A stretch of DNA of 44,386 nt, taken from Fredinandcohnia onubensis (GTDB lineage Bacteria > Bacillota > Bacilli > Bacillales > Bacillaceae_L). Positions 1 through 44,386 of the stretch are shown here, in pieces (position 1 is the stretch's first letter; each line of letters starts with the position of its first letter). The stretch lies in contig NZ_JAPSKV010000021.1 of NCBI RefSeq assembly GCF_031181385.1, positions 1 through 44,386 of the forward strand, given 5' to 3'. Both the position numbers and the translations under genes were made by a program. Below the pieces are notes generated by a model, which was not told where the DNA came from, did not search any database, and saw nothing but the letters and a program-made list of their open reading frames with translations.

Positions 1-260
1 GTGCAAAGTCCTCCATCGGCGTTATGAAGGCCCGTACGAGCATGTCAGTCTCGTGTAAAGTCCTTCATCGGCGTTATGAAGGCCCGTACGAACAAGCGAG
101 TCTCGTGCAAAGTCCTTCATCGGCGTTATGAAGTCCCGTACGAACAAGCGAGTCTCGTGTAAAGTCCTTCATCACGGTTATGAAGGCCCGAACGAACAAG
201 CGAGTCACGTCTAAAGTCCTTCATCGGCGTTATGACGTCCCGAACGAATAAGTCCATTCC
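1..260. repeat. Tandem array of five 52-bp repeats
   Basis: Five consecutive units of exactly 52 bp start at 1, 53, 105, 157 and 209. The first probably continues an array that begins left of the window. Each unit contains CTTCAT-N7-ATGAAG, a 6-bp inverted repeat, between CGTGYAAAGTC and a CCCGTACGAACAAGCGAG-like tail. The units differ by a few substitutions, and the last is the most diverged. There is no unique spacer between units and no open frame with a start. The array ends about 10 bp before the promoter of the next gene. Function is not known. Confidence 0.9.
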
Positions 261-269
261 AAAACCCAT

Positions 270-298
270 CTTATCACGAACGATAAATATGTTATAAT
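270..298 (+). promoter_or_regulatory. Probable sigma-A promoter of the carbonic anhydrase-like gene
   Basis: A perfect TATAAT lies at 293-298. TTATCA at 271-276, 16 bp upstream, is a weak -35 match. It sits directly after the tandem repeat array and about 30 bp before the start codon chosen at 329. Confidence 0.5.
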
Positions 299-328
299 AT
301 TATGAAAAGTGAAAAAGGAGATTTCATA

Positions 329-844
329 ATGCTTATTCCCTTTAAAGACAAAAAACCGAACGTACATGAGACTGTCTTCTTGGCTCCAGGTTCATATGTA
401 ATAGGTGATGTTCAGGTTGGTAAAGAGACCTCTATTTGGTTTAATGCCGTTCTGCGCGGTGATGAAGACGCTATTATTATTGGGGATCGATGTAGTATCC
501 AGGATAATGCAACCATTCATTTATTTGAAGGCTCACCGGTAGTAGTGGAAGACGAAGTAACTGTTGGTCATAATGTGATCCTTCATGGTTGTACGATTAA
601 AAAAAGATGTATCATCGGAATGGGCTCAACAATTTTAGATGGTGCCGTCATCGGTGAAGAGTGTATTATTGGTGCCAATACGCTAATTCCGTCTAATAAA
701 GTCATCCCACCTCGTTCCCTTGTTTTAGGCTCACCAGGAAAGGTGGTTCGGGTACTAACCAATAAGGATTTTGAATTAATTCAACTTTCAATTGATACTT
801 ACGTTGAAAAAAATTACATATACAATGACATATTAAATAAGTAG
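329..844 (+). CDS. Gamma-carbonic anhydrase-like hexapeptide protein (YtoA type)
   Basis: The 171-residue protein consists of left-handed beta-helix hexapeptide repeats of the gamma-carbonic anhydrase/YrdA/PaaY family. The zinc-ligand histidines are in place at about residues 64 (ATIHL), 81 and 86 (GHNVILHG), and R43 and D45 of the RGDED stretch are conserved. The frame is open back to 302, but the good ribosome site AAGGAGA at about 315-321 selects the ATG at 329. That gives the family's usual length. The gene stands alone on the plus strand behind its own promoter and ends in a shared terminator. Family members bind a metal and may hydrate CO2; the true substrate here is unknown. Confidence 0.88.
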   Translation: MLIPFKDKKPNVHETVFLAPGSYVIGDVQVGKETSIWFNAVLRGDEDAIIIGDRCSIQDNATIHLFEGSPVVVEDEVTVGHNVILHGCTIKKRCIIGMGSTILDGAVIGEECIIGANTLIPSNKVIPPRSLVLGSPGKVVRVLTNKDFELIQLSIDTYVEKNYIYNDILNK

Positions 845-871
845 TTCCATAGAATTTAGTTTCATAGAAAT

Positions 872-911
872 AAGAAAAAACTGTAGGACGGCAACACCTA
901 CAGTTTTTCTT
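872..911. terminator. Bidirectional intrinsic terminator
   Basis: The inverted repeat ACTGTAGG / CCTACAGT is flanked by an A-run on the left and a T-run on the right. It works in both directions between two convergent genes. Confidence 0.85.
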
Positions 912-914
912 ATT

Positions 915-1901
915 TTATCTGCTCTTAACTATTCCTTCCTCCGCACTATGGTCTGTTGCTAACGGAGGTGTAATAGATAAAGATGCAATTTCTTCCCACT
1001 GATTCTTATCTAACGAGATAATAATAGATTCAAGTGCTGGCTCCAACTGTTCTAGGTTTCTAGCACCTATGATCGGCACTGTAATACTTGGATTACTCTT
1101 TACCCAGGCAACCGCTAGAGAAACTGGATCATACCCATTTTCATTTGCATATTGTGTGAATCGACTAGCGATTTCATAATAATCCTTTTGACCATATCTA
1201 AGTTGATAGTTTTGTTGTTCTACTAGCCTACCTTGTTTGGGCTTCTTAGCTTCCCCATATTTACCAGTTAGGAGTCCTCCACCTAACGGGCTATAGCTAA
1301 TGACCCCAAGCCCTTCCGCTTGAGCTAGCGGTAATATTTCCACTTCCGCTTGCCTTTTCACTAGATTATACATTGGTTGAACTAGTTTAAATTTAGCCAA
1401 TGCTTTTCGTTCTGATATACCAAGAGCTTTTGCAATTTGCCATGCTGCCCAATTACTAACAGCAGGAAATAGGATCTTCCCTTGTCTTTGCAGATCATCT
1501 AAAGCAACGAGCGTTTCCTCGATATCGGTTTTATCATCAAACCGATGAAGGAAATAAAATTCAATTCGATCTGTTCCCAAACGCTTCAGTGTTTTATCAA
1601 TAGAAAGGAAAATATGTCTTCTAGAAGTGCCTCCATCATTTTTACCAACGCCAGAAGGAAGACCGACCTTTGAAGTTAACACAATATCATCACGGCAATC
1701 AGCTATACACTTACCTAGTATTTCTTCCGACCTTCCACTGTTATAAATATTAGCTGTATCAAAAAAGTTGATTCCAACTTCCCTACACCGGTTAAACATT
1801 GCTATAGACGTTTTTTCGTCTGCTATCCCACCAAAGGACATTGTACCGAAACACAACTCTGATACGTAAATGCCAGTATCTCCGATTATTTTATATTCCA
1901 T
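915..1901 (-). CDS. Aldo/keto reductase family oxidoreductase
   Basis: A 328-residue TIM-barrel NAD(P)H-dependent reductase. The catalytic tetrad is visible: D48 and Y53 in FFDTANIYNSG, K78 in LTSKVG and H119 in YFLHRF. The family's cofactor end is also recognisable (VPIIGARNLEQLEPAL). A GGAGAGGGAG ribosome site precedes the ATG. It is the last gene of the S-box operon, 35 bp after the flavin monooxygenase, so it probably reduces a carbonyl product of sulfur-compound breakdown or is simply co-expressed. It resembles the YccK/Tas-like group of general reductases, and the substrate cannot be read from sequence. Confidence 0.88.
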   Translation of the reverse strand: MEYKIIGDTGIYVSELCFGTMSFGGIADEKTSIAMFNRCREVGINFFDTANIYNSGRSEEILGKCIADCRDDIVLTSKVGLPSGVGKNDGGTSRRHIFLSIDKTLKRLGTDRIEFYFLHRFDDKTDIEETLVALDDLQRQGKILFPAVSNWAAWQIAKALGISERKALAKFKLVQPMYNLVKRQAEVEILPLAQAEGLGVISYSPLGGGLLTGKYGEAKKPKQGRLVEQQNYQLRYGQKDYYEIASRFTQYANENGYDPVSLAVAWVKSNPSITVPIIGARNLEQLEPALESIIISLDKNQWEEIASLSITPPLATDHSAEEGIVKSR

Positions 1902-1936
1902 AAAAACTCCCTCTCCATTTTATAAAAAGCTAATTG

Positions 1937-3322
1937 TTACTTCCCTTCTAATATAGCAGTTTTTCGATATTGACTTCCCGGATGATCGCTAGGTAATAAA
2001 CTACTTCCGTGATTAAATAATTTTTCCCTAAAGGACCCCTGTTCATATTCCGTTTTGTATATTCCGCGTTTCTGTAATTCAGGAATGACCAAATCTATGA
2101 ATTCCTCTAGGCTTTCTGGTGTGACAAGATGAGCCAGGTTAAAGCCATCTACACCACTCTCTTCAAATTGAAATTGAATCGCATCAGCCACTTCCCTAGG
2201 ATTTCCTACTAGCACATGATTCCGATCGATTGTTTCAAAACGGTTTAATACTTCTCTGACTGTTAATTTTTTTGGTACATCTTTTGTAAGCGAAGCGGCT
2301 CTTGATTGCCCATGTTCCGTATGTTTATATTCAAAAGGACTATCTAAGTCTGTATACTGTGATAAATCATACCCACTAGAACCGCCATATTGGGCTTTTG
2401 CTGCTTCAGCACTCCAATATCTTGCTAATTCCTGATACTTTTCCTCTGCTTGTTCTGTAGTCTCACCCACAATCACATTTAAAAAAGTATAGGCCTTTAT
2501 ATTCTCAGGTTTTCGACCATACTTTTGCGCTCTTTGTCGGATATCTTGAATAGACGATTTTATTTTTTCTGCTGAACCTCCTACAAATACACATTCTGCA
2601 TGTTTGGCCGCAAACTCCTTGCCACGTTCAGACGTACCGGCTTGATAAATAACTGGGGTACGCTGTATGGAAGGCTCACTTAAATGAGGACCTTCTACCG
2701 AAAAATACTCACCCTTATGATTGATCTCATGTACCTTCGATGGATCTATTAGAATCTCCTGGGAGGCGTCAGCAATGACAGCATTGTCCTCCCAACTCCC
2801 TTCCCATAGCTTATAAGAGACTTCCAAAAACTCGTCAGCCAAATCATATCGTTCATCATGCTTTAGCATTTCTGGTAGACCAAAGTTGCGTGCGGCATTC
2901 GGAAGATAGGAAGTAACGATATTCCAAGCGATTCTCCCTTTTGTAAGATGGTCTAAGGTTGAGAACCTCCTAGCATGGCCGAATGGATGCTCATATGTAG
3001 TACTAACTGTGACGGCGAAAGATAGATGTTCGGTGACACTTGCCATGGCTGGTACAACAAAAGCTGGATCATTTAATGGCACCTGAACCCCTTCACGAAT
3101 AGAAGGATGTTTACTTTGTTTATAAACATCATATATCCCCAGCACATCTGCAAAAAATACGGCATCAAACTTTCCTCGTTCCAATAATTTCGCTAAGTCT
3201 AGCCAATAATCTAAATCTTTATATCGAGTATGTCTCTCACTATTTGGATGCTTCCAAAGTCCGTGTGAATTATGCACAGCACTCGTCATATCGAATACGT
3301 TTAATCGTATTTGTTTTGTCAA
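1937..3322 (-). CDS. LLM-class flavin-dependent monooxygenase (NtaA/SnaA/DszA type)
   Basis: About 461 residues of the bacterial luciferase-like fold, NtaA/SnaA/SoxA(DszA) subfamily. It starts with TKQIRLNVFDM and contains typical blocks such as VFFADVLG, SVTEHLSFAVTVSTTYEHPF, GRIAWNIVTSYLPNAARNFG and PVIYQAGTSERGKEFAAKHAE. These enzymes use FMNH2 from a partner reductase to oxidise or cleave C-N or C-S bonds. The longest frame begins at a GTG at 3331, but the AAAAGGTGA ribosome site overlaps that codon, so the TTG three codons later (3322) is the better start. It follows metQ by about 50 bp in an S-box operon, suggesting a role in using organic sulfur compounds. B. subtilis YxeK is a plausible relative. 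Confidence 0.85.
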   Translation of the reverse strand: MTKQIRLNVFDMTSAVHNSHGLWKHPNSERHTRYKDLDYWLDLAKLLERGKFDAVFFADVLGIYDVYKQSKHPSIREGVQVPLNDPAFVVPAMASVTEHLSFAVTVSTTYEHPFGHARRFSTLDHLTKGRIAWNIVTSYLPNAARNFGLPEMLKHDERYDLADEFLEVSYKLWEGSWEDNAVIADASQEILIDPSKVHEINHKGEYFSVEGPHLSEPSIQRTPVIYQAGTSERGKEFAAKHAECVFVGGSAEKIKSSIQDIRQRAQKYGRKPENIKAYTFLNVIVGETTEQAEEKYQELARYWSAEAAKAQYGGSSGYDLSQYTDLDSPFEYKHTEHGQSRAASLTKDVPKKLTVREVLNRFETIDRNHVLVGNPREVADAIQFQFEESGVDGFNLAHLVTPESLEEFIDLVIPELQKRGIYKTEYEQGSFREKLFNHGSSLLPSDHPGSQYRKTAILEGK

Positions 3323-3381
3323 TTGTCTCACCTTTTCATAGATTATTTAATTGCCTTTTAAGTATTCAATTCTTACATTCA

Positions 3382-4257
3382 CTATTTTCTATTTTTAATG
3401 CTTTCTTCTAATTGTTTTAAAGTCTCCTCAAGATCTTCAGCAGGGATGTCAACAACAATACTTCCTCCGTTTGTATCTTCTATAACAGCTTCTTTCACAT
3501 CCGCTTCCTGGTATAGCTTTGCAATCGTTTTGTATGTTTCATTGTCTTTATCCTCTTCACGAACGGCAAATACATTAATATATGGTCTTGCTTCTTCACT
3601 CTCTGGATCGTCATATAACAACGCATCCTTAAAATTCAACCCCGCTTGACCTGCGATCCCATTATTTATCAGAGATGCAGCGACATCTTTAAGTGCCTGT
3701 GCAGTTTGTTGAGAAACAACTGGAACAATTTCTAAATTCTTCGGGTTCTTAGCAATATCATCTAAGGTTCCGTATATACCAACTCCATCTTTTAGCTCAA
3801 TTAATCCAGCAGTTTCTAATAAAGTTAAACCTCGGCCAAGGTTTGCAGGGTCGTTTGAAATCGCGATTTGCGAACCCTCTGGTATGTCTGCTAAATCATC
3901 ATATTTTTCAGAGTAAATTCCTGTTGGGTTAATTGTTGTGGAAGCAATCGGAACAATCTTAAAGCCATTCTCAACATTTGCAGGACCTAGAAAAGCAATA
4001 TGTTGAAAAGAATTCATATCAATCTCTCCATTTGCAAGAGCATTATTAGGCTGAATGTAATCGGAAAACTCCACTAACTCAATTGTGATCCCTTTTGCCT
4101 TTGCTTTTTCTTCAATAAGCTTCCAATACGGTCCATCCGCACCTGTTACACCAATCTTTACGACCTCATTGGATTTTCCAGATGTACTATTCGTACACGC
4201 TGCAAGTATTGAAATAACAAACACCATTGATAATAAAATAATTAATCGCTTTTTCAT
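3382..4257 (-). CDS. metQ: Methionine ABC transporter substrate-binding lipoprotein
   Basis: A 291-residue NlpA/MetQ-family binding protein. The signal peptide ends in a lipobox (LAAC, Cys21), so the mature protein is lipid-anchored outside the membrane. Family blocks include VKIGVTGADGPYWK, LANGEIDMNSFQH, NDPANLGRGLTLLE and NNGIAGQAG. It captures methionine, possibly D-methionine or sulfoxide, for the permease MetI. An AAAGGAGAG site precedes the ATG. It lies 24 bp after metI and about 50 bp before the monooxygenase, in an operon under SAM riboswitch control. The exact substrate could differ, since operons with extra oxidoreductases may import other sulfur compounds. Confidence 0.93.
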   Translation of the reverse strand: MKKRLIILLSMVFVISILAACTNSTSGKSNEVVKIGVTGADGPYWKLIEEKAKAKGITIELVEFSDYIQPNNALANGEIDMNSFQHIAFLGPANVENGFKIVPIASTTINPTGIYSEKYDDLADIPEGSQIAISNDPANLGRGLTLLETAGLIELKDGVGIYGTLDDIAKNPKNLEIVPVVSQQTAQALKDVAASLINNGIAGQAGLNFKDALLYDDPESEEARPYINVFAVREEDKDNETYKTIAKLYQEADVKEAVIEDTNGGSIVVDIPAEDLEETLKQLEESIKNRK

Positions 4258-4281
4258 TTTGAAATCTCTCCTTTTTTTAGG

Positions 4282-4944
4282 TTATCTTCGTAAAAAGAAT
4301 CTGGATAAAAAGTTCCCGGAAAACTGTGCTATTTGAACGAGTAGAATTAATATAACAACTGTTACAATCATGACCGATGTGTCAAATCTCTGGTAACCAT
4401 AGGTCATGGCAAGGTCTCCTAATCCACCGCCACCTACCGTTCCCGCCATAGCTGAGAAATCGACAAGTCCAACCGTAACAAAAGTAAGACCGAGAATAAG
4501 AGGTCCTAACGCTTCAGGTATAAGTACGCCAAATATGATTCGTACTGGACTGGCACCCATAGCCTGTGCAGCTTCAATAATTCCCGGATCAATCGAGACA
4601 AGGTTACTCTCTACGATCCTAGCAACCGCAAAGCATGCAGCTATCGTCATAGGGAATATCGCTGCTGCCGTTCCAATCGTAGTACCCATAACTGCACGAG
4701 TTAAGGGGCTCAATGCAACTAGCAAAATAATAAAAGGAATGGGACGAACGATGTTCACTAACAAATTAAGTACGAGAAAGATATATTTATTTTCTAATAT
4801 GTTATCTTTACGGGTGACAAAAAAGAGCACCCCCATCGCTATTCCAATCATGCTTGAGAAAATTAATGTAAAGATAACCATCAAAATGGTTTCTCCAGTA
4901 GCTTCAATTATTCGAGGCCAAAATGTAGTCCAATCAACTCTCAT
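4282..4944 (-). CDS. metI: Methionine ABC transporter permease
   Basis: A 220-residue inner-membrane permease with five predicted hydrophobic segments. The EAA loop (EAAQAMGASPVRIIFGVLIPEALG region, about residues 123-146) docks on the ATPase MetN. Length and sequence fit MetI of the methionine uptake transporter family. The start codon lies inside the end of metN (11-bp overlap) behind a strong GGGAGGTGAT site, indicating translational coupling. MetQ follows 24 bp downstream. Confidence 0.95.
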   Translation of the reverse strand: MRVDWTTFWPRIIEATGETILMVIFTLIFSSMIGIAMGVLFFVTRKDNILENKYIFLVLNLLVNIVRPIPFIILLVALSPLTRAVMGTTIGTAAAIFPMTIAACFAVARIVESNLVSIDPGIIEAAQAMGASPVRIIFGVLIPEALGPLILGLTFVTVGLVDFSAMAGTVGGGGLGDLAMTYGYQRFDTSVMIVTVVILILLVQIAQFSGNFLSRFFLRR

Positions 4945-5959
4945 GATTAATCACCTCCCTTACTTCAACAATTTGTTTAAGTTCATTGATAACTTGCTGA
5001 ATTAAATGTTCAGGTCCCTGAAACTCAACAATTAAACTACCAAACAATTGATCCTGTAACTCGTTTATACTTCCGTATATAATATTGAAATCAATCCCAT
5101 GCTTTCTCGTTACTCGTGACAGGATTGGCTGACTTGAAGCCCCACCTGTAAAAATCACTCGATACAAGTTTCCATAATGGTTATTGCGTAACTTCTCTAA
5201 GAGTTTGCTAGAGAGCTTATCGTTAAGCACGGAACTAATAAAATTTTTTGTCGTTCTGGATTGTGGGTTTGAAAATATATCATAAACATTTCCTTCTTCA
5301 ATCACTGACCCATTTTCCATCACTGCCACTCGATGACAAATACTCCGGATTACATGCATCTCATGTGTAATAAGTAAAATGGTAATATTGTACTCCTCAT
5401 TAACCTTACGTAATAGCTGAAGGATTTCTCCAGTTGTTTCAGGGTCTAATGCAGAGGTTGCTTCATCACAAATCAGAATGTCTGGTGATGTGGCAAGTGC
5501 TCTTGCAATTCCCACTCTTTGCTTTTGTCCGCCAGATAGTTGCTCCGGATACTGATCTGACTTATCTTGTAAACCAACAAATTGAAGTAATTCTTTAACA
5601 CGATGATCAATTTGATCTTTCGGCAACTTTGCAAGTTTTAGAGGATAAGCGATATTTCCATAGACAGTGCGTGAGTTAAATAGATTAAAGGACTGAAAGA
5701 TCATACCGATTTTCCTTCGCAACTTCCGTAGTTCAGTTTGAGAGAGACTAGAAATTTCTTGGTCGTTAACCACCACCTTCCCTGATGTTGGACGTTCAAG
5801 TAAATTAACAAGTCGAAGCAATGTACTTTTACCAGCCCCACTAAATCCAACCACCCCAAAGATTTCTCCTTTTGATATGGTTAAAGAAACATCCTTTAAC
5901 GCTTGCACCTTCTTTCCTTCCAATCCAAATACCTTATTTACTTCCTCAAACTTAATCAA
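4934..5959 (-). CDS. metN: Methionine ABC transporter ATP-binding protein
   Basis: A 341-residue ABC ATPase. Walker A is GFSGAGKST (about residues 38-46), the signature is LSGGQKQR, and Walker B is ILICDEATSALD. A C-terminal NIL/ACT-like domain (about 265-340) senses methionine and inhibits transport in characterised MetN proteins. The start is a TTG at 5959, preceded by the strong ribosome site AAAGGAGG with 8-nt spacing. It is the first gene of the operon, downstream of the S-box and two terminator hairpins, so expression should rise when S-adenosylmethionine is scarce. Confidence 0.95.
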   Translation of the reverse strand: MIKFEEVNKVFGLEGKKVQALKDVSLTISKGEIFGVVGFSGAGKSTLLRLVNLLERPTSGKVVVNDQEISSLSQTELRKLRRKIGMIFQSFNLFNSRTVYGNIAYPLKLAKLPKDQIDHRVKELLQFVGLQDKSDQYPEQLSGGQKQRVGIARALATSPDILICDEATSALDPETTGEILQLLRKVNEEYNITILLITHEMHVIRSICHRVAVMENGSVIEEGNVYDIFSNPQSRTTKNFISSVLNDKLSSKLLEKLRNNHYGNLYRVIFTGGASSQPILSRVTRKHGIDFNIIYGSINELQDQLFGSLIVEFQGPEHLIQQVINELKQIVEVREVINHES

Positions 5960-5984
5960 TTGATAATCCTCCTTTAGAAATCAA

Positions 5985-6041
5985 ACAAAAAAGGCACCTC
6001 TATCCAACACCATGTAAAGATGTATTGGATAAAGATACCTT
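5985..6041 (-). terminator. Second terminator-like hairpin in the metN leader
   Basis: Read on the minus strand, a roughly 20-bp stem with G-U pairs (AAGGTATCTTTATCCAATAC against GTGTTGGATAGAGGTGCCTT), a 10-nt loop and a run of six U form a textbook intrinsic terminator. It lies only about 10 bp before the metN ribosome site and about 90 bp after the riboswitch's own terminator. No T-box motif is seen nearby. Confidence 0.7.
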
Positions 6042-6125
6042 TAGTTGTCTAATCGGCATACTTTTTCATTTTATATAAATTTAGTTTTTGAGATGATTTT
6101 AGTTAGGAAAGACCTCTTTTAACTC

Positions 6126-6163
6126 GAAAAAATAAAACCCCCTTCATGACAGAAGAGGGTTTA
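6126..6163 (-). terminator. Riboswitch expression-platform terminator
   Basis: On the minus strand AAACCCTCTTC and GAAGGGGGTTT pair around a short loop, followed by a U-rich tract. It lies just after the SAM-I aptamer and is its expected regulatory terminator. Confidence 0.85.
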
Positions 6164-6182
6164 AATAGTAAATTTAATCGTC

Positions 6183-6286
6183 TCTTCTCATCTCTCAAGC
6201 TTTTGCTTGCTGGATTTGGCACAGTACCTAGTAGTCTGTTGCCGAGGCTTCAAAGGGCCAGTCCCTCCACCTCTCTTGATAAGAAT
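6183..6286 (-). promoter_or_regulatory. SAM-I (S-box) riboswitch
   Basis: The minus strand carries the S-box core in order: CTTATCAAGAGAGGTGGAGG, GGCCCTTTGAAGCC, CGGCAACAG, GTGCCAAATCC with the AGC that follows, and the closing GAGAGATGAGAAG. The ends pair as P1 (TCTTATC with GATGAGA). S-adenosylmethionine binding to this class favours termination, so the downstream metNIQ operon is switched off when SAM is plentiful. Confidence 0.96.
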
Positions 6287-6312
6287 TCATTGATTATTGA
6301 ATTGTAATTAAT

Positions 6313-6341
6313 AATTTACATGGAATGTCTTTAACTGTCAA
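6313..6341 (-). promoter_or_regulatory. Sigma-A promoter of the S-box operon
   Basis: Minus strand TTGACA (6341-6336), 17-bp spacer, TAAATT (6318-6313). The aptamer begins about 27 bp after the -10 box, as expected for a transcribed leader. Confidence 0.7.
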
Positions 6342-6342
6342 T

Positions 6343-6361
6343 AAGATTTTTGAAAAATCTT
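6343..6361 (-). terminator. Palindrome after hutG, possible weak terminator
   Basis: AAGATTTTT and AAAAATCTT form a perfect 9-bp inverted repeat around one base, about 20 bp after the hutG stop. No clear U-run follows, so termination is uncertain. It abuts the promoter of the S-box operon. Confidence 0.35.
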
Positions 6362-6379
6362 TAACTTCAGAATAGAAGT

Positions 6380-7354
6380 TTATTTTCTTTGCAAGATAAG
6401 CCCTGTAATAAATTGCAGCCACGCATAGGTTCCAACCTTAACTGTTTCAGAAACTGCCGAATCCTTACTTGGATCCAGGCAGACATAATCGATATGTCTA
6501 ACAGTAGGGTGTTTGCCGATTTCTAGCAAACTATCAAATAGTTCAATTGCTGATAACCCGCCTGGTGTAGAAGCTGGTACTCCTGGGGCAACCGAAATAT
6601 CCAATACATCCATATCAACTGTTACGTAAATACGATCAACCTTTGCTGCTAATTGATCTAATGCTCGTTGAATCGTGTTGATTAGCCCTTGTTTTCGAGC
6701 TTGCTTTAATGTCACCATCTGAATGTTGTGCTCATTTGCGTAATCTATTAATGGCTTTGCATTATAGTATCCATGCAGTCCAATATTAATCACGTTTTCC
6801 CCTTTCACGACCTGGCCATCAATTAATTGGCGGATCGGCGTTCCGTTTGCTGGCCCGAGCTCTTTTGGATCCCTTACATCAAGATGTGTATCAAGTTGTA
6901 AAATTCCGATCGTTTCACTAGGGAAAGCATCCTTAATACCTCGTACAGCACAAGCCGTTGTCGAATGATCACCGCCAATCATACATGTCGGCGTGTTTGG
7001 ATAATGTGCGGCAAGATAGGCTGTTGTCTTTTGGATTCGTTGATGTGATAAAAGTATATCCGTCGTATGCATTGCCACATCACCCGCATCCGCCACTTGA
7101 AAGGAACTTAAATCTACATTTTCGTCCAAATTATATGTGGCAAATCCTTTCCACATCCGCCGAAATTCAGTTGGGTATAAAGAAGCTCCAGAAACACTAA
7201 TCGAAGACCTCGAGATTGGCGCACCGTACAGGATGAGATCAGGTGTATGTTCTAGCACACTCAATGGTTTAACCCATTGATGGACGTAGGTTGGTTCATC
7301 TATTGCCGTCTGATTCCATGACCATTCAGGTACCTGAAGAAAATGTTCACTCAT
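6380..7354 (-). CDS. hutG: Formimidoylglutamase
   Basis: A 324-residue member of the arginase/ureohydrolase family. The manganese-binding motifs are GGDHS, LQLDTHLDVRD and VTVDMDVLDISVAPGVPAS. It hydrolyses N-formimidoyl-L-glutamate to glutamate and formamide, the last step of this histidine degradation route. The gene begins one base after hutI and ends the operon. Position next to hutI and the length support HutG rather than agmatinase or arginase. Confidence 0.94.
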   Translation of the reverse strand: MSEHFLQVPEWSWNQTAIDEPTYVHQWVKPLSVLEHTPDLILYGAPISRSSISVSGASLYPTEFRRMWKGFATYNLDENVDLSSFQVADAGDVAMHTTDILLSHQRIQKTTAYLAAHYPNTPTCMIGGDHSTTACAVRGIKDAFPSETIGILQLDTHLDVRDPKELGPANGTPIRQLIDGQVVKGENVINIGLHGYYNAKPLIDYANEHNIQMVTLKQARKQGLINTIQRALDQLAAKVDRIYVTVDMDVLDISVAPGVPASTPGGLSAIELFDSLLEIGKHPTVRHIDYVCLDPSKDSAVSETVKVGTYAWLQFITGLILQRK

Positions 7355-7355
7355 C

Positions 7356-8615
7356 TTAGTTCACGACCTTTACACCTTTTTTCCATACCGCTTTTACATG
7401 ATTTACACCGAATAAATATTGCAATTCTTGATAATTTTTCACATTCCATAAAACGACATCTGCTTGTTTACCGACCTCAAGAGACCCAACTTGTTCTTGA
7501 CGGTTAATGGCATGGGCTGCGTTATAGGTTGCCGCCGTTAATGCTTCTGCAGGCGTTAAACGCATTAAAATACAAGCTAAATTCATAACAAGTGGCATCG
7601 AGGTTGTTGGAGATGATCCTGGATTACAATCCGTTGAAATCGCCACAGCCACACCCTCGTCGATCATTTTTCTACCTGCAGCAGCAGCTTCACGTAAATA
7701 CAGGGCTGTTGCTGGAAGTAAACAAGCGATTGTACCAGACTTTGCCATCGCTTTAATGCCTTCATCAGATGCTTTTAATAAATGCTCTGCTGAAATGGCT
7801 CCTACTTTCGCAGCTAATTCTGCTCCTCCAAAAGGTACAATTTCATCTGCATGGATTTTCGGGATTAATCCCAAGCGTTTTCCGGCTTCTAATATCCGCT
7901 CCGACTGCTCTGGTGTATATACCCCTTTTTCACAAAATACATCATTAAACTTTGCCAATTTTTCCTTAGCTACTACCGGCAGCATGTCATTGATTAAATG
8001 ATCAACAAACTCATCTTCACGACCTTTATACTCTGGCGGTACTGCATGTGCCCCCATAAACGTTGGGACAAGATCGATTGGATGTTGATTTTGAAGCTTT
8101 TTCATCACACGCAATTGCTTCAACTCAGTTTCCAAATCCATACCATACCCGCTTTTCCCTTCCACAGTCGTTACACCATGAGCCAAAAATGAATCAAGTC
8201 GACGTGTTGTTTGTTCAATTAGCTCATCTTCTGTAGCTTCTCTTGTCATGCGGGTGGTCGCATGAATTCCTCCACCCGCGTTCATAATGTCCATATATGT
8301 TGCACCCTCGAGGCGCATTTCAAATTCACGCTCGCGGCTCCCTCCGTACACAACATGTGTATGTGGATCCACCAGTCCTGGAGTAACTAGATGATTCGTG
8401 GCATCAACAATTTCTGCCTCGTGGAGCTTATCTACATATCGGGCTTCAAGCCCTTTTGTTGTTCCTACTGCCTGGATCACACCATCTTCAATCCACATAC
8501 TGCCGTCTTCAATTAGACCCAGCTCAGACATTGCTTCCTTGGAGCGCGGACCTTTTACATCAGAAGCGAGCGTTGCTAATTGAGCAGCATGTTTAATCCA
8601 GATTGGTTTTGTCAT
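7356..8615 (-). CDS. hutI: Imidazolonepropionase
   Basis: A 419-residue amidohydrolase-superfamily enzyme that opens 4-imidazolone-5-propionate to N-formimidoylglutamate. Metal-ligand motifs are [19 protein letters not shown] near residue 85, PKIHADEI in the middle, and [16 protein letters not shown]. Its start overlaps the hutU stop by 4 bp (ATGA-type overlap), showing tight coupling in the hut operon. Length and sequence match Bacillus HutI closely. Confidence 0.96.
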
Positions 8616-10291
8616 TCTTGATCAGCCCCTTTATCAAGCATCGGCATCTTGATTCCTTTTTCACGCGCTGTTTTCTTGGCAAGCTCGTATCCTGCATCAG
8701 CATGTCGTACAACACCCATTCCTGGATCTGTTGTTAAAACTCGCTCAATACGTGCTTCTGCTTCTTTCGTACCATCCGCAACAATCACTACCCCTGCATG
8801 TAAGGAGTAACCCATTCCTACTCCGCCACCGTGATGAACAGATACCCAAGTTGCGCCTCCAACAGCGTTTACCATCGCATTTAAAATTGGCCAATCTGCC
8901 ACAACATCTGATCCATCTTTCATTGCTTCTGTTTCTCGATTTGGTGATGCAACTGAGCCTGAATCCAAATGGTCACGACCAATGACGATCGGCGCTTTTA
9001 GTTCTCCGCTTGCCACCATATCATTCAAGATTTTACCGAAACGAGCACGCTCTCCATAGCCTAACCAGCAAATACGAGATGGAAGACCTTGGAATTGGAT
9101 TTTATCCCGTGCCATACGAATCCAATTACATAAATGCTCATTGTCACTAAATTCACGTAAAATGGCTTCGTCTGTTTTATAGATATCTTCCGGATCTCCT
9201 GATAGTGCTACCCATCGGAAAGGTCCTTTTCCTTCACAAAATTGTGGGCGAATATAAGCCGGAACGAAGCCTGGGAAATCAAATGCATTTTCTACACCTT
9301 CATCTTTGGCAACCTGGCGAATATTATTGCCATAGTCAAATGTGATTGCCCCTTTTTCCATCATTTCAAGCATCGCCTCAACATGCTTAGCCATTGATGC
9401 TTTTGATAGTTTTATATACTCTTTAGGATTGGATTCTCTTAATTTTGATGCTTCCTCAAGCGACATCCCTGTAGGAATATACCCATTTAGTGGATCATGT
9501 GCTGATGTTTGGTCTGTTAAGGCATCAGGGATAAAGTTTCTTGCAATCATCTCAGGAAGAAGATCCGATGCGTTACCTAATAATCCAATCGATAATGCCT
9601 TCCCTTCTCTTTTCGCATCTTCTGCCAACTGGATTGCTTCATCCAATGTGTACGCTTTCACATCTGTATAACGAGTTTCTATCCGGCGATCAATTCTAGT
9701 CTCATCCACTTCAATCGCGATACATACGCCACCATTCATTGTTACGGCAAGTGGCTGTGCACCACCCATTCCTCCAAGGCCAGCTGTTACAGTAATCGTA
9801 CTTCTTAATGTACCGTTGAAGTGTTGCTTCGCTAATTCTGCAAACGTTTCGTACGTACCTTGGACAATTCCTTGAGAACCAATATAAATCCAGCTGCCTG
9901 CAGTCATTTGCCCATACATCATTAAGCCTTTTTTATCGAGTTCATGGAAGGTTTCCCAATTTGCAAAAGCTGGAACAAGATTCGAATTCGCAATCAAAAC
10001 ACGTGGAGCATCTTTATGCGTTTTAAAAACAACTACCGGTTTTCCTGATTGTACAAGCAATGTTTCGTCACTTTCTAATTCTTTCAGTGAATCGACAATC
10101 GCGTCAAATGATTCCCAGTTACGTGCAGCTTTTCCAATCCCCCCATATACAACAAGATCCTCTGGTCTCTCGGCTACATCTGCATCTAAATTATTCATTA
10201 ACATACGAAGCACGGCCTCTTGCTGCCAACCTTTCGTATTTAATTGCGTTCCTACATAACGGATAATTTTGTTGTTTGTTGTACTTTTCAT
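8612..10291 (-). CDS. hutU: Urocanate hydratase
   Basis: A 559-residue urocanase that converts urocanate to imidazolonepropionate with tightly bound NAD+. Visible blocks include the N-terminal [14 protein letters not shown], the Gly-rich [14 protein letters not shown] nucleotide-binding stretch, and [16 protein letters not shown] with the conserved Cys. The C-terminal part holds [23 protein letters not shown] ribosome site precedes the ATG. It is separated from hutH by about 210 bp holding a structured repeat, and overlaps hutI by 4 bp. Confidence 0.97.
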
Positions 10292-10413
10292 TTTATTCCC
10301 TCCAAGTTGTGTTACTTATATTTTATTAATTAAAAGAACTCATAGAATCCCAATCATTTAACTTCGACCGTTTGTTAATTAGTTGAGTTTTTTGTTGTCT
10401 TTTGATTAAATAT

Positions 10414-10504
10414 CAAATGCGCCTTGGCGTATTTGCGCCCGATTTTTTTCGAGCTTGCTCGAAAAATTTCCGCTGAAAAATCGAGGCATCCGCCGGAGGC
10501 TTTA
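10414..10504 (-). repeat. Structured ~90-nt repeat between hutH and hutU
   Basis: Much more GC-rich than its surroundings, this segment begins at the hutH stop codon. In the transcribed (minus) sense its ends pair (GCCT..GGCG with CGCC..AGGC). A second nested stem pairs CTCGATTTTT with AAAAATCGGG, and the centre is a hairpin TTCGAGC/GCTCGAA. The segment resembles small intergenic repeat elements common in Bacillaceae (my recollection, not searched). It could form a stable RNA rod inside the hut mRNA, stabilising the upstream hutH message or lowering expression of the distal genes. Confidence 0.6.
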
Positions 10505-12028
10505 ACTTTTTTCAGTAGAAGTAGAGGACTTCTGCTGAATAAAATTAAAAGTTCCGAGCTTTAACCATTGGTCCATTGCTTCGATATCCTTAGAAAACAC
10601 GCGGTCTGCAGAAATATACGGCACGACTTTTCTACCATTTTCTAAAAACGAGCTTGTTGCGGTTGCCATTTTTTCTTTTCCGCGAATTTCAGCTGCCTGC
10701 ATGCTACAAATGGCCTCAATTGCTAATACACGACGCGTATTTGTGATAACTTGGTAGGCGTGTCTTGATCCAATTGTCCCCATGCTCACATGATCCTCCT
10801 GGTTTGCGGATGAGGGAATCGAATCAACACTCGCTGGATGTGCTAAAGTTTTGTTTTCCGATACAAGTGATGCTGCGACATATTGCATGATCATCGCACC
10901 TGATTGTAAACCTGGTTCAGGACTTAAAAATGGTGGTAGGTCGTTCAGTTGAGGATTAACTAAACGCTCAATTCGACGCTCTGAAATATTGGCTAGTTCC
11001 GCCACTGCAATCGCTAAGAAGTCCATGGCAAAAGCGATTGGTTGTCCGTGGAAGTTCCCCCCTGATAAGACCTTTTCACCATTATCAAAAATTAACGGAT
11101 TATCCGTAGCTGCATTCATTTCAATCTCCAATTTTTCTTTAACATAGTTTAATGTTTGCCATGTCGCTCCGTGCACTTGAGGGATACAACGGATTGAGTA
11201 TGCATCCTGAACACGGATTTCTCCTTGTCTTGTTGTTAAAGAGCTATCAGAAAGATGAGCACGAATACGTTCAGCTACTTCAATTTGCTCCTGATATCCT
11301 CGTGCAAGCTGAATATCTTCATCAAATGCATCAATAATTCCTCGCAATGCTTCGATTGTTAGAGAGGCAATCAATTCTGTTTGATAAGCTAATTTTTCCG
11401 CTTCCAGGTATGCAACTGCCCCCATCGCTGTCATCGCCTGTGTTCCATTGATAAGCGCTAACCCTTCTTTGGCTGTTAATGTGATCGGAAAAATAGATTC
11501 TTTTGTTAACGCATGAATCGCAGATGTTTTCTCACCTTTATAAAAGACTTCGCCCTCCCCGATTAAAACAAGAGCCAAATGTGAGAGTGGCGCTAAGTCC
11601 CCACTAGCACCAAGTGATCCTTGCTGCGGAATGACCGGATGAATGCCAGCATTCAGTAAATCAAGCAATCTATCAATCACGACCGGACGTACACCTGAAA
11701 ATCCTTTCAGTAATGCATTAGCCCGAAGAAGAAGCATCGCACGTGAGACAACCTCTGGAAAGGGATCACCAATTCCGCAAGCATGAGAACGAATTAAATT
11801 TAATTGCAGCGCCTCTACATCTTCTTTATCGATAAACACATCACTAAATTTCCCAAATCCTGTTGTTATGCCATAAATAATTCGTTCTTCAGCCACGATT
11901 TTTTCAACTGCTTTTCGACTTTCTTGGACCTTTTTCATGCTCTCTTCAGAATAATTAACTTTTTCACCCTCATATAAAACTCTTTGTACTTCTTTAAAAG
12001 TTAGTGTTTGACCAGTTAAGGTAACCAT
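10502..12028 (-). CDS. hutH: Histidine ammonia-lyase
   Basis: A 508-residue enzyme that deaminates L-histidine to urocanate, the first step of the pathway. The Ala141-Ser142-Gly143 triad in [14 protein letters not shown] forms the MIO electrophile, and other family blocks ([21 protein letters not shown]) are present. The frame extends 15 codons upstream to 12073, but the site AAGGGAGA sits just before the ATG at 12028, which gives the same length as B. subtilis HutH. The upstream part encodes the leader. It is the first gene of the operon, and its stop codon lies at the edge of the structured repeat. Confidence 0.97.
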
Positions 12029-12075
12029 CTGTTTGTCTCCCTTCAAATTCACTTTAGTCCGGTAAAGAGCCAATG

Positions 12076-12132
12076 AAAAAGGGAGCTACATGATGAAAGT
12101 CACGAAAAAAATGACTTCATCATATAGCCCCC
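12076..12132 (-). terminator. Terminator/attenuator in the hut leader
   Basis: On the minus strand a long stem (GGGGGCTATATGATGAAGTCA with TGACTTTCATCATGTAGCTCCC), a short loop and a U-run form an intrinsic terminator about 48 bp upstream of hutH. It is positioned to stop transcription before the operon unless antiterminated. Confidence 0.85.
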
Positions 12133-12242
12133 TATTAACTAAAATACTATGGGCAGTTTATATGCGATTAATTCCAATTTAAAAATACAAACAATTCTTT
12201 CCCTTACCTAGATATCTTTTAAACTCTAAAGTCTAATAACTA
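12132..12242 (-). promoter_or_regulatory. Putative HutP RNA-binding region
   Basis: In the transcript sense two groups of three UAG triplets occur. The first is at 12242-12240, 12235-12233 and 12228-12226, separated by 4 and 4 nt. The second is at 12149-12147, 12141-12139 and 12134-12132, separated by 5 and 4 nt, the last touching the terminator stem. B. subtilis HutP binds UAG triplets with 4-nt spacers and prevents termination upstream of hutH when histidine is present. The predicted start point falls within the first triplet, so that copy may be incomplete in RNA. Confidence 0.6.
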
Positions 12243-12247
12243 ATTTT

Positions 12248-12276
12248 AGTATATGTGCTTTTATTTCCAGCGTCAA
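12248..12276 (-). promoter_or_regulatory. hut operon promoter
   Basis: Minus strand TTGACG (12276-12271), exactly 17 bp, then TATACT (12253-12248). It is a strong sigma-A match and lies about 220 bp before the hutH start, with the UAG-rich leader and terminator in between. Confidence 0.8.
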
Positions 12277-12314
12277 CCATCACTTTCAAACATTGGTAAA
12301 AGTTTTAATAAGGA

Positions 12315-12719
12315 TTAGAAGTTCTTATTTTGCTGTTTATCAGTGAGAAAAGTGATTGGCACGAATACTAAAAAAGCAAGTAAAAGTAAGCTTCCGCCCA
12401 CGATAAAGAACACCATGACAAAGGTCTCATTAAGATTAAAAGGATTTATATTGTACATCCACATTCCTACCGTCAACCCCAGAGCACCTAGCATTCCCAG
12501 GATGCTGTGAATGGGTACAAGTCTTTTGAATTTAATCGTATATACCTTATAAAAAATTCCCCAAGCAAACACCGATAGCCAGCCTACTAATAGAATATGA
12601 GCATGAATAGGTCTCAACGAATAATCCATATTTCCAGACATATGAGAGCCTAGAAAAGTACCGATTATACCGAATATAGCTGAAAATCGAATGAGCCGTA
12701 TACTCCAAGTTTGTTCCAT
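12315..12719 (-). CDS. Small four-helix membrane protein, possibly heme-copper-oxidase-like
   Basis: 134 residues with four hydrophobic segments. The stretch LRPIHAHILLVGWLSVFAWGIFY, with paired histidines before a helix, and a further His in PIHSILGMLG, recall the short stand-alone relatives of cbb3/NO-reductase subunit I. The similarity suggests heme binding but is only a motif-level impression. The gene begins 3 bp after the kinase stop and is the last gene of the exporter/two-component operon. A role in the membrane response sensed by the kinase is inferred; the function is unknown. Confidence 0.7.
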   Translation of the reverse strand: MEQTWSIRLIRFSAIFGIIGTFLGSHMSGNMDYSLRPIHAHILLVGWLSVFAWGIFYKVYTIKFKRLVPIHSILGMLGALGLTVGMWMYNINPFNLNETFVMVFFIVGGSLLLLAFLVFVPITFLTDKQQNKNF

Positions 12720-12722
12720 TAT

Positions 12723-14120
12723 TTATTCCTCCATTTCCCCAATCATGTTAGGAAGTATAATTGTGAAGGTTGTTCCCTCAGCAACCTTACTGTCAACCTT
12801 GATTTCTCCTCCATGCAGGTCAATTATTTGTTTAACGATCGATAAACCAAGTCCTGTTCCGTCCCTTTTTCTAGATGAATCCACTCGATAAAAACGTTCA
12901 AAAATTTGAGAGACGGCTTCCTTCGACATACCGATTCCTGTATCTTTCACAATGACCTTAACGAAAAACTCGCTTCTAGATAAGCTAATCCAAATATTCC
13001 CTCCATGTGTATTATACTTTATCGCATTTGTTAGTAAGTTGTCCCACACGTTACCCATAAGTTCTGCATCAACTTTCGTCCGAATAAATGGCAGTTTATA
13101 GGAGACTTCAATTTCCTTTTCCTGTAGTCTCCACTGATACCTGCGGATGGTTTGTTTAATTTGTTCATCCAATTGGACCTCTGAAATCTTCATCGGATAT
13201 GCTTGTTGATCAAGAGATGTTAACAGCAATAGCTGCTTAGTTAAATTTGAAAGCCGCTTTGATTCATGATCAATAACCTGTAAATATTCTTTAGCATCTC
13301 GTTCATTTACATTTTGTGTCAGTAGAAGCTCCGCATATCCCTGAATATTCATAAGTGGAGACTGAAAGTCATGTGACACATTATTGATAAAGGATTTCCT
13401 CGCTTCATCATTATGCTGTAATTGCCTCTGCATCGTGTTAAAGCTTTCTACTAATTGTCCAATTTCATCATTACGATCAATCGTTAGTGGATAATGAAAA
13501 TTCTCCCGTGTAATCTCTTTGGTCGCTTCCGTTAACTTAGTAATCGGCTGGATTAGATGCTTTGCAAACAGGATTACTCCACTAATACTAACAACCGTTA
13601 CTGCTACAAAAAACCACGCTAAAATCATATGGATATCCGAAAAGAGTAGTTTATTATTGGGACGGATAAATAAGCCGTATTGTTCCCCATTCATTGTGAA
13701 TGGGACGCCTACCGTATTCTCTACAGAATTTGAGAAATGTCCCATCATTAAAAACTTATGGGAAAATGCATTCATACCATGGTAAATTTCCTTCTCTGAA
13801 AGAACCTTCTCGGCTTCTTGTGGAAGAACTGTCTTTGTAAAAGGCTTACCAAAATAAGCTTCTTTACCGGATTCGTTTACCACATATATCTGATACCCTA
13901 GGTTTCCAATCGATTCCAAGAATGGTTCGAAGGAGGAGCTATCCGAATGCATACTCTCAAGTGTTAATGTAATTCTTTGTGCAATCTCTACATTTTGCTG
14001 ATCAATCTTCTGTTTTGTTGATGTCATGTAAATAAAATTTGCGATGCTTATTCCGACAATGACACTTATCATTAAAATCAATAACGTAGCCACAATAAAT
14101 TTCCGATATAAAGTCTTCAT
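12723..14120 (-). CDS. Sensor histidine kinase, HssS-like
   Basis: 465 residues. There are membrane segments at about 8-30 and 165-187 with a roughly 135-residue external sensor between them, then HAMP (188-240), a HisKA phospho-acceptor H250 (NNVSHDFQSPL), and an HATPase domain with N-, G1 (DTGIGM), F and G2 (GTGLGLSIV) boxes. The external domain shares the order and wording of staphylococcal HssS (YQIYVV, YFGKPF, YHGM, ENTVGV, FIRP), suggesting a heme-stress or related membrane-stress sensor. It overlaps the regulator gene by 4 bp. The ligand is inferred from resemblance recalled from memory, not from alignment software. Confidence 0.88.
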   Translation of the reverse strand: MKTLYRKFIVATLLILMISVIVGISIANFIYMTSTKQKIDQQNVEIAQRITLTLESMHSDSSSFEPFLESIGNLGYQIYVVNESGKEAYFGKPFTKTVLPQEAEKVLSEKEIYHGMNAFSHKFLMMGHFSNSVENTVGVPFTMNGEQYGLFIRPNNKLLFSDIHMILAWFFVAVTVVSISGVILFAKHLIQPITKLTEATKEITRENFHYPLTIDRNDEIGQLVESFNTMQRQLQHNDEARKSFINNVSHDFQSPLMNIQGYAELLLTQNVNERDAKEYLQVIDHESKRLSNLTKQLLLLTSLDQQAYPMKISEVQLDEQIKQTIRRYQWRLQEKEIEVSYKLPFIRTKVDAELMGNVWDNLLTNAIKYNTHGGNIWISLSRSEFFVKVIVKDTGIGMSKEAVSQIFERFYRVDSSRKRDGTGLGLSIVKQIIDLHGGEIKVDSKVAEGTTFTIILPNMIGEMEE

Positions 14121-14788
14121 TTTATTTCCTCTAGCTTATAGCCAATTCCGCGAACCGTTTGAATTTCCACCGATGCATCAAATTTTTTCAAGCGCTCCCG
14201 GATACGGTTTATATGAGTATTTAACGTTTGTTCTCCACCTTCATAATCAACACCCCATACTTGTTCCACCAGTACGGCTCTAGGCGTAACCTTATTTACA
14301 CGTGAAGCTAACAAGCTTAAAACTTCAAATTCCTTTAATGGTGGAAGAACTGTCTCATGATTTATATTTAATTCGAAATTTTTTCGATCAATCATGAGAT
14401 TTCCTACTTTAATTACCGTTTCCATAGCACGTTCGACACGGCGTAACACAACGGCAACACGGAATAGGAGTTCCTTCACCTCAAAAGGCTTAACAATATA
14501 GTCCTCAGATCCAGATAGGAAGCCTTGTTCCTTATCATCGATTTGACCTTTGGCAGTAAGCAGTATAACGGGGATATCATAGTCGTTCGACAAAATCTTG
14601 GTCAATTCAAATCCATCCATTTTGGGCATCATCACATCAACAATCGCTAAATCAACTGTTTTTTCTTCCAACAAGTCTAATGCTTCTTCGGCATGATTAG
14701 CTCTATATACTTGATAGCCTTCTCGGCTCAAGTGAATCGATACTAGCTGTTGAATATAGACATCATCATCTACAACAAGAATCTTCAT
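14117..14788 (-). CDS. OmpR-family response regulator, HssR-like
   Basis: 224 residues: receiver domain with acidic D8/D9, phospho-acceptor D51 (IVDVMMP) and the switch lysine in VKPFEVKELLFR. A winged-helix DNA-binding domain follows, ending in TVRGIGYKLEE. The wording (NDYDIPVILLTA, SGSEDYIVKPFEVKELLFR, WGVDYEGGEQT) is closest to HssR among regulators I know. The frame runs up to 14878, but AGGAGGT before the ATG at 14788 marks the start MKILVVDDD. It sits between the MMPL exporter gene and its partner kinase, so it probably controls the whole operon. Confidence 0.92.
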   Translation of the reverse strand: MKILVVDDDVYIQQLVSIHLSREGYQVYRANHAEEALDLLEEKTVDLAIVDVMMPKMDGFELTKILSNDYDIPVILLTAKGQIDDKEQGFLSGSEDYIVKPFEVKELLFRVAVVLRRVERAMETVIKVGNLMIDRKNFELNINHETVLPPLKEFEVLSLLASRVNKVTPRAVLVEQVWGVDYEGGEQTLNTHINRIRERLKKFDASVEIQTVRGIGYKLEEIK

Positions 14789-14840
14789 AATACGAAACCT
14801 CCTAAAAGCAAAATACGAAGGAAGCCCTTTGTATTCTATT

Positions 14841-16961
14841 TTATTGTCTATTATGCGATGCTTGGTTGTCATTTTCAAATAGCAGTATCAAAGCTGGTAA
14901 TAGCATTCCGCGTACTAGGAAAGTATCTATTAAGATTCCAATCGCGATGATGAATCCAAATACGAATAGATCGGCAATTGGCATCGTTGTTAGTGCTGCA
15001 AAAGTTGCAGCTAGAATGATACCAGCAGATGAAATGACTCCCCCCGTATTACGGATCGCAACTTCAAGAGCATCTTTAACTCGATGAGTCTTCCTCTCTT
15101 CTATGAATCGTGAGGCAAGGATGATGTTATAATCGATACCTAGGGCCACAAGGAAGATAAAAGCATATACCGGAACTCGGGTACTTAATGCATCATAGCC
15201 AAACAAGAAATCGACAAGGAAGATTCCAAGACCCAAAGCAGATACATAGGAAAGTAAAATGGTTGCCATCATATAAATTGGCATTTTCATTGAACGAGTT
15301 AAGGCAAATAAGAGTATGAGGATGAGTAATGTTTCAAGTATCACAATTGTAAAGATATCTCTCGTATTTACATCAAGTTCATCTACTAGCTTTGCAGTCA
15401 CTCCGCTATAATATGCTTCTCCTGATATAGAAAGGTCCTTCAATAGATTTGATGTATCTTCACGTAAATCTTTAATAATCGTCATAGATTCTATAGAATA
15501 TGGATCCGTTGCTAACACAACACTCAACGTTAATGCCTTAGAGTCTTCAGATTGTGCAGTCATTCGAACAGTTGCAATTTCATCATATTCTTGCAGTTTT
15601 TCTGTAAAAGCAGTCACTGTCTCTGGGGCTATTGCTTCATCACTTTCAATTAACAATGTTGTAGGTGCTAGCTCCCCTTTATCATATCTTGTCTCTACAA
15701 TTTCATAACCTACTCGAGAAGGTAAATCCTCAGGGAACTTTTTGACAGTATCAAATTCAAAATCAAGATTAAATATATTTAATGCGGTGATGAGTAGGAA
15801 AACACCAACAATGCCTCCAGATAAACCTGGTTTATTCACCACAAACTTAGCTATTGGCCCCCAAATTCCGTGTTTTATTTCTTTTTCTTCGCCATACTTT
15901 GGAACTGTCGGCCAAAACGCTTTACGACCAAAGAGTGTAAATAAAGCCGGAACCAATGTGATCGACGCTAACATAATAAAGAACATTGCAAGCCCAAATA
16001 TAGGTGCAAAGTTTTGATAGTCACGGAAATTGGCAAAGAATAAGATTAGCATTGCTGCTAACACCGTTCCTCCGGCAAAAAATACAGGTTCCCCAGTTGC
16101 ACGCATTGCTAGTTTCATAGCTTCATATTTACTTTCTTCTTTGTTTAGTTCCTCGCGGTAACGAGAGAATACAAATAGTGAATAGTCAATCACTGCAGCA
16201 AAAAGCAAAATACTCATAATTGAGGTTGTGGAGTTATTAATTTCTATCCCGCCCGCTCCTAGTAATGCAACACTTTGATTCACGACCTGATAAACAATCC
16301 CTGTTGCTAATAAAGGTATGAATGCAAGTAATGGTGAGCGGTAAATGGCAATAAGTAATACTAAAATAATCCCTATCGTTGCAAGTAATAACACCACGTC
16401 CGCTTGCTCAAATAACTTGAGTGTGTCTCCAGCTATTCCTGCGGGACCAGTGATATAAAAGGACATATTTTCAAACTGATCCGCAATCTTATTTCCTACC
16501 TCAGAAGCCTTGTCATTTATTTCGGCAAATTCACTATTGCCAAGGCCCTGTTCTAATTCCATCGGCACAATCATCGTTGTACCATCTTCAGAGATAAAGC
16601 CTGCTAACGCTTGAGGTGGAAGTGCGCTAATATCAAGGATGGTCTCAATTCCTTTAATATCTTCTGCTTCGATTCCATTTAGTATTTGTGTAACCTCATC
16701 GGTACGAATGTCTCCATTTTCATTATGGAATACAAGGATTCCCGGTGTCCCTTGCTCATTTGGAAATAGCTCTTCTGTCTTTTTCTCAGCTATTATCGAT
16801 TGTGCTTCATCAGGGAGCGATTGAAAGTTACTTACTTTATAATCGCCAAGCGTTGGTCCGGCACTTAATCCGACCATCAAGACTAGCCAAGCGATAATCG
16901 TAATCCACATCCCACGTTTACTTGAAACCCAATCTGTAATTGGATGTAACAGTTTTCTCAA
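14841..16961 (-). CDS. MMPL/RND-family membrane transporter
   Basis: 706 residues with 12 predicted membrane segments in two halves (1 plus 5 helices each). Two large external domains and the conserved acidic/Tyr motifs of the MMPL repeat are visible (AVIDYSLFVFSRYREE in the first half, ALGIDYNIILASRFIEE in the second). RND exporters of this type (YdfJ-like) use the proton gradient to export lipids or hydrophobic toxic compounds. The start is TTG at 16961 with AAAGGAGG upstream. It is the first gene of an operon with an HssRS-like two-component pair and a small membrane protein, and its promoter carries an HssR-box-like repeat. Confidence 0.92.
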   Translation of the reverse strand: MRKLLHPITDWVSSKRGMWITIIAWLVLMVGLSAGPTLGDYKVSNFQSLPDEAQSIIAEKKTEELFPNEQGTPGILVFHNENGDIRTDEVTQILNGIEAEDIKGIETILDISALPPQALAGFISEDGTTMIVPMELEQGLGNSEFAEINDKASEVGNKIADQFENMSFYITGPAGIAGDTLKLFEQADVVLLLATIGIILVLLIAIYRSPLLAFIPLLATGIVYQVVNQSVALLGAGGIEINNSTTSIMSILLFAAVIDYSLFVFSRYREELNKEESKYEAMKLAMRATGEPVFFAGGTVLAAMLILFFANFRDYQNFAPIFGLAMFFIMLASITLVPALFTLFGRKAFWPTVPKYGEEKEIKHGIWGPIAKFVVNKPGLSGGIVGVFLLITALNIFNLDFEFDTVKKFPEDLPSRVGYEIVETRYDKGELAPTTLLIESDEAIAPETVTAFTEKLQEYDEIATVRMTAQSEDSKALTLSVVLATDPYSIESMTIIKDLREDTSNLLKDLSISGEAYYSGVTAKLVDELDVNTRDIFTIVILETLLILILLFALTRSMKMPIYMMATILLSYVSALGLGIFLVDFLFGYDALSTRVPVYAFIFLVALGIDYNIILASRFIEERKTHRVKDALEVAIRNTGGVISSAGIILAATFAALTTMPIADLFVFGFIIAIGILIDTFLVRGMLLPALILLFENDNQASHNRQ

Positions 16962-16979
16962 AATGTAAAACCTCCTTTA

Positions 16980-17260
16980 ATGCTTTTCGATTACAATCTT
17001 ACTAACCGAATATAAATTTAATATCAACTTTTGTTTACATTTGTCGAGAAACTGGCAATGGGTAGCTTCGGACAGGATGATGGCAAATCTGGGCGGAGGT
17101 GTCTGAAGTTTAGGTTACTTCAGACAGTCGATTGAAGGGGATTCAGCCACTTTTCATCAGCTCTTTTCCTTTTCATACGCTCAATGAAGCGAAGGCAATA
17201 TAGCACGGGGTTGTCTATTGCTATTTCAAAGAACTCTTCGATTATATCTTTGAAAATAGT
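16980..17260. other. Intergenic region between the MMPL and aspartate dehydrogenase-like genes
   Basis: The region holds the MMPL promoter with its direct repeat, and an inverted repeat TGTCTGAAGT / ACTTCAGACA (about 17099-17125) without T-runs. The possible 57-codon ORF reported separately is here too. The segment 17080-17210 is more GC-rich than its surroundings and may be the remnant of a lost gene. Confidence 0.4.
17009..17028 (-). promoter_or_regulatory. HssR-box-like direct repeat upstream of the MMPL gene
   Basis: Minus strand GTTGATATT, two bases, then ATTTATATT. The S. aureus HssR target is a direct repeat of GTTCATATT with a 2-bp spacer; the two halves match it at 8/9 and 7/9 positions. 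A weak -10 (TAAGAT) follows 7 bp downstream, the arrangement expected for an activator of the OmpR family. Confidence 0.6.
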
Positions 17261-17293
17261 AAAAAAAGAGCGAACCTTAATGGCTCGCTCCAT
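17120..17293 (-). CDS. Possible small ORF of 57 codons
   Basis: An ATG at 17293 opens 57 sense codons. They give a plausible amphipathic, Glu/Phe- and then Lys/Arg-rich sequence (FKDIIEEFFEIAIDNPV near residue 14, RMKRKRADEKW near the end). There is no ribosome site before the ATG, and the first codons run through the terminator of the upstream dehydrogenase gene. It may therefore be a remnant of a lost gene or chance. I do not recognise the sequence. Confidence 0.25.
   Translation of the reverse strand: MERAIKVRSFFTIFKDIIEEFFEIAIDNPVLYCLRFIERMKRKRADEKWLNPLQSTV
17261..17290 (-). terminator. Terminator of the aspartate dehydrogenase-like gene
   Basis: Minus strand GAGCGAGCC / GGTTCGCTC stem followed by seven U, about 30 bp after the stop. 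Confidence 0.85.
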
Positions 17294-17321
17294 CAAAAAT
17301 GGGATGATTTAAAACTCTTTA

Positions 17322-18101
17322 TTACCCCCCAATTCTTAGTTTTCCATTCATTCTTTTTAATGTCCCCAGAATACTCATAGCGGCTAAATAGCTCGTCTTT
17401 GGATTTTCCCGAAGTGGATGATTTGTGATAGAGAATGTTGCTTCGCCAAACTCACCTGATATGTCCACTTGATGTATGTTCTTTTCAATATGTGGATCAG
17501 CCACTAGGCATACTCTCGTCTTCTTTATCCCTACCCCCGCAAGAGACAGGACAATGGAGATATTCATGTTTTTCGGGTATTGCTTAATTGCATCAATCGC
17601 TTTCCCTTCAAAAACAACCTTCGCTTCGTGGATGTCTTCATCAATGAGCGAGTTGGCAGGTTTCCGAGTTGTCAACGAAACGCTATTAACCTTACCTAGT
17701 GCGTGTGCATTTTGTAACAAGTCCAAACCGCCAATTGCACCAGACGGTAAATAAACGGTATACTTATGCTCTTGTACAAGATTACTAATTTCATTCAGTA
17801 GTGCTTCATCTGCAAGTGCACCAACACTAATTAACACTACATCCTTTTTCTTAATAACCGTTGGCAACAAGGTTTTCACTGCATGTATATTAGCCGCCTC
17901 CACAACAATATCGATTTCTGAATCAAGAAATGAGTTGAGGTCAGTATACAATTTCACACCATATTTTGACCCCAACAACCGATATTTTTCTGTATCCCGT
18001 ACCAAAATGCTTTTAATTCGAAGGTCTTCAAGTTGATTTTGATTGATTTCTTTCAATAAAAAAGTAGCAACTGCTCCCGCACCAATTACACCGATATTCA
18101 T
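17322..18101 (-). CDS. Aspartate dehydrogenase-like protein (NadX family)
   Basis: 259 residues. The N-terminal NAD(P)-binding Rossmann motif is GVIGAGAVATFLL, followed by VVEAAN and the L-aspartate dehydrogenase domain. The latter includes LPSGAIGGLDLLQNA and KNMNISIVLSLAGVG, where conserved family residues lie. Characterised NadX enzymes oxidise L-aspartate to iminoaspartate for NAD synthesis or interconvert it with oxaloacetate. No nadA or nadC is adjacent, so a catabolic or other amino acid role is possible. AAAGGAGG precedes the ATG, and the gene stands alone with its own terminator. Confidence 0.85.
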   Translation of the reverse strand: MNIGVIGAGAVATFLLKEINQNQLEDLRIKSILVRDTEKYRLLGSKYGVKLYTDLNSFLDSEIDIVVEAANIHAVKTLLPTVIKKKDVVLISVGALADEALLNEISNLVQEHKYTVYLPSGAIGGLDLLQNAHALGKVNSVSLTTRKPANSLIDEDIHEAKVVFEGKAIDAIKQYPKNMNISIVLSLAGVGIKKTRVCLVADPHIEKNIHQVDISGEFGEATFSITNHPLRENPKTSYLAAMSILGTLKRMNGKLRIGG

Positions 18102-18278
18102 AGTTGGCCTCCTTTTGTCTATAATTGATACTAGAAAGACTATTAACCTCTTACTCTATCATAGGCAGTAAATGGCGCATTTTCCACGTTAACGCCTTTC
18201 TATTGGTTTACCTTCAATGAAAAAAAAATTCTGTGGTTTACAAAAGATAAAGCTACTGGGTGTCCTTTAACAAAAAGT

Positions 18279-18315
18279 AAAGCTTGTAAAGAATCAATGT
18301 CTTTACAAGCTTTTT
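18279..18315 (-). terminator. Terminator of the dihydrouridine synthase gene
   Basis: The perfect stem AAAGCTTGTAAAGA / TCTTTACAAGCTTT lies about 12 bp after the stop and has a T-run on the plus side and U-rich sequence on the minus side. Confidence 0.75.
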
Positions 18316-18326
18316 CGATTACATTA

Positions 18327-19292
18327 CTATTCATTCCCTAACTCAAAGCTATCAAGAAGTGCACGCACTTCATCTGTTGACTTTGCACTCATCAATTGGT
18401 TTCTTAACTCGCTCGCCCCTCGAAATCCCTTAACATAAATCTTAAAAAAGCGACGAAGTTGTCCCAAAGAACGTGCTTGTAAATGTGCATACTCGTCAAA
18501 TAGATCGAGATGCAATCTTAGAAGATCAAGAAATTCCTTACTGCTATGCTCTTTCGGTTCTTTTTCAAAAGCAAATGGATTTTTAAAAATACCACGCCCA
18601 ATCATAACCCCATCAACACCGTATTGTTGAGCAAGCTGCATGCCAGTTTGATGGTCAGGAATATCCCCATTAATCGTTAAAAGTGTATCAGGTGCCACCT
18701 CGTCACGGAGTTTTTTGATTTCCGGAATCAACTCCCAATGCGCATCCACTTTGCTCATTTCCTCTCTTGTACGCAAATGAATGGATAAATTAACAATGTC
18801 TTGTTTCAAGATGTGTGTTAGCCAGTCGCGCCATTCATCTACTTCCGTGAAACCAAGCCTCGTCTTCACACTAACAGGGAGTCCTCCCGCTTTTGCTGCT
18901 TGAATGATTTCAGCTGCAACTTCCGGACGACGGATGAGACCGCATCCCTTTCCATCCTCTATCACATTATCTACAGGACAGCCCATATTGATATCAATAC
19001 CCCGAAATCCTTGTTCCGCCATACCGATACTCATTTTTCGAAAGTGTTCAGGCTTATCTCCCCAAATATGAGCCACAATTGGTTGTTCATCTTCTGTAAA
19101 CGTCAAACGCCCGCGCACACTTTGCTGTCCCTCTGGGTGACAATAACTATCCGTGTTCGTAAACTCTGTAAAAAACACATCAGGTCTGCCTGCTTTACTC
19201 ACGACATGGCGGAAAACAACATCCGTTACATCTTCCATGGGTGCAAGTATAAAAAACGGCCGTGGTAGATCACGCCAAAAATTATCTTTCAT
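18327..19292 (-). CDS. tRNA-dihydrouridine synthase
   Basis: About 321 residues of an FMN-dependent TIM barrel that reduces specific uridines in the tRNA D-loop. Diagnostic blocks: [24 protein letters not shown] with the catalytic Cys, VSVKTRLGF, and [13 protein letters not shown]. The frame begins with a TTG at 19304 that is too close to the GAGAGG ribosome site. A TTG at 19298 has ideal spacing, and the ATG at 19292 gives the start [13 protein letters not shown], which I chose. It is monocistronic. It is not clear from sequence alone which dihydrouridine position it makes. Confidence 0.92.
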
Positions 19293-19496
19293 AATCAAAC
19301 TCAAATCCTCTCTATAACGACAAAGTTAAACTCTCATCTGAAAGTTAAACCCAGAAATGTTCATGCTACTTTTATAGCTTTACCATGCATTTAACCTTTT
19401 TATCAAACTATAATAACTTTAAAAATTATAAACTTTACTATATCAAATTTAAAGCGTAAAGAAAATGGGGTAAGAGAAGGTATTAAAAACCAATAA

Positions 19497-19572
19497 ATCA
19501 ATTTTTTTTGATTAAAGGATTGACACATGAAAAATTTGGAAATATAATAAGGTTACATCAAATAAATTTGAT
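19497..19572 (+). promoter_or_regulatory. Promoter and ArsR-type operators of the plus-strand arsR operon
   Basis: TTGACA (19520-19525), 17 bp, TATAAT (19543-19548) is a near-perfect promoter. It is bracketed by two inverted repeats of the same core: ATCAA-N6-TTGAT at 19497-19512 and ATCAAATAAATTTGAT at 19557-19572. Binding of the encoded ArsR at both would block transcription, giving self-repression. Confidence 0.85.
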
Positions 19573-19591
19573 TTATTAAGAAGGTGATAAA

Positions 19592-19915
19592 GTGAAAAAT
19601 GAAATAAATCTTTTAGACCTATCCAACGAGAAATTATTTGAAGTTTACGAACAGAAATTTAAAGCTATTGCTGATCAGAAAAGATTACAGATTATGAATA
19701 TTCTTACCCAAAAAGGTGAAATGTGTGTATGTGATCTAGCTCCTATCGTAGATATGACCCAATCAAAATTATCCTATCATTTAAAGATCTTATTAGATGC
19801 AAACATTATTTTAAAAGAAACTAGAGGAACCTGGAGTTATTATAAATTAAACTCCGATGAGATAAATCATCTGTTATCTGAAGAACTCTGTTGTCTATTT
19901 AAACCCAATAGGTGA
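19592..19915 (+). CDS. arsR: ArsR/SmtB-family metalloregulator
   Basis: A 107-residue winged-helix repressor. The metal-sensing motif ELCVCDL-like MCVCDLA (Cys45, Cys47) lies in the recognition-helix region, followed by MTQSKLSYHLKILLDANII. A second Cys pair (EELCCLF) is near the C-terminus and could add As(III) ligands. The start is a GTG with AAGGTGAT upstream. It lies behind a strong promoter with two ATCAA/TTGAT palindromes, and a third copy precedes the next gene. It is distinct from the ArsR at 25359-25655 and starts a separate plus-strand operon that converges on the main ars operon. Confidence 0.9.
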   Translation: MKNEINLLDLSNEKLFEVYEQKFKAIADQKRLQIMNILTQKGEMCVCDLAPIVDMTQSKLSYHLKILLDANIILKETRGTWSYYKLNSDEINHLLSEELCCLFKPNR

Positions 19916-19935
19916 AGTTATTTTTCGATTTTTAA

Positions 19936-19950
19936 ATCAATTTTTTTGAT
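19936..19950 (+). promoter_or_regulatory. Third ATCAA/TTGAT operator
   Basis: ATCAA-N5-TTGAT lies between arsR and the 66-codon gene. A second ATCAA follows 8 bp later. It repeats the palindrome found on both sides of the arsR promoter and may allow separate control of the two small genes. Confidence 0.6.
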
Positions 19951-19993
19951 TAATAAATCAATATATCTTGTTTAGCAAAAGGAGATGGTTTTA

Positions 19994-20194
19994 ATGAATT
20001 ACCATGATTATGAAGTGTTAGCAAAATATAAAAGGCAAGAATTCGAAGAGTTTGCAAAAAATTCATGGATACTTTCGTCAATCAAACATGAGAGCATGTT
20101 ACAAAAAATAAGTAAGGTATTTATAAAAAGAATCAAAAATAATAGTACACAAACTAAAGATGCTTGTTGTTCTACTCAGTGCTGCATTGCTTAA
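19994..20194 (+). CDS. Small protein with C-terminal paired cysteines, arsR operon
   Basis: A 66-residue basic, helical protein ending in DACCSTQCCIA, with two vicinal Cys pairs separated by three residues. An in-frame ATG at 19985 overlaps the ribosome site; AAAGGAG with 9-nt spacing picks the ATG at 19994. It follows arsR and is preceded by an ArsR-type palindrome. Vicinal cysteines suit binding of As(III), Sb(III) or another thiophilic ion, so a buffering or delivery role is plausible. I do not recognise a named family, and the function is inferred only from context and the tail. Confidence 0.75.
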   Translation: MNYHDYEVLAKYKRQEFEEFAKNSWILSSIKHESMLQKISKVFIKRIKNNSTQTKDACCSTQCCIA

Positions 20195-20210
20195 GAGGTG
20201 AATGATATTC

Positions 20211-20417
20211 ATGATTGTAAACCATGGAAGCAATTTATCAAAAGAATATTTTCTTGCCTATATAAAATTAGTTATGAACTCTAGGGATTGCTCCATTGAA
20301 ACTGCAAAAAATCTTACTATGGACTTGTTTTTTAAGAATGATAAAAACCGTTTTGGTAAAGATACTTTTCAAAGTTTCGAAGATGCATTCTACGAATTAT
20401 TTGAAGAAATGAACTGA
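20211..20417 (+). CDS. Small protein of unknown function, arsR operon
   Basis: 68 residues, acidic at the C-terminus (FEDAFYELFEEMN) with a central helix-rich part and one Cys. The frame also offers an ATG at 20202, which touches the AAGAGGTG ribosome site. The ATG at 20211 has about 10-nt spacing and is preferred. The gene lies 16 bp after the paired-cysteine gene and before a strong terminator, so it belongs to the same ArsR-controlled operon. No family recognised. Confidence 0.65.
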   Translation: MIVNHGSNLSKEYFLAYIKLVMNSRDCSIETAKNLTMDLFFKNDKNRFGKDTFQSFEDAFYELFEEMN

Positions 20418-20484
20418 GCGAATACGACTATCTTTTATAAAATTTTTGTGCAATAGATATTCGAAGTCATACTAAACTATATAT

Positions 20485-20520
20485 AAAAAGAAGTGAGTTT
20501 ACTCAAACTCACTTCTTTTT
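20485..20520. terminator. Bidirectional terminator between the two ars operons
   Basis: A perfect 16-bp stem AAAAAGAAGTGAGTTT / AAACTCACTTCTTTTT with a 4-nt loop lies between convergent genes. Confidence 0.92.
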
Positions 20521-20524
20521 ATAG

Positions 20525-20803
20525 TTAACAACAGCTACTTGCACCTAATAATACGAATCCTTCACCATTTTGGTTTTCTTCTGTATCTAATGTTAGTTCC
20601 TCAGTAGCGTTAATTTGTGAGTCGAACGCCACCTTAATTCCATTAATTGTTTCAATCTTGTCATTTGATTGAGGTGCATCTAAAGATAATGCAAATTGTG
20701 GTCCACAGCAGCCAGCTGTAGAATATAGACGTATACCTTCTACTCCATTTTCAGCTATTACAATTTCTAATAGTTGTTTAGCGGAATTTGTAATTTTCAT
20801 CAT
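20525..20803 (-). CDS. HesB/IscA-like protein in the ars operon
   Basis: 92 residues of the HesB/YadR/YfhF fold: KITNSAKQLLE, GIRLYSTAGCCGPQFALSLD, and a tail GFVLLGASSCC. Standard A-type Fe-S carriers use a conserved Cys plus CxC tail. Here both sites are vicinal Cys pairs (about residues 32-33 and 91-92), which would suit a soft metal such as As(III). A second ATG lies one codon after the first. It is the last gene of the minus-strand ars operon, 18 bp after the phosphatase. Role in arsenic handling is inferred from position and the cysteine pattern. Confidence 0.82.
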   Translation of the reverse strand: MMKITNSAKQLLEIVIAENGVEGIRLYSTAGCCGPQFALSLDAPQSNDKIETINGIKVAFDSQINATEELTLDTEENQNGEGFVLLGASSCC

Positions 20804-20821
20804 TATTTCTCCCCTTAATTG

Positions 20822-21250
20822 TTAGCTATTTGGGTAAATTCTTTTTAATGCTTCCTTCATCTCTGGCTTCACATTTATTTTTGGCCTTGCTTGTTTAGCA
20901 AGTTCTTCAGCCTCTTCAATTGTACTTGCCTTACTTAGAGCAAGTAATGTTCCAATCGCCACAGTGCCTGTACGATTACTTCCACCTTGGCAATGGAAGT
21001 ATACATTCTTTCCTTCTTTATAGGCATTAACAACATGTTCTATGGAGCTTTCAATTGATTCTTCTTGGTTCTCCGCGTCGTCAACAATTGGGCTATGAAC
21101 ACGACTATACTTTGGTTCTTCATTTGGTGCTTCAGCTCTTAAATCATACACAACATCGATCTTTTCATTTTTTAGCGCTTCTTGTACATCATCAGCACCA
21201 CCGATATAAATTCTGTCTTTTACTAACTCATGGTAATTCTTAGTTGTCAT
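20822..21250 (-). CDS. Dual-specificity/tyrosine phosphatase-like protein in the ars operon
   Basis: 142 residues with the cysteine-phosphatase signature HCQGGSNRTG (Cys87, Arg93) after the strand YFHC and a helical C-terminal half. An upstream Asp-containing stretch (SPIVDDAEN) may supply the general acid. AGGAGG precedes the ATG. It lies between arsA and the HesB-like gene with short gaps. The CX5R fold is also used for arsenate reduction in some eukaryotes (Acr2/Cdc25 rhodanese type), but this one is of the DSP type. Its substrate, a protein, a sugar phosphate or arsenate, is unknown. Confidence 0.82.
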   Translation of the reverse strand: MTTKNYHELVKDRIYIGGADDVQEALKNEKIDVVYDLRAEAPNEEPKYSRVHSPIVDDAENQEESIESSIEHVVNAYKEGKNVYFHCQGGSNRTGTVAIGTLLALSKASTIEEAEELAKQARPKINVKPEMKEALKRIYPNS

Positions 21251-21321
21251 AGTGAATCCTCCTATTATTAAGAATTGTACAACTCATGAATACTATTCCG
21301 CAGATGAAGTTGTCATAGCGA

Positions 21322-23091
21322 TCAACTAATGTAATCTTTTAGCTTCTCGTACCCAACTTTTTCTTCACTTTGCCAAGGAATAATAGCACAATTTTCAGCT
21401 TGATCTGTACTAACTTCATATATCCATTCTTTCTCTAAAATTGCTTTACCTTTTAATACAGGATCAGTTGTACCAGTAGCGAGTAAACTTTGATTAATTA
21501 CCCACCATTTTGGATTAATATGAGCTCGTCTTAAATCAGCTTGTAATCTTGACGCCTCTAATACAGGTGTAGCTTCAGCCAAAGTAACAATAACAACAGA
21601 TGTTTCCTTAGGATTTCGAATCTTAGGAAGTAGTTTTGTTACACTTTCTGGCACCTCACCAGTTGACCTAGCAATTTCCTTACTATATGACTGTGCGGCA
21701 TCTAGCAAGAGTAAGGTATGCCCTGTAGGAGCGGTATCAATAACTACAATCTCATTTTCAGATTTGGCAACTACTTCTGCAAATGCTCGAAAGACTGCAA
21801 TTTCCTCGGTACAAGGTGAATTTAAATCTTCCTGTAAATACGCAAGACCTTCTTCATCTAAATCATCGCCAGCACTCGCTAACACTTCTGCCTTATATTT
21901 CTCTACTTCCTCTTTTGGATTAATACTGCTAATCGTTAGATTTTGATCTAGTTGATCGGTTTGAAATTGATACTGTATGTGAGCAGCTGGATCAGTTGTT
22001 GTTAAATGAACATGATGTCCTTTTTCCACCAAACCAACTGCAATAGCAGATGCAACTGTTGTTTTACCAACTCCACCTTTACCCATAGTGAATATTAGTT
22101 TTGTATCACTTGATGAAAAATCATGTATTACATCGTTTAGCTTTGGGATATTACCTAATTTAATTTCCCTGTTAGTTTCTTCTATTGGAATAAAGTGATC
22201 TTTAAATAGATAACGTAGATTTGTAACACCAGTTAGAGAATATGAAACAAAAGGTAATGAATAACTTACAGTCTGTTTTAGATGTTCTGGAATCTGTTTT
22301 AAAGCATCTCTTTGCCTTTGATAAAATGCTGCTGATACTTCATCTTCCTTGATATAATTTTGTAGGAGCCCATTCACGATGAGCATCTGATTTTTTATAC
22401 CAACCTCTTTTAATTCCAATGAGGCACGATTTGCTTCTAAAAGTGATGAAACATCCGGCCTTGTTACTAATAGAAGAGTAGTTTTACTTGAATCTGAAAG
22501 AACATCAACAGTCTCCGAATAAAGATTTTTCTTATCCGCAAGTCCAGATAATGGTCCTAAACATGAAGCCCCATGGGTACTTTCCTCTAAAAATCCATTC
22601 CAAGCAGTTGGCAATTTTAAGAGACGTAACGTATGTCCGGTTGGCGCTGTGTCAAAAATAATGTGATCATATTGGTTAATGATTTTATTATTAGTAAGTA
22701 ATGATGAGAATTCATCAAACGCTGCAATCTCTACTGTACATGCTCCAGATAATTGTTCTTCCATTGTAACTACCACGGAGTCAGGAAGTATCCCACGATA
22801 TGGCCCAACAACTTTCTCACGGTAATTTTTTGCAGAAGCTTCTGGGTCCAGATTACTAGTAAATAAATTCTCAACAGTTGGAACAGCTTTAGGCGAATTT
22901 GTTAATTCGATACCAAATACATCTTGTAAATTGGATGCTGGGTCGGTACTTATCAATAATACCCTTTTTCCATTATCAGCTAATGCTACAGCTGTTGCAC
23001 ATGCGGTTGATGTTTTTCCTACTCCACCTTTGCCAGTTAAGAATATAAATGGCGTTTGCACTACATTTTTCGGATTGAAGGACTGAAACAT
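21322..23091 (-). CDS. arsA: Arsenical pump-driving ATPase
   Basis: A 589-residue tandem-repeat ATPase that powers arsenite export through ArsB. Two P-loops are seen (GKGGVGKTS at about 20-28, GKGGVGKTT at about 337-345) and two DTAPTGHT switch motifs (about 147 and 454). The three As(III)-binding cysteines of the family are at C118, C177 and C427. It accepts arsenite from ArsD. The ribosome site is weak (AGAAGTG). It starts about 23 bp after arsD and precedes the phosphatase and HesB-like genes. Confidence 0.96.
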   Translation of the reverse strand: MFQSFNPKNVVQTPFIFLTGKGGVGKTSTACATAVALADNGKRVLLISTDPASNLQDVFGIELTNSPKAVPTVENLFTSNLDPEASAKNYREKVVGPYRGILPDSVVVTMEEQLSGACTVEIAAFDEFSSLLTNNKIINQYDHIIFDTAPTGHTLRLLKLPTAWNGFLEESTHGASCLGPLSGLADKKNLYSETVDVLSDSSKTTLLLVTRPDVSSLLEANRASLELKEVGIKNQMLIVNGLLQNYIKEDEVSAAFYQRQRDALKQIPEHLKQTVSYSLPFVSYSLTGVTNLRYLFKDHFIPIEETNREIKLGNIPKLNDVIHDFSSSDTKLIFTMGKGGVGKTTVASAIAVGLVEKGHHVHLTTTDPAAHIQYQFQTDQLDQNLTISSINPKEEVEKYKAEVLASAGDDLDEEGLAYLQEDLNSPCTEEIAVFRAFAEVVAKSENEIVVIDTAPTGHTLLLLDAAQSYSKEIARSTGEVPESVTKLLPKIRNPKETSVVIVTLAEATPVLEASRLQADLRRAHINPKWWVINQSLLATGTTDPVLKGKAILEKEWIYEVSTDQAENCAIIPWQSEEKVGYEKLKDYIS

Positions 23092-23114
23092 ACATTACAC
23101 TTCTTTCTCTTTTA

Positions 23115-23474
23115 CTATTTCTGTATATTTAATGAGAGACGAATTTTTGGTTTTTCAGTTAGTTCTTCTGATTTAACACCAAGCCATTCAGCAAATTCTT
23201 CATTTGTTGGATAGCCTCCAACTTTTACAACCTCTTCATCCAATAAAACAACTGGTAACGCATCTGGACCTTTTTCATGTAAAATATTGTTTACTGTTAA
23301 GGTTTTTGCGAATTTTTCAGGATTGTTTGTTAACTGATACCTTGTTATATCAAATCCTTTTTTTTTCAATGAATAAACCGCAGATGCTACCCTTGTTAAT
23401 TCTGGATCCACCGAGGGACCACATACACCTGTTGAACAACACATAGCTGGATCATATATCTCAATTTTTTTCAT
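23115..23474 (-). CDS. arsD: Arsenic metallochaperone
   Basis: 119 residues with the family's As(III)-transfer cysteines C12, C13 and C18 (PAMCCSTGVCG) in a thioredoxin-like fold. It hands As(III) from glutathione or other thiols to ArsA. The second cysteine pairs found at the C-terminus of some ArsD proteins are absent. GGGAGG precedes the ATG. A palindrome related to the ArsR operator and the arsC terminator lie just upstream, so arsD-arsA may have its own promoter. Confidence 0.95.
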   Translation of the reverse strand: MKKIEIYDPAMCCSTGVCGPSVDPELTRVASAVYSLKKKGFDITRYQLTNNPEKFAKTLTVNNILHEKGPDALPVVLLDEEVVKVGGYPTNEEFAEWLGVKSEELTEKPKIRLSLNIQK

Positions 23475-23499
23475 CAGATAACCTCCCGTTTAATATTAA

Positions 23500-23515
23500 A
23501 TAAGCATATACTTAT
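23500..23515 (-). promoter_or_regulatory. ArsR-operator-like palindrome before arsD
   Basis: Minus strand ATAAGTATATGCTTAT, an inverted repeat of ATAAG around 6 bp, preceded by AT. It contains the same ATATAAGT unit as the three repeats at the arsR-arsB promoter and could let the same repressor control arsD-arsA. Confidence 0.55.
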
Positions 23516-23525
23516 ATAGATTTTA

Positions 23526-23556
23526 GAAAAAAACCAAGAGTTAAATCTCTTGGTTA
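23526..23556 (-). terminator. Terminator after arsC
   Basis: Minus strand AACCAAGAG / CTCTTGGTT with a 6-nt loop and seven U, 10 bp after the arsC stop. It separates arsR-arsB-arsC from arsD-arsA. Confidence 0.85.
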
Positions 23557-23565
23557 TTAGATTTA

Positions 23566-23985
23566 TTATTCACCAGTTTCAGCAAATCGTTGAATTCTTT
23601 CACCAATTTGGTCACGTACTCGTTGGAAAACTGCCCATTTCTCTTCTTCCGTACCTTGAGCTTTCGCAGGGTCATCGAATCCCCAATGATCACGTTTAAC
23701 ATGTGGTGGTGTCGTTGGACACTTATCAGCAGCATCTCCACATAAAGTTACGACAAAATCAGCATTGTTTAGGATTTCAGGGTCAATAATATCTGAAGTT
23801 TGATTGGAAATATCAATACCAATTTCGTTCATCGCTTTTACCGCATTAGGATTCAAACCATGTGCTTCAATACCTGCACTTAATACGTTCCACTCATTTC
23901 CTAGATACTTTTCCCCCCACCCTTCAGCCATTTGGCTTCTGCAAGAGTTACCTGTACATAAAAAGTAAATTGTTTTTTTAGACAT
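23566..23985 (-). CDS. arsC: Arsenate reductase, thioredoxin-coupled
   Basis: 139 residues of the low-molecular-weight phosphatase fold. The catalytic loop CTGNSCR (C10, R16) and the resolving cysteines C82 and C89 ([11 protein letters not shown]) match Bacillus/Staphylococcus ArsC, which reduces arsenate to arsenite through a disulfide cascade ending at thioredoxin. AAAGGAG precedes the ATG. It follows arsB by about 21 bp and is followed by its own terminator. Confidence 0.97.
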
Positions 23986-24006
23986 AAACGAAATCTCCTT
24001 TGTTGT

Positions 24007-25305
24007 TTAATGAATAATAAGTAACCAGATATATAATCCAACTAGAGTAATGAACAATGTCGGAATGGTTAATACAATACCAGTCTTAAAGTAGGTTCCC
24101 CACGAAATCTTAACACCCTTTTGTGAAAGAACATGTAGCCATAATAGCGTGGCAAGAGAACCAATTGGTGTAATTTTTGGACCTAAATCTGAACCAATGA
24201 CGTTCGCATAGATAAGAGCCTCTCTTATTACACCGCTTGTATTTGTATCTGCAATTGCTAGAGCATCTATCATGACAGTCGGCATGTTATTCATAACAGA
24301 TGACAGAATCGCTGCAATGAATCCCATTCCGATTGTTGCCGCAAATAATCCTTGATCAGCAGTAAACTGAATTAGACTTGCTAGGATATCTGTAAGTCCA
24401 ACATTTCTTAGCCCATATACAACTACATACATTCCTATTGAGAAAAACACGATAGCCCATGGAGCACCTTTTATTACTGTACGTGTATTCACGGCTAAAC
24501 TTCTCCTAGCCATGAAGAGGAAGAAGATTGCCACAATACCTGCGATAATTGATACAGGAATTCCTGTAAATTCACTTGCAAAGTATCCAATAAGTAGTAT
24601 CCCTAACACAACCCAAGATAATCTGAACATCTTCAGGTCACGAATCGCTTCTACAGGCTTTTTCAATTGAGTTATATCATAATTCTTTGGAATGCTCTTA
24701 CGGAAAAATAGATATAAGACCAAAATACTTGCTGCTAATGAAAAGAAGTTTGGAATAATCATCCTTGATGCAAACTCTGCAAAACCAATTCCAAAAAAGT
24801 CTGCTGAAACAATGTTTACTAAGTTACTTACGACAAGTGGCAGAGATGTCGTATCTGCAATAAATCCACTAGCTATAATAAATGGGAATACCATTTTTTC
24901 ATTGAAGTTTAGATTTCGAACCATCGCTAATACGATTGGAGTTAAAATTAATGCTGCCCCGTCGTTAGCAAAGAATGCAGCTACTAATGCACCTAAAATA
25001 GATACATACACAAACATTCGAACACCATTTCCTTTTGCTGCTCTTGCCATGTGTAATGCTGACCACTCAAAAAATCCGATCTCATCTAGTATTAATGAAA
25101 TGATAATAATAGCAACAAACGCTAGAGTTGCGTTCCAAACAATGGATGTAACATCGATTACATCTTTAAAATCCACTACTCCAACGATTAGAGCTAAGAT
25201 AGCCCCACCACATGCAGACCAACCAATAGATAAGCCCTTAGGTTGCCATATAACCAAGACTAGTGTAATTAAGAAAATAACTGAAGCTAAAATTACTGAT
25301 ATCAA
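24007..25305 (-). CDS. arsB: Arsenite efflux permease
   Basis: 432 residues with about 12 membrane segments of the ArsB/NhaD ion-transporter superfamily. Typical blocks are [19 protein letters not shown] and [17 protein letters not shown], and the [19 protein letters not shown] end. It is not Acr3, which has a different fold. It exports As(OH)3, alone or driven by ArsA. The start is a TTG with AGGAGG at 7-nt spacing. It lies between arsR and arsC. Confidence 0.95.
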
Positions 25306-25358
25306 TAGATAACCTCCTACTACTTACTAAGATGTTTTAGAATACTCCTGTTGCATAC

Positions 25359-25655
25359 TTAACAATCGCATTTAATGATTGCGATTTCTTGCAATTGATC
25401 AATAATAGACTGAATATATGGAGGTAAATCATCATTTAATCGATAATGTTTCCAAGTGCCCGAGGGTCTTTCGAGAACAATTCCAGCATCCTTCAACTTT
25501 TTCAATTGTTGACTAACCGCTGGTTGAGAAATATTTAAAACATCGACAAAATCACAAACACATACTTCCCCTTTTTTTAGACATGATAATAGCTTTAATC
25601 GGTTGGGGTCACTCACAGCTTTTAGCTGTTTAGCCATTAATTCAATGTTCTCCAA
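25359..25655 (-). CDS. arsR: ArsR-family repressor of the arsBC operon
   Basis: A 98-residue winged-helix regulator with Cys32 and Cys34 in the VCVCDF sensing motif and the recognition helix SQPAVSQQLKKLKDAG. The C-terminus holds a further Cys pair (KCDC). The start is a TTG behind GGAGGAG; an ATG six codons later is less well placed. It is the first gene of arsR-arsB-arsC, and its promoter overlaps three phased ATATAAGY repeats, its likely operator. It is distinct from the plus-strand ArsR, whose operator has a different core. Confidence 0.94.
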   Translation of the reverse strand: MENIELMAKQLKAVSDPNRLKLLSCLKKGEVCVCDFVDVLNISQPAVSQQLKKLKDAGIVLERPSGTWKHYRLNDDLPPYIQSIIDQLQEIAIIKCDC

Positions 25656-25685
25656 ATCAGTCTTCTCCTCCCTACATAAAGATTC

Positions 25686-25736
25686 ACTTATATAATCTTT
25701 TGCTTATATAATATTCTACTTATATAAAAATCGCAA
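25686..25736 (-). promoter_or_regulatory. arsR-arsB promoter with three phased operator repeats
   Basis: Minus strand TTGCGA (25736-25731), 17 bp, TATTAT (25713-25708). Three direct copies of ATATAAGT/C occupy 25725-25718, 25709-25702 and 25693-25686, each exactly 16 bp apart. They cover the spacer, the -10 and the start region. Confidence 0.8.
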
Positions 25737-25824
25737 CCTTTTTTAGCCTTATTGCATTAAGGTGAAAATGACCAATCCATACATTTCAGACAGGTCATTA
25801 CACATAAATTACTTTCTTTTCTTC

Positions 25825-26325
25825 CTAAACTAACAGTTTCTCCATTGCCATAACATCAATAAATTGATCATCGATTTTCCCCTGATTTTTAAATACACCT
25901 ACTTCTCGAAATCCACTTTTTTTATAAAGTCCTTGACCAAGTTCATTAAACGGAAAAGTAAATAAAACAATTTTATGGAATGCGTTTTCCTTAGCCAACT
26001 TCTCGATTGCAGAAAGTAAATTTCCTCCTACACCTCTTCCACGATAATCTCTTCTAACATAAACAGATAAATCAGCAACCCCATCATATGCAGATCGACT
26101 ATTATACTGATTTAGACTTGCCCACCCAACAGTTTCTCCCTCAACTTCGGCTATTATGACCTTAAAACGTTCAGTATGTCGATGAAACCAGGCCAGCATA
26201 AAGTTCTTATCTTTTATTGAGGTTTCCAAGGTTGCAATTCGATCTTCGATACCCTCATTATAAATTGAAAGAATACCATCAATATCGTGAATAGAAGCGA
26301 TGCGGGTATTGATATAATTTCTCAA
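25825..26325 (-). CDS. arsN1: ArsN1-type GNAT N-acetyltransferase
   Basis: A 166-residue GNAT protein of the phosphinothricin acetyltransferase-like group. The acetyl-CoA loop is RRDYRGRGVG (about residues 89-98), and the early block IYNEGIEDRIATLET is characteristic of ArsN1. ArsN1 acetylates the arsenic antibiotic arsinothricin. The alternatives are phosphinothricin or a general amine. The start is TTG with GGGGAGG upstream. It lies next to the ars operon on the same strand but about 170 bp before the arsR gene's promoter, so it is probably transcribed separately. Symbol assigned from family wording and position. Confidence 0.75.
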   Translation of the reverse strand: MRNYINTRIASIHDIDGILSIYNEGIEDRIATLETSIKDKNFMLAWFHRHTERFKVIIAEVEGETVGWASLNQYNSRSAYDGVADLSVYVRRDYRGRGVGGNLLSAIEKLAKENAFHKIVLFTFPFNELGQGLYKKSGFREVGVFKNQGKIDDQFIDVMAMEKLLV

Positions 26326-26502
26326 AAAAAGTTTCCTCCCCTACAGCTCCGTTTTTCATATTGAATATAACTTATTCACTGGTAATTTTAAACCACAATT
26401 TTATATATTTCCCCTTACCTTTAGTTACTAAGTTAGTCTTCATTACTGAGAGAAATAAAACAAGACTGCTAATGGGATATAACATACTCATAAATTTCCT
26501 AC

Positions 26503-26532
26503 AAAAAAAACGAGAAAATGAATTCTCGTTTT
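26503..26532 (-). terminator. Terminator of the creatininase-family gene
   Basis: Minus strand AACGAGAATTC..TTCTCGTT stem followed by eight U, about 10 bp after the stop. Confidence 0.8.
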
Positions 26533-26540
26533 TTCCTGCT

Positions 26541-27386
26541 TTATAACCATTCACCGTATTTTGGTAGACTATTATTTTGTGTATACTCATCTGTTTTTCG
26601 TAAAAGGTCAACAATTGTTGGCATATCCAGTTTTTCAATAAACTCTTCAATTGCAAGAACGCCTGAATCTGCTAATTCTTCACGATGTTCTTCAGATTTT
26701 ATAAGTGGTGTTGCTAGATGATCAGACGCTTGATCAAAGTATGAACCAATTGCCCCTGATTGGAGTGCATATTTTCCAAGAGCATTACCAGGGTTTTTAC
26801 TCATGCCGTTTATCATACTTTGTACATCATAGGTTACCGAGTTAGACTCTGGAACATTCATCGGAACGTCTTCTAATCTACCTAGTATTTTGTATGCCCC
26901 AATGCTAATATCATTGAATTTTTCCATAAACGAAAAACTTAAATCTTTAACGCTTTCAGTTGCTTTAATCATGTCTATATAAAGGATTGGTACTTTTGTT
27001 TCCTCAAAGAAGTCACGAACCATACCGCTTAATGTTATGTGAGCCGGACCATGACAAGTAACAAATACCTGTCTTCTAAAACCTTGTTTTAAAAGTGATT
27101 TAGCTATTGCTTCTAAATATCTCATACCCTCTTTAACGCTTATATTAACGGTCCCGCGAGCCATCGCTGTCCCGCCAGCGAAGAAATATGGTAGGTTGTG
27201 AAGAACGAGGCCATTTGTTGCTTCTGCCATTTTTAACGCAAGTGCTTCAGCAATGACCGTTTCCGTATCAAGTGGTAATGCTCCGTGCGTTTCTGTTACA
27301 CCAACAGGTACAAAAATCAGATCATTTTGTTGCAGGTATTCTTCAACTTCTCCGTTTGTGCATTTAGATAGGAACCGAGTTCTCAT
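26541..27386 (-). CDS. Creatininase-family amidohydrolase
   Basis: 281 residues with the family start VPVGVTETHGALPLDTETV (E32, H34 and D40 as metal ligands), the glycine-rich FFAGGTAMARGTVNIS and the TCHGPAH block. Creatininases open cyclic amides or lactone-like rings using two metal ions. Characterised relatives act on creatinine, on 3-dehydro-scyllo-inosose or on riboflavin/F420 intermediates. GGGGATG precedes the ATG. It lies 48 bp after a GPH-family transporter in a CcpA/AraC-type controlled operon, which makes a cyclic carbohydrate-like or cyclic amide nutrient likely. The substrate is not known. Confidence 0.82.
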   Translation of the reverse strand: MRTRFLSKCTNGEVEEYLQQNDLIFVPVGVTETHGALPLDTETVIAEALALKMAEATNGLVLHNLPYFFAGGTAMARGTVNISVKEGMRYLEAIAKSLLKQGFRRQVFVTCHGPAHITLSGMVRDFFEETKVPILYIDMIKATESVKDLSFSFMEKFNDISIGAYKILGRLEDVPMNVPESNSVTYDVQSMINGMSKNPGNALGKYALQSGAIGSYFDQASDHLATPLIKSEEHREELADSGVLAIEEFIEKLDMPTIVDLLRKTDEYTQNNSLPKYGEWL

Positions 27387-27434
27387 CGAATTACATCCCC
27401 TTTTAAAAGTTTGTTATAGTAAATATTTAATAGA

Positions 27435-28817
27435 TTAGTTCTGTGCTCTTCTTTCTTTCAATGTAGTATACATTTCTTGAGCTTTCGTACTATTCAAGTT
27501 GAAAATTAACGCAATACCGATAATCATCAAGAGAAAAGATAAAATAGGTAATCCGTTATACATACGTAAAACACCTTCTGCAACTTCTTGGGTTTGAGAA
27601 GTTTGTCCAGAAACAAATCCTACCCAACCTAGAGCATAACTACCAAGTGCAGAACCAACACCCATACCTACTTTACGTGAGAATGAATAAATGGAGTAAA
27701 GTGTTCCATCATATCGTTTGCCAGTTTGAAGCTCTGTAAAATCTAAACAATCTGTAACGAGTGCCCATACGATCATAACAAAAACCATATTTGCAATTGT
27801 AGCGATATTATAGGCTACTATATACACATAAACATTCTCAATAATAAAGATTGTTAGGAGGGTAGAAGCAATTAAACTAAAGCTTGCCGTACTAATTACC
27901 ATATTACGTTTACCAAACTTCTTAACGAGAGTAGGGACAAAAAGAAACAATACCAGTGTAACTCCCATTTGTAAGAATGAGTTAATCGCAAATGCACCAG
28001 GATTTTTATAGTATTCTGAGAACACAATTGCAGCTAATTGTGTAACACCATTAATCATAATTAATGAACCAATACTTGCTACCATCATCCCTAATAACTG
28101 TCGATTCTTTAAGGCAGCTTTTAGAGCATCTGTAAATTTGTAATCAGCTTTAGTACCCACTGGTCTATCATCACGAATACGTTCTGTTGTTAATTTGACA
28201 AGTCCTGTATAAGCTAATACAGAAAGAATACTGAATACGATAGAAATGTAGAAAAACATTTCAGGTACTAGATTTCCGGATTTATCATAGATAAACATAG
28301 GCACAAATGATAAAAATCCGATTCCAACAACCATACCACCAATAGAACGTGCACGAGATAATTTCGTCCTTTCAATTGGATCATCTGTAATAACAGCCGC
28401 TAATGAACCATAAGGAATTGAATCAGCTGTGTATGCGATTCCATAGAACAGATAAACAAATACGACCCATACATGAATAGCTGTTGATGACCAACTTGAG
28501 ACATCAGCAAACGAAATTAAGATGGATGCTGCTAATAACCATTTTGATATATTGATATATGGTAAAAATTTATCGCCGCTTTTTCCTAATCTCCATCTAT
28601 CAGGAATACTTCCCATCAAAACATCTGTGAATGCATCAAATATACGGGCAACTAAAAACAATGTTCCCATGAAATAAGGACTTACTCCAAGTACGGAGGT
28701 GGTGAATAAAAGGAAAAATGACCCGATGTAAAGGTTTGCAAATCCTCCACCAACATCCCCTAGCATGTATCCAAATTGATCACGGAAGCCAAATTTTCTA
28801 ACCTGTTTCTTTTCCAT
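27435..28817 (-). CDS. GPH-family (glycoside-pentoside-hexuronide) transporter
   Basis: 460 residues with 12 membrane segments of the MFS-related GPH:cation symporter family. Blocks such as YMLGDVGGGFANLYIGSFFLLFTTSVLG, ARIFDAFTDVLMGSIPDR and the RYDGTLYSIYSFSRKVGMGVGSA stretch are typical. The frame opens at 28883, but GGGGG before the ATG at 28817 (MEKKQVRKFGFRDQFG) marks the true start. It imports a sugar or related compound with Na+ or H+. A cre site and an AraC-type direct repeat lie upstream, and the creatininase-family hydrolase follows. Confidence 0.9.
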   Translation of the reverse strand: MEKKQVRKFGFRDQFGYMLGDVGGGFANLYIGSFFLLFTTSVLGVSPYFMGTLFLVARIFDAFTDVLMGSIPDRWRLGKSGDKFLPYINISKWLLAASILISFADVSSWSSTAIHVWVVFVYLFYGIAYTADSIPYGSLAAVITDDPIERTKLSRARSIGGMVVGIGFLSFVPMFIYDKSGNLVPEMFFYISIVFSILSVLAYTGLVKLTTERIRDDRPVGTKADYKFTDALKAALKNRQLLGMMVASIGSLIMINGVTQLAAIVFSEYYKNPGAFAINSFLQMGVTLVLFLFVPTLVKKFGKRNMVISTASFSLIASTLLTIFIIENVYVYIVAYNIATIANMVFVMIVWALVTDCLDFTELQTGKRYDGTLYSIYSFSRKVGMGVGSALGSYALGWVGFVSGQTSQTQEVAEGVLRMYNGLPILSFLLMIIGIALIFNLNSTKAQEMYTTLKERRAQN

Positions 28818-28885
28818 GTTGTAACCCCCAATGTAAATAAAAAAAGATTTATAACTTTTTAAAATAATCCTAAATCCCGCCATAA

Positions 28886-28899
28886 TGAAAGCGTTTAAA
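28886..28899 (-). promoter_or_regulatory. CcpA catabolite-repression site (cre)
   Basis: Minus strand TTTAAACGCTTTCA differs at one base from the strong cre TGTAAACGCTTTCA. It lies between the AraC-type repeats and the transporter start, where CcpA would block transcription when glucose is present. Confidence 0.75.
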
Positions 28900-28951
28900 A
28901 TACTAATATATTAGAATTTTAACTCAAAACTTCGAATTACTTTTGCAATAA

Positions 28952-28980
28952 AATTGCATCCTTTTACACTAGAATTGCAT
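28952..28980 (-). promoter_or_regulatory. Probable AraC-regulator operator
   Basis: Two direct copies of ATGCAATT (minus strand, 28980-28973 and 28959-28952) are exactly 21 bp apart, two helical turns, upstream of a weak promoter. An extra TTGCAA follows the second. This is the usual layout for activation by an AraC-family protein such as the one encoded next door. Confidence 0.65.
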
Positions 28981-28984
28981 TTAA

Positions 28985-29028
28985 TTAAAAAAGCCTTTCA
29001 TCAACTTATTCAGATGATTAAAAGGCTT
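28985..29028 (-). terminator. Terminator of the AraC-family gene
   Basis: Minus strand AAGCCTTTTAATCA pairs with TGATGAAAGGCTT and is followed by a U-run. It overlaps the stop codon of the regulator gene. Confidence 0.8.
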
Positions 29029-29786
29029 TACTTACTATTTTTTTGTTTATATTCTTTTGGGGTTACGCCTTCTTCCTCTTTAAAAACACGAGAAAAGTAT
29101 TGTTGATTTTTAAAACCTACAATAAATGTGATTTCTATCAACGAAAGATTAGAATTGATTAATAATTCCTTTGCTTCCTTAATCCTTACCAAATTTCGAT
29201 AATGACTGATTGTCATCCCTTTTTCTTTCTTGAAAGCACGCATTAAGTGGGAAGAATGCACATGTAACTTTCTGGATATGTCCTCTATTGATATATCCTC
29301 TGAAAAGTTCATCTTTATAAAATGCTCCGCTTTCTCGGCAATTGTTGCTTTCTCAAATTCGATAAAACGAATTGAAGGGTCTGCGTACTCCTCTAGCATT
29401 TTTTTATGAATCTCTTCTAGTTCAGGTGTAGACTTGGCGTTCTCAATCATAATTGCGTATTTTTCAGAAAGGTAATGACATTGCCATGCACTCAAGCCAC
29501 CTTTTTCGGCTGAATAACTGTAGAGCGTATTATGCGATAATAATATGTTTTTTAATGCACGTAATTCATTCCTTGGAACTCTTTTAATAATATCTAAAGT
29601 GTCTGTTTCAACTCTTAGAAACTCATTAAATCTATTGATAAATTGTGCAACAGATTTCTGATCTCCTTTTCGAATGGATTGTAATAATTCCTCCCGAAAT
29701 TTGTGTCCTGATTCAATTATTTCATGCTTTGTTTTATTCTTAATTAAATCATTGTTTATTTGATCTTCTGGGTCTACCCTTTCCAT
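29028..29786 (-). CDS. AraC-family transcriptional regulator
   Basis: 252 residues: an N-terminal region of about 150 residues without a cupin signature, then the two-helix-turn-helix AraC domain (about 155-250). It contains ISIEDISRKLHVHSSHLMRAFKKEKGM and ITFIVGFKNQQYFSRVFKEEEGVTPKEYK. The N-terminal part resembles the helical domain of YesS/RhaS-like relatives of Bacillus, which is not well characterised. A GAGGTGATGG site precedes the ATG. It lies between the amidohydrolase gene and the transporter operon and likely activates the latter through the 21-bp-spaced repeats. Confidence 0.88.
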   Translation of the reverse strand: MERVDPEDQINNDLIKNKTKHEIIESGHKFREELLQSIRKGDQKSVAQFINRFNEFLRVETDTLDIIKRVPRNELRALKNILLSHNTLYSYSAEKGGLSAWQCHYLSEKYAIMIENAKSTPELEEIHKKMLEEYADPSIRFIEFEKATIAEKAEHFIKMNFSEDISIEDISRKLHVHSSHLMRAFKKEKGMTISHYRNLVRIKEAKELLINSNLSLIEITFIVGFKNQQYFSRVFKEEEGVTPKEYKQKNSK

Positions 29787-29862
29787 TTTCCCATCACCTC
29801 ACTTCAAATGGGCTAGTTGCCTTCTTTTAGATGGAGTTGCTAGAAACACTCATTTTGTAAAA

Positions 29863-31128
29863 TTACTTTTTTTCTAAAGAGCCAGAAGAAAATACACCTT
29901 TATGCAGAACGGCAGCACGCTTTGGTAACCTTGCTACAGCTTCTGCTGAACAGCTGGCAGTTACGAGGACAGCAGTAGCTTCATCTCCAACCTTAGGCCA
30001 GATTTGATTTCCCTCTTTATCCAAAGGTGTAATGCCTCTAGTTGCTAGGGCTAAAGCGCGTGATAAGTTATATTCATTGCTCCAACCATATAATTGTGCT
30101 GCAAGATGTGCTTTCTGAAGGATATCTCCAATCCCAAACGGTGACCAATGATCTGTAATACTGTCATTTCCGAGAAAGACTTCTACTCCCTGCTTATGAA
30201 GGAGTGGAATCGGCATAACGGTTTTACCAATTGGAACAGTTGAGGCAATTGAAATACCTAATGAGGCTAAGCGATTGGCAAGCTCGATTCCTGATTCTTC
30301 CGACATTGAAGCTAGGGAGAATGCATGGCTGATTGTTACTTTTCCATTTAGTCCAGCTTCTTCTGTAAAATCAGCCAACCTATTAATGGCTTTAATCCCT
30401 GTTTCCCCACCCTCATGAAGATGAATATCAATGCCTTTGTTATAGTCCACTGCGATTTGTACCATTGTTTCCAAAGACTTCTCCATATTTCCGTCCACAA
30501 CGCTTGGATCAAGACCTCCTACATGTGTTACACCAAGCCCCATCGCCTCTCGTAATAACCCTTCCACATTGGAACGAAGCAATCCATGTTGAGGAAAGGC
30601 TACGATCTCGTGTGAAATTTTATCTGAATAATTCTCTAAGGCAGCCTTTAATTTTTCGAGATTTTTAAGCCCGACAGTCTGATCAATATTACAATGACTT
30701 CGAACATATGTTGAACCGTAGCCCAGGATTAGCTGAATTAATTTTTCCGCCCGCTCTTGTGCCGTTGTCAGTAGCTTTGGCAGTATTTCCTCCTCTAATT
30801 CAATCATGTCAAAAATACTTTTTCGATTTGCTCCTGCCTTCCAGGGACCCCCATAGTAGGTTTTATCTAAATGGATATGCATGTCCATAAATGCTGGTAG
30901 GAGAAGCATTCCCATCGCATCATAGCAATCTATTTCACTTCTATATGGTAGATGAGTATCTTGTATTTTCTTAATAATACCGTTTTCTATTTCGATATGA
31001 CGTAATTCTGTTTCAGTGGCGACAACCTGCCCATCATCATACTTATATCCACTTTCTAATCGAACATTTAATAGCATATAGCAGTTCTTTTTATGTAGAT
31101 CATCTTTGAACGTACTTCTATCTTCCAT
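29863..31128 (-). CDS. Amidohydrolase, cytosine deaminase-like
   Basis: 421 residues. The metal site HIHLDK (H84, H86), HLHEGG (about 243), a later SHAF and GNDSITDHWSPFG (catalytic Asp near 319) follow the pattern of the cytosine deaminase group. Members deaminate or hydrolyse cyclic N-containing rings such as cytosine, isocytosine, creatinine or s-triazines. AAAGGAG precedes the ATG. It lies directly upstream of the AraC regulator and near the creatininase and transporter, so it may act in the same catabolic pathway. The substrate is unknown. Confidence 0.82.
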   Translation of the reverse strand: MEDRSTFKDDLHKKNCYMLLNVRLESGYKYDDGQVVATETELRHIEIENGIIKKIQDTHLPYRSEIDCYDAMGMLLLPAFMDMHIHLDKTYYGGPWKAGANRKSIFDMIELEEEILPKLLTTAQERAEKLIQLILGYGSTYVRSHCNIDQTVGLKNLEKLKAALENYSDKISHEIVAFPQHGLLRSNVEGLLREAMGLGVTHVGGLDPSVVDGNMEKSLETMVQIAVDYNKGIDIHLHEGGETGIKAINRLADFTEEAGLNGKVTISHAFSLASMSEESGIELANRLASLGISIASTVPIGKTVMPIPLLHKQGVEVFLGNDSITDHWSPFGIGDILQKAHLAAQLYGWSNEYNLSRALALATRGITPLDKEGNQIWPKVGDEATAVLVTASCSAEAVARLPKRAAVLHKGVFSSGSLEKK

Positions 31129-31152
31129 TCATGTATTCTCCTTTGTCTAAAT

Positions 31153-32319
31153 CTATTTATTTTCTACTAATTCGAGAGACTGTTTTTTGTGCAAATGGTA
31201 CAAAGGATTTGTAGGATCATGATTGATTGCATTCTCAATTGCAACAATTGCTTCTTCATGTCTTCCTAATGACCTTAGGCTGTTAGCTTTATGAAATGAG
31301 AAATCGTACCGATGTGGTTGGAGAGCTAAAAGCTTGTCCATCTCGGCGACAGCTTCCTCATGTCTGCCTAATTCTCTCAAATAGTTTGACTTATGGTATC
31401 TGTAAAAGGTTGCATGTGGATCGAGTTCACAAGCTTTATCATATTCAGCAAGTGCTTCTTCGGGTTTATTCATCAACCGCATGCAGTTGGCTGTATAGAA
31501 ATAAAAGTCTAAGTCGTTTGGATCTTTAGCTATCGCTGTCTCGAACTGAACTAAAGCTTCCTCATACCTCTTTGCTTCTTGTAAAAAATACCCCTTATAA
31601 AAATATAAATCTATGTTTTCATTGTCACTTTCAAGTTCATCGTCTATGGTAGCGATAGCCTCTATGTACTTATCATCTTTGTAGAGTGATTTTACCTTGT
31701 CGATGGCTTCATTTCGCACTTTATATTCTTTGTTTAAGATGCGAACAACCTTTGTTTGATTGAGTTCTTCTGCATGTTGAAGTGCGGACTTCCCATCTCT
31801 ATCAAGAAGGTGAACATCCGCCCCCGCTTCAACAAGAATTTGAATAACATCAGAATACAGACGGCCACCGTTTCCCAAAATGACAGCTTCTAATAACGCT
31901 GACCACCCTAAATCATTCACATGATTTACTTGGACACCAGCATCCAGGCATATTTGAACGGTTTTCAGGTACCCTTTTTCACTAGAAGGCAGTAATGCCG
32001 TACCACCAAATCGGTTTACACTATTGAGATCCGCTCCGTATTTAAGCATCATGTTTAAAACTTCGTGAAATCCGTTTGCACCAGCACAAATAAATGGATT
32101 TAACTGGTTAATATCTCTCGTATTCACATCACTTCCAGCTTCTACTAACAATTGAACAACTGGGACATGATTTTTTTGTGTAACCGCCATTAAAGCGGTT
32201 CTACCATTTTTATCTTTATAATAAATGCTCGCTCCTTTTTGCAGGAGGCGTTCTACATCTTCCAATGATCCATTTTCACTTGCAGTGATAAGGTGTTCAT
32301 GTAAGGTTTGTTTTTGCAT
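31153..32319 (-). CDS. Ankyrin-repeat and TPR-repeat protein
   Basis: 388 residues without signal or membrane segments. The first half (about 1-200) is five to six ankyrin repeats (DKNGRTALMAVTQKNHVPVV, GGTALLPSSEKGYLKTVQI). The second half (about 215-385) is five tetratricopeptide repeats (EAIATIDDELESDNENIDLYF, EEALVQFETAIAKDPNDL). Both are protein-binding scaffolds and no catalytic domain is present. GAGGGAG precedes the ATG. It stands alone or is co-transcribed with the amidohydrolase 24 bp downstream. Partner unknown. Confidence 0.9.
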   Translation of the reverse strand: MQKQTLHEHLITASENGSLEDVERLLQKGASIYYKDKNGRTALMAVTQKNHVPVVQLLVEAGSDVNTRDINQLNPFICAGANGFHEVLNMMLKYGADLNSVNRFGGTALLPSSEKGYLKTVQICLDAGVQVNHVNDLGWSALLEAVILGNGGRLYSDVIQILVEAGADVHLLDRDGKSALQHAEELNQTKVVRILNKEYKVRNEAIDKVKSLYKDDKYIEAIATIDDELESDNENIDLYFYKGYFLQEAKRYEEALVQFETAIAKDPNDLDFYFYTANCMRLMNKPEEALAEYDKACELDPHATFYRYHKSNYLRELGRHEEAVAEMDKLLALQPHRYDFSFHKANSLRSLGRHEEAIVAIENAINHDPTNPLYHLHKKQSLELVENK

Positions 32320-32571
32320 ATATTAGCTCCCTCAATAGCTTACTTGACTTCTTTCATATATTGACTTCATTTTTCTTCTGCATGTTGAAGTATTTATTCT
32401 AATTATTAAAATCTTCTAGATTTTATCACATTCTCTTGCTCAGTCAATAACAGAAATGGTGGGTGAATACTTAAACAATTATATATTGGATTAATATGAG
32501 GCATATGCCCAACCCAAATAGGCTACTTTAGCATATCCTTTAGTGTAATAAATAAACAGGAGGGATTTGCT

Positions 32572-32880
32572 TTGACTAATGATTATCCATATATCGGTTT
32601 ACAGGAACCATTTAATCAAGGAATAATTGATGTCAATGATCAACGAATACGCCCCGGATTTGGATTTGGCAGACCTGGTTTTGGTTTTGGTAGACCGGGA
32701 TTTGGATTCGGTAGACCTGGTTTTGGTTTTGGTAGACCAGGCTTTGGCTTAGGGTTTTTAGGAGGTCTAGCTACTGGTGCACTATTGGCTCCAGGTCCAG
32801 GATTTAGTTATTATTACCCACCATATTATCCGCCGTACCCACCATACTATCCATACCCTTACTCATACTATCCTTACTAA
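32572..32880 (+). CDS. RPGFGFG-repeat, Tyr/Pro-rich protein (spore coat-like)
   Basis: 102 residues. After a 26-residue acidic start come five 7-residue repeats RPGFGFG (residues 27-61, the last reading RPGFGLG). A small Gly/Ala hydrophobic stretch follows, then a Tyr-Pro-rich tail (YYPPYYPPYPPYYPYPYS region). The start is TTG behind AGGAGGG with 6-7 nt spacing. Composition resembles Bacillus spore-coat and exosporium proteins that are cross-linked through tyrosine. A possible SigK-like CATA box occurs upstream but is weak. It is a lone plus-strand gene with its own terminator. Confidence 0.8.
   Translation: MTNDYPYIGLQEPFNQGIIDVNDQRIRPGFGFGRPGFGFGRPGFGFGRPGFGFGRPGFGLGFLGGLATGALLAPGPGFSYYYPPYYPPYPPYYPYPYSYYPY
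32650..32754 (+). repeat. Five in-frame 21-bp repeats
   Basis: Five 21-bp units encode RPGFGFG. Synonymous bases vary between units (GGA/GGT, TTT/TTC, AGA/CGC), so the protein repeat has been kept under selection while the DNA diverged. Confidence 0.85.
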
Positions 32881-32892
32881 AAAAGAAAAAAT

Positions 32893-32928
32893 AAAAACGG
32901 AGCGTCCATTCATTGGCACTCCGTTTTT
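32893..32928 (+). terminator. Terminator after the repeat-protein gene
   Basis: Stem AAAAACGGAG / CTCCGTTTTT with a short internal bulge, ending in a T-run, 13 bp after the stop. Confidence 0.85.
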
Positions 32929-33012
32929 CCTTGTACTGATGTGTATTTTCCTGAATAAGAGCTGCGTTTTCCGAACCTCTTTAACGCTTTTTCTAACATC
33001 GCACTCGGACTC

Positions 33013-33528
33013 TCAAGAACCCCTATTAAAATACTGATGTTGAAACATACACATTCTTATTGCATTATGATATTCACCGCCAACAAAAAACTCATCAATT
33101 AATTCTCCTTCAAACTGAAAACCAAGTTTTTGATAAATGTGAATCGCTTTTTCATTCGTTTTATCCACGATTAAATATAATTTATACATATTCAATACGG
33201 AAAACGCATAGTCCATTGCGAGATAGGTTGCAGACTTCGCATATCCATGCCCTTGATGATTGGGATCAATTATAATTTGGAATTCAACCCTACGATGAAT
33301 ATAATCAATCTCTACTAATTCAACTAGCCCCACCATTTCATCGCCTTTTTGTACAATAAATCGTCTTTCACCCTGATCATGAATATGCTTATCATATAAA
33401 TCCTGCAATTCAACAAACGACTCATATGGCTCCTCAAACCAATAGGACATGATGTTTGCATTAATATTTAATTTATGGACAAATCCTAAGTCAACTCGTT
33501 CTAATGGCCTTAATTTTACATCACTCAT
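33013..33528 (-). CDS. speG: Spermidine N1-acetyltransferase
   Basis: 171 residues of the GNAT fold that follow E. coli SpeG closely block by block: [85 protein letters not shown] and [12 protein letters not shown]. SpeG acetylates spermidine and spermine with acetyl-CoA, lowering polyamine toxicity. GGAGGATG precedes the ATG. No polyamine genes are near, so it is probably an independent unit. This SpeG type is not in every Bacillus and may have been acquired. Confidence 0.92.
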
Positions 33529-33645
33529 TACAATTCATCCTCCGAAACCTGCATTCAATCCTCTTAAAATAAAGTCTTTCCTTTTCTCCCGCTTTTTGAC
33601 CATTTTTTCTAAAAAAACCTCGTATTTTTACACTAAGGCAACTAC

Positions 33646-33687
33646 AAAAAAGCAGATGGTATAGAGTTTTCTATATCAACTGCTTTT
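33646..33687 (-). terminator. Terminator of the coiled-coil protein gene
   Basis: Minus strand AAAAGCAG..CTGCTTTTTT stem with internal pairing, U-run at the end, about 100 bp after the stop of the gene at 33788. It could also act on the plus strand. Confidence 0.65.
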
Positions 33688-33787
33688 CTATTCTATGAGT
33701 TCCTACCACATATAACCGCTACACGATAGCTTCGCACTAATCGCAATAGTGATGAGTGGGGAAATTGTGTCAGTCTAGGGCAAACGA

Positions 33788-34642
33788 CTATTCACGCATT
33801 AATGCGCCATTAGGCTCTTGTAACTCTTGCTCTGTTAGCTGATTCATTTTACAAAAATGTTCAAAGAATTGTTGGGCAAGCTCTCGTTCCTTTGGATCAC
33901 TTTTCAACGAAACGATATCATACAAAATTTGAGCCATCCATAAATTATCAAAATAGCGGTATTTCCCTGTATTCCACGTCATTTTGTGAGGGTGCTTTTC
34001 ATTGACGTAATATTTCCAGAAAAGCATCTGCTCCGATTCCTGTTCTGTAAGTTGGATTCTGTATGTGGAATGAGCTGGAATATATCCATCTTCACAAAGC
34101 TTACCGATAAAACCTTCCTTCACCATATAGACACCTAGAATACGTCTATCTTTTTCAGGCTTGCTGTCATCTATTTCGGTTAACAGAACAGCACTATTTT
34201 GGTGCAAACGGATTGGTTTATTTGGTTTCCCTTTGTTCGTACCACTTTTTATTTCGCCTGAAAAAACTTTCCACTCTGATAAAGAACGATTCTGTTCTTC
34301 TGTGTCACACCAAAAAACCATTTGTGATTCTGGATGAAGTTTATGATTTTTCATAAGTTTTTCATATTCCAAACGAAGTTCCTGTTTTTTTCGATGTAGT
34401 TTTCGTTCCTCTTCTTTCTTCGATTCTTCCTCTTTACGTTCCATTTCCTTTTCTTGTATCATTTTTTCAAGTGAATTAGCAATACTCTTATCATGCATTT
34501 TTAGATGTTTTTCAAAAACATCAGGGAAAACAAACTTTTTATTTTCCGACTCAAAATGGATTTCAATACTAGACTCATTATGTTCAACTATACTACCCAT
34601 GCCAAAACGCTTGTGTGTAACTTTCTTATTAATAAGATTCAT
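33788..34642 (-). CDS. Coiled-coil protein with N-terminal Tudor-like domain, unknown function
   Basis: 284 residues. The first about 45 residues (VTHKRFGMGSIVEHNESSIEIHF) resemble the small beta-barrel found at the C-terminus of PcrA/UvrD helicases and in similar proteins. A charged Glu/Lys coiled coil follows (about 55-105), then a globular region with many aromatic residues (MVFWCDTEEQNRSLSEWKVF, KYRYFDNLWMAQILYDIV). AAGGAGG precedes the ATG. I do not recognise the family. The barrel hints at nucleic-acid or protein binding. No operon partner. Confidence 0.75.
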   Translation of the reverse strand: MNLINKKVTHKRFGMGSIVEHNESSIEIHFESENKKFVFPDVFEKHLKMHDKSIANSLEKMIQEKEMERKEEESKKEEERKLHRKKQELRLEYEKLMKNHKLHPESQMVFWCDTEEQNRSLSEWKVFSGEIKSGTNKGKPNKPIRLHQNSAVLLTEIDDSKPEKDRRILGVYMVKEGFIGKLCEDGYIPAHSTYRIQLTEQESEQMLFWKYYVNEKHPHKMTWNTGKYRYFDNLWMAQILYDIVSLKSDPKERELAQQFFEHFCKMNQLTEQELQEPNGALMRE

Positions 34643-34831
34643 TATTCTAGTCCTCCTTGTAGAATAAAAAAACCCGGTTACTAATAGATAGTAAATTGAT
34701 CATTTTATTCAACTTGTTTCCTTAAATCCCACATAACTGATTGATTTGTTCTTCGCTTTTATAAAATAGATATAAAAAAACAATTGTAAGATTATTGTAA
34801 CATTTTTTTAAAAGCTTTTCAAACTTTCTTG

Positions 34832-34861
34832 TTGACAACATATTTTATCGTACGGTAAAAT
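34832..34861 (+). promoter_or_regulatory. Promoter with overlapping palindromic operator, no gene downstream
   Basis: TTGACA (34832-34837), 18 bp, TAAAAT (34856-34861) on the plus strand. The 20-bp near-perfect palindrome ATTTTATCGTACGGTAAAAT (34842-34861) covers the spacer and the -10. Such CGTACG-centred palindromes are typical operators of TetR/MarR-type regulators. No ORF with a start follows on the plus strand; a hairpin lies about 50-70 bp downstream. Confidence 0.55.
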
Positions 34862-34906
34862 AAAATTTTATTCTCTATAACCACTTGAAAAAGCTATAAG
34901 AAAGGC

Positions 34907-34931
34907 TTCCTAAAAGTCATATAACTTTTAG
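34907..34931. other. Hairpin downstream of the orphan promoter
   Basis: CCTAAAAGT / ACTTTTAGG around a 5-nt loop. There is no strong T-run on either side. It may end the short transcript from 34870 or be the end of the DUF1456 gene's message. The remaining bases between 34643 and 35005 hold nothing else I can support. Confidence 0.4.
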
Positions 34932-35005
34932 GAAATCTCTATAAACAATCATCTGTTGTTAAGCGGAATGATTTAATAGAACCTCATTAAATAATGGCGG
35001 TGGCA

Positions 35006-35506
35006 CTACCCTCTGTATTTAATCGTTAGCCCTTTTAAAAAGTTTCTGGCGAAATTATCTCCGCATTCTTTATAGTTCTTATGTCCTTCTTTTCGTAATA
35101 AAGCCCCTAGTTCTCCTTTTGTTACCCTTAAACCTGCATGATCAAAAATATCTAGCATATCCTCGGTCGTTAAAGCTAGTGCAATTTTAACTTTCTTTAA
35201 TAGAAGATTATTCACGTTCCCACTTGTCTTTAAAGTAGGTTCTGGTGGATTAGGCTGTCCTGGTTTTGGCTCCTGCTTCCCTCTTTTGTAAATAATAAGG
35301 CCATTTAAAAATGAGTCTAACATACTGTGGGTACACTTTATTTGATCTTCATTCTCATAATCATCTTCATCGTATGTCTTTGTGAGAATCTTTACAACGT
35401 CTGGTACTGGCACGTCCATGCCACCAAGTTTAAAAATCTCTGCCATTTCTTTATTTTTTAATTCCAATGCATATCTCAATCGGATTAAAATATCGTTATT
35501 ATCCAT
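35006..35506 (-). CDS. DUF1456-family protein
   Basis: 166 residues made of two copies of one helical module: about 1-75 (DILIRLRYALELKNKEMAEIFKLGG) and about 98-166 (KKVKIALALTTEDMLDIFDHAGL). Each ends in a Phe-Leu-Gly/Lys-Gly-Leu pattern. A Pro-rich linker separates them. This matches the YehS/DUF1456 family, whose function is not known. AAAGGAG precedes the ATG. It lies 19 bp downstream of the oxidoreductase gene and may share its transcript. Confidence 0.88.
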   Translation of the reverse strand: MDNNDILIRLRYALELKNKEMAEIFKLGGMDVPVPDVVKILTKTYDEDDYENEDQIKCTHSMLDSFLNGLIIYKRGKQEPKPGQPNPPEPTLKTSGNVNNLLLKKVKIALALTTEDMLDIFDHAGLRVTKGELGALLRKEGHKNYKECGDNFARNFLKGLTIKYRG

Positions 35507-35525
35507 CAGTTGAGCTCCTTTTTAT

Positions 35526-36458
35526 TCAATTAGTAGTTCCTGTTACTTCCTTCTTTTCTGCTATTTTCGTAAGAATTTCTTCGCAAATTTCATGGGTTTT
35601 CAGTGCATCCCAAGCTGAAATTAAGGTTTCCGAATTTGTGCTGACAGCGTGAATAAAGTCTTTCACCATTTGCTCAAACCCTCTTTTAAACAAGGTTGGC
35701 TCCCAATCGCTGCTCCGAACCTCACTATTTTCCATACCTTTTGAAATGACTAAGTTGGATACATTCGTGACTGTCCGCTTCTCGAACGGGCCCATAACCT
35801 GAGCGATTTCCTCGGTGGTCCCATTATCCCTGTTCATAATACCGATTGCCGTACCGCCTTTGGAAATAAACTGAATCACAACATGTAATAAGAATCCATG
35901 ATCCATACGGCCATTCACGACCATGTCTTCGATCGGATGCGGAAATAAATACCTCATCGTATCCACTATATGGATAAAATCATCGAAAATAAACGTCCTC
36001 GGCTCACCAGGTAGATTATTACGGTTTTTCTGGACCACAACCATATTTGGCTGAGAAACTTCCTTCAAACTTCTATACGAAGGAGCAAATCTGCGATTAA
36101 ATCCGGTCATAAGAATTTGGCCTCGCTCTTCCGCCAATTCAACAAGCCTTTTAGCGCCTTCATAATTGTCCGTAATGGGTTTGTCCACAAACACATGGAT
36201 CCCGTGTTGTAGAAGCAGCTTAACTATTTCTTCATGAGAGGATGTCGACGAATGGATGAATGCTCCCGTAATACCACTTTCCATTAGGGATTTGAGGTCG
36301 GAGTGAATATGTTCAAACCGATACTGACTAGTAACTTTCCGTAACTTTTCCTGGTTTCTTGTGTAAAAATGAAACTCAATCTCCTTTAATCCGCTATAAA
36401 CTGGCAGATACGCCTTTTGTGCAATGTCTCCTAGTCCAATAACCCCAATTTTGGTCAC
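35526..36458 (-). CDS. Gfo/Idh/MocA-family oxidoreductase
   Basis: 310 residues: N-terminal Rossmann motif GVIGLGDIAQKAYLPV, the EKP-type motif VDKPITDN (about residue 95), GFNRRFAPSY, and a C-terminal alpha/beta substrate domain. These NAD(P)-dependent enzymes act on sugars, inositols or related polyols. The start is a GTG with only a modest ribosome site (GGGAAT). It precedes the DUF1456 gene. Substrate unknown. Confidence 0.85.
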   Translation of the reverse strand: MTKIGVIGLGDIAQKAYLPVYSGLKEIEFHFYTRNQEKLRKVTSQYRFEHIHSDLKSLMESGITGAFIHSSTSSHEEIVKLLLQHGIHVFVDKPITDNYEGAKRLVELAEERGQILMTGFNRRFAPSYRSLKEVSQPNMVVVQKNRNNLPGEPRTFIFDDFIHIVDTMRYLFPHPIEDMVVNGRMDHGFLLHVVIQFISKGGTAIGIMNRDNGTTEEIAQVMGPFEKRTVTNVSNLVISKGMENSEVRSSDWEPTLFKRGFEQMVKDFIHAVSTNSETLISAWDALKTHEICEEILTKIAEKKEVTGTTN

Positions 36459-36535
36459 TATAAATTCCCTACTTCCCTATTCAATCTAAACAAGATTATA
36501 CCATTTAAGAAAGCTGGAGACCTAATCGTCGTATT

Positions 36536-36582
36536 CGTCACAGTGACGACCCGAAAATTTTTGTTTCACAAATAGTTACACG
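36536..36582 (+). repeat. Dispersed repeat, copy A
   Basis: Begins with the palindrome CGTCACAGTGACG, then ACCCGAAAATT, TTGTTTCACAAATAGTT and ACACGG. One of four copies in the last 8 kb of the window, all in the same orientation. Confidence 0.85.
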
Positions 36583-36637
36583 GCTAGTGGGTGGGCCTGA
36601 CCCTAAGCGTGGTAATGCTTTAGTTCACAAAAGATTT

Positions 36638-36943
36638 TCATATAATCCATATGAAAAGGACTATTAAAAATAAATAAAACCGTGAATTCGTAAGAGAGTC
36701 TTTTAGCGAATTCACGGTCTTTTGACTATTTATTTTAATTAACAACTCGGAAAAGGATGAAGAATCTTGGATCATGTTATAGGTATAATGCTTAATTGCA
36801 AATTGTGATTGATATAAATACTCCATAACGTACAAGCTGGTACCATCTGCATCACATAAGATCCCTGAAGTTCCTGTACCATCAACAAACGAAATCCCTA
36901 CTGGCTGACCTAACAAGTATCCTATTTTATATTGCCAAGGCAT
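36638..36943 (-). pseudogene. Small conserved protein with a probable frameshift near its end
   Basis: The first about 60 codons (MPWQYKIGYLLGQPVGISF, GTSGILCDADGTSLYVMEYLYQSQFA, HYTYNMIQD) look like a small Bacillus protein of unknown function. From about 36760 the frame continues as an implausible tail that runs through an intrinsic terminator (36676-36718). In the neighbouring frame the sequence reads ILHPFPSC and stops at TAA 36739-36741, before that hairpin. This suggests a one- or two-base indel, real or a sequencing error. GGGG precedes the ATG. Confidence 0.6.
36676..36718 (-). terminator. Intrinsic terminator inside the read-through tail
   Basis: Minus strand ACCGTGAATTCG / CGAATTCACGGT stem, 16-nt loop, then TTTTATTTATTT. 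It lies 20 bp after the out-of-frame TAA, the expected place for the terminator of the intact gene. Confidence 0.85.
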
Positions 36944-37018
36944 TTTAGTTCCCCTTTTTTACCATAGGGTACGATATGCGTTCTTCCTGCCACTTTAAAA
37001 CCAATCGTTAGTATTCAT

Positions 37019-37505
37019 TTACGTAATCGTAACAAAAAATGTCTTAGGATCTAAAACCCAAGATTTATTTCCTGTATCTTTCCAGTATGATACGATATAT
37101 CCAAGCTGGTCAGCATGTGATGTTCCGGATATGTTCTGGTAGGCTTCGAGCTTATATGGTACACTTCCATCTATTTTTATAGGGTACAGAGTCGGTAGAT
37201 CACTGACAAATCCTTCTTGTGGTTTGATCAGCTTACCGTCCTTACCATACACTGTCCCCTAATACACTTCTTTTCTGCTACTTATATCCAGTGTATAGGA
37301 TTTATCAAGTTTTTCACTTTTAACAAGTACTCTATAATTATCCATATATATAACTTTATATCCGAGAGATTGCGAAAGGACTGCAAACTCCTCAGGGCCA
37401 AGTATATATCCTGCCTTGTTACCTAGAAATGATCTTCCTATTATTTGAATAAACATATTGATTCCTATAAGGATTCATGTATGGATGGGCATAATTGTTC
37501 AACAT
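37019..37505 (-). pseudogene. Decayed small gene with a frameshift and an in-frame amber stop
   Basis: A good ribosome site TAAGGAGG precedes an ATG at 37505 (MLNNYAHPYMNPYRNQYVYSN). About 20 codons later the reading frame must shift to continue into GRSFLGNKAGYILGPEEF. That frame meets TAG at 37261-37259 and continues in the same frame as VYGKDGKLIKPQEGF to 37019. So one roughly 160-codon gene appears broken twice. The Asn/Tyr/Pro-rich start resembles small spore or surface proteins. The protein is not recognised. Confidence 0.6.
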
Positions 37506-37699
37506 GTCGACCTCCTTAACGGATTTAATGTAGTATATGAAGGTCATCACATTAAGGAACAAAGGAATGTCGTTTAATTCAGAGATACGCACTAAATAAT
37601 TACTCCAGAAAAAAATCTATAATGTTCAGGACTTAACGACTTATTTTCGCATATTGCTTTTTTACTGATTTAAGATGAGGGGTCCACTATAAGAAGTAC

Positions 37700-37734
37700 A
37701 AAAAAATAGGACTCCTCTTTACGAAGTCCTTTTC
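37700..37734 (-). terminator. Terminator of the iron ABC operon
   Basis: Minus strand AGGACT..AGTCCT stem followed by seven U with one interruption, about 10 bp after the ATPase stop. Confidence 0.75.
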
Positions 37735-37739
37735 ACTAT

Positions 37740-38420
37740 CTATTTTACGGCTGCTAACTTTTCATTACTCTTTTCCTTTGTACTTCCAAATACAATGCTA
37801 CGATCACAAATTGCATCAACATCATTTCGATCATGCGTAACAATGATGCAGGTCATATTAGCTTTTTTTAAAATGGATTGAAGGTCTTCACGAATTGATT
37901 CCCTTAGGTCAGCATCTAAATTACTGAAGGGCTCATCCATTAATAATAGGTTCGGTTTAGGTGCTAATGCTCTCGCCAGAGCAACACGTTGTTGCTGTCC
38001 GCCACTTAATTCATGTGGATATCTTAATTCGAACTCCCTCATTTTAACTAGTTCAAGCATTTCTTTAACACGTTGTTTCCGTTCTTTCTTGGGTAAACGG
38101 TCTAATCCAAATAAAACATTATTCCTCACATTCATATGTGGAAACAATGCATAGTCTTGAAATACCATTCCAACTTCCCGCTCCTCTGGCTGAACAAATA
38201 GACTTTTGTTGAACACAGGCTTACCTGCGATAGTAATGATTCCACTCGTTGCCATCTCCAAGCCAGATATTAGTCTTAGTAAGGTACTTTTCCCGCTTCC
38301 ACTTTTTCCTAAAATACCAACTATTTCTCCTTTTTCAATTGCAAGAGAGAAGTTAGCAATAATAGGAGGTACTTTCCGTGAAAAGGAAAAGGTTAGATTT
38401 TTGATTTCGAGAATGTTCAT
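37740..38420 (-). CDS. ABC transporter ATP-binding protein, ferric iron (FbpC-like)
   Basis: 226 residues: Walker A GKSGSGKSTLL, signature LSGGQQQRVALARALA, Walker B LLLMDEPFSNLDADL, and the H-loop VTHDRND. It lacks the long C-terminal regulatory domain of FbpC/PotA and is therefore shorter than usual. It overlaps the permease stop by 4 bp (ATGA). It energises import of Fe(III) through the adjacent permease, and is the last gene of a Fur-boxed operon. Confidence 0.9.
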   Translation of the reverse strand: MNILEIKNLTFSFSRKVPPIIANFSLAIEKGEIVGILGKSGSGKSTLLRLISGLEMATSGIITIAGKPVFNKSLFVQPEEREVGMVFQDYALFPHMNVRNNVLFGLDRLPKKERKQRVKEMLELVKMREFELRYPHELSGGQQQRVALARALAPKPNLLLMDEPFSNLDADLRESIREDLQSILKKANMTCIIVTHDRNDVDAICDRSIVFGSTKEKSNEKLAAVK

Positions 38421-40066
38421 TGTTCCACCTTCTTCTTATCGATCATTTGAATCACGACAACTGACAATGCACTGATGGCAATTATCATTAGAGAAGTAAT
38501 TGATGCTTCGTAAATCAGCTCATCTTTTGCATATTGGTAGGTTTTGGTTGATAATGTTTCGAAATTAAAGGGTCTCAATAGTAGGACTAATGGTAGTTCC
38601 TTAGTAATCTCAACAAAGGTTAAAATAAATCCACTTACAATTGCGCCTTTCATTAAGGGCAAATCAATTTTGAAAAATGTTTTTGTAACATTTTTCCCAA
38701 GCATTCTTGAAGCTTCTGCATATTTCATGCCAACCTTTTCAAATCCCACCTCAATAGCATTAAAGCCTGTGGCCATAAAGCGAATGGTGTATCCAACAAT
38801 AAGCATAACGATTGAAAGACTCAAAATCAATGGAGCATTTCCATATCCCATATAAGAGTAAAACGGTGCAAGCCATTTATCAAGAGAGATAAAGATTGCT
38901 AAGACTCCAATTGCCACAATAGCACCAGGAATTGAGTATCCAGACGTTACTAGTTTCGATAAAACATATGAAAAAGTCGAATGGGTACGGCTGACATTCG
39001 CAACAATAACCGCAATAATTAAAATTAGAATCGTTGAAATTAGTGCAACATAGATTGTTTGGTATAAAAACGTAACAAATGATTCATCCCAAACCTTGTG
39101 AAATGTAAGCTTTGCCCATGAAAGTAATTGAACAAAAGGGATTAAAAAGCCAAGTGCGAATACGATTGAGCAATAACTGAACGCAGCAAAAGCAGGAAAT
39201 CCTTTTAACCTCTTCAGAGAAAGTGGTCTTGTTTTATTACTTAAATTGTACCGACGCTGTTTACGTAAAATACGTTCCAAAATAAATAAGCCTACAATTA
39301 TTACCATTAACCATGCTGCTAACCTCATTGCGGTATCTACATCGTACATTCCAAACCAAGTTTGAAAAATAGCTGTTGTAATCGTTTGAATTCCAAAGTA
39401 GCTTGTCACACCATAATCACTAAGGACCTCATAAATAACTAGGACAACTCCGCCAATTATCGCCGGTCTTGAAAGTGGTAAAACTACCCTGAAAAATACA
39501 GCCAGCGGCTTACTTCCTAACACTCTCGCATTTTCAATATATGCAGTACTTTGGTTTTCCAAAAACGCCTTTGTAATGATATACACATACGGAAACAAAA
39601 ATAACGAAAAGACAAAAATGGCACCTCGTAGGGAAGAAACCGATAATAACTCGGGATTGACTTGGTAATCAAATGTATTTCTTAGTGTAACTTGTATCAC
39701 CCCTGTATAACCAAGCATGGTTCGATACGTATACGCTGCTATATATGGAGGTATGGCCAACGGAAGAATTAACCCCCATCTAAAAAATTTCTTTAAAGGG
39801 AAGTCGTATGCTGCAATAAGCCATGCTAAAGTAACACCCAAACATGCTGTTACAACCCCAGTAATAGTCATAAGGGTAAATGTATTATATAAATAATTGG
39901 TGAGTAAATATTGCTTGACGTGCATCCAATTTTCATTCGGTTCCTGAAACAATGATAAGAATACAAAAAGGATGGGGAGCAGTATAATGGCTGCTCCAAT
40001 CATACTTATTACCCACCATCCATTCAGTTCCTTTTGTAAAAAACGCTTGATCTTCTCAGCTTTCAT
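38417..40066 (-). CDS. Iron(III) ABC transporter permease (FbpB-like)
   Basis: About 549 residues with 12 membrane segments in two halves, each with an EAA loop (ENARVLGSKPLAVFFRVVLPLSRP and EASRMLGKNVTKTFFKIDLPLMKG). This is the fused-permease layout of FbpB/SfuB/CysTW-like iron transporters. The frame extends to 40120 within the preceding gene, but the ATG at 40066, one base after that gene's stop, is the more likely, translationally coupled start. It forms the channel for Fe(III) delivered by the lipoprotein. Confidence 0.9.
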   Translation of the reverse strand: MKAEKIKRFLQKELNGWWVISMIGAAIILLPILFVFLSLFQEPNENWMHVKQYLLTNYLYNTFTLMTITGVVTACLGVTLAWLIAAYDFPLKKFFRWGLILPLAIPPYIAAYTYRTMLGYTGVIQVTLRNTFDYQVNPELLSVSSLRGAIFVFSLFLFPYVYIITKAFLENQSTAYIENARVLGSKPLAVFFRVVLPLSRPAIIGGVVLVIYEVLSDYGVTSYFGIQTITTAIFQTWFGMYDVDTAMRLAAWLMVIIVGLFILERILRKQRRYNLSNKTRPLSLKRLKGFPAFAAFSYCSIVFALGFLIPFVQLLSWAKLTFHKVWDESFVTFLYQTIYVALISTILILIIAVIVANVSRTHSTFSYVLSKLVTSGYSIPGAIVAIGVLAIFISLDKWLAPFYSYMGYGNAPLILSLSIVMLIVGYTIRFMATGFNAIEVGFEKVGMKYAEASRMLGKNVTKTFFKIDLPLMKGAIVSGFILTFVEITKELPLVLLLRPFNFETLSTKTYQYAKDELIYEASITSLMIIAISALSVVVIQMIDKKKVEQ

Positions 40067-40067
40067 G

Positions 40068-41144
40068 TTACTTCCAGCCAGTTTTATTGAATATTTCAAT
40101 TGCTTTTTGATTGTGTTCATCTAAAGTATCAAAATTAAGCTCTTGCATGTTGAAATCGCCCCATGATTGAAGGATCTCCGGTTTTTCAGAATTCGGATTC
40201 ACCGGAAACTCATAGTTATTTGCTGATAGGAACTCCTGGGCCTCAACACTCGTCATATACTCAATAAGTTTGATTGCATTTTCTTTATTCTTACTATGCT
40301 TCGTTAACGCTATTCCACTAATATTTACATGAGTACCGTTTGTTTCTTGGTTAGGGAAAAACACGCCAATGCCTTCTGCGACTTTCTTTTCCTCTGGATC
40401 TTCAGAATTTGCCATTAAACCAACATAATATGTGTTCATAATAGCTACATCACCAGTTCCAGCTGCAATTGCTTTTGCTTGGTCACGGTCACCACCATCT
40501 GGTTGACGAGCAAAATTATTCACAATTCCCGCTGCCCATTCTTCAGCAGCAGATTCACCGTTTAATTCAATGAATGAAGCAAGCAATGACTGATTATAAA
40601 GACTAGTTGAAGATCTAGCTAGTACTTTCCCCTTCCATTTCTCACTTGTTAAGTCCTCATATGTAGAGAGTTCATCAGGTGAAACTCGATCCTTTGAATA
40701 GACAATAACACGCGCTCTTGTTGCCATTCCAACCCAGTTGTTATCAACATCTCTTAGGTTTTCTGGAACATTCTCATTTACTACGTCAGATTCAATTGGT
40801 TGAAGGATGTCATTTTTCTTTGCGTGGGCAAGAACTCCACCATCAACCGTAACAAATAAATCTGCTTGAGTGCTTTCTCCTTCACGTTTAATACGTTCAA
40901 TGAGTTCTTCAGCTTCGGCTTTAATTACATTTACTTTGATTCCAGTTTTTTCAGTGAAATTTTTATACACTGTATCGTCTGCTTCATAATGTCTAGCCGT
41001 ATATACATTGACCTCTTGAGATTTGGCAACCTCTTTTTTCGAACCATCTGTTCCTTCTTCTGATTTAGTTGTACCGCATCCTACCAATGCAATAGTTAAT
41101 GCAGATGTAACAAGTAAAGGTTTAAAAAGCTTTTTGAAATTCAT
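40068..41144 (-). CDS. Iron(III) ABC transporter substrate-binding lipoprotein (FbpA/FutA-like)
   Basis: 358 residues. The signal peptide with lipobox ALVGC (Cys23) anchors it to the outer face of the membrane. The family blocks VNVYTARHYEADDTVYKNF, ADLFVTVDGGVLAHAK, GDVAIMNTYYVGLM with the tyrosine pair that binds Fe(III), and the SVEAQEFLS region are present. AAAGGGTG precedes the ATG. A 14/15 Fur box covers its promoter, so it is iron-repressed. First gene of the three-gene iron uptake operon. Confidence 0.92.
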   Translation of the reverse strand: MNFKKLFKPLLVTSALTIALVGCGTTKSEEGTDGSKKEVAKSQEVNVYTARHYEADDTVYKNFTEKTGIKVNVIKAEAEELIERIKREGESTQADLFVTVDGGVLAHAKKNDILQPIESDVVNENVPENLRDVDNNWVGMATRARVIVYSKDRVSPDELSTYEDLTSEKWKGKVLARSSTSLYNQSLLASFIELNGESAAEEWAAGIVNNFARQPDGGDRDQAKAIAAGTGDVAIMNTYYVGLMANSEDPEEKKVAEGIGVFFPNQETNGTHVNISGIALTKHSKNKENAIKLIEYMTSVEAQEFLSANNYEFPVNPNSEKPEILQSWGDFNMQELNFDTLDEHNQKAIEIFNKTGWK

Positions 41145-41180
41145 ATATGTAACACCCTTTTCTTAGTATTTTTATGAAAA

Positions 41181-41195
41181 TGAAAATCATTATCA
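41181..41195 (-). promoter_or_regulatory. Fur box
   Basis: Minus strand TGATAATGATTTTCA matches the 7-1-7 consensus TGATAATNATTATCA at 14 of 15 positions. It overlaps the -35 (TTGATA) of a promoter whose -10 (TAAAAA) lies 16 bp on, about 35 bp before the iron lipoprotein gene. Confidence 0.9.
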
Positions 41196-41282
41196 ATTAG
41201 TACGTTTTTATTTTACTTACTATCTTCCAATACGTCAACCAGAAAACGAAAAAAATTTGCAAATATCTTTCAATTAAGTACA

Positions 41283-41355
41283 CGGCACAGTGACGACCCG
41301 AAAATTTTGTTTCACAAATAGTTCCACGAATAGGTGGTATACAATAAGCCCAATC
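41283..41355 (+). repeat. Dispersed repeat, copy B (extended)
   Basis: GCACAGTGACGACCCGAAAA, TTGTTTCACAAATAGTTCC, then ACG, ATAGG and ACAATAAGCCCAATC. It shares about 70 bp with copy C, including the last 15 bases, which double as one arm of the truA terminator hairpin. Confidence 0.8.
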
Positions 41356-41373
41356 TTTTTTTTGATTGGGCTT
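41346..41373 (-). terminator. Hairpin after truA
   Basis: AAGCCCAATC / GATTGGGCTT perfect 10-bp stem with an 8-nt loop, about 30 bp after the truA stop. The tail after it is only weakly U-rich on the minus strand. Confidence 0.55.
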
Positions 41374-41402
41374 AACAGTTCGGTTAAAAAAAAGAAGATG
41401 GT

Positions 41403-42140
41403 TTAAAAACCAACCTTCTCCAAATACAATCCCTCGGCTTCCGCCATACGACCTGTTTGAATTCTTTCTTTAGATTCGAGAATACTTGGTATTGCAGCTG
41501 CGTCTTTTTCGCCTAATCCAACTTCAATTAGCGTTCCTACAATTTTTCTCACCATATTGTAAAGGAAGCCATTGCCTCGCACTTTGACTTCGATAAAGCC
41601 TGCATTTTCATTGATCTCAAGTGAGTATATTTCACGCACCATCGACTTTTTCTTCGACTTCGCATTGGAATAGGAAGTAAAGTCATGCTTCCCTAAAAAA
41701 TATTGAGATGCTTTTCTCATTTTTTCGATATCAAGCTTTTCCTCTACATGCATACTGTACTTTCTCATGAAGGGATGTGGATATTGCTCGTTCCAAATCT
41801 TATACAAATAGGTTTTATCTTTCGCATTATAGCGTGCATGAAAACGATCATGAATTAACGTAACATCCACAACGCTAATGTCATTTGGAAGATATCTGTT
41901 TAAATACTGCATTACTTCATCTTCCGTTGCATTTTTACGCATCTTAAAATTAGCGATTTGAGCAAGAGCATGTACACCTGCATCCGTTCTTCCAGAACCA
42001 ATAATTTCAATCTTCTCTCCTGCCAGCTCTGTTAATACATTTTCTATTTTCCCTTGAATCGTATTGTCACTATTACTAAGTCGCTGCCAACCCTTGTAAC
42101 GGCCACCATCATACTGAATCGTTAATTTATAATTGTTCAT
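41403..42140 (-). CDS. truA: tRNA pseudouridine synthase A
   Basis: 245 residues with the family start YKLTIQYDGGRYKGWQR and the catalytic Asp53 in GSGRTDAGVHALAQ. Further family blocks are FHARYNAKDKTYLYKI, YLGKHDFTSYSNA and NGFLYNMVRKIVGTL. It makes pseudouridine at positions 38-40 of the anticodon arm. AAGGAG precedes the ATG. In Bacillaceae truA normally sits in the ribosomal protein region; this copy is isolated and may be a second paralogue. Confidence 0.94.
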   Translation of the reverse strand: MNNYKLTIQYDGGRYKGWQRLSNSDNTIQGKIENVLTELAGEKIEIIGSGRTDAGVHALAQIANFKMRKNATEDEVMQYLNRYLPNDISVVDVTLIHDRFHARYNAKDKTYLYKIWNEQYPHPFMRKYSMHVEEKLDIEKMRKASQYFLGKHDFTSYSNAKSKKKSMVREIYSLEINENAGFIEVKVRGNGFLYNMVRKIVGTLIEVGLGEKDAAAIPSILESKERIQTGRMAEAEGLYLEKVGF

Positions 42141-42221
42141 TGCTTTCTCCTTAAGCTATACATATTTCTCTGTTATTATAGCTTACTTCATATTCGCTTC
42201 ATAATCTTCTTCATTTGTATA

Positions 42222-42296
42222 CGTCACAGTGACGACCCGAAAATTCTTGTTTCACAAATAGTTCCACGCATAGGGGATAGACAATAAGCACAATCC
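42222..42296 (+). repeat. Dispersed repeat, copy C (extended)
   Basis: CGTCACAGTGACG, ACCCGAAAATTC, TTGTTTCACAAATAGTTCC, ACGCATAGG and ACAATAAGCACAATCC. It lies between truA and brnQ. From 42297 to about 42420 nothing further is recognisable. Confidence 0.85.
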
Positions 42297-42423
42297 TTTT
42301 TACACCAGCGCCTCAATTTATAAATGAAGCGAAAAGAACTAAGGAAGTATTTATGAAAATGGGAAGTAAAAGAATCGGTGAGTAGGATATTAATGTTTTA
42401 TGCAATGCTAGTGTAAATAATTT

Positions 42424-42479
42424 TGATAAAAACTAAAACACACGTCACCTATTCCTTTGGAAAGAGGGACGTGTGTTTA
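42424..42479 (-). terminator. Terminator of brnQ
   Basis: Minus strand AAACACACGTC / GACGTGTGTTT stem followed by a U-rich tract, about 25 bp after the stop. Confidence 0.85.
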
Positions 42480-42502
42480 GTTTGAAAATGCCAGGGTGTA
42501 AT

Positions 42503-43810
42503 TTAATTTGCAATCGACTGCCCAGTGGCTTTCTCCTTCTCTTTAAATCTTCCAATGATTGCTCCACCGATGAATCCAATTATTGCTGGAATTAGCCATG
42601 CAAACCCATTACTGCTCAATGGAATCATCCCAATTAAACGAGATAAAAATGATATATTTACGGCTGATGTCATAGCTTCTGCTACGCTAATAATCACTGT
42701 TAATAACACGGCACCTTGAAAGGAGGCAGCGTTTGGTAAGTGCTTATGGAAAATCCCAACCAATATGACCACGATACAGACCGGATAGATTGCCTCATAA
42801 AGCGGTGTTGCTAAAAATACGATTCGATCTACACCTAATAAGGCAATGGCAATGCCAAGGACACATACGATGGCCGCCGTTGTTTTGTAACTTAGCTTCC
42901 CATTTGTTAAACTATCAAAAAATTGAGCAACAGCTGTAGTCAAGCCAATCGCAGTAGTCAGACATGCTAATGCCACCACGATTCCTAATCCGTAGAGCCC
43001 ACCTTTACCTAATATCGATTCTACAATACCTAATAATAGTTCGGCCCTATCTATATTTTGAGGATACATCCCACTAGCTGAAGCCCCTAAATATAAAAGC
43101 CCCGAATAGATGATAACTAAAAAGGTAAAGGCGATAAGCCCGGCAAATGCGGTCATTTTATTTCTTTCCTTTTCAGACTTGTATCCTTTGCCAACAAGAT
43201 GTGAAATAAACACACTAGCAACCATAAAACTTACTAATAAATCTCCTGTTTGATACCCGCCAAGAAATGCATTAACAAAACTACTTGAAATTTCTGTGTC
43301 AACTGGTTGTCCAACTGGCTTTATGACTCCATTTATGATGATAGCAATTAAAATCACAACTAATGCAGGTGTTAAAAAAGTTCCCACTTTATCGATAACA
43401 TTGTTCCTGTCATTTACAAAATAATAAGTTAACGCGAAGAAAATGATGACAATAGGAGCTGCTGGAATCGATGGAAAAACTGCCTGAAACCCTAATTCAT
43501 GGGTAACAGCCCCCGTTCTCGGTATGGCGATAAAGCTTGAAAATAACATGATGCCTAGTAGTATCCATTGCGAAAATTTTGGATGCACTTTTTTAGTCAA
43601 TTGATCTACAGTACCACCAGCATGGGATATAATATAAATCGCTAGTATAGGGAAAAAGACTCCTGAAATAATGAATCCGATATTCCCGCTAAGCCAGCCC
43701 GTCCCGGACTGTAGCCCTAAAAATGGTGGGAAAATTAAATTCCCGGCCCCAAAAAATGTGGCAAAAAGCGCAAGCCCAATAATACTACTATCTTTTAGAG
43801 TTTTTTTCAT
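42503..43810 (-). CDS. brnQ: Branched-chain amino acid transporter (LIVCS family)
   Basis: 435 residues with about 12 membrane segments. The start FATFFGAGNLIFPPFLG and blocks such as PRTGAVTHELGF and VASVFISHLVGKGY are diagnostic of BrnQ, a Na+- or H+-coupled importer of leucine, isoleucine and valine. AGAGAAGGG precedes the ATG. It is a single-gene unit with a roughly 250-bp leader that includes a GC-rich folded segment. Confidence 0.94.
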   Translation of the reverse strand: MKKTLKDSSIIGLALFATFFGAGNLIFPPFLGLQSGTGWLSGNIGFIISGVFFPILAIYIISHAGGTVDQLTKKVHPKFSQWILLGIMLFSSFIAIPRTGAVTHELGFQAVFPSIPAAPIVIIFFALTYYFVNDRNNVIDKVGTFLTPALVVILIAIIINGVIKPVGQPVDTEISSSFVNAFLGGYQTGDLLVSFMVASVFISHLVGKGYKSEKERNKMTAFAGLIAFTFLVIIYSGLLYLGASASGMYPQNIDRAELLLGIVESILGKGGLYGLGIVVALACLTTAIGLTTAVAQFFDSLTNGKLSYKTTAAIVCVLGIAIALLGVDRIVFLATPLYEAIYPVCIVVILVGIFHKHLPNAASFQGAVLLTVIISVAEAMTSAVNISFLSRLIGMIPLSSNGFAWLIPAIIGFIGGAIIGRFKEKEKATGQSIAN

Positions 43811-43934
43811 ATGTAAATCAGCCCTTCTCTTTTAATGTCACAATTTGCATGAATGCTTTTCTAAGTAGTTCATATTGCACAAATATTAAGTATAGTTATA
43901 AACTATCGTCTCCCAATAATCGATTTCATTATTC

Positions 43935-44045
43935 CACCTTTTCTGAAAAATCCGGATGCACTTCACCTCATCGTTGCCGCTCACTAAACCCCAGGTAGGG
44001 TTGCCTCGTTGTGTTCTCAAGGGGATTAATTAACCTGTTGTAAGC
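43935..44045 (-). other. GC-rich foldable leader segment upstream of brnQ
   Basis: In the transcript sense this 110-nt segment is richer in GC than its flanks. It contains AACCC-N5-GGGTT and GATG-N10-CATC hairpins within CGG/CCG. A run of U follows at the brnQ side. It has no T-box (GGTGGNACCGCG) or S-box core, and I cannot match it to a riboswitch class. It may be an unknown leader RNA or the remnant of a mobile element. Confidence 0.4.
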
Positions 44046-44197
44046 TTTTACTTCTTGGCATTCATACGTATCATATTTTGTTAGACAAATATTTTTATAA
44101 TATAACACAAATTTTGAAATAGTGGAAATTTAAAGAACAAAAGATTTTATTGCGGGTCACACTAATAAAATAGAAATCTCAAATTCGATAAGAGATA

Positions 44198-44246
44198 CGT
44201 CACAGTGACGACCCGAAAATTCTTGTTTCACAAATAGTTCCACGCA
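44198..44246 (+). repeat. Dispersed repeat, copy D
   Basis: CGTCACAGTGACG, ACCCGAAAATTC, TTGTTTCACAAATAGTTCC, ACGC. The flank that follows (GGGCCTGACACCC) recurs in related form after copy A (GGGCCTGACCC). It lies just left of the insertion sequence. Confidence 0.85.
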
Positions 44247-44271
44247 AAAAAGAAGGGCCTGACACCCAGTT

Positions 44272-44386
44272 TGATATGCTCCCCCTTAGGTAGACAGATT
44301 AAAAAAACAAAAATCTGTTTTTCCTAAGGGGGAGTTTTTTATGCCCAATAAACTCTATTCGAGTCAATTTAAGTATGAAGTAGTAA
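44272..44386 (+). mobile_element. Left end of an IS3-like insertion sequence (cut by the window)
   Basis: A likely terminal repeat begins TGATATGCTCCCCCTTAGG. Inside it CTCCCCCTTAGG (44279-44290) pairs with CCTAAGGGGGAG (44323-44334). The inner CAGATT/AATCTG extends the stem. The transposase frame opens just after. The family assignment rests on the TG end and the protein start only, because the rest lies beyond the window. Confidence 0.6.
44341..44386 (+). CDS. Transposase OrfA, first 15 codons
   Basis: ATG at 44341 reads MPNKLYSSQFKYEVV before the window ends. The start resembles the helix-turn-helix OrfA of IS3/IS150-type elements. The GGGGGAG ribosome site at about 44328-44334 lies within the right arm of the terminal hairpin. 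It would be hidden in transcripts entering from outside. Confidence 0.6.
   Translation, partial: MPNKLYSSQFKYEVV

Follow-up and report, generated by a model that had tools for sequence, protein, structure and literature searches.

Among described systems, HssRS-HrtBA (S. aureus, B. anthracis, Listeria) comes closest to the locus analysed here. The two have in common the family of the kinase and regulator and a sensor fold of the type reported for HssS (PMC11237747), as well as a 9-2-9 direct repeat placed 7 bp from the -10 element and a transporter as output (PMC3968170, PMC6305404, PMC12153329). The passages of a review that deal with heme and porphyrin efflux in Gram-positive bacteria list ABC pumps (HrtAB, PefCD) and MFS pumps (PefAB, HatT), and leave MmpL unmentioned (PMC12670364). 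Other systems offer partial parallels. FarR-FarE of S. aureus likewise combines a Gram-positive RND/MMPL pump, dedicated control and membrane-active substrates (PMC10019231), but its regulator belongs to the TetR type. The mycobacterial MmpL3 and MmpL11 are MMPLs reported in heme handling, with a two-component system and a heme-binding protein adjoining (MSMEG_0243-0246); yet the role reported is heme uptake, and knockouts described in the same paper did not confirm a role in heme (PMC7516205). In C. difficile HsmRA, a membrane heme-binding protein (HsmA, heme storage) is also an output of heme sensing, but the regulator is of the MarR type (PMC12670364). In the open-licence literature searched we found neither a description of the MMPL-HssRS arrangement presented below nor an experiment linking any MMPL to HssRS.

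The window (the whole stretch of DNA analysed, 44,386 nucleotides) carries the following features, its four genes lying on the minus strand where the original prediction had placed them, according to open reading frames and translations:

12315..12719, minus strand: four-helix membrane protein, 134 aa, with H39-A-H41; resembles cytochrome oxidase subunit I from helix X onward
12723..14120, minus strand: HssS-like sensor histidine kinase, 465 aa (Pfam, tree, residue alignment)
14117..14788, minus strand: HssR-like OmpR-family response regulator, 223 aa, from its own ATG (Pfam, tree, recognition-helix comparison)
14841..16961, minus strand: MMPL/RND transporter, 706 aa, TTG start (PF03176 at 8.9e-101, PDB, MMPL tree)
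16996..17001, minus strand: predicted -10 element TAAGAT, 7 bp past the repeat (TANNNT at the same distance in orthologs)
17009..17028, minus strand: HssR-type direct repeat GTTGATATT-AA-ATTTATATT, predicted regulator site (conserved in orthologous promoters)
17029..17040, minus strand: ATGTAAACAAAA block directly upstream of the repeat, common to near orthologs (judged by eye, uncounted)

From the MMPL gene to that of the small protein, successive genes are 52 bp apart, overlap by 4 bp and are 3 bp apart, which suggests that the four form one operon. Pfam bears out the first gene as an RND/MMPL transporter (PF03176 in two stretches), and recognizes Response_reg and Trans_reg_C in the regulator and HAMP, HisKA and HATPase_c in the kinase; the motifs formerly quoted for these two proteins are present in their translations. 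Against Pfam and NCBIfam, the small protein gave no match at E 0.1. Both membrane Asp-Tyr motifs, VIDY and GIDY, which have a role in proton transfer, occur in the MMPL translation, and the nearest PDB relatives of this transporter are MmpL4/MmpL5. When compared to HssRS-HrtBA, the window has an MMPL and not HrtBA, a pocket with R94T, F127H and Met-Met before F127H, a changed recognition helix and box, and an extra small protein that is also found in some HrtBA-type operons.

One scan with the sensor alignment gave 239 pattern matches, among which 132 relatives were confirmed; the best 80 of these 132 (35-98% identity) were used, and the HrtBA side is therefore under-sampled. The kinase and regulator tree comprises 104 rows and is a quick tree with SH-aLRT support only. 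It leaves out L056, L074, L131, L128 and L138, whose genomes are represented by other rows, and L058, whose kinase is broken; L057 and L084 (broken MMPL) were additionally left out of the MMPL tree. A clade of 44 rows, HrtBA-type or unassigned, stands beside a clade of 45 rows that holds the window, and staphylococcal-type rows (origin inferred) fall outside both. The latter clade contains 33 rows with the MMPL upstream, four with the MMPL downstream, six unassigned and two with FtsX (L159 and L168, 26% and 62% identical to HrtB). This tree places the window kinase and regulator in the HssRS family, as had been proposed from their motifs; sensor and regulator lie within the HssS/HssR tree, and a non-Hss grouping did not appear.

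The original prediction had scored the half-sites of the repeat at 8/9 and 7/9 against the HssR half-site, and we obtained the same count. The resulting 15/18 to the staphylococcal-type consensus was reached once when the 360-bp region was dinucleotide-shuffled 200 times. With K at position 6 and at most two mismatches, the pattern occurs at a single site in the 4.26-Mb window genome, where no wider regulon was seen at this threshold; the same pattern read backwards, as control, also gives one site. The repeat proved conserved in orthologous promoters, with at least 14/18 to the window's variant at 30 of 33 MMPL-upstream loci, window included (counts are given at this level because 12/18 is weak, the best shuffled score averaging about 11.5 per 360 bp). 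TANNNT lies at the same distance from the repeat at 30 of the 32 loci with a box score of at least 12, and TA at this distance (7 bp) from the box at all 33 hrtBA-type sites. Positions 3 and 14 of the box are both C in 33/33 HrtBA-type sites, versus G or T (27+5 of 32) and T (31/32) in the window's clade. The recognition helix of the HrtBA clade carries R187/V189/D190/V191/K194 (43-44 of 44 each), where the window's clade has Q (26/32), then L, N, T and N (32/32 each), the row groups for residue counts having been picked by hand from the tree. Helix and box thus appear to have changed in step between the clades, and an own box read by an own helix would keep the window's clade separate from the usual HssRS-HrtBA wherever the two coexist.

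The sensor pocket has changed as well. At the heme-pocket sites Phe25, Arg94, Phe128 and Arg163, residue alignment places Ile, Thr, Phe and His in the window kinase, which departs from the canonical set (window residues I24, T95, M125-M126-G127-H128-F129 and H164). Arg94, described as propionate-binding and experimentally tested, is a residue that S. aureus HssS needs if heme is to activate it fully (PMC11237747). In the window's clade, none of the 32 core rows has it and 20 of 32 have Phe25, and Phe127 is replaced by His in 39/39. Phe128 is kept in all 104 tree rows; His at site 163 is not diagnostic, since all 44 HrtBA-clade rows have it too. Searching the PDB with the sensor fold returned WalK, chemoreceptor models and a B. 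subtilis domain of unknown function in the lead, with no HssS or heme sensor among the leading matches. Given the loss of Arg94 and the changes in pocket, helix and box, the compound sensed may be a different tetrapyrrole or some other amphiphile of the membrane. These changes would count against simple heme sensing by the window's clade, and we see about even odds for heme itself as ligand of the window system.

The original prediction had named a search of other Bacillaceae for the four-gene order as a check. The order MMPL-regulator-kinase does recur in 17 genera (genus names from records); the small protein is less constant, present at 27 of 33 MMPL-upstream loci and lacking at 6. Within the genus, the MMPL type is found in the window genome (G000) and G005, and G009-G012 carry FtsX permease-ATPase-regulator-kinase-small protein (hrtBA-hssRS type) at another genome place. 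As judged from gene order, the MMPL gene takes the operon position that hrtBA has in the HrtBA-type operons of sister species. A swap of the pump in place is ruled out, the two types being old, separate clades at different genome places. No HrtB-like gene was detected at E<=1e-3 in G000 and G005-G008, and one is present in G009-G012. At 1e-8, the HrtB profile finds HrtB in 3/3 positive-control genomes and none in seven of eight tested genomes with the MMPL-type operon (negative: G000, G271, G338, G361, G102, G166, G082; positive: G381). The window system thus does not control hrtBA, as no HrtB was found in the genome and the first gene of the operon is the MMPL. Three genomes carry both HssRS types, and in one of the three the MMPL is broken, so that MMPL and HrtBA types are not simple substitutes there. 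The module is also broken in some relatives: G006 (kinase), and G008 and S. globispora (MMPL).

A second MMPL lineage, found in other families of bacteria, lies behind HssRS and downstream of HssR boxes. The box follows the kinase at 8/8 loci (13-17 of 18, seven at >=14), and leads into small protein and MMPL at four loci or directly into the MMPL at four. One locus, L130, forms a single gene run, cydD-cydC-RR-HK-box-small-MMPL. HrtB is absent in four of five tested genomes with such loci. The pocket has Phe128 in 8/8, Phe127 in 7/8 and a basic residue at 94 in 7/8, and departs from the canon at Phe25 (4/8) and Arg94 (3/8, Lys in four). A single origin of the MMPL link was rejected (MMPL-linked rows as one clade, p-AU 3e-35), and at least five pump changes occurred across the tree. 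The heme case would, from these residues and boxes, be stronger for this lineage than for the window's clade. With an MMPL/RND pump in the HrtAB slot, and the link made more than once, a proton-driven class would join the efflux pumps. Bacterial MMPL proteins would then have a substrate open to testing, and there would be consequences for the heme role reported for mycobacterial MmpL3/MmpL11.

The small protein accompanies both MMPL-type and many HrtBA-type operons; we found no description of it in the latter in the open-licence literature searched. H39 and H41 are present in 31/31 aligned relatives. A paralog aligns with the small protein (hhalign 97%) and, by its own HxH, with the HFH of the oxidase, and through it the small protein aligns to helix X of heme-copper oxidase subunit I at both heme-ligand histidines, and to the helices that follow. 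Foldseek ranks oxidase subunit I first (probability 1.00, E only 0.07). The small protein differs in having four helices only and no COX1 family match in Pfam; COX1 is matched by one of the 31 relatives (4e-4) and by the paralog (1e-6, under the cut-off). Attempts at direct proof that it is a piece of the oxidase failed, as PDB sequence searches (no meaningful match, one chance match at E 0.22), Pfam and direct hhalign (0.2%) were all negative; the support comes from the paralog bridge and Foldseek. The heme-oxidase-like motif noted earlier is supported in this sense, as resemblance to a piece of a heme oxidase, and heme binding would follow by a two-step chain. Standalone copies were inspected in 20 regions chosen for spread from 208 genomes with a match, 17 of which had no common neighbour, the other three being without a called copy. 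At L181 the gene lies between those of an Rrf2-type regulator (NsrR/RirA-like, under both cut-offs) and a flavohemoprotein, and at L188 near imelysin, DyP-peroxidase and FTR1 iron-permease genes.

We propose, with a probability of roughly 60% for the explanation as a whole, that the window holds an operon for detoxification that is self-contained and autoregulated and has an insulated HssRS paralog as its basis, in which a membrane-partitioned tetrapyrrole or similar amphiphile is exported by the MMPL. The kinase would sense this compound in the membrane, and the phosphorylated regulator would bind the repeat and recruit polymerase. The proton-driven pump would then remove the compound from the membrane. 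Having two histidines at the oxidase heme-ligand position, the small four-helix protein may bind a heme-type ligand in the membrane and buffer it or present it to sensor or pump. The original idea of an alternative heme or redox-cofactor detoxification module stands as regards the HssRS family, the MMPL output and the conserved repeat, but is weakened by the changes in Arg94, pocket, helix and box. In these same changes one may follow, as in a natural experiment, how a two-component system comes to be copied, insulated and given a new target. Possibly, Bacilli have repeatedly placed proton-driven MMPL pumps under HssRS in the stead of HrtBA, the MMPLs being heme or porphyrin exporters in Gram-positive bacteria and the small protein, as a four-helix relative of the oxidase fold, a membrane heme-binding partner of HssRS that buffers heme or passes it to pump and sensor. 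In the window's clade, the Met-Met-Gly-His-Phe segment next to the pocket would then supply a ligand to the iron, so that a heme site once anchored by propionate becomes a coordinating one. This fuller version is tentative, and we lean against it.

The window's clade might, on the other hand, sense and export a membrane amphiphile that is neither heme nor porphyrin (such as free fatty acids, a plant or microbial antibiotic, or a quinone), like a two-component FarR-FarE. FarE, which is an RND/MmpL pump controlled by the TetR-type FarR, makes S. aureus more resistant to linoleic acid (PMC10019231), and the loss of Arg94, the His at 127 and the genomes with both HssRS types fit such a role. Moreover, the MMPL relatives that come closest within the genus (53-54%), present in 9/9 Ferdinandcohnia genomes searched and sister group in the MMPL tree, adjoin a TetR gene in 3/3 cases looked at. 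Yet the usual companion protein has oxidase-type heme-ligand histidines, the second lineage keeps HssR-type boxes, Phe128 and mostly Phe127 and a basic residue at 94, and staphylococcal-type MMPLs, found in three of five genomes, are 25-32% identical to the window's with FarE not singled out; we consider this reading unlikely.

A module that watches the respiratory, iron or nitrosative state, its small protein sensing NO, CO or redox via heme and its MMPL serving a general envelope response, would suit the neighbours at L181 and L188 and cydDC at L130. These are single loci, however, set against 17 of 20 regions without a common neighbour, and the kinase retains an HssS-type sensor, which makes this very improbable. 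An anti-phage defence role was also rejected, as PADLOC, searched without the regulator, matches the kinase alone, weakly and over its ATPase part. Least credible is an ordinary two-component system and transporter pair whose HssS likeness reflects general kinase similarity: among the NCBIfam matches listed (25 of 98 and 25 of 106) neither HssS nor HssR is named, and PnpS, WalK and MtrA are in the lead, all far below cut-off, but the sensor domain and regulator, as well as box, spacing and gene companion, match HssRS, and tree and box rule out general kinase kinship as the whole explanation.

The operon of the window (contig C19 of G000, a genome of 4.26 Mb in 39 contigs) consists of four tightly spaced genes, all on the minus strand:

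16961-14841, minus strand: MMPL transporter, matched in family searches
14788-14117, minus strand: OmpR-type regulator (RR), matched in family searches
14120-12723, minus strand: sensor kinase (HK), matched in family searches
12719-12315, minus strand: small membrane protein of 134 aa, without a match in family searches

The same operon is found in G005, a genome of the same genus, on a contig of 112,821 bp; its MMPL shares 96% identity with that of the window and the other three proteins 98.5-99.6%, and both genomes have the order MMPL-RR-HK-small protein. Among the other relatives in the genus, G009-G012 carry FtsX-ATPase-RR-HK-small protein, and G007 RR-HK-small protein with no pump adjoining. 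The MMPL gene is broken in G008 (L057:7158-8763) and in S. globispora (L084:6656-6994), as is the kinase gene in G006 (L058:9801-10661, with a run of N nearby), and from these broken copies the module seems to be dispensable at times. Arsenic resistance genes lie near the operon (window 19592-25305), encoding an ArsR-type regulator, ArsA, ArsD, an ArsC-like protein of the low-molecular-weight phosphatase-fold type, and ArsB.

Searching the species-genome collection with an alignment of the sensor confirmed 132 relatives. The best 80 of them were analysed, and together with 29 further loci and the window they make up the annotated set. Two main gene orders emerge, with either an MMPL gene directly upstream of RR-HK, or genes for an FtsX permease and an ATPase up- or downstream of RR-HK, which by kinship and position are HrtBA. 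Within the best 80 of 132, the exporter neighbour is an upstream MMPL in 30 loci, FtsX in 37, a downstream MMPL in three and neither in ten. The MMPL-upstream order occurs in 17 genera of the Bacillaceae, Caryophanaceae, Fictibacillaceae and Paenibacillaceae, B. pumilus (L113) being among its holders. The four-gene order looked for in other Bacillaceae recurs as well. Over all gene orders, the small protein follows the kinase in 42 of these 80 loci (24/30 with MMPL upstream, 13/37 with FtsX, 3/3 with MMPL downstream, 2/10 of the others). Seven loci (L096, L098, L099, L100, L105, L119 and L120) hold HssRS-like pairs that neither MMPL nor HrtBA directly adjoins; an MMPL gene lies further upstream in L096 and L098, and in L100 the contig stops after a box.

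In a kinase and regulator tree of 104 rows (quick search, SH-aLRT support only, long branches flagged), a clade of 44 rows (support 96; 40 FtsX-linked, four unassigned) stands beside a clade of 45 rows (support 95; 33 with MMPL upstream, four with MMPL downstream, six unassigned, two FtsX) that includes the window, a position that bears out its HssRS-like character. Staphylococcal-type rows fall outside both clades; a staphylococcal origin of L150-L154 and L167 was inferred from pocket residues and divergent FtsX/ATPase genes, among other features. An HssRS-family system with MMPL at the place of HrtBA is widespread and recurrent; no description of an MMPL-HssRS operon was found in the open-licence full-text literature, where absence is not proof. 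The original observation was right and the prediction built on it largely so, in the HssRS kinship and in the MMPL taking HrtBA's place; the heme function that it proposed is one that we, too, only infer.

A swap of HrtBA for MMPL at the same site was rejected, because within the genus the flanking genes of MMPL-type and FtsX-type loci are unlike, their kinases share just 34-38% identity in the sensor, and the two types form separate clades. The genus search found an HrtB-like gene in G009-G012 and none in G000 and G005-G008. An HrtB profile run on 12 chosen genomes, three of them positive controls (3/3 with matches), found none in seven of the eight genomes with an MMPL-type operon, one in the MMPL-type genome G381, and two in G116, where an MMPL-clade kinase adjoins a distant FtsX gene (L159). 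Both types co-occur in M. maritimus MER TA 152, Bacillus sp. EB106-08-02-XG196 and S. globispora DSM 4, the last with its broken MMPL. One HssRS type per genome is therefore commoner in this small sample, yet not the rule.

The HssR box, a 9-2-9 direct repeat scored out of 18 positions, resembles GTTCATATT-N2-GTTCATATT in the staphylococcal type, where it is directed at hrtB and reaches 14 to 17 in 6/6 loci. A site scoring at least 13 occurs in 33 of 36 FtsX promoters scanned, and all 33 sites have C in both position 3 and position 14 and a TA 7 bp on; as to the three misses, the boxes of L114 and L143 precede the small protein, and L127 scored 12. The box of the window's class is GTTGATATT-AA-ATTTATATT. 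Measured against the window's own site, it scores at least 14/18 in 30 of 33 loci, and the direct repeat first noticed in the window is thus kept in orthologous promoters. L104 and L107 score 13 and L084, with its broken MMPL, 9; the register of the top-scoring site may be wrong in L107 and L113. In the 32 loci scoring at least 12, position 3 is G in 27 and T in five, and position 14 is T in 31 and C in one. The recognition helix shifts in step with the box, from ERTVDVHIKRLR in the 44-row clade to EQTLNTHINRIR in the window's class: R, V, D, V and K, each present in 43 or 44 of the 44 rows, give way to Q (26/32), L, N, T and N (each 32/32). With the window box as the single site at up to two mismatches in a scan of G000, the regulon of its regulator is predicted to be this operon alone.

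As reported in PMC11237747, Arg94, Arg163, Phe25 and Phe128 line the heme site of S. aureus HssS at the membrane surface. Across the 44 HrtBA-clade rows, Phe25, Arg94, Phe127 and Phe128 are invariant, with His at 163. The window's clade retains Phe128 and His at 163, has Arg94 in 0/32 core and 1/7 outlying rows and His for Phe127 in 39/39, and carries Met at positions 124 and 125 in 30/32 core rows each. In the predicted structure of the window kinase (pLDDT 87.8), a long first helix is present together with four strands, as described for HssS. The pocket residues of this kinase are I24, T95, H128, F129 and H164, and it differs from S. aureus HssS in having Thr and Ile for Arg94 and Phe25. The ligand site of this clade has been remade, and may take a different ligand or hold heme via its iron by His or Met.

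H39 and H41 of the small protein are present in 31/31 aligned members, and its model has four helices (pLDDT 86.9). The top Foldseek match was a subunit I of an oxidase (probability 1.00, E 0.07, TM 0.63 by query), and two further such chains came 14th and 33rd among the 50 matches listed, none of which reached E 0.001. Its direct comparison with the COX1 profile failed; it matches a paralog in profile comparison (97%, E 4e-11), and that paralog matches COX1 below the Pfam cut-off (E 1e-6) and in hhalign (76%, E 2e-5), its H36-V-H38 aligning on the oxidase H-F-H, which provides two heme ligands. The paralog, with its weak COX1 match, is present in 9/9 Ferdinandcohnia genomes searched (e.g., L065:7231-7608, on G000:C5), flanked in three regions by speB-like and argS-like genes (named by eye). 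The family also occurs away from HssS, with 58 of 299 Bacilli genomes matching at 1e-5, a count that takes in weaker paralogs and copies adjoining HssS. One standalone small HxH protein is encoded between the gene of an Rrf2-type regulator, NsrR/RirA-like, and that of an NO-inducible flavohemoprotein (L181:6151-8348). Another is encoded near genes for an imelysin, a DyP-type peroxidase and an FTR1 iron permease, an EfeUOB-like set (L188:6170-11145); L189 resembles the latter by eye.

A second MMPL lineage, in eight loci, has its MMPL gene downstream of RR-HK (in 4/8 after the small protein), the product being 38-44% identical to the window MMPL. An HssR box lies 3' of the kinase in all eight (scores out of 18: L101 16, L112 17, L130 13, L160 17, L161 17, L163 14, L165 15, L166 16), 179 bp from the kinase stop in L160 and at most 17 bp in the other seven, where the score was matched by 0-8 of 200 shuffles. 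In L161, L163 and L166 a distance of 68-77 bp separates the kinase stop from the start of the MMPL, which comes immediately behind the box; in another locus, L059, a box (15/18) precedes the small protein with no pump afterwards. The regulators keep K194 in 8/8, V191 in 7/8, R187 in 6/8 and D190 in 4/8, and the sensors Phe128 in 8/8, Phe127 in 7/8, Phe25 in 4/8 and Arg94 in 3/8, with Lys at 94 in 4/8. A single clade of all 41 MMPL-linked rows was rejected (p-AU 3e-35), and the tree requires at least five MMPL/FtsX changes. The upstream MMPLs (31 rows) form one clade of the MMPL tree, sister to paralogs that a TetR gene adjoins in the three examined, and the downstream MMPLs another group (support 85, long branches). 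Given this rejection and these two groups, MMPL was linked to HssRS more than once.

Judging from sequence, we see a probability of about one half that the window's clade handles heme or a close porphyrin. For the second lineage we see a higher one; with its MMPL behind HssR boxes, this lineage is arguably the better candidate for heme export by an MMPL. One of its loci (L130:3870-12078) reads cydD-cydC-RR-HK-box-small protein-MMPL in one gene run, which joins the cytochrome bd maturation exporter, encoded by cydD-cydC, to the HssRS-like module. The window genome also encodes an MMPL paralog, 54% identical (L209:4585-7442, on G000:C1), next to a TetR gene in 3/3 genomes examined, possibly a FarRE counterpart.
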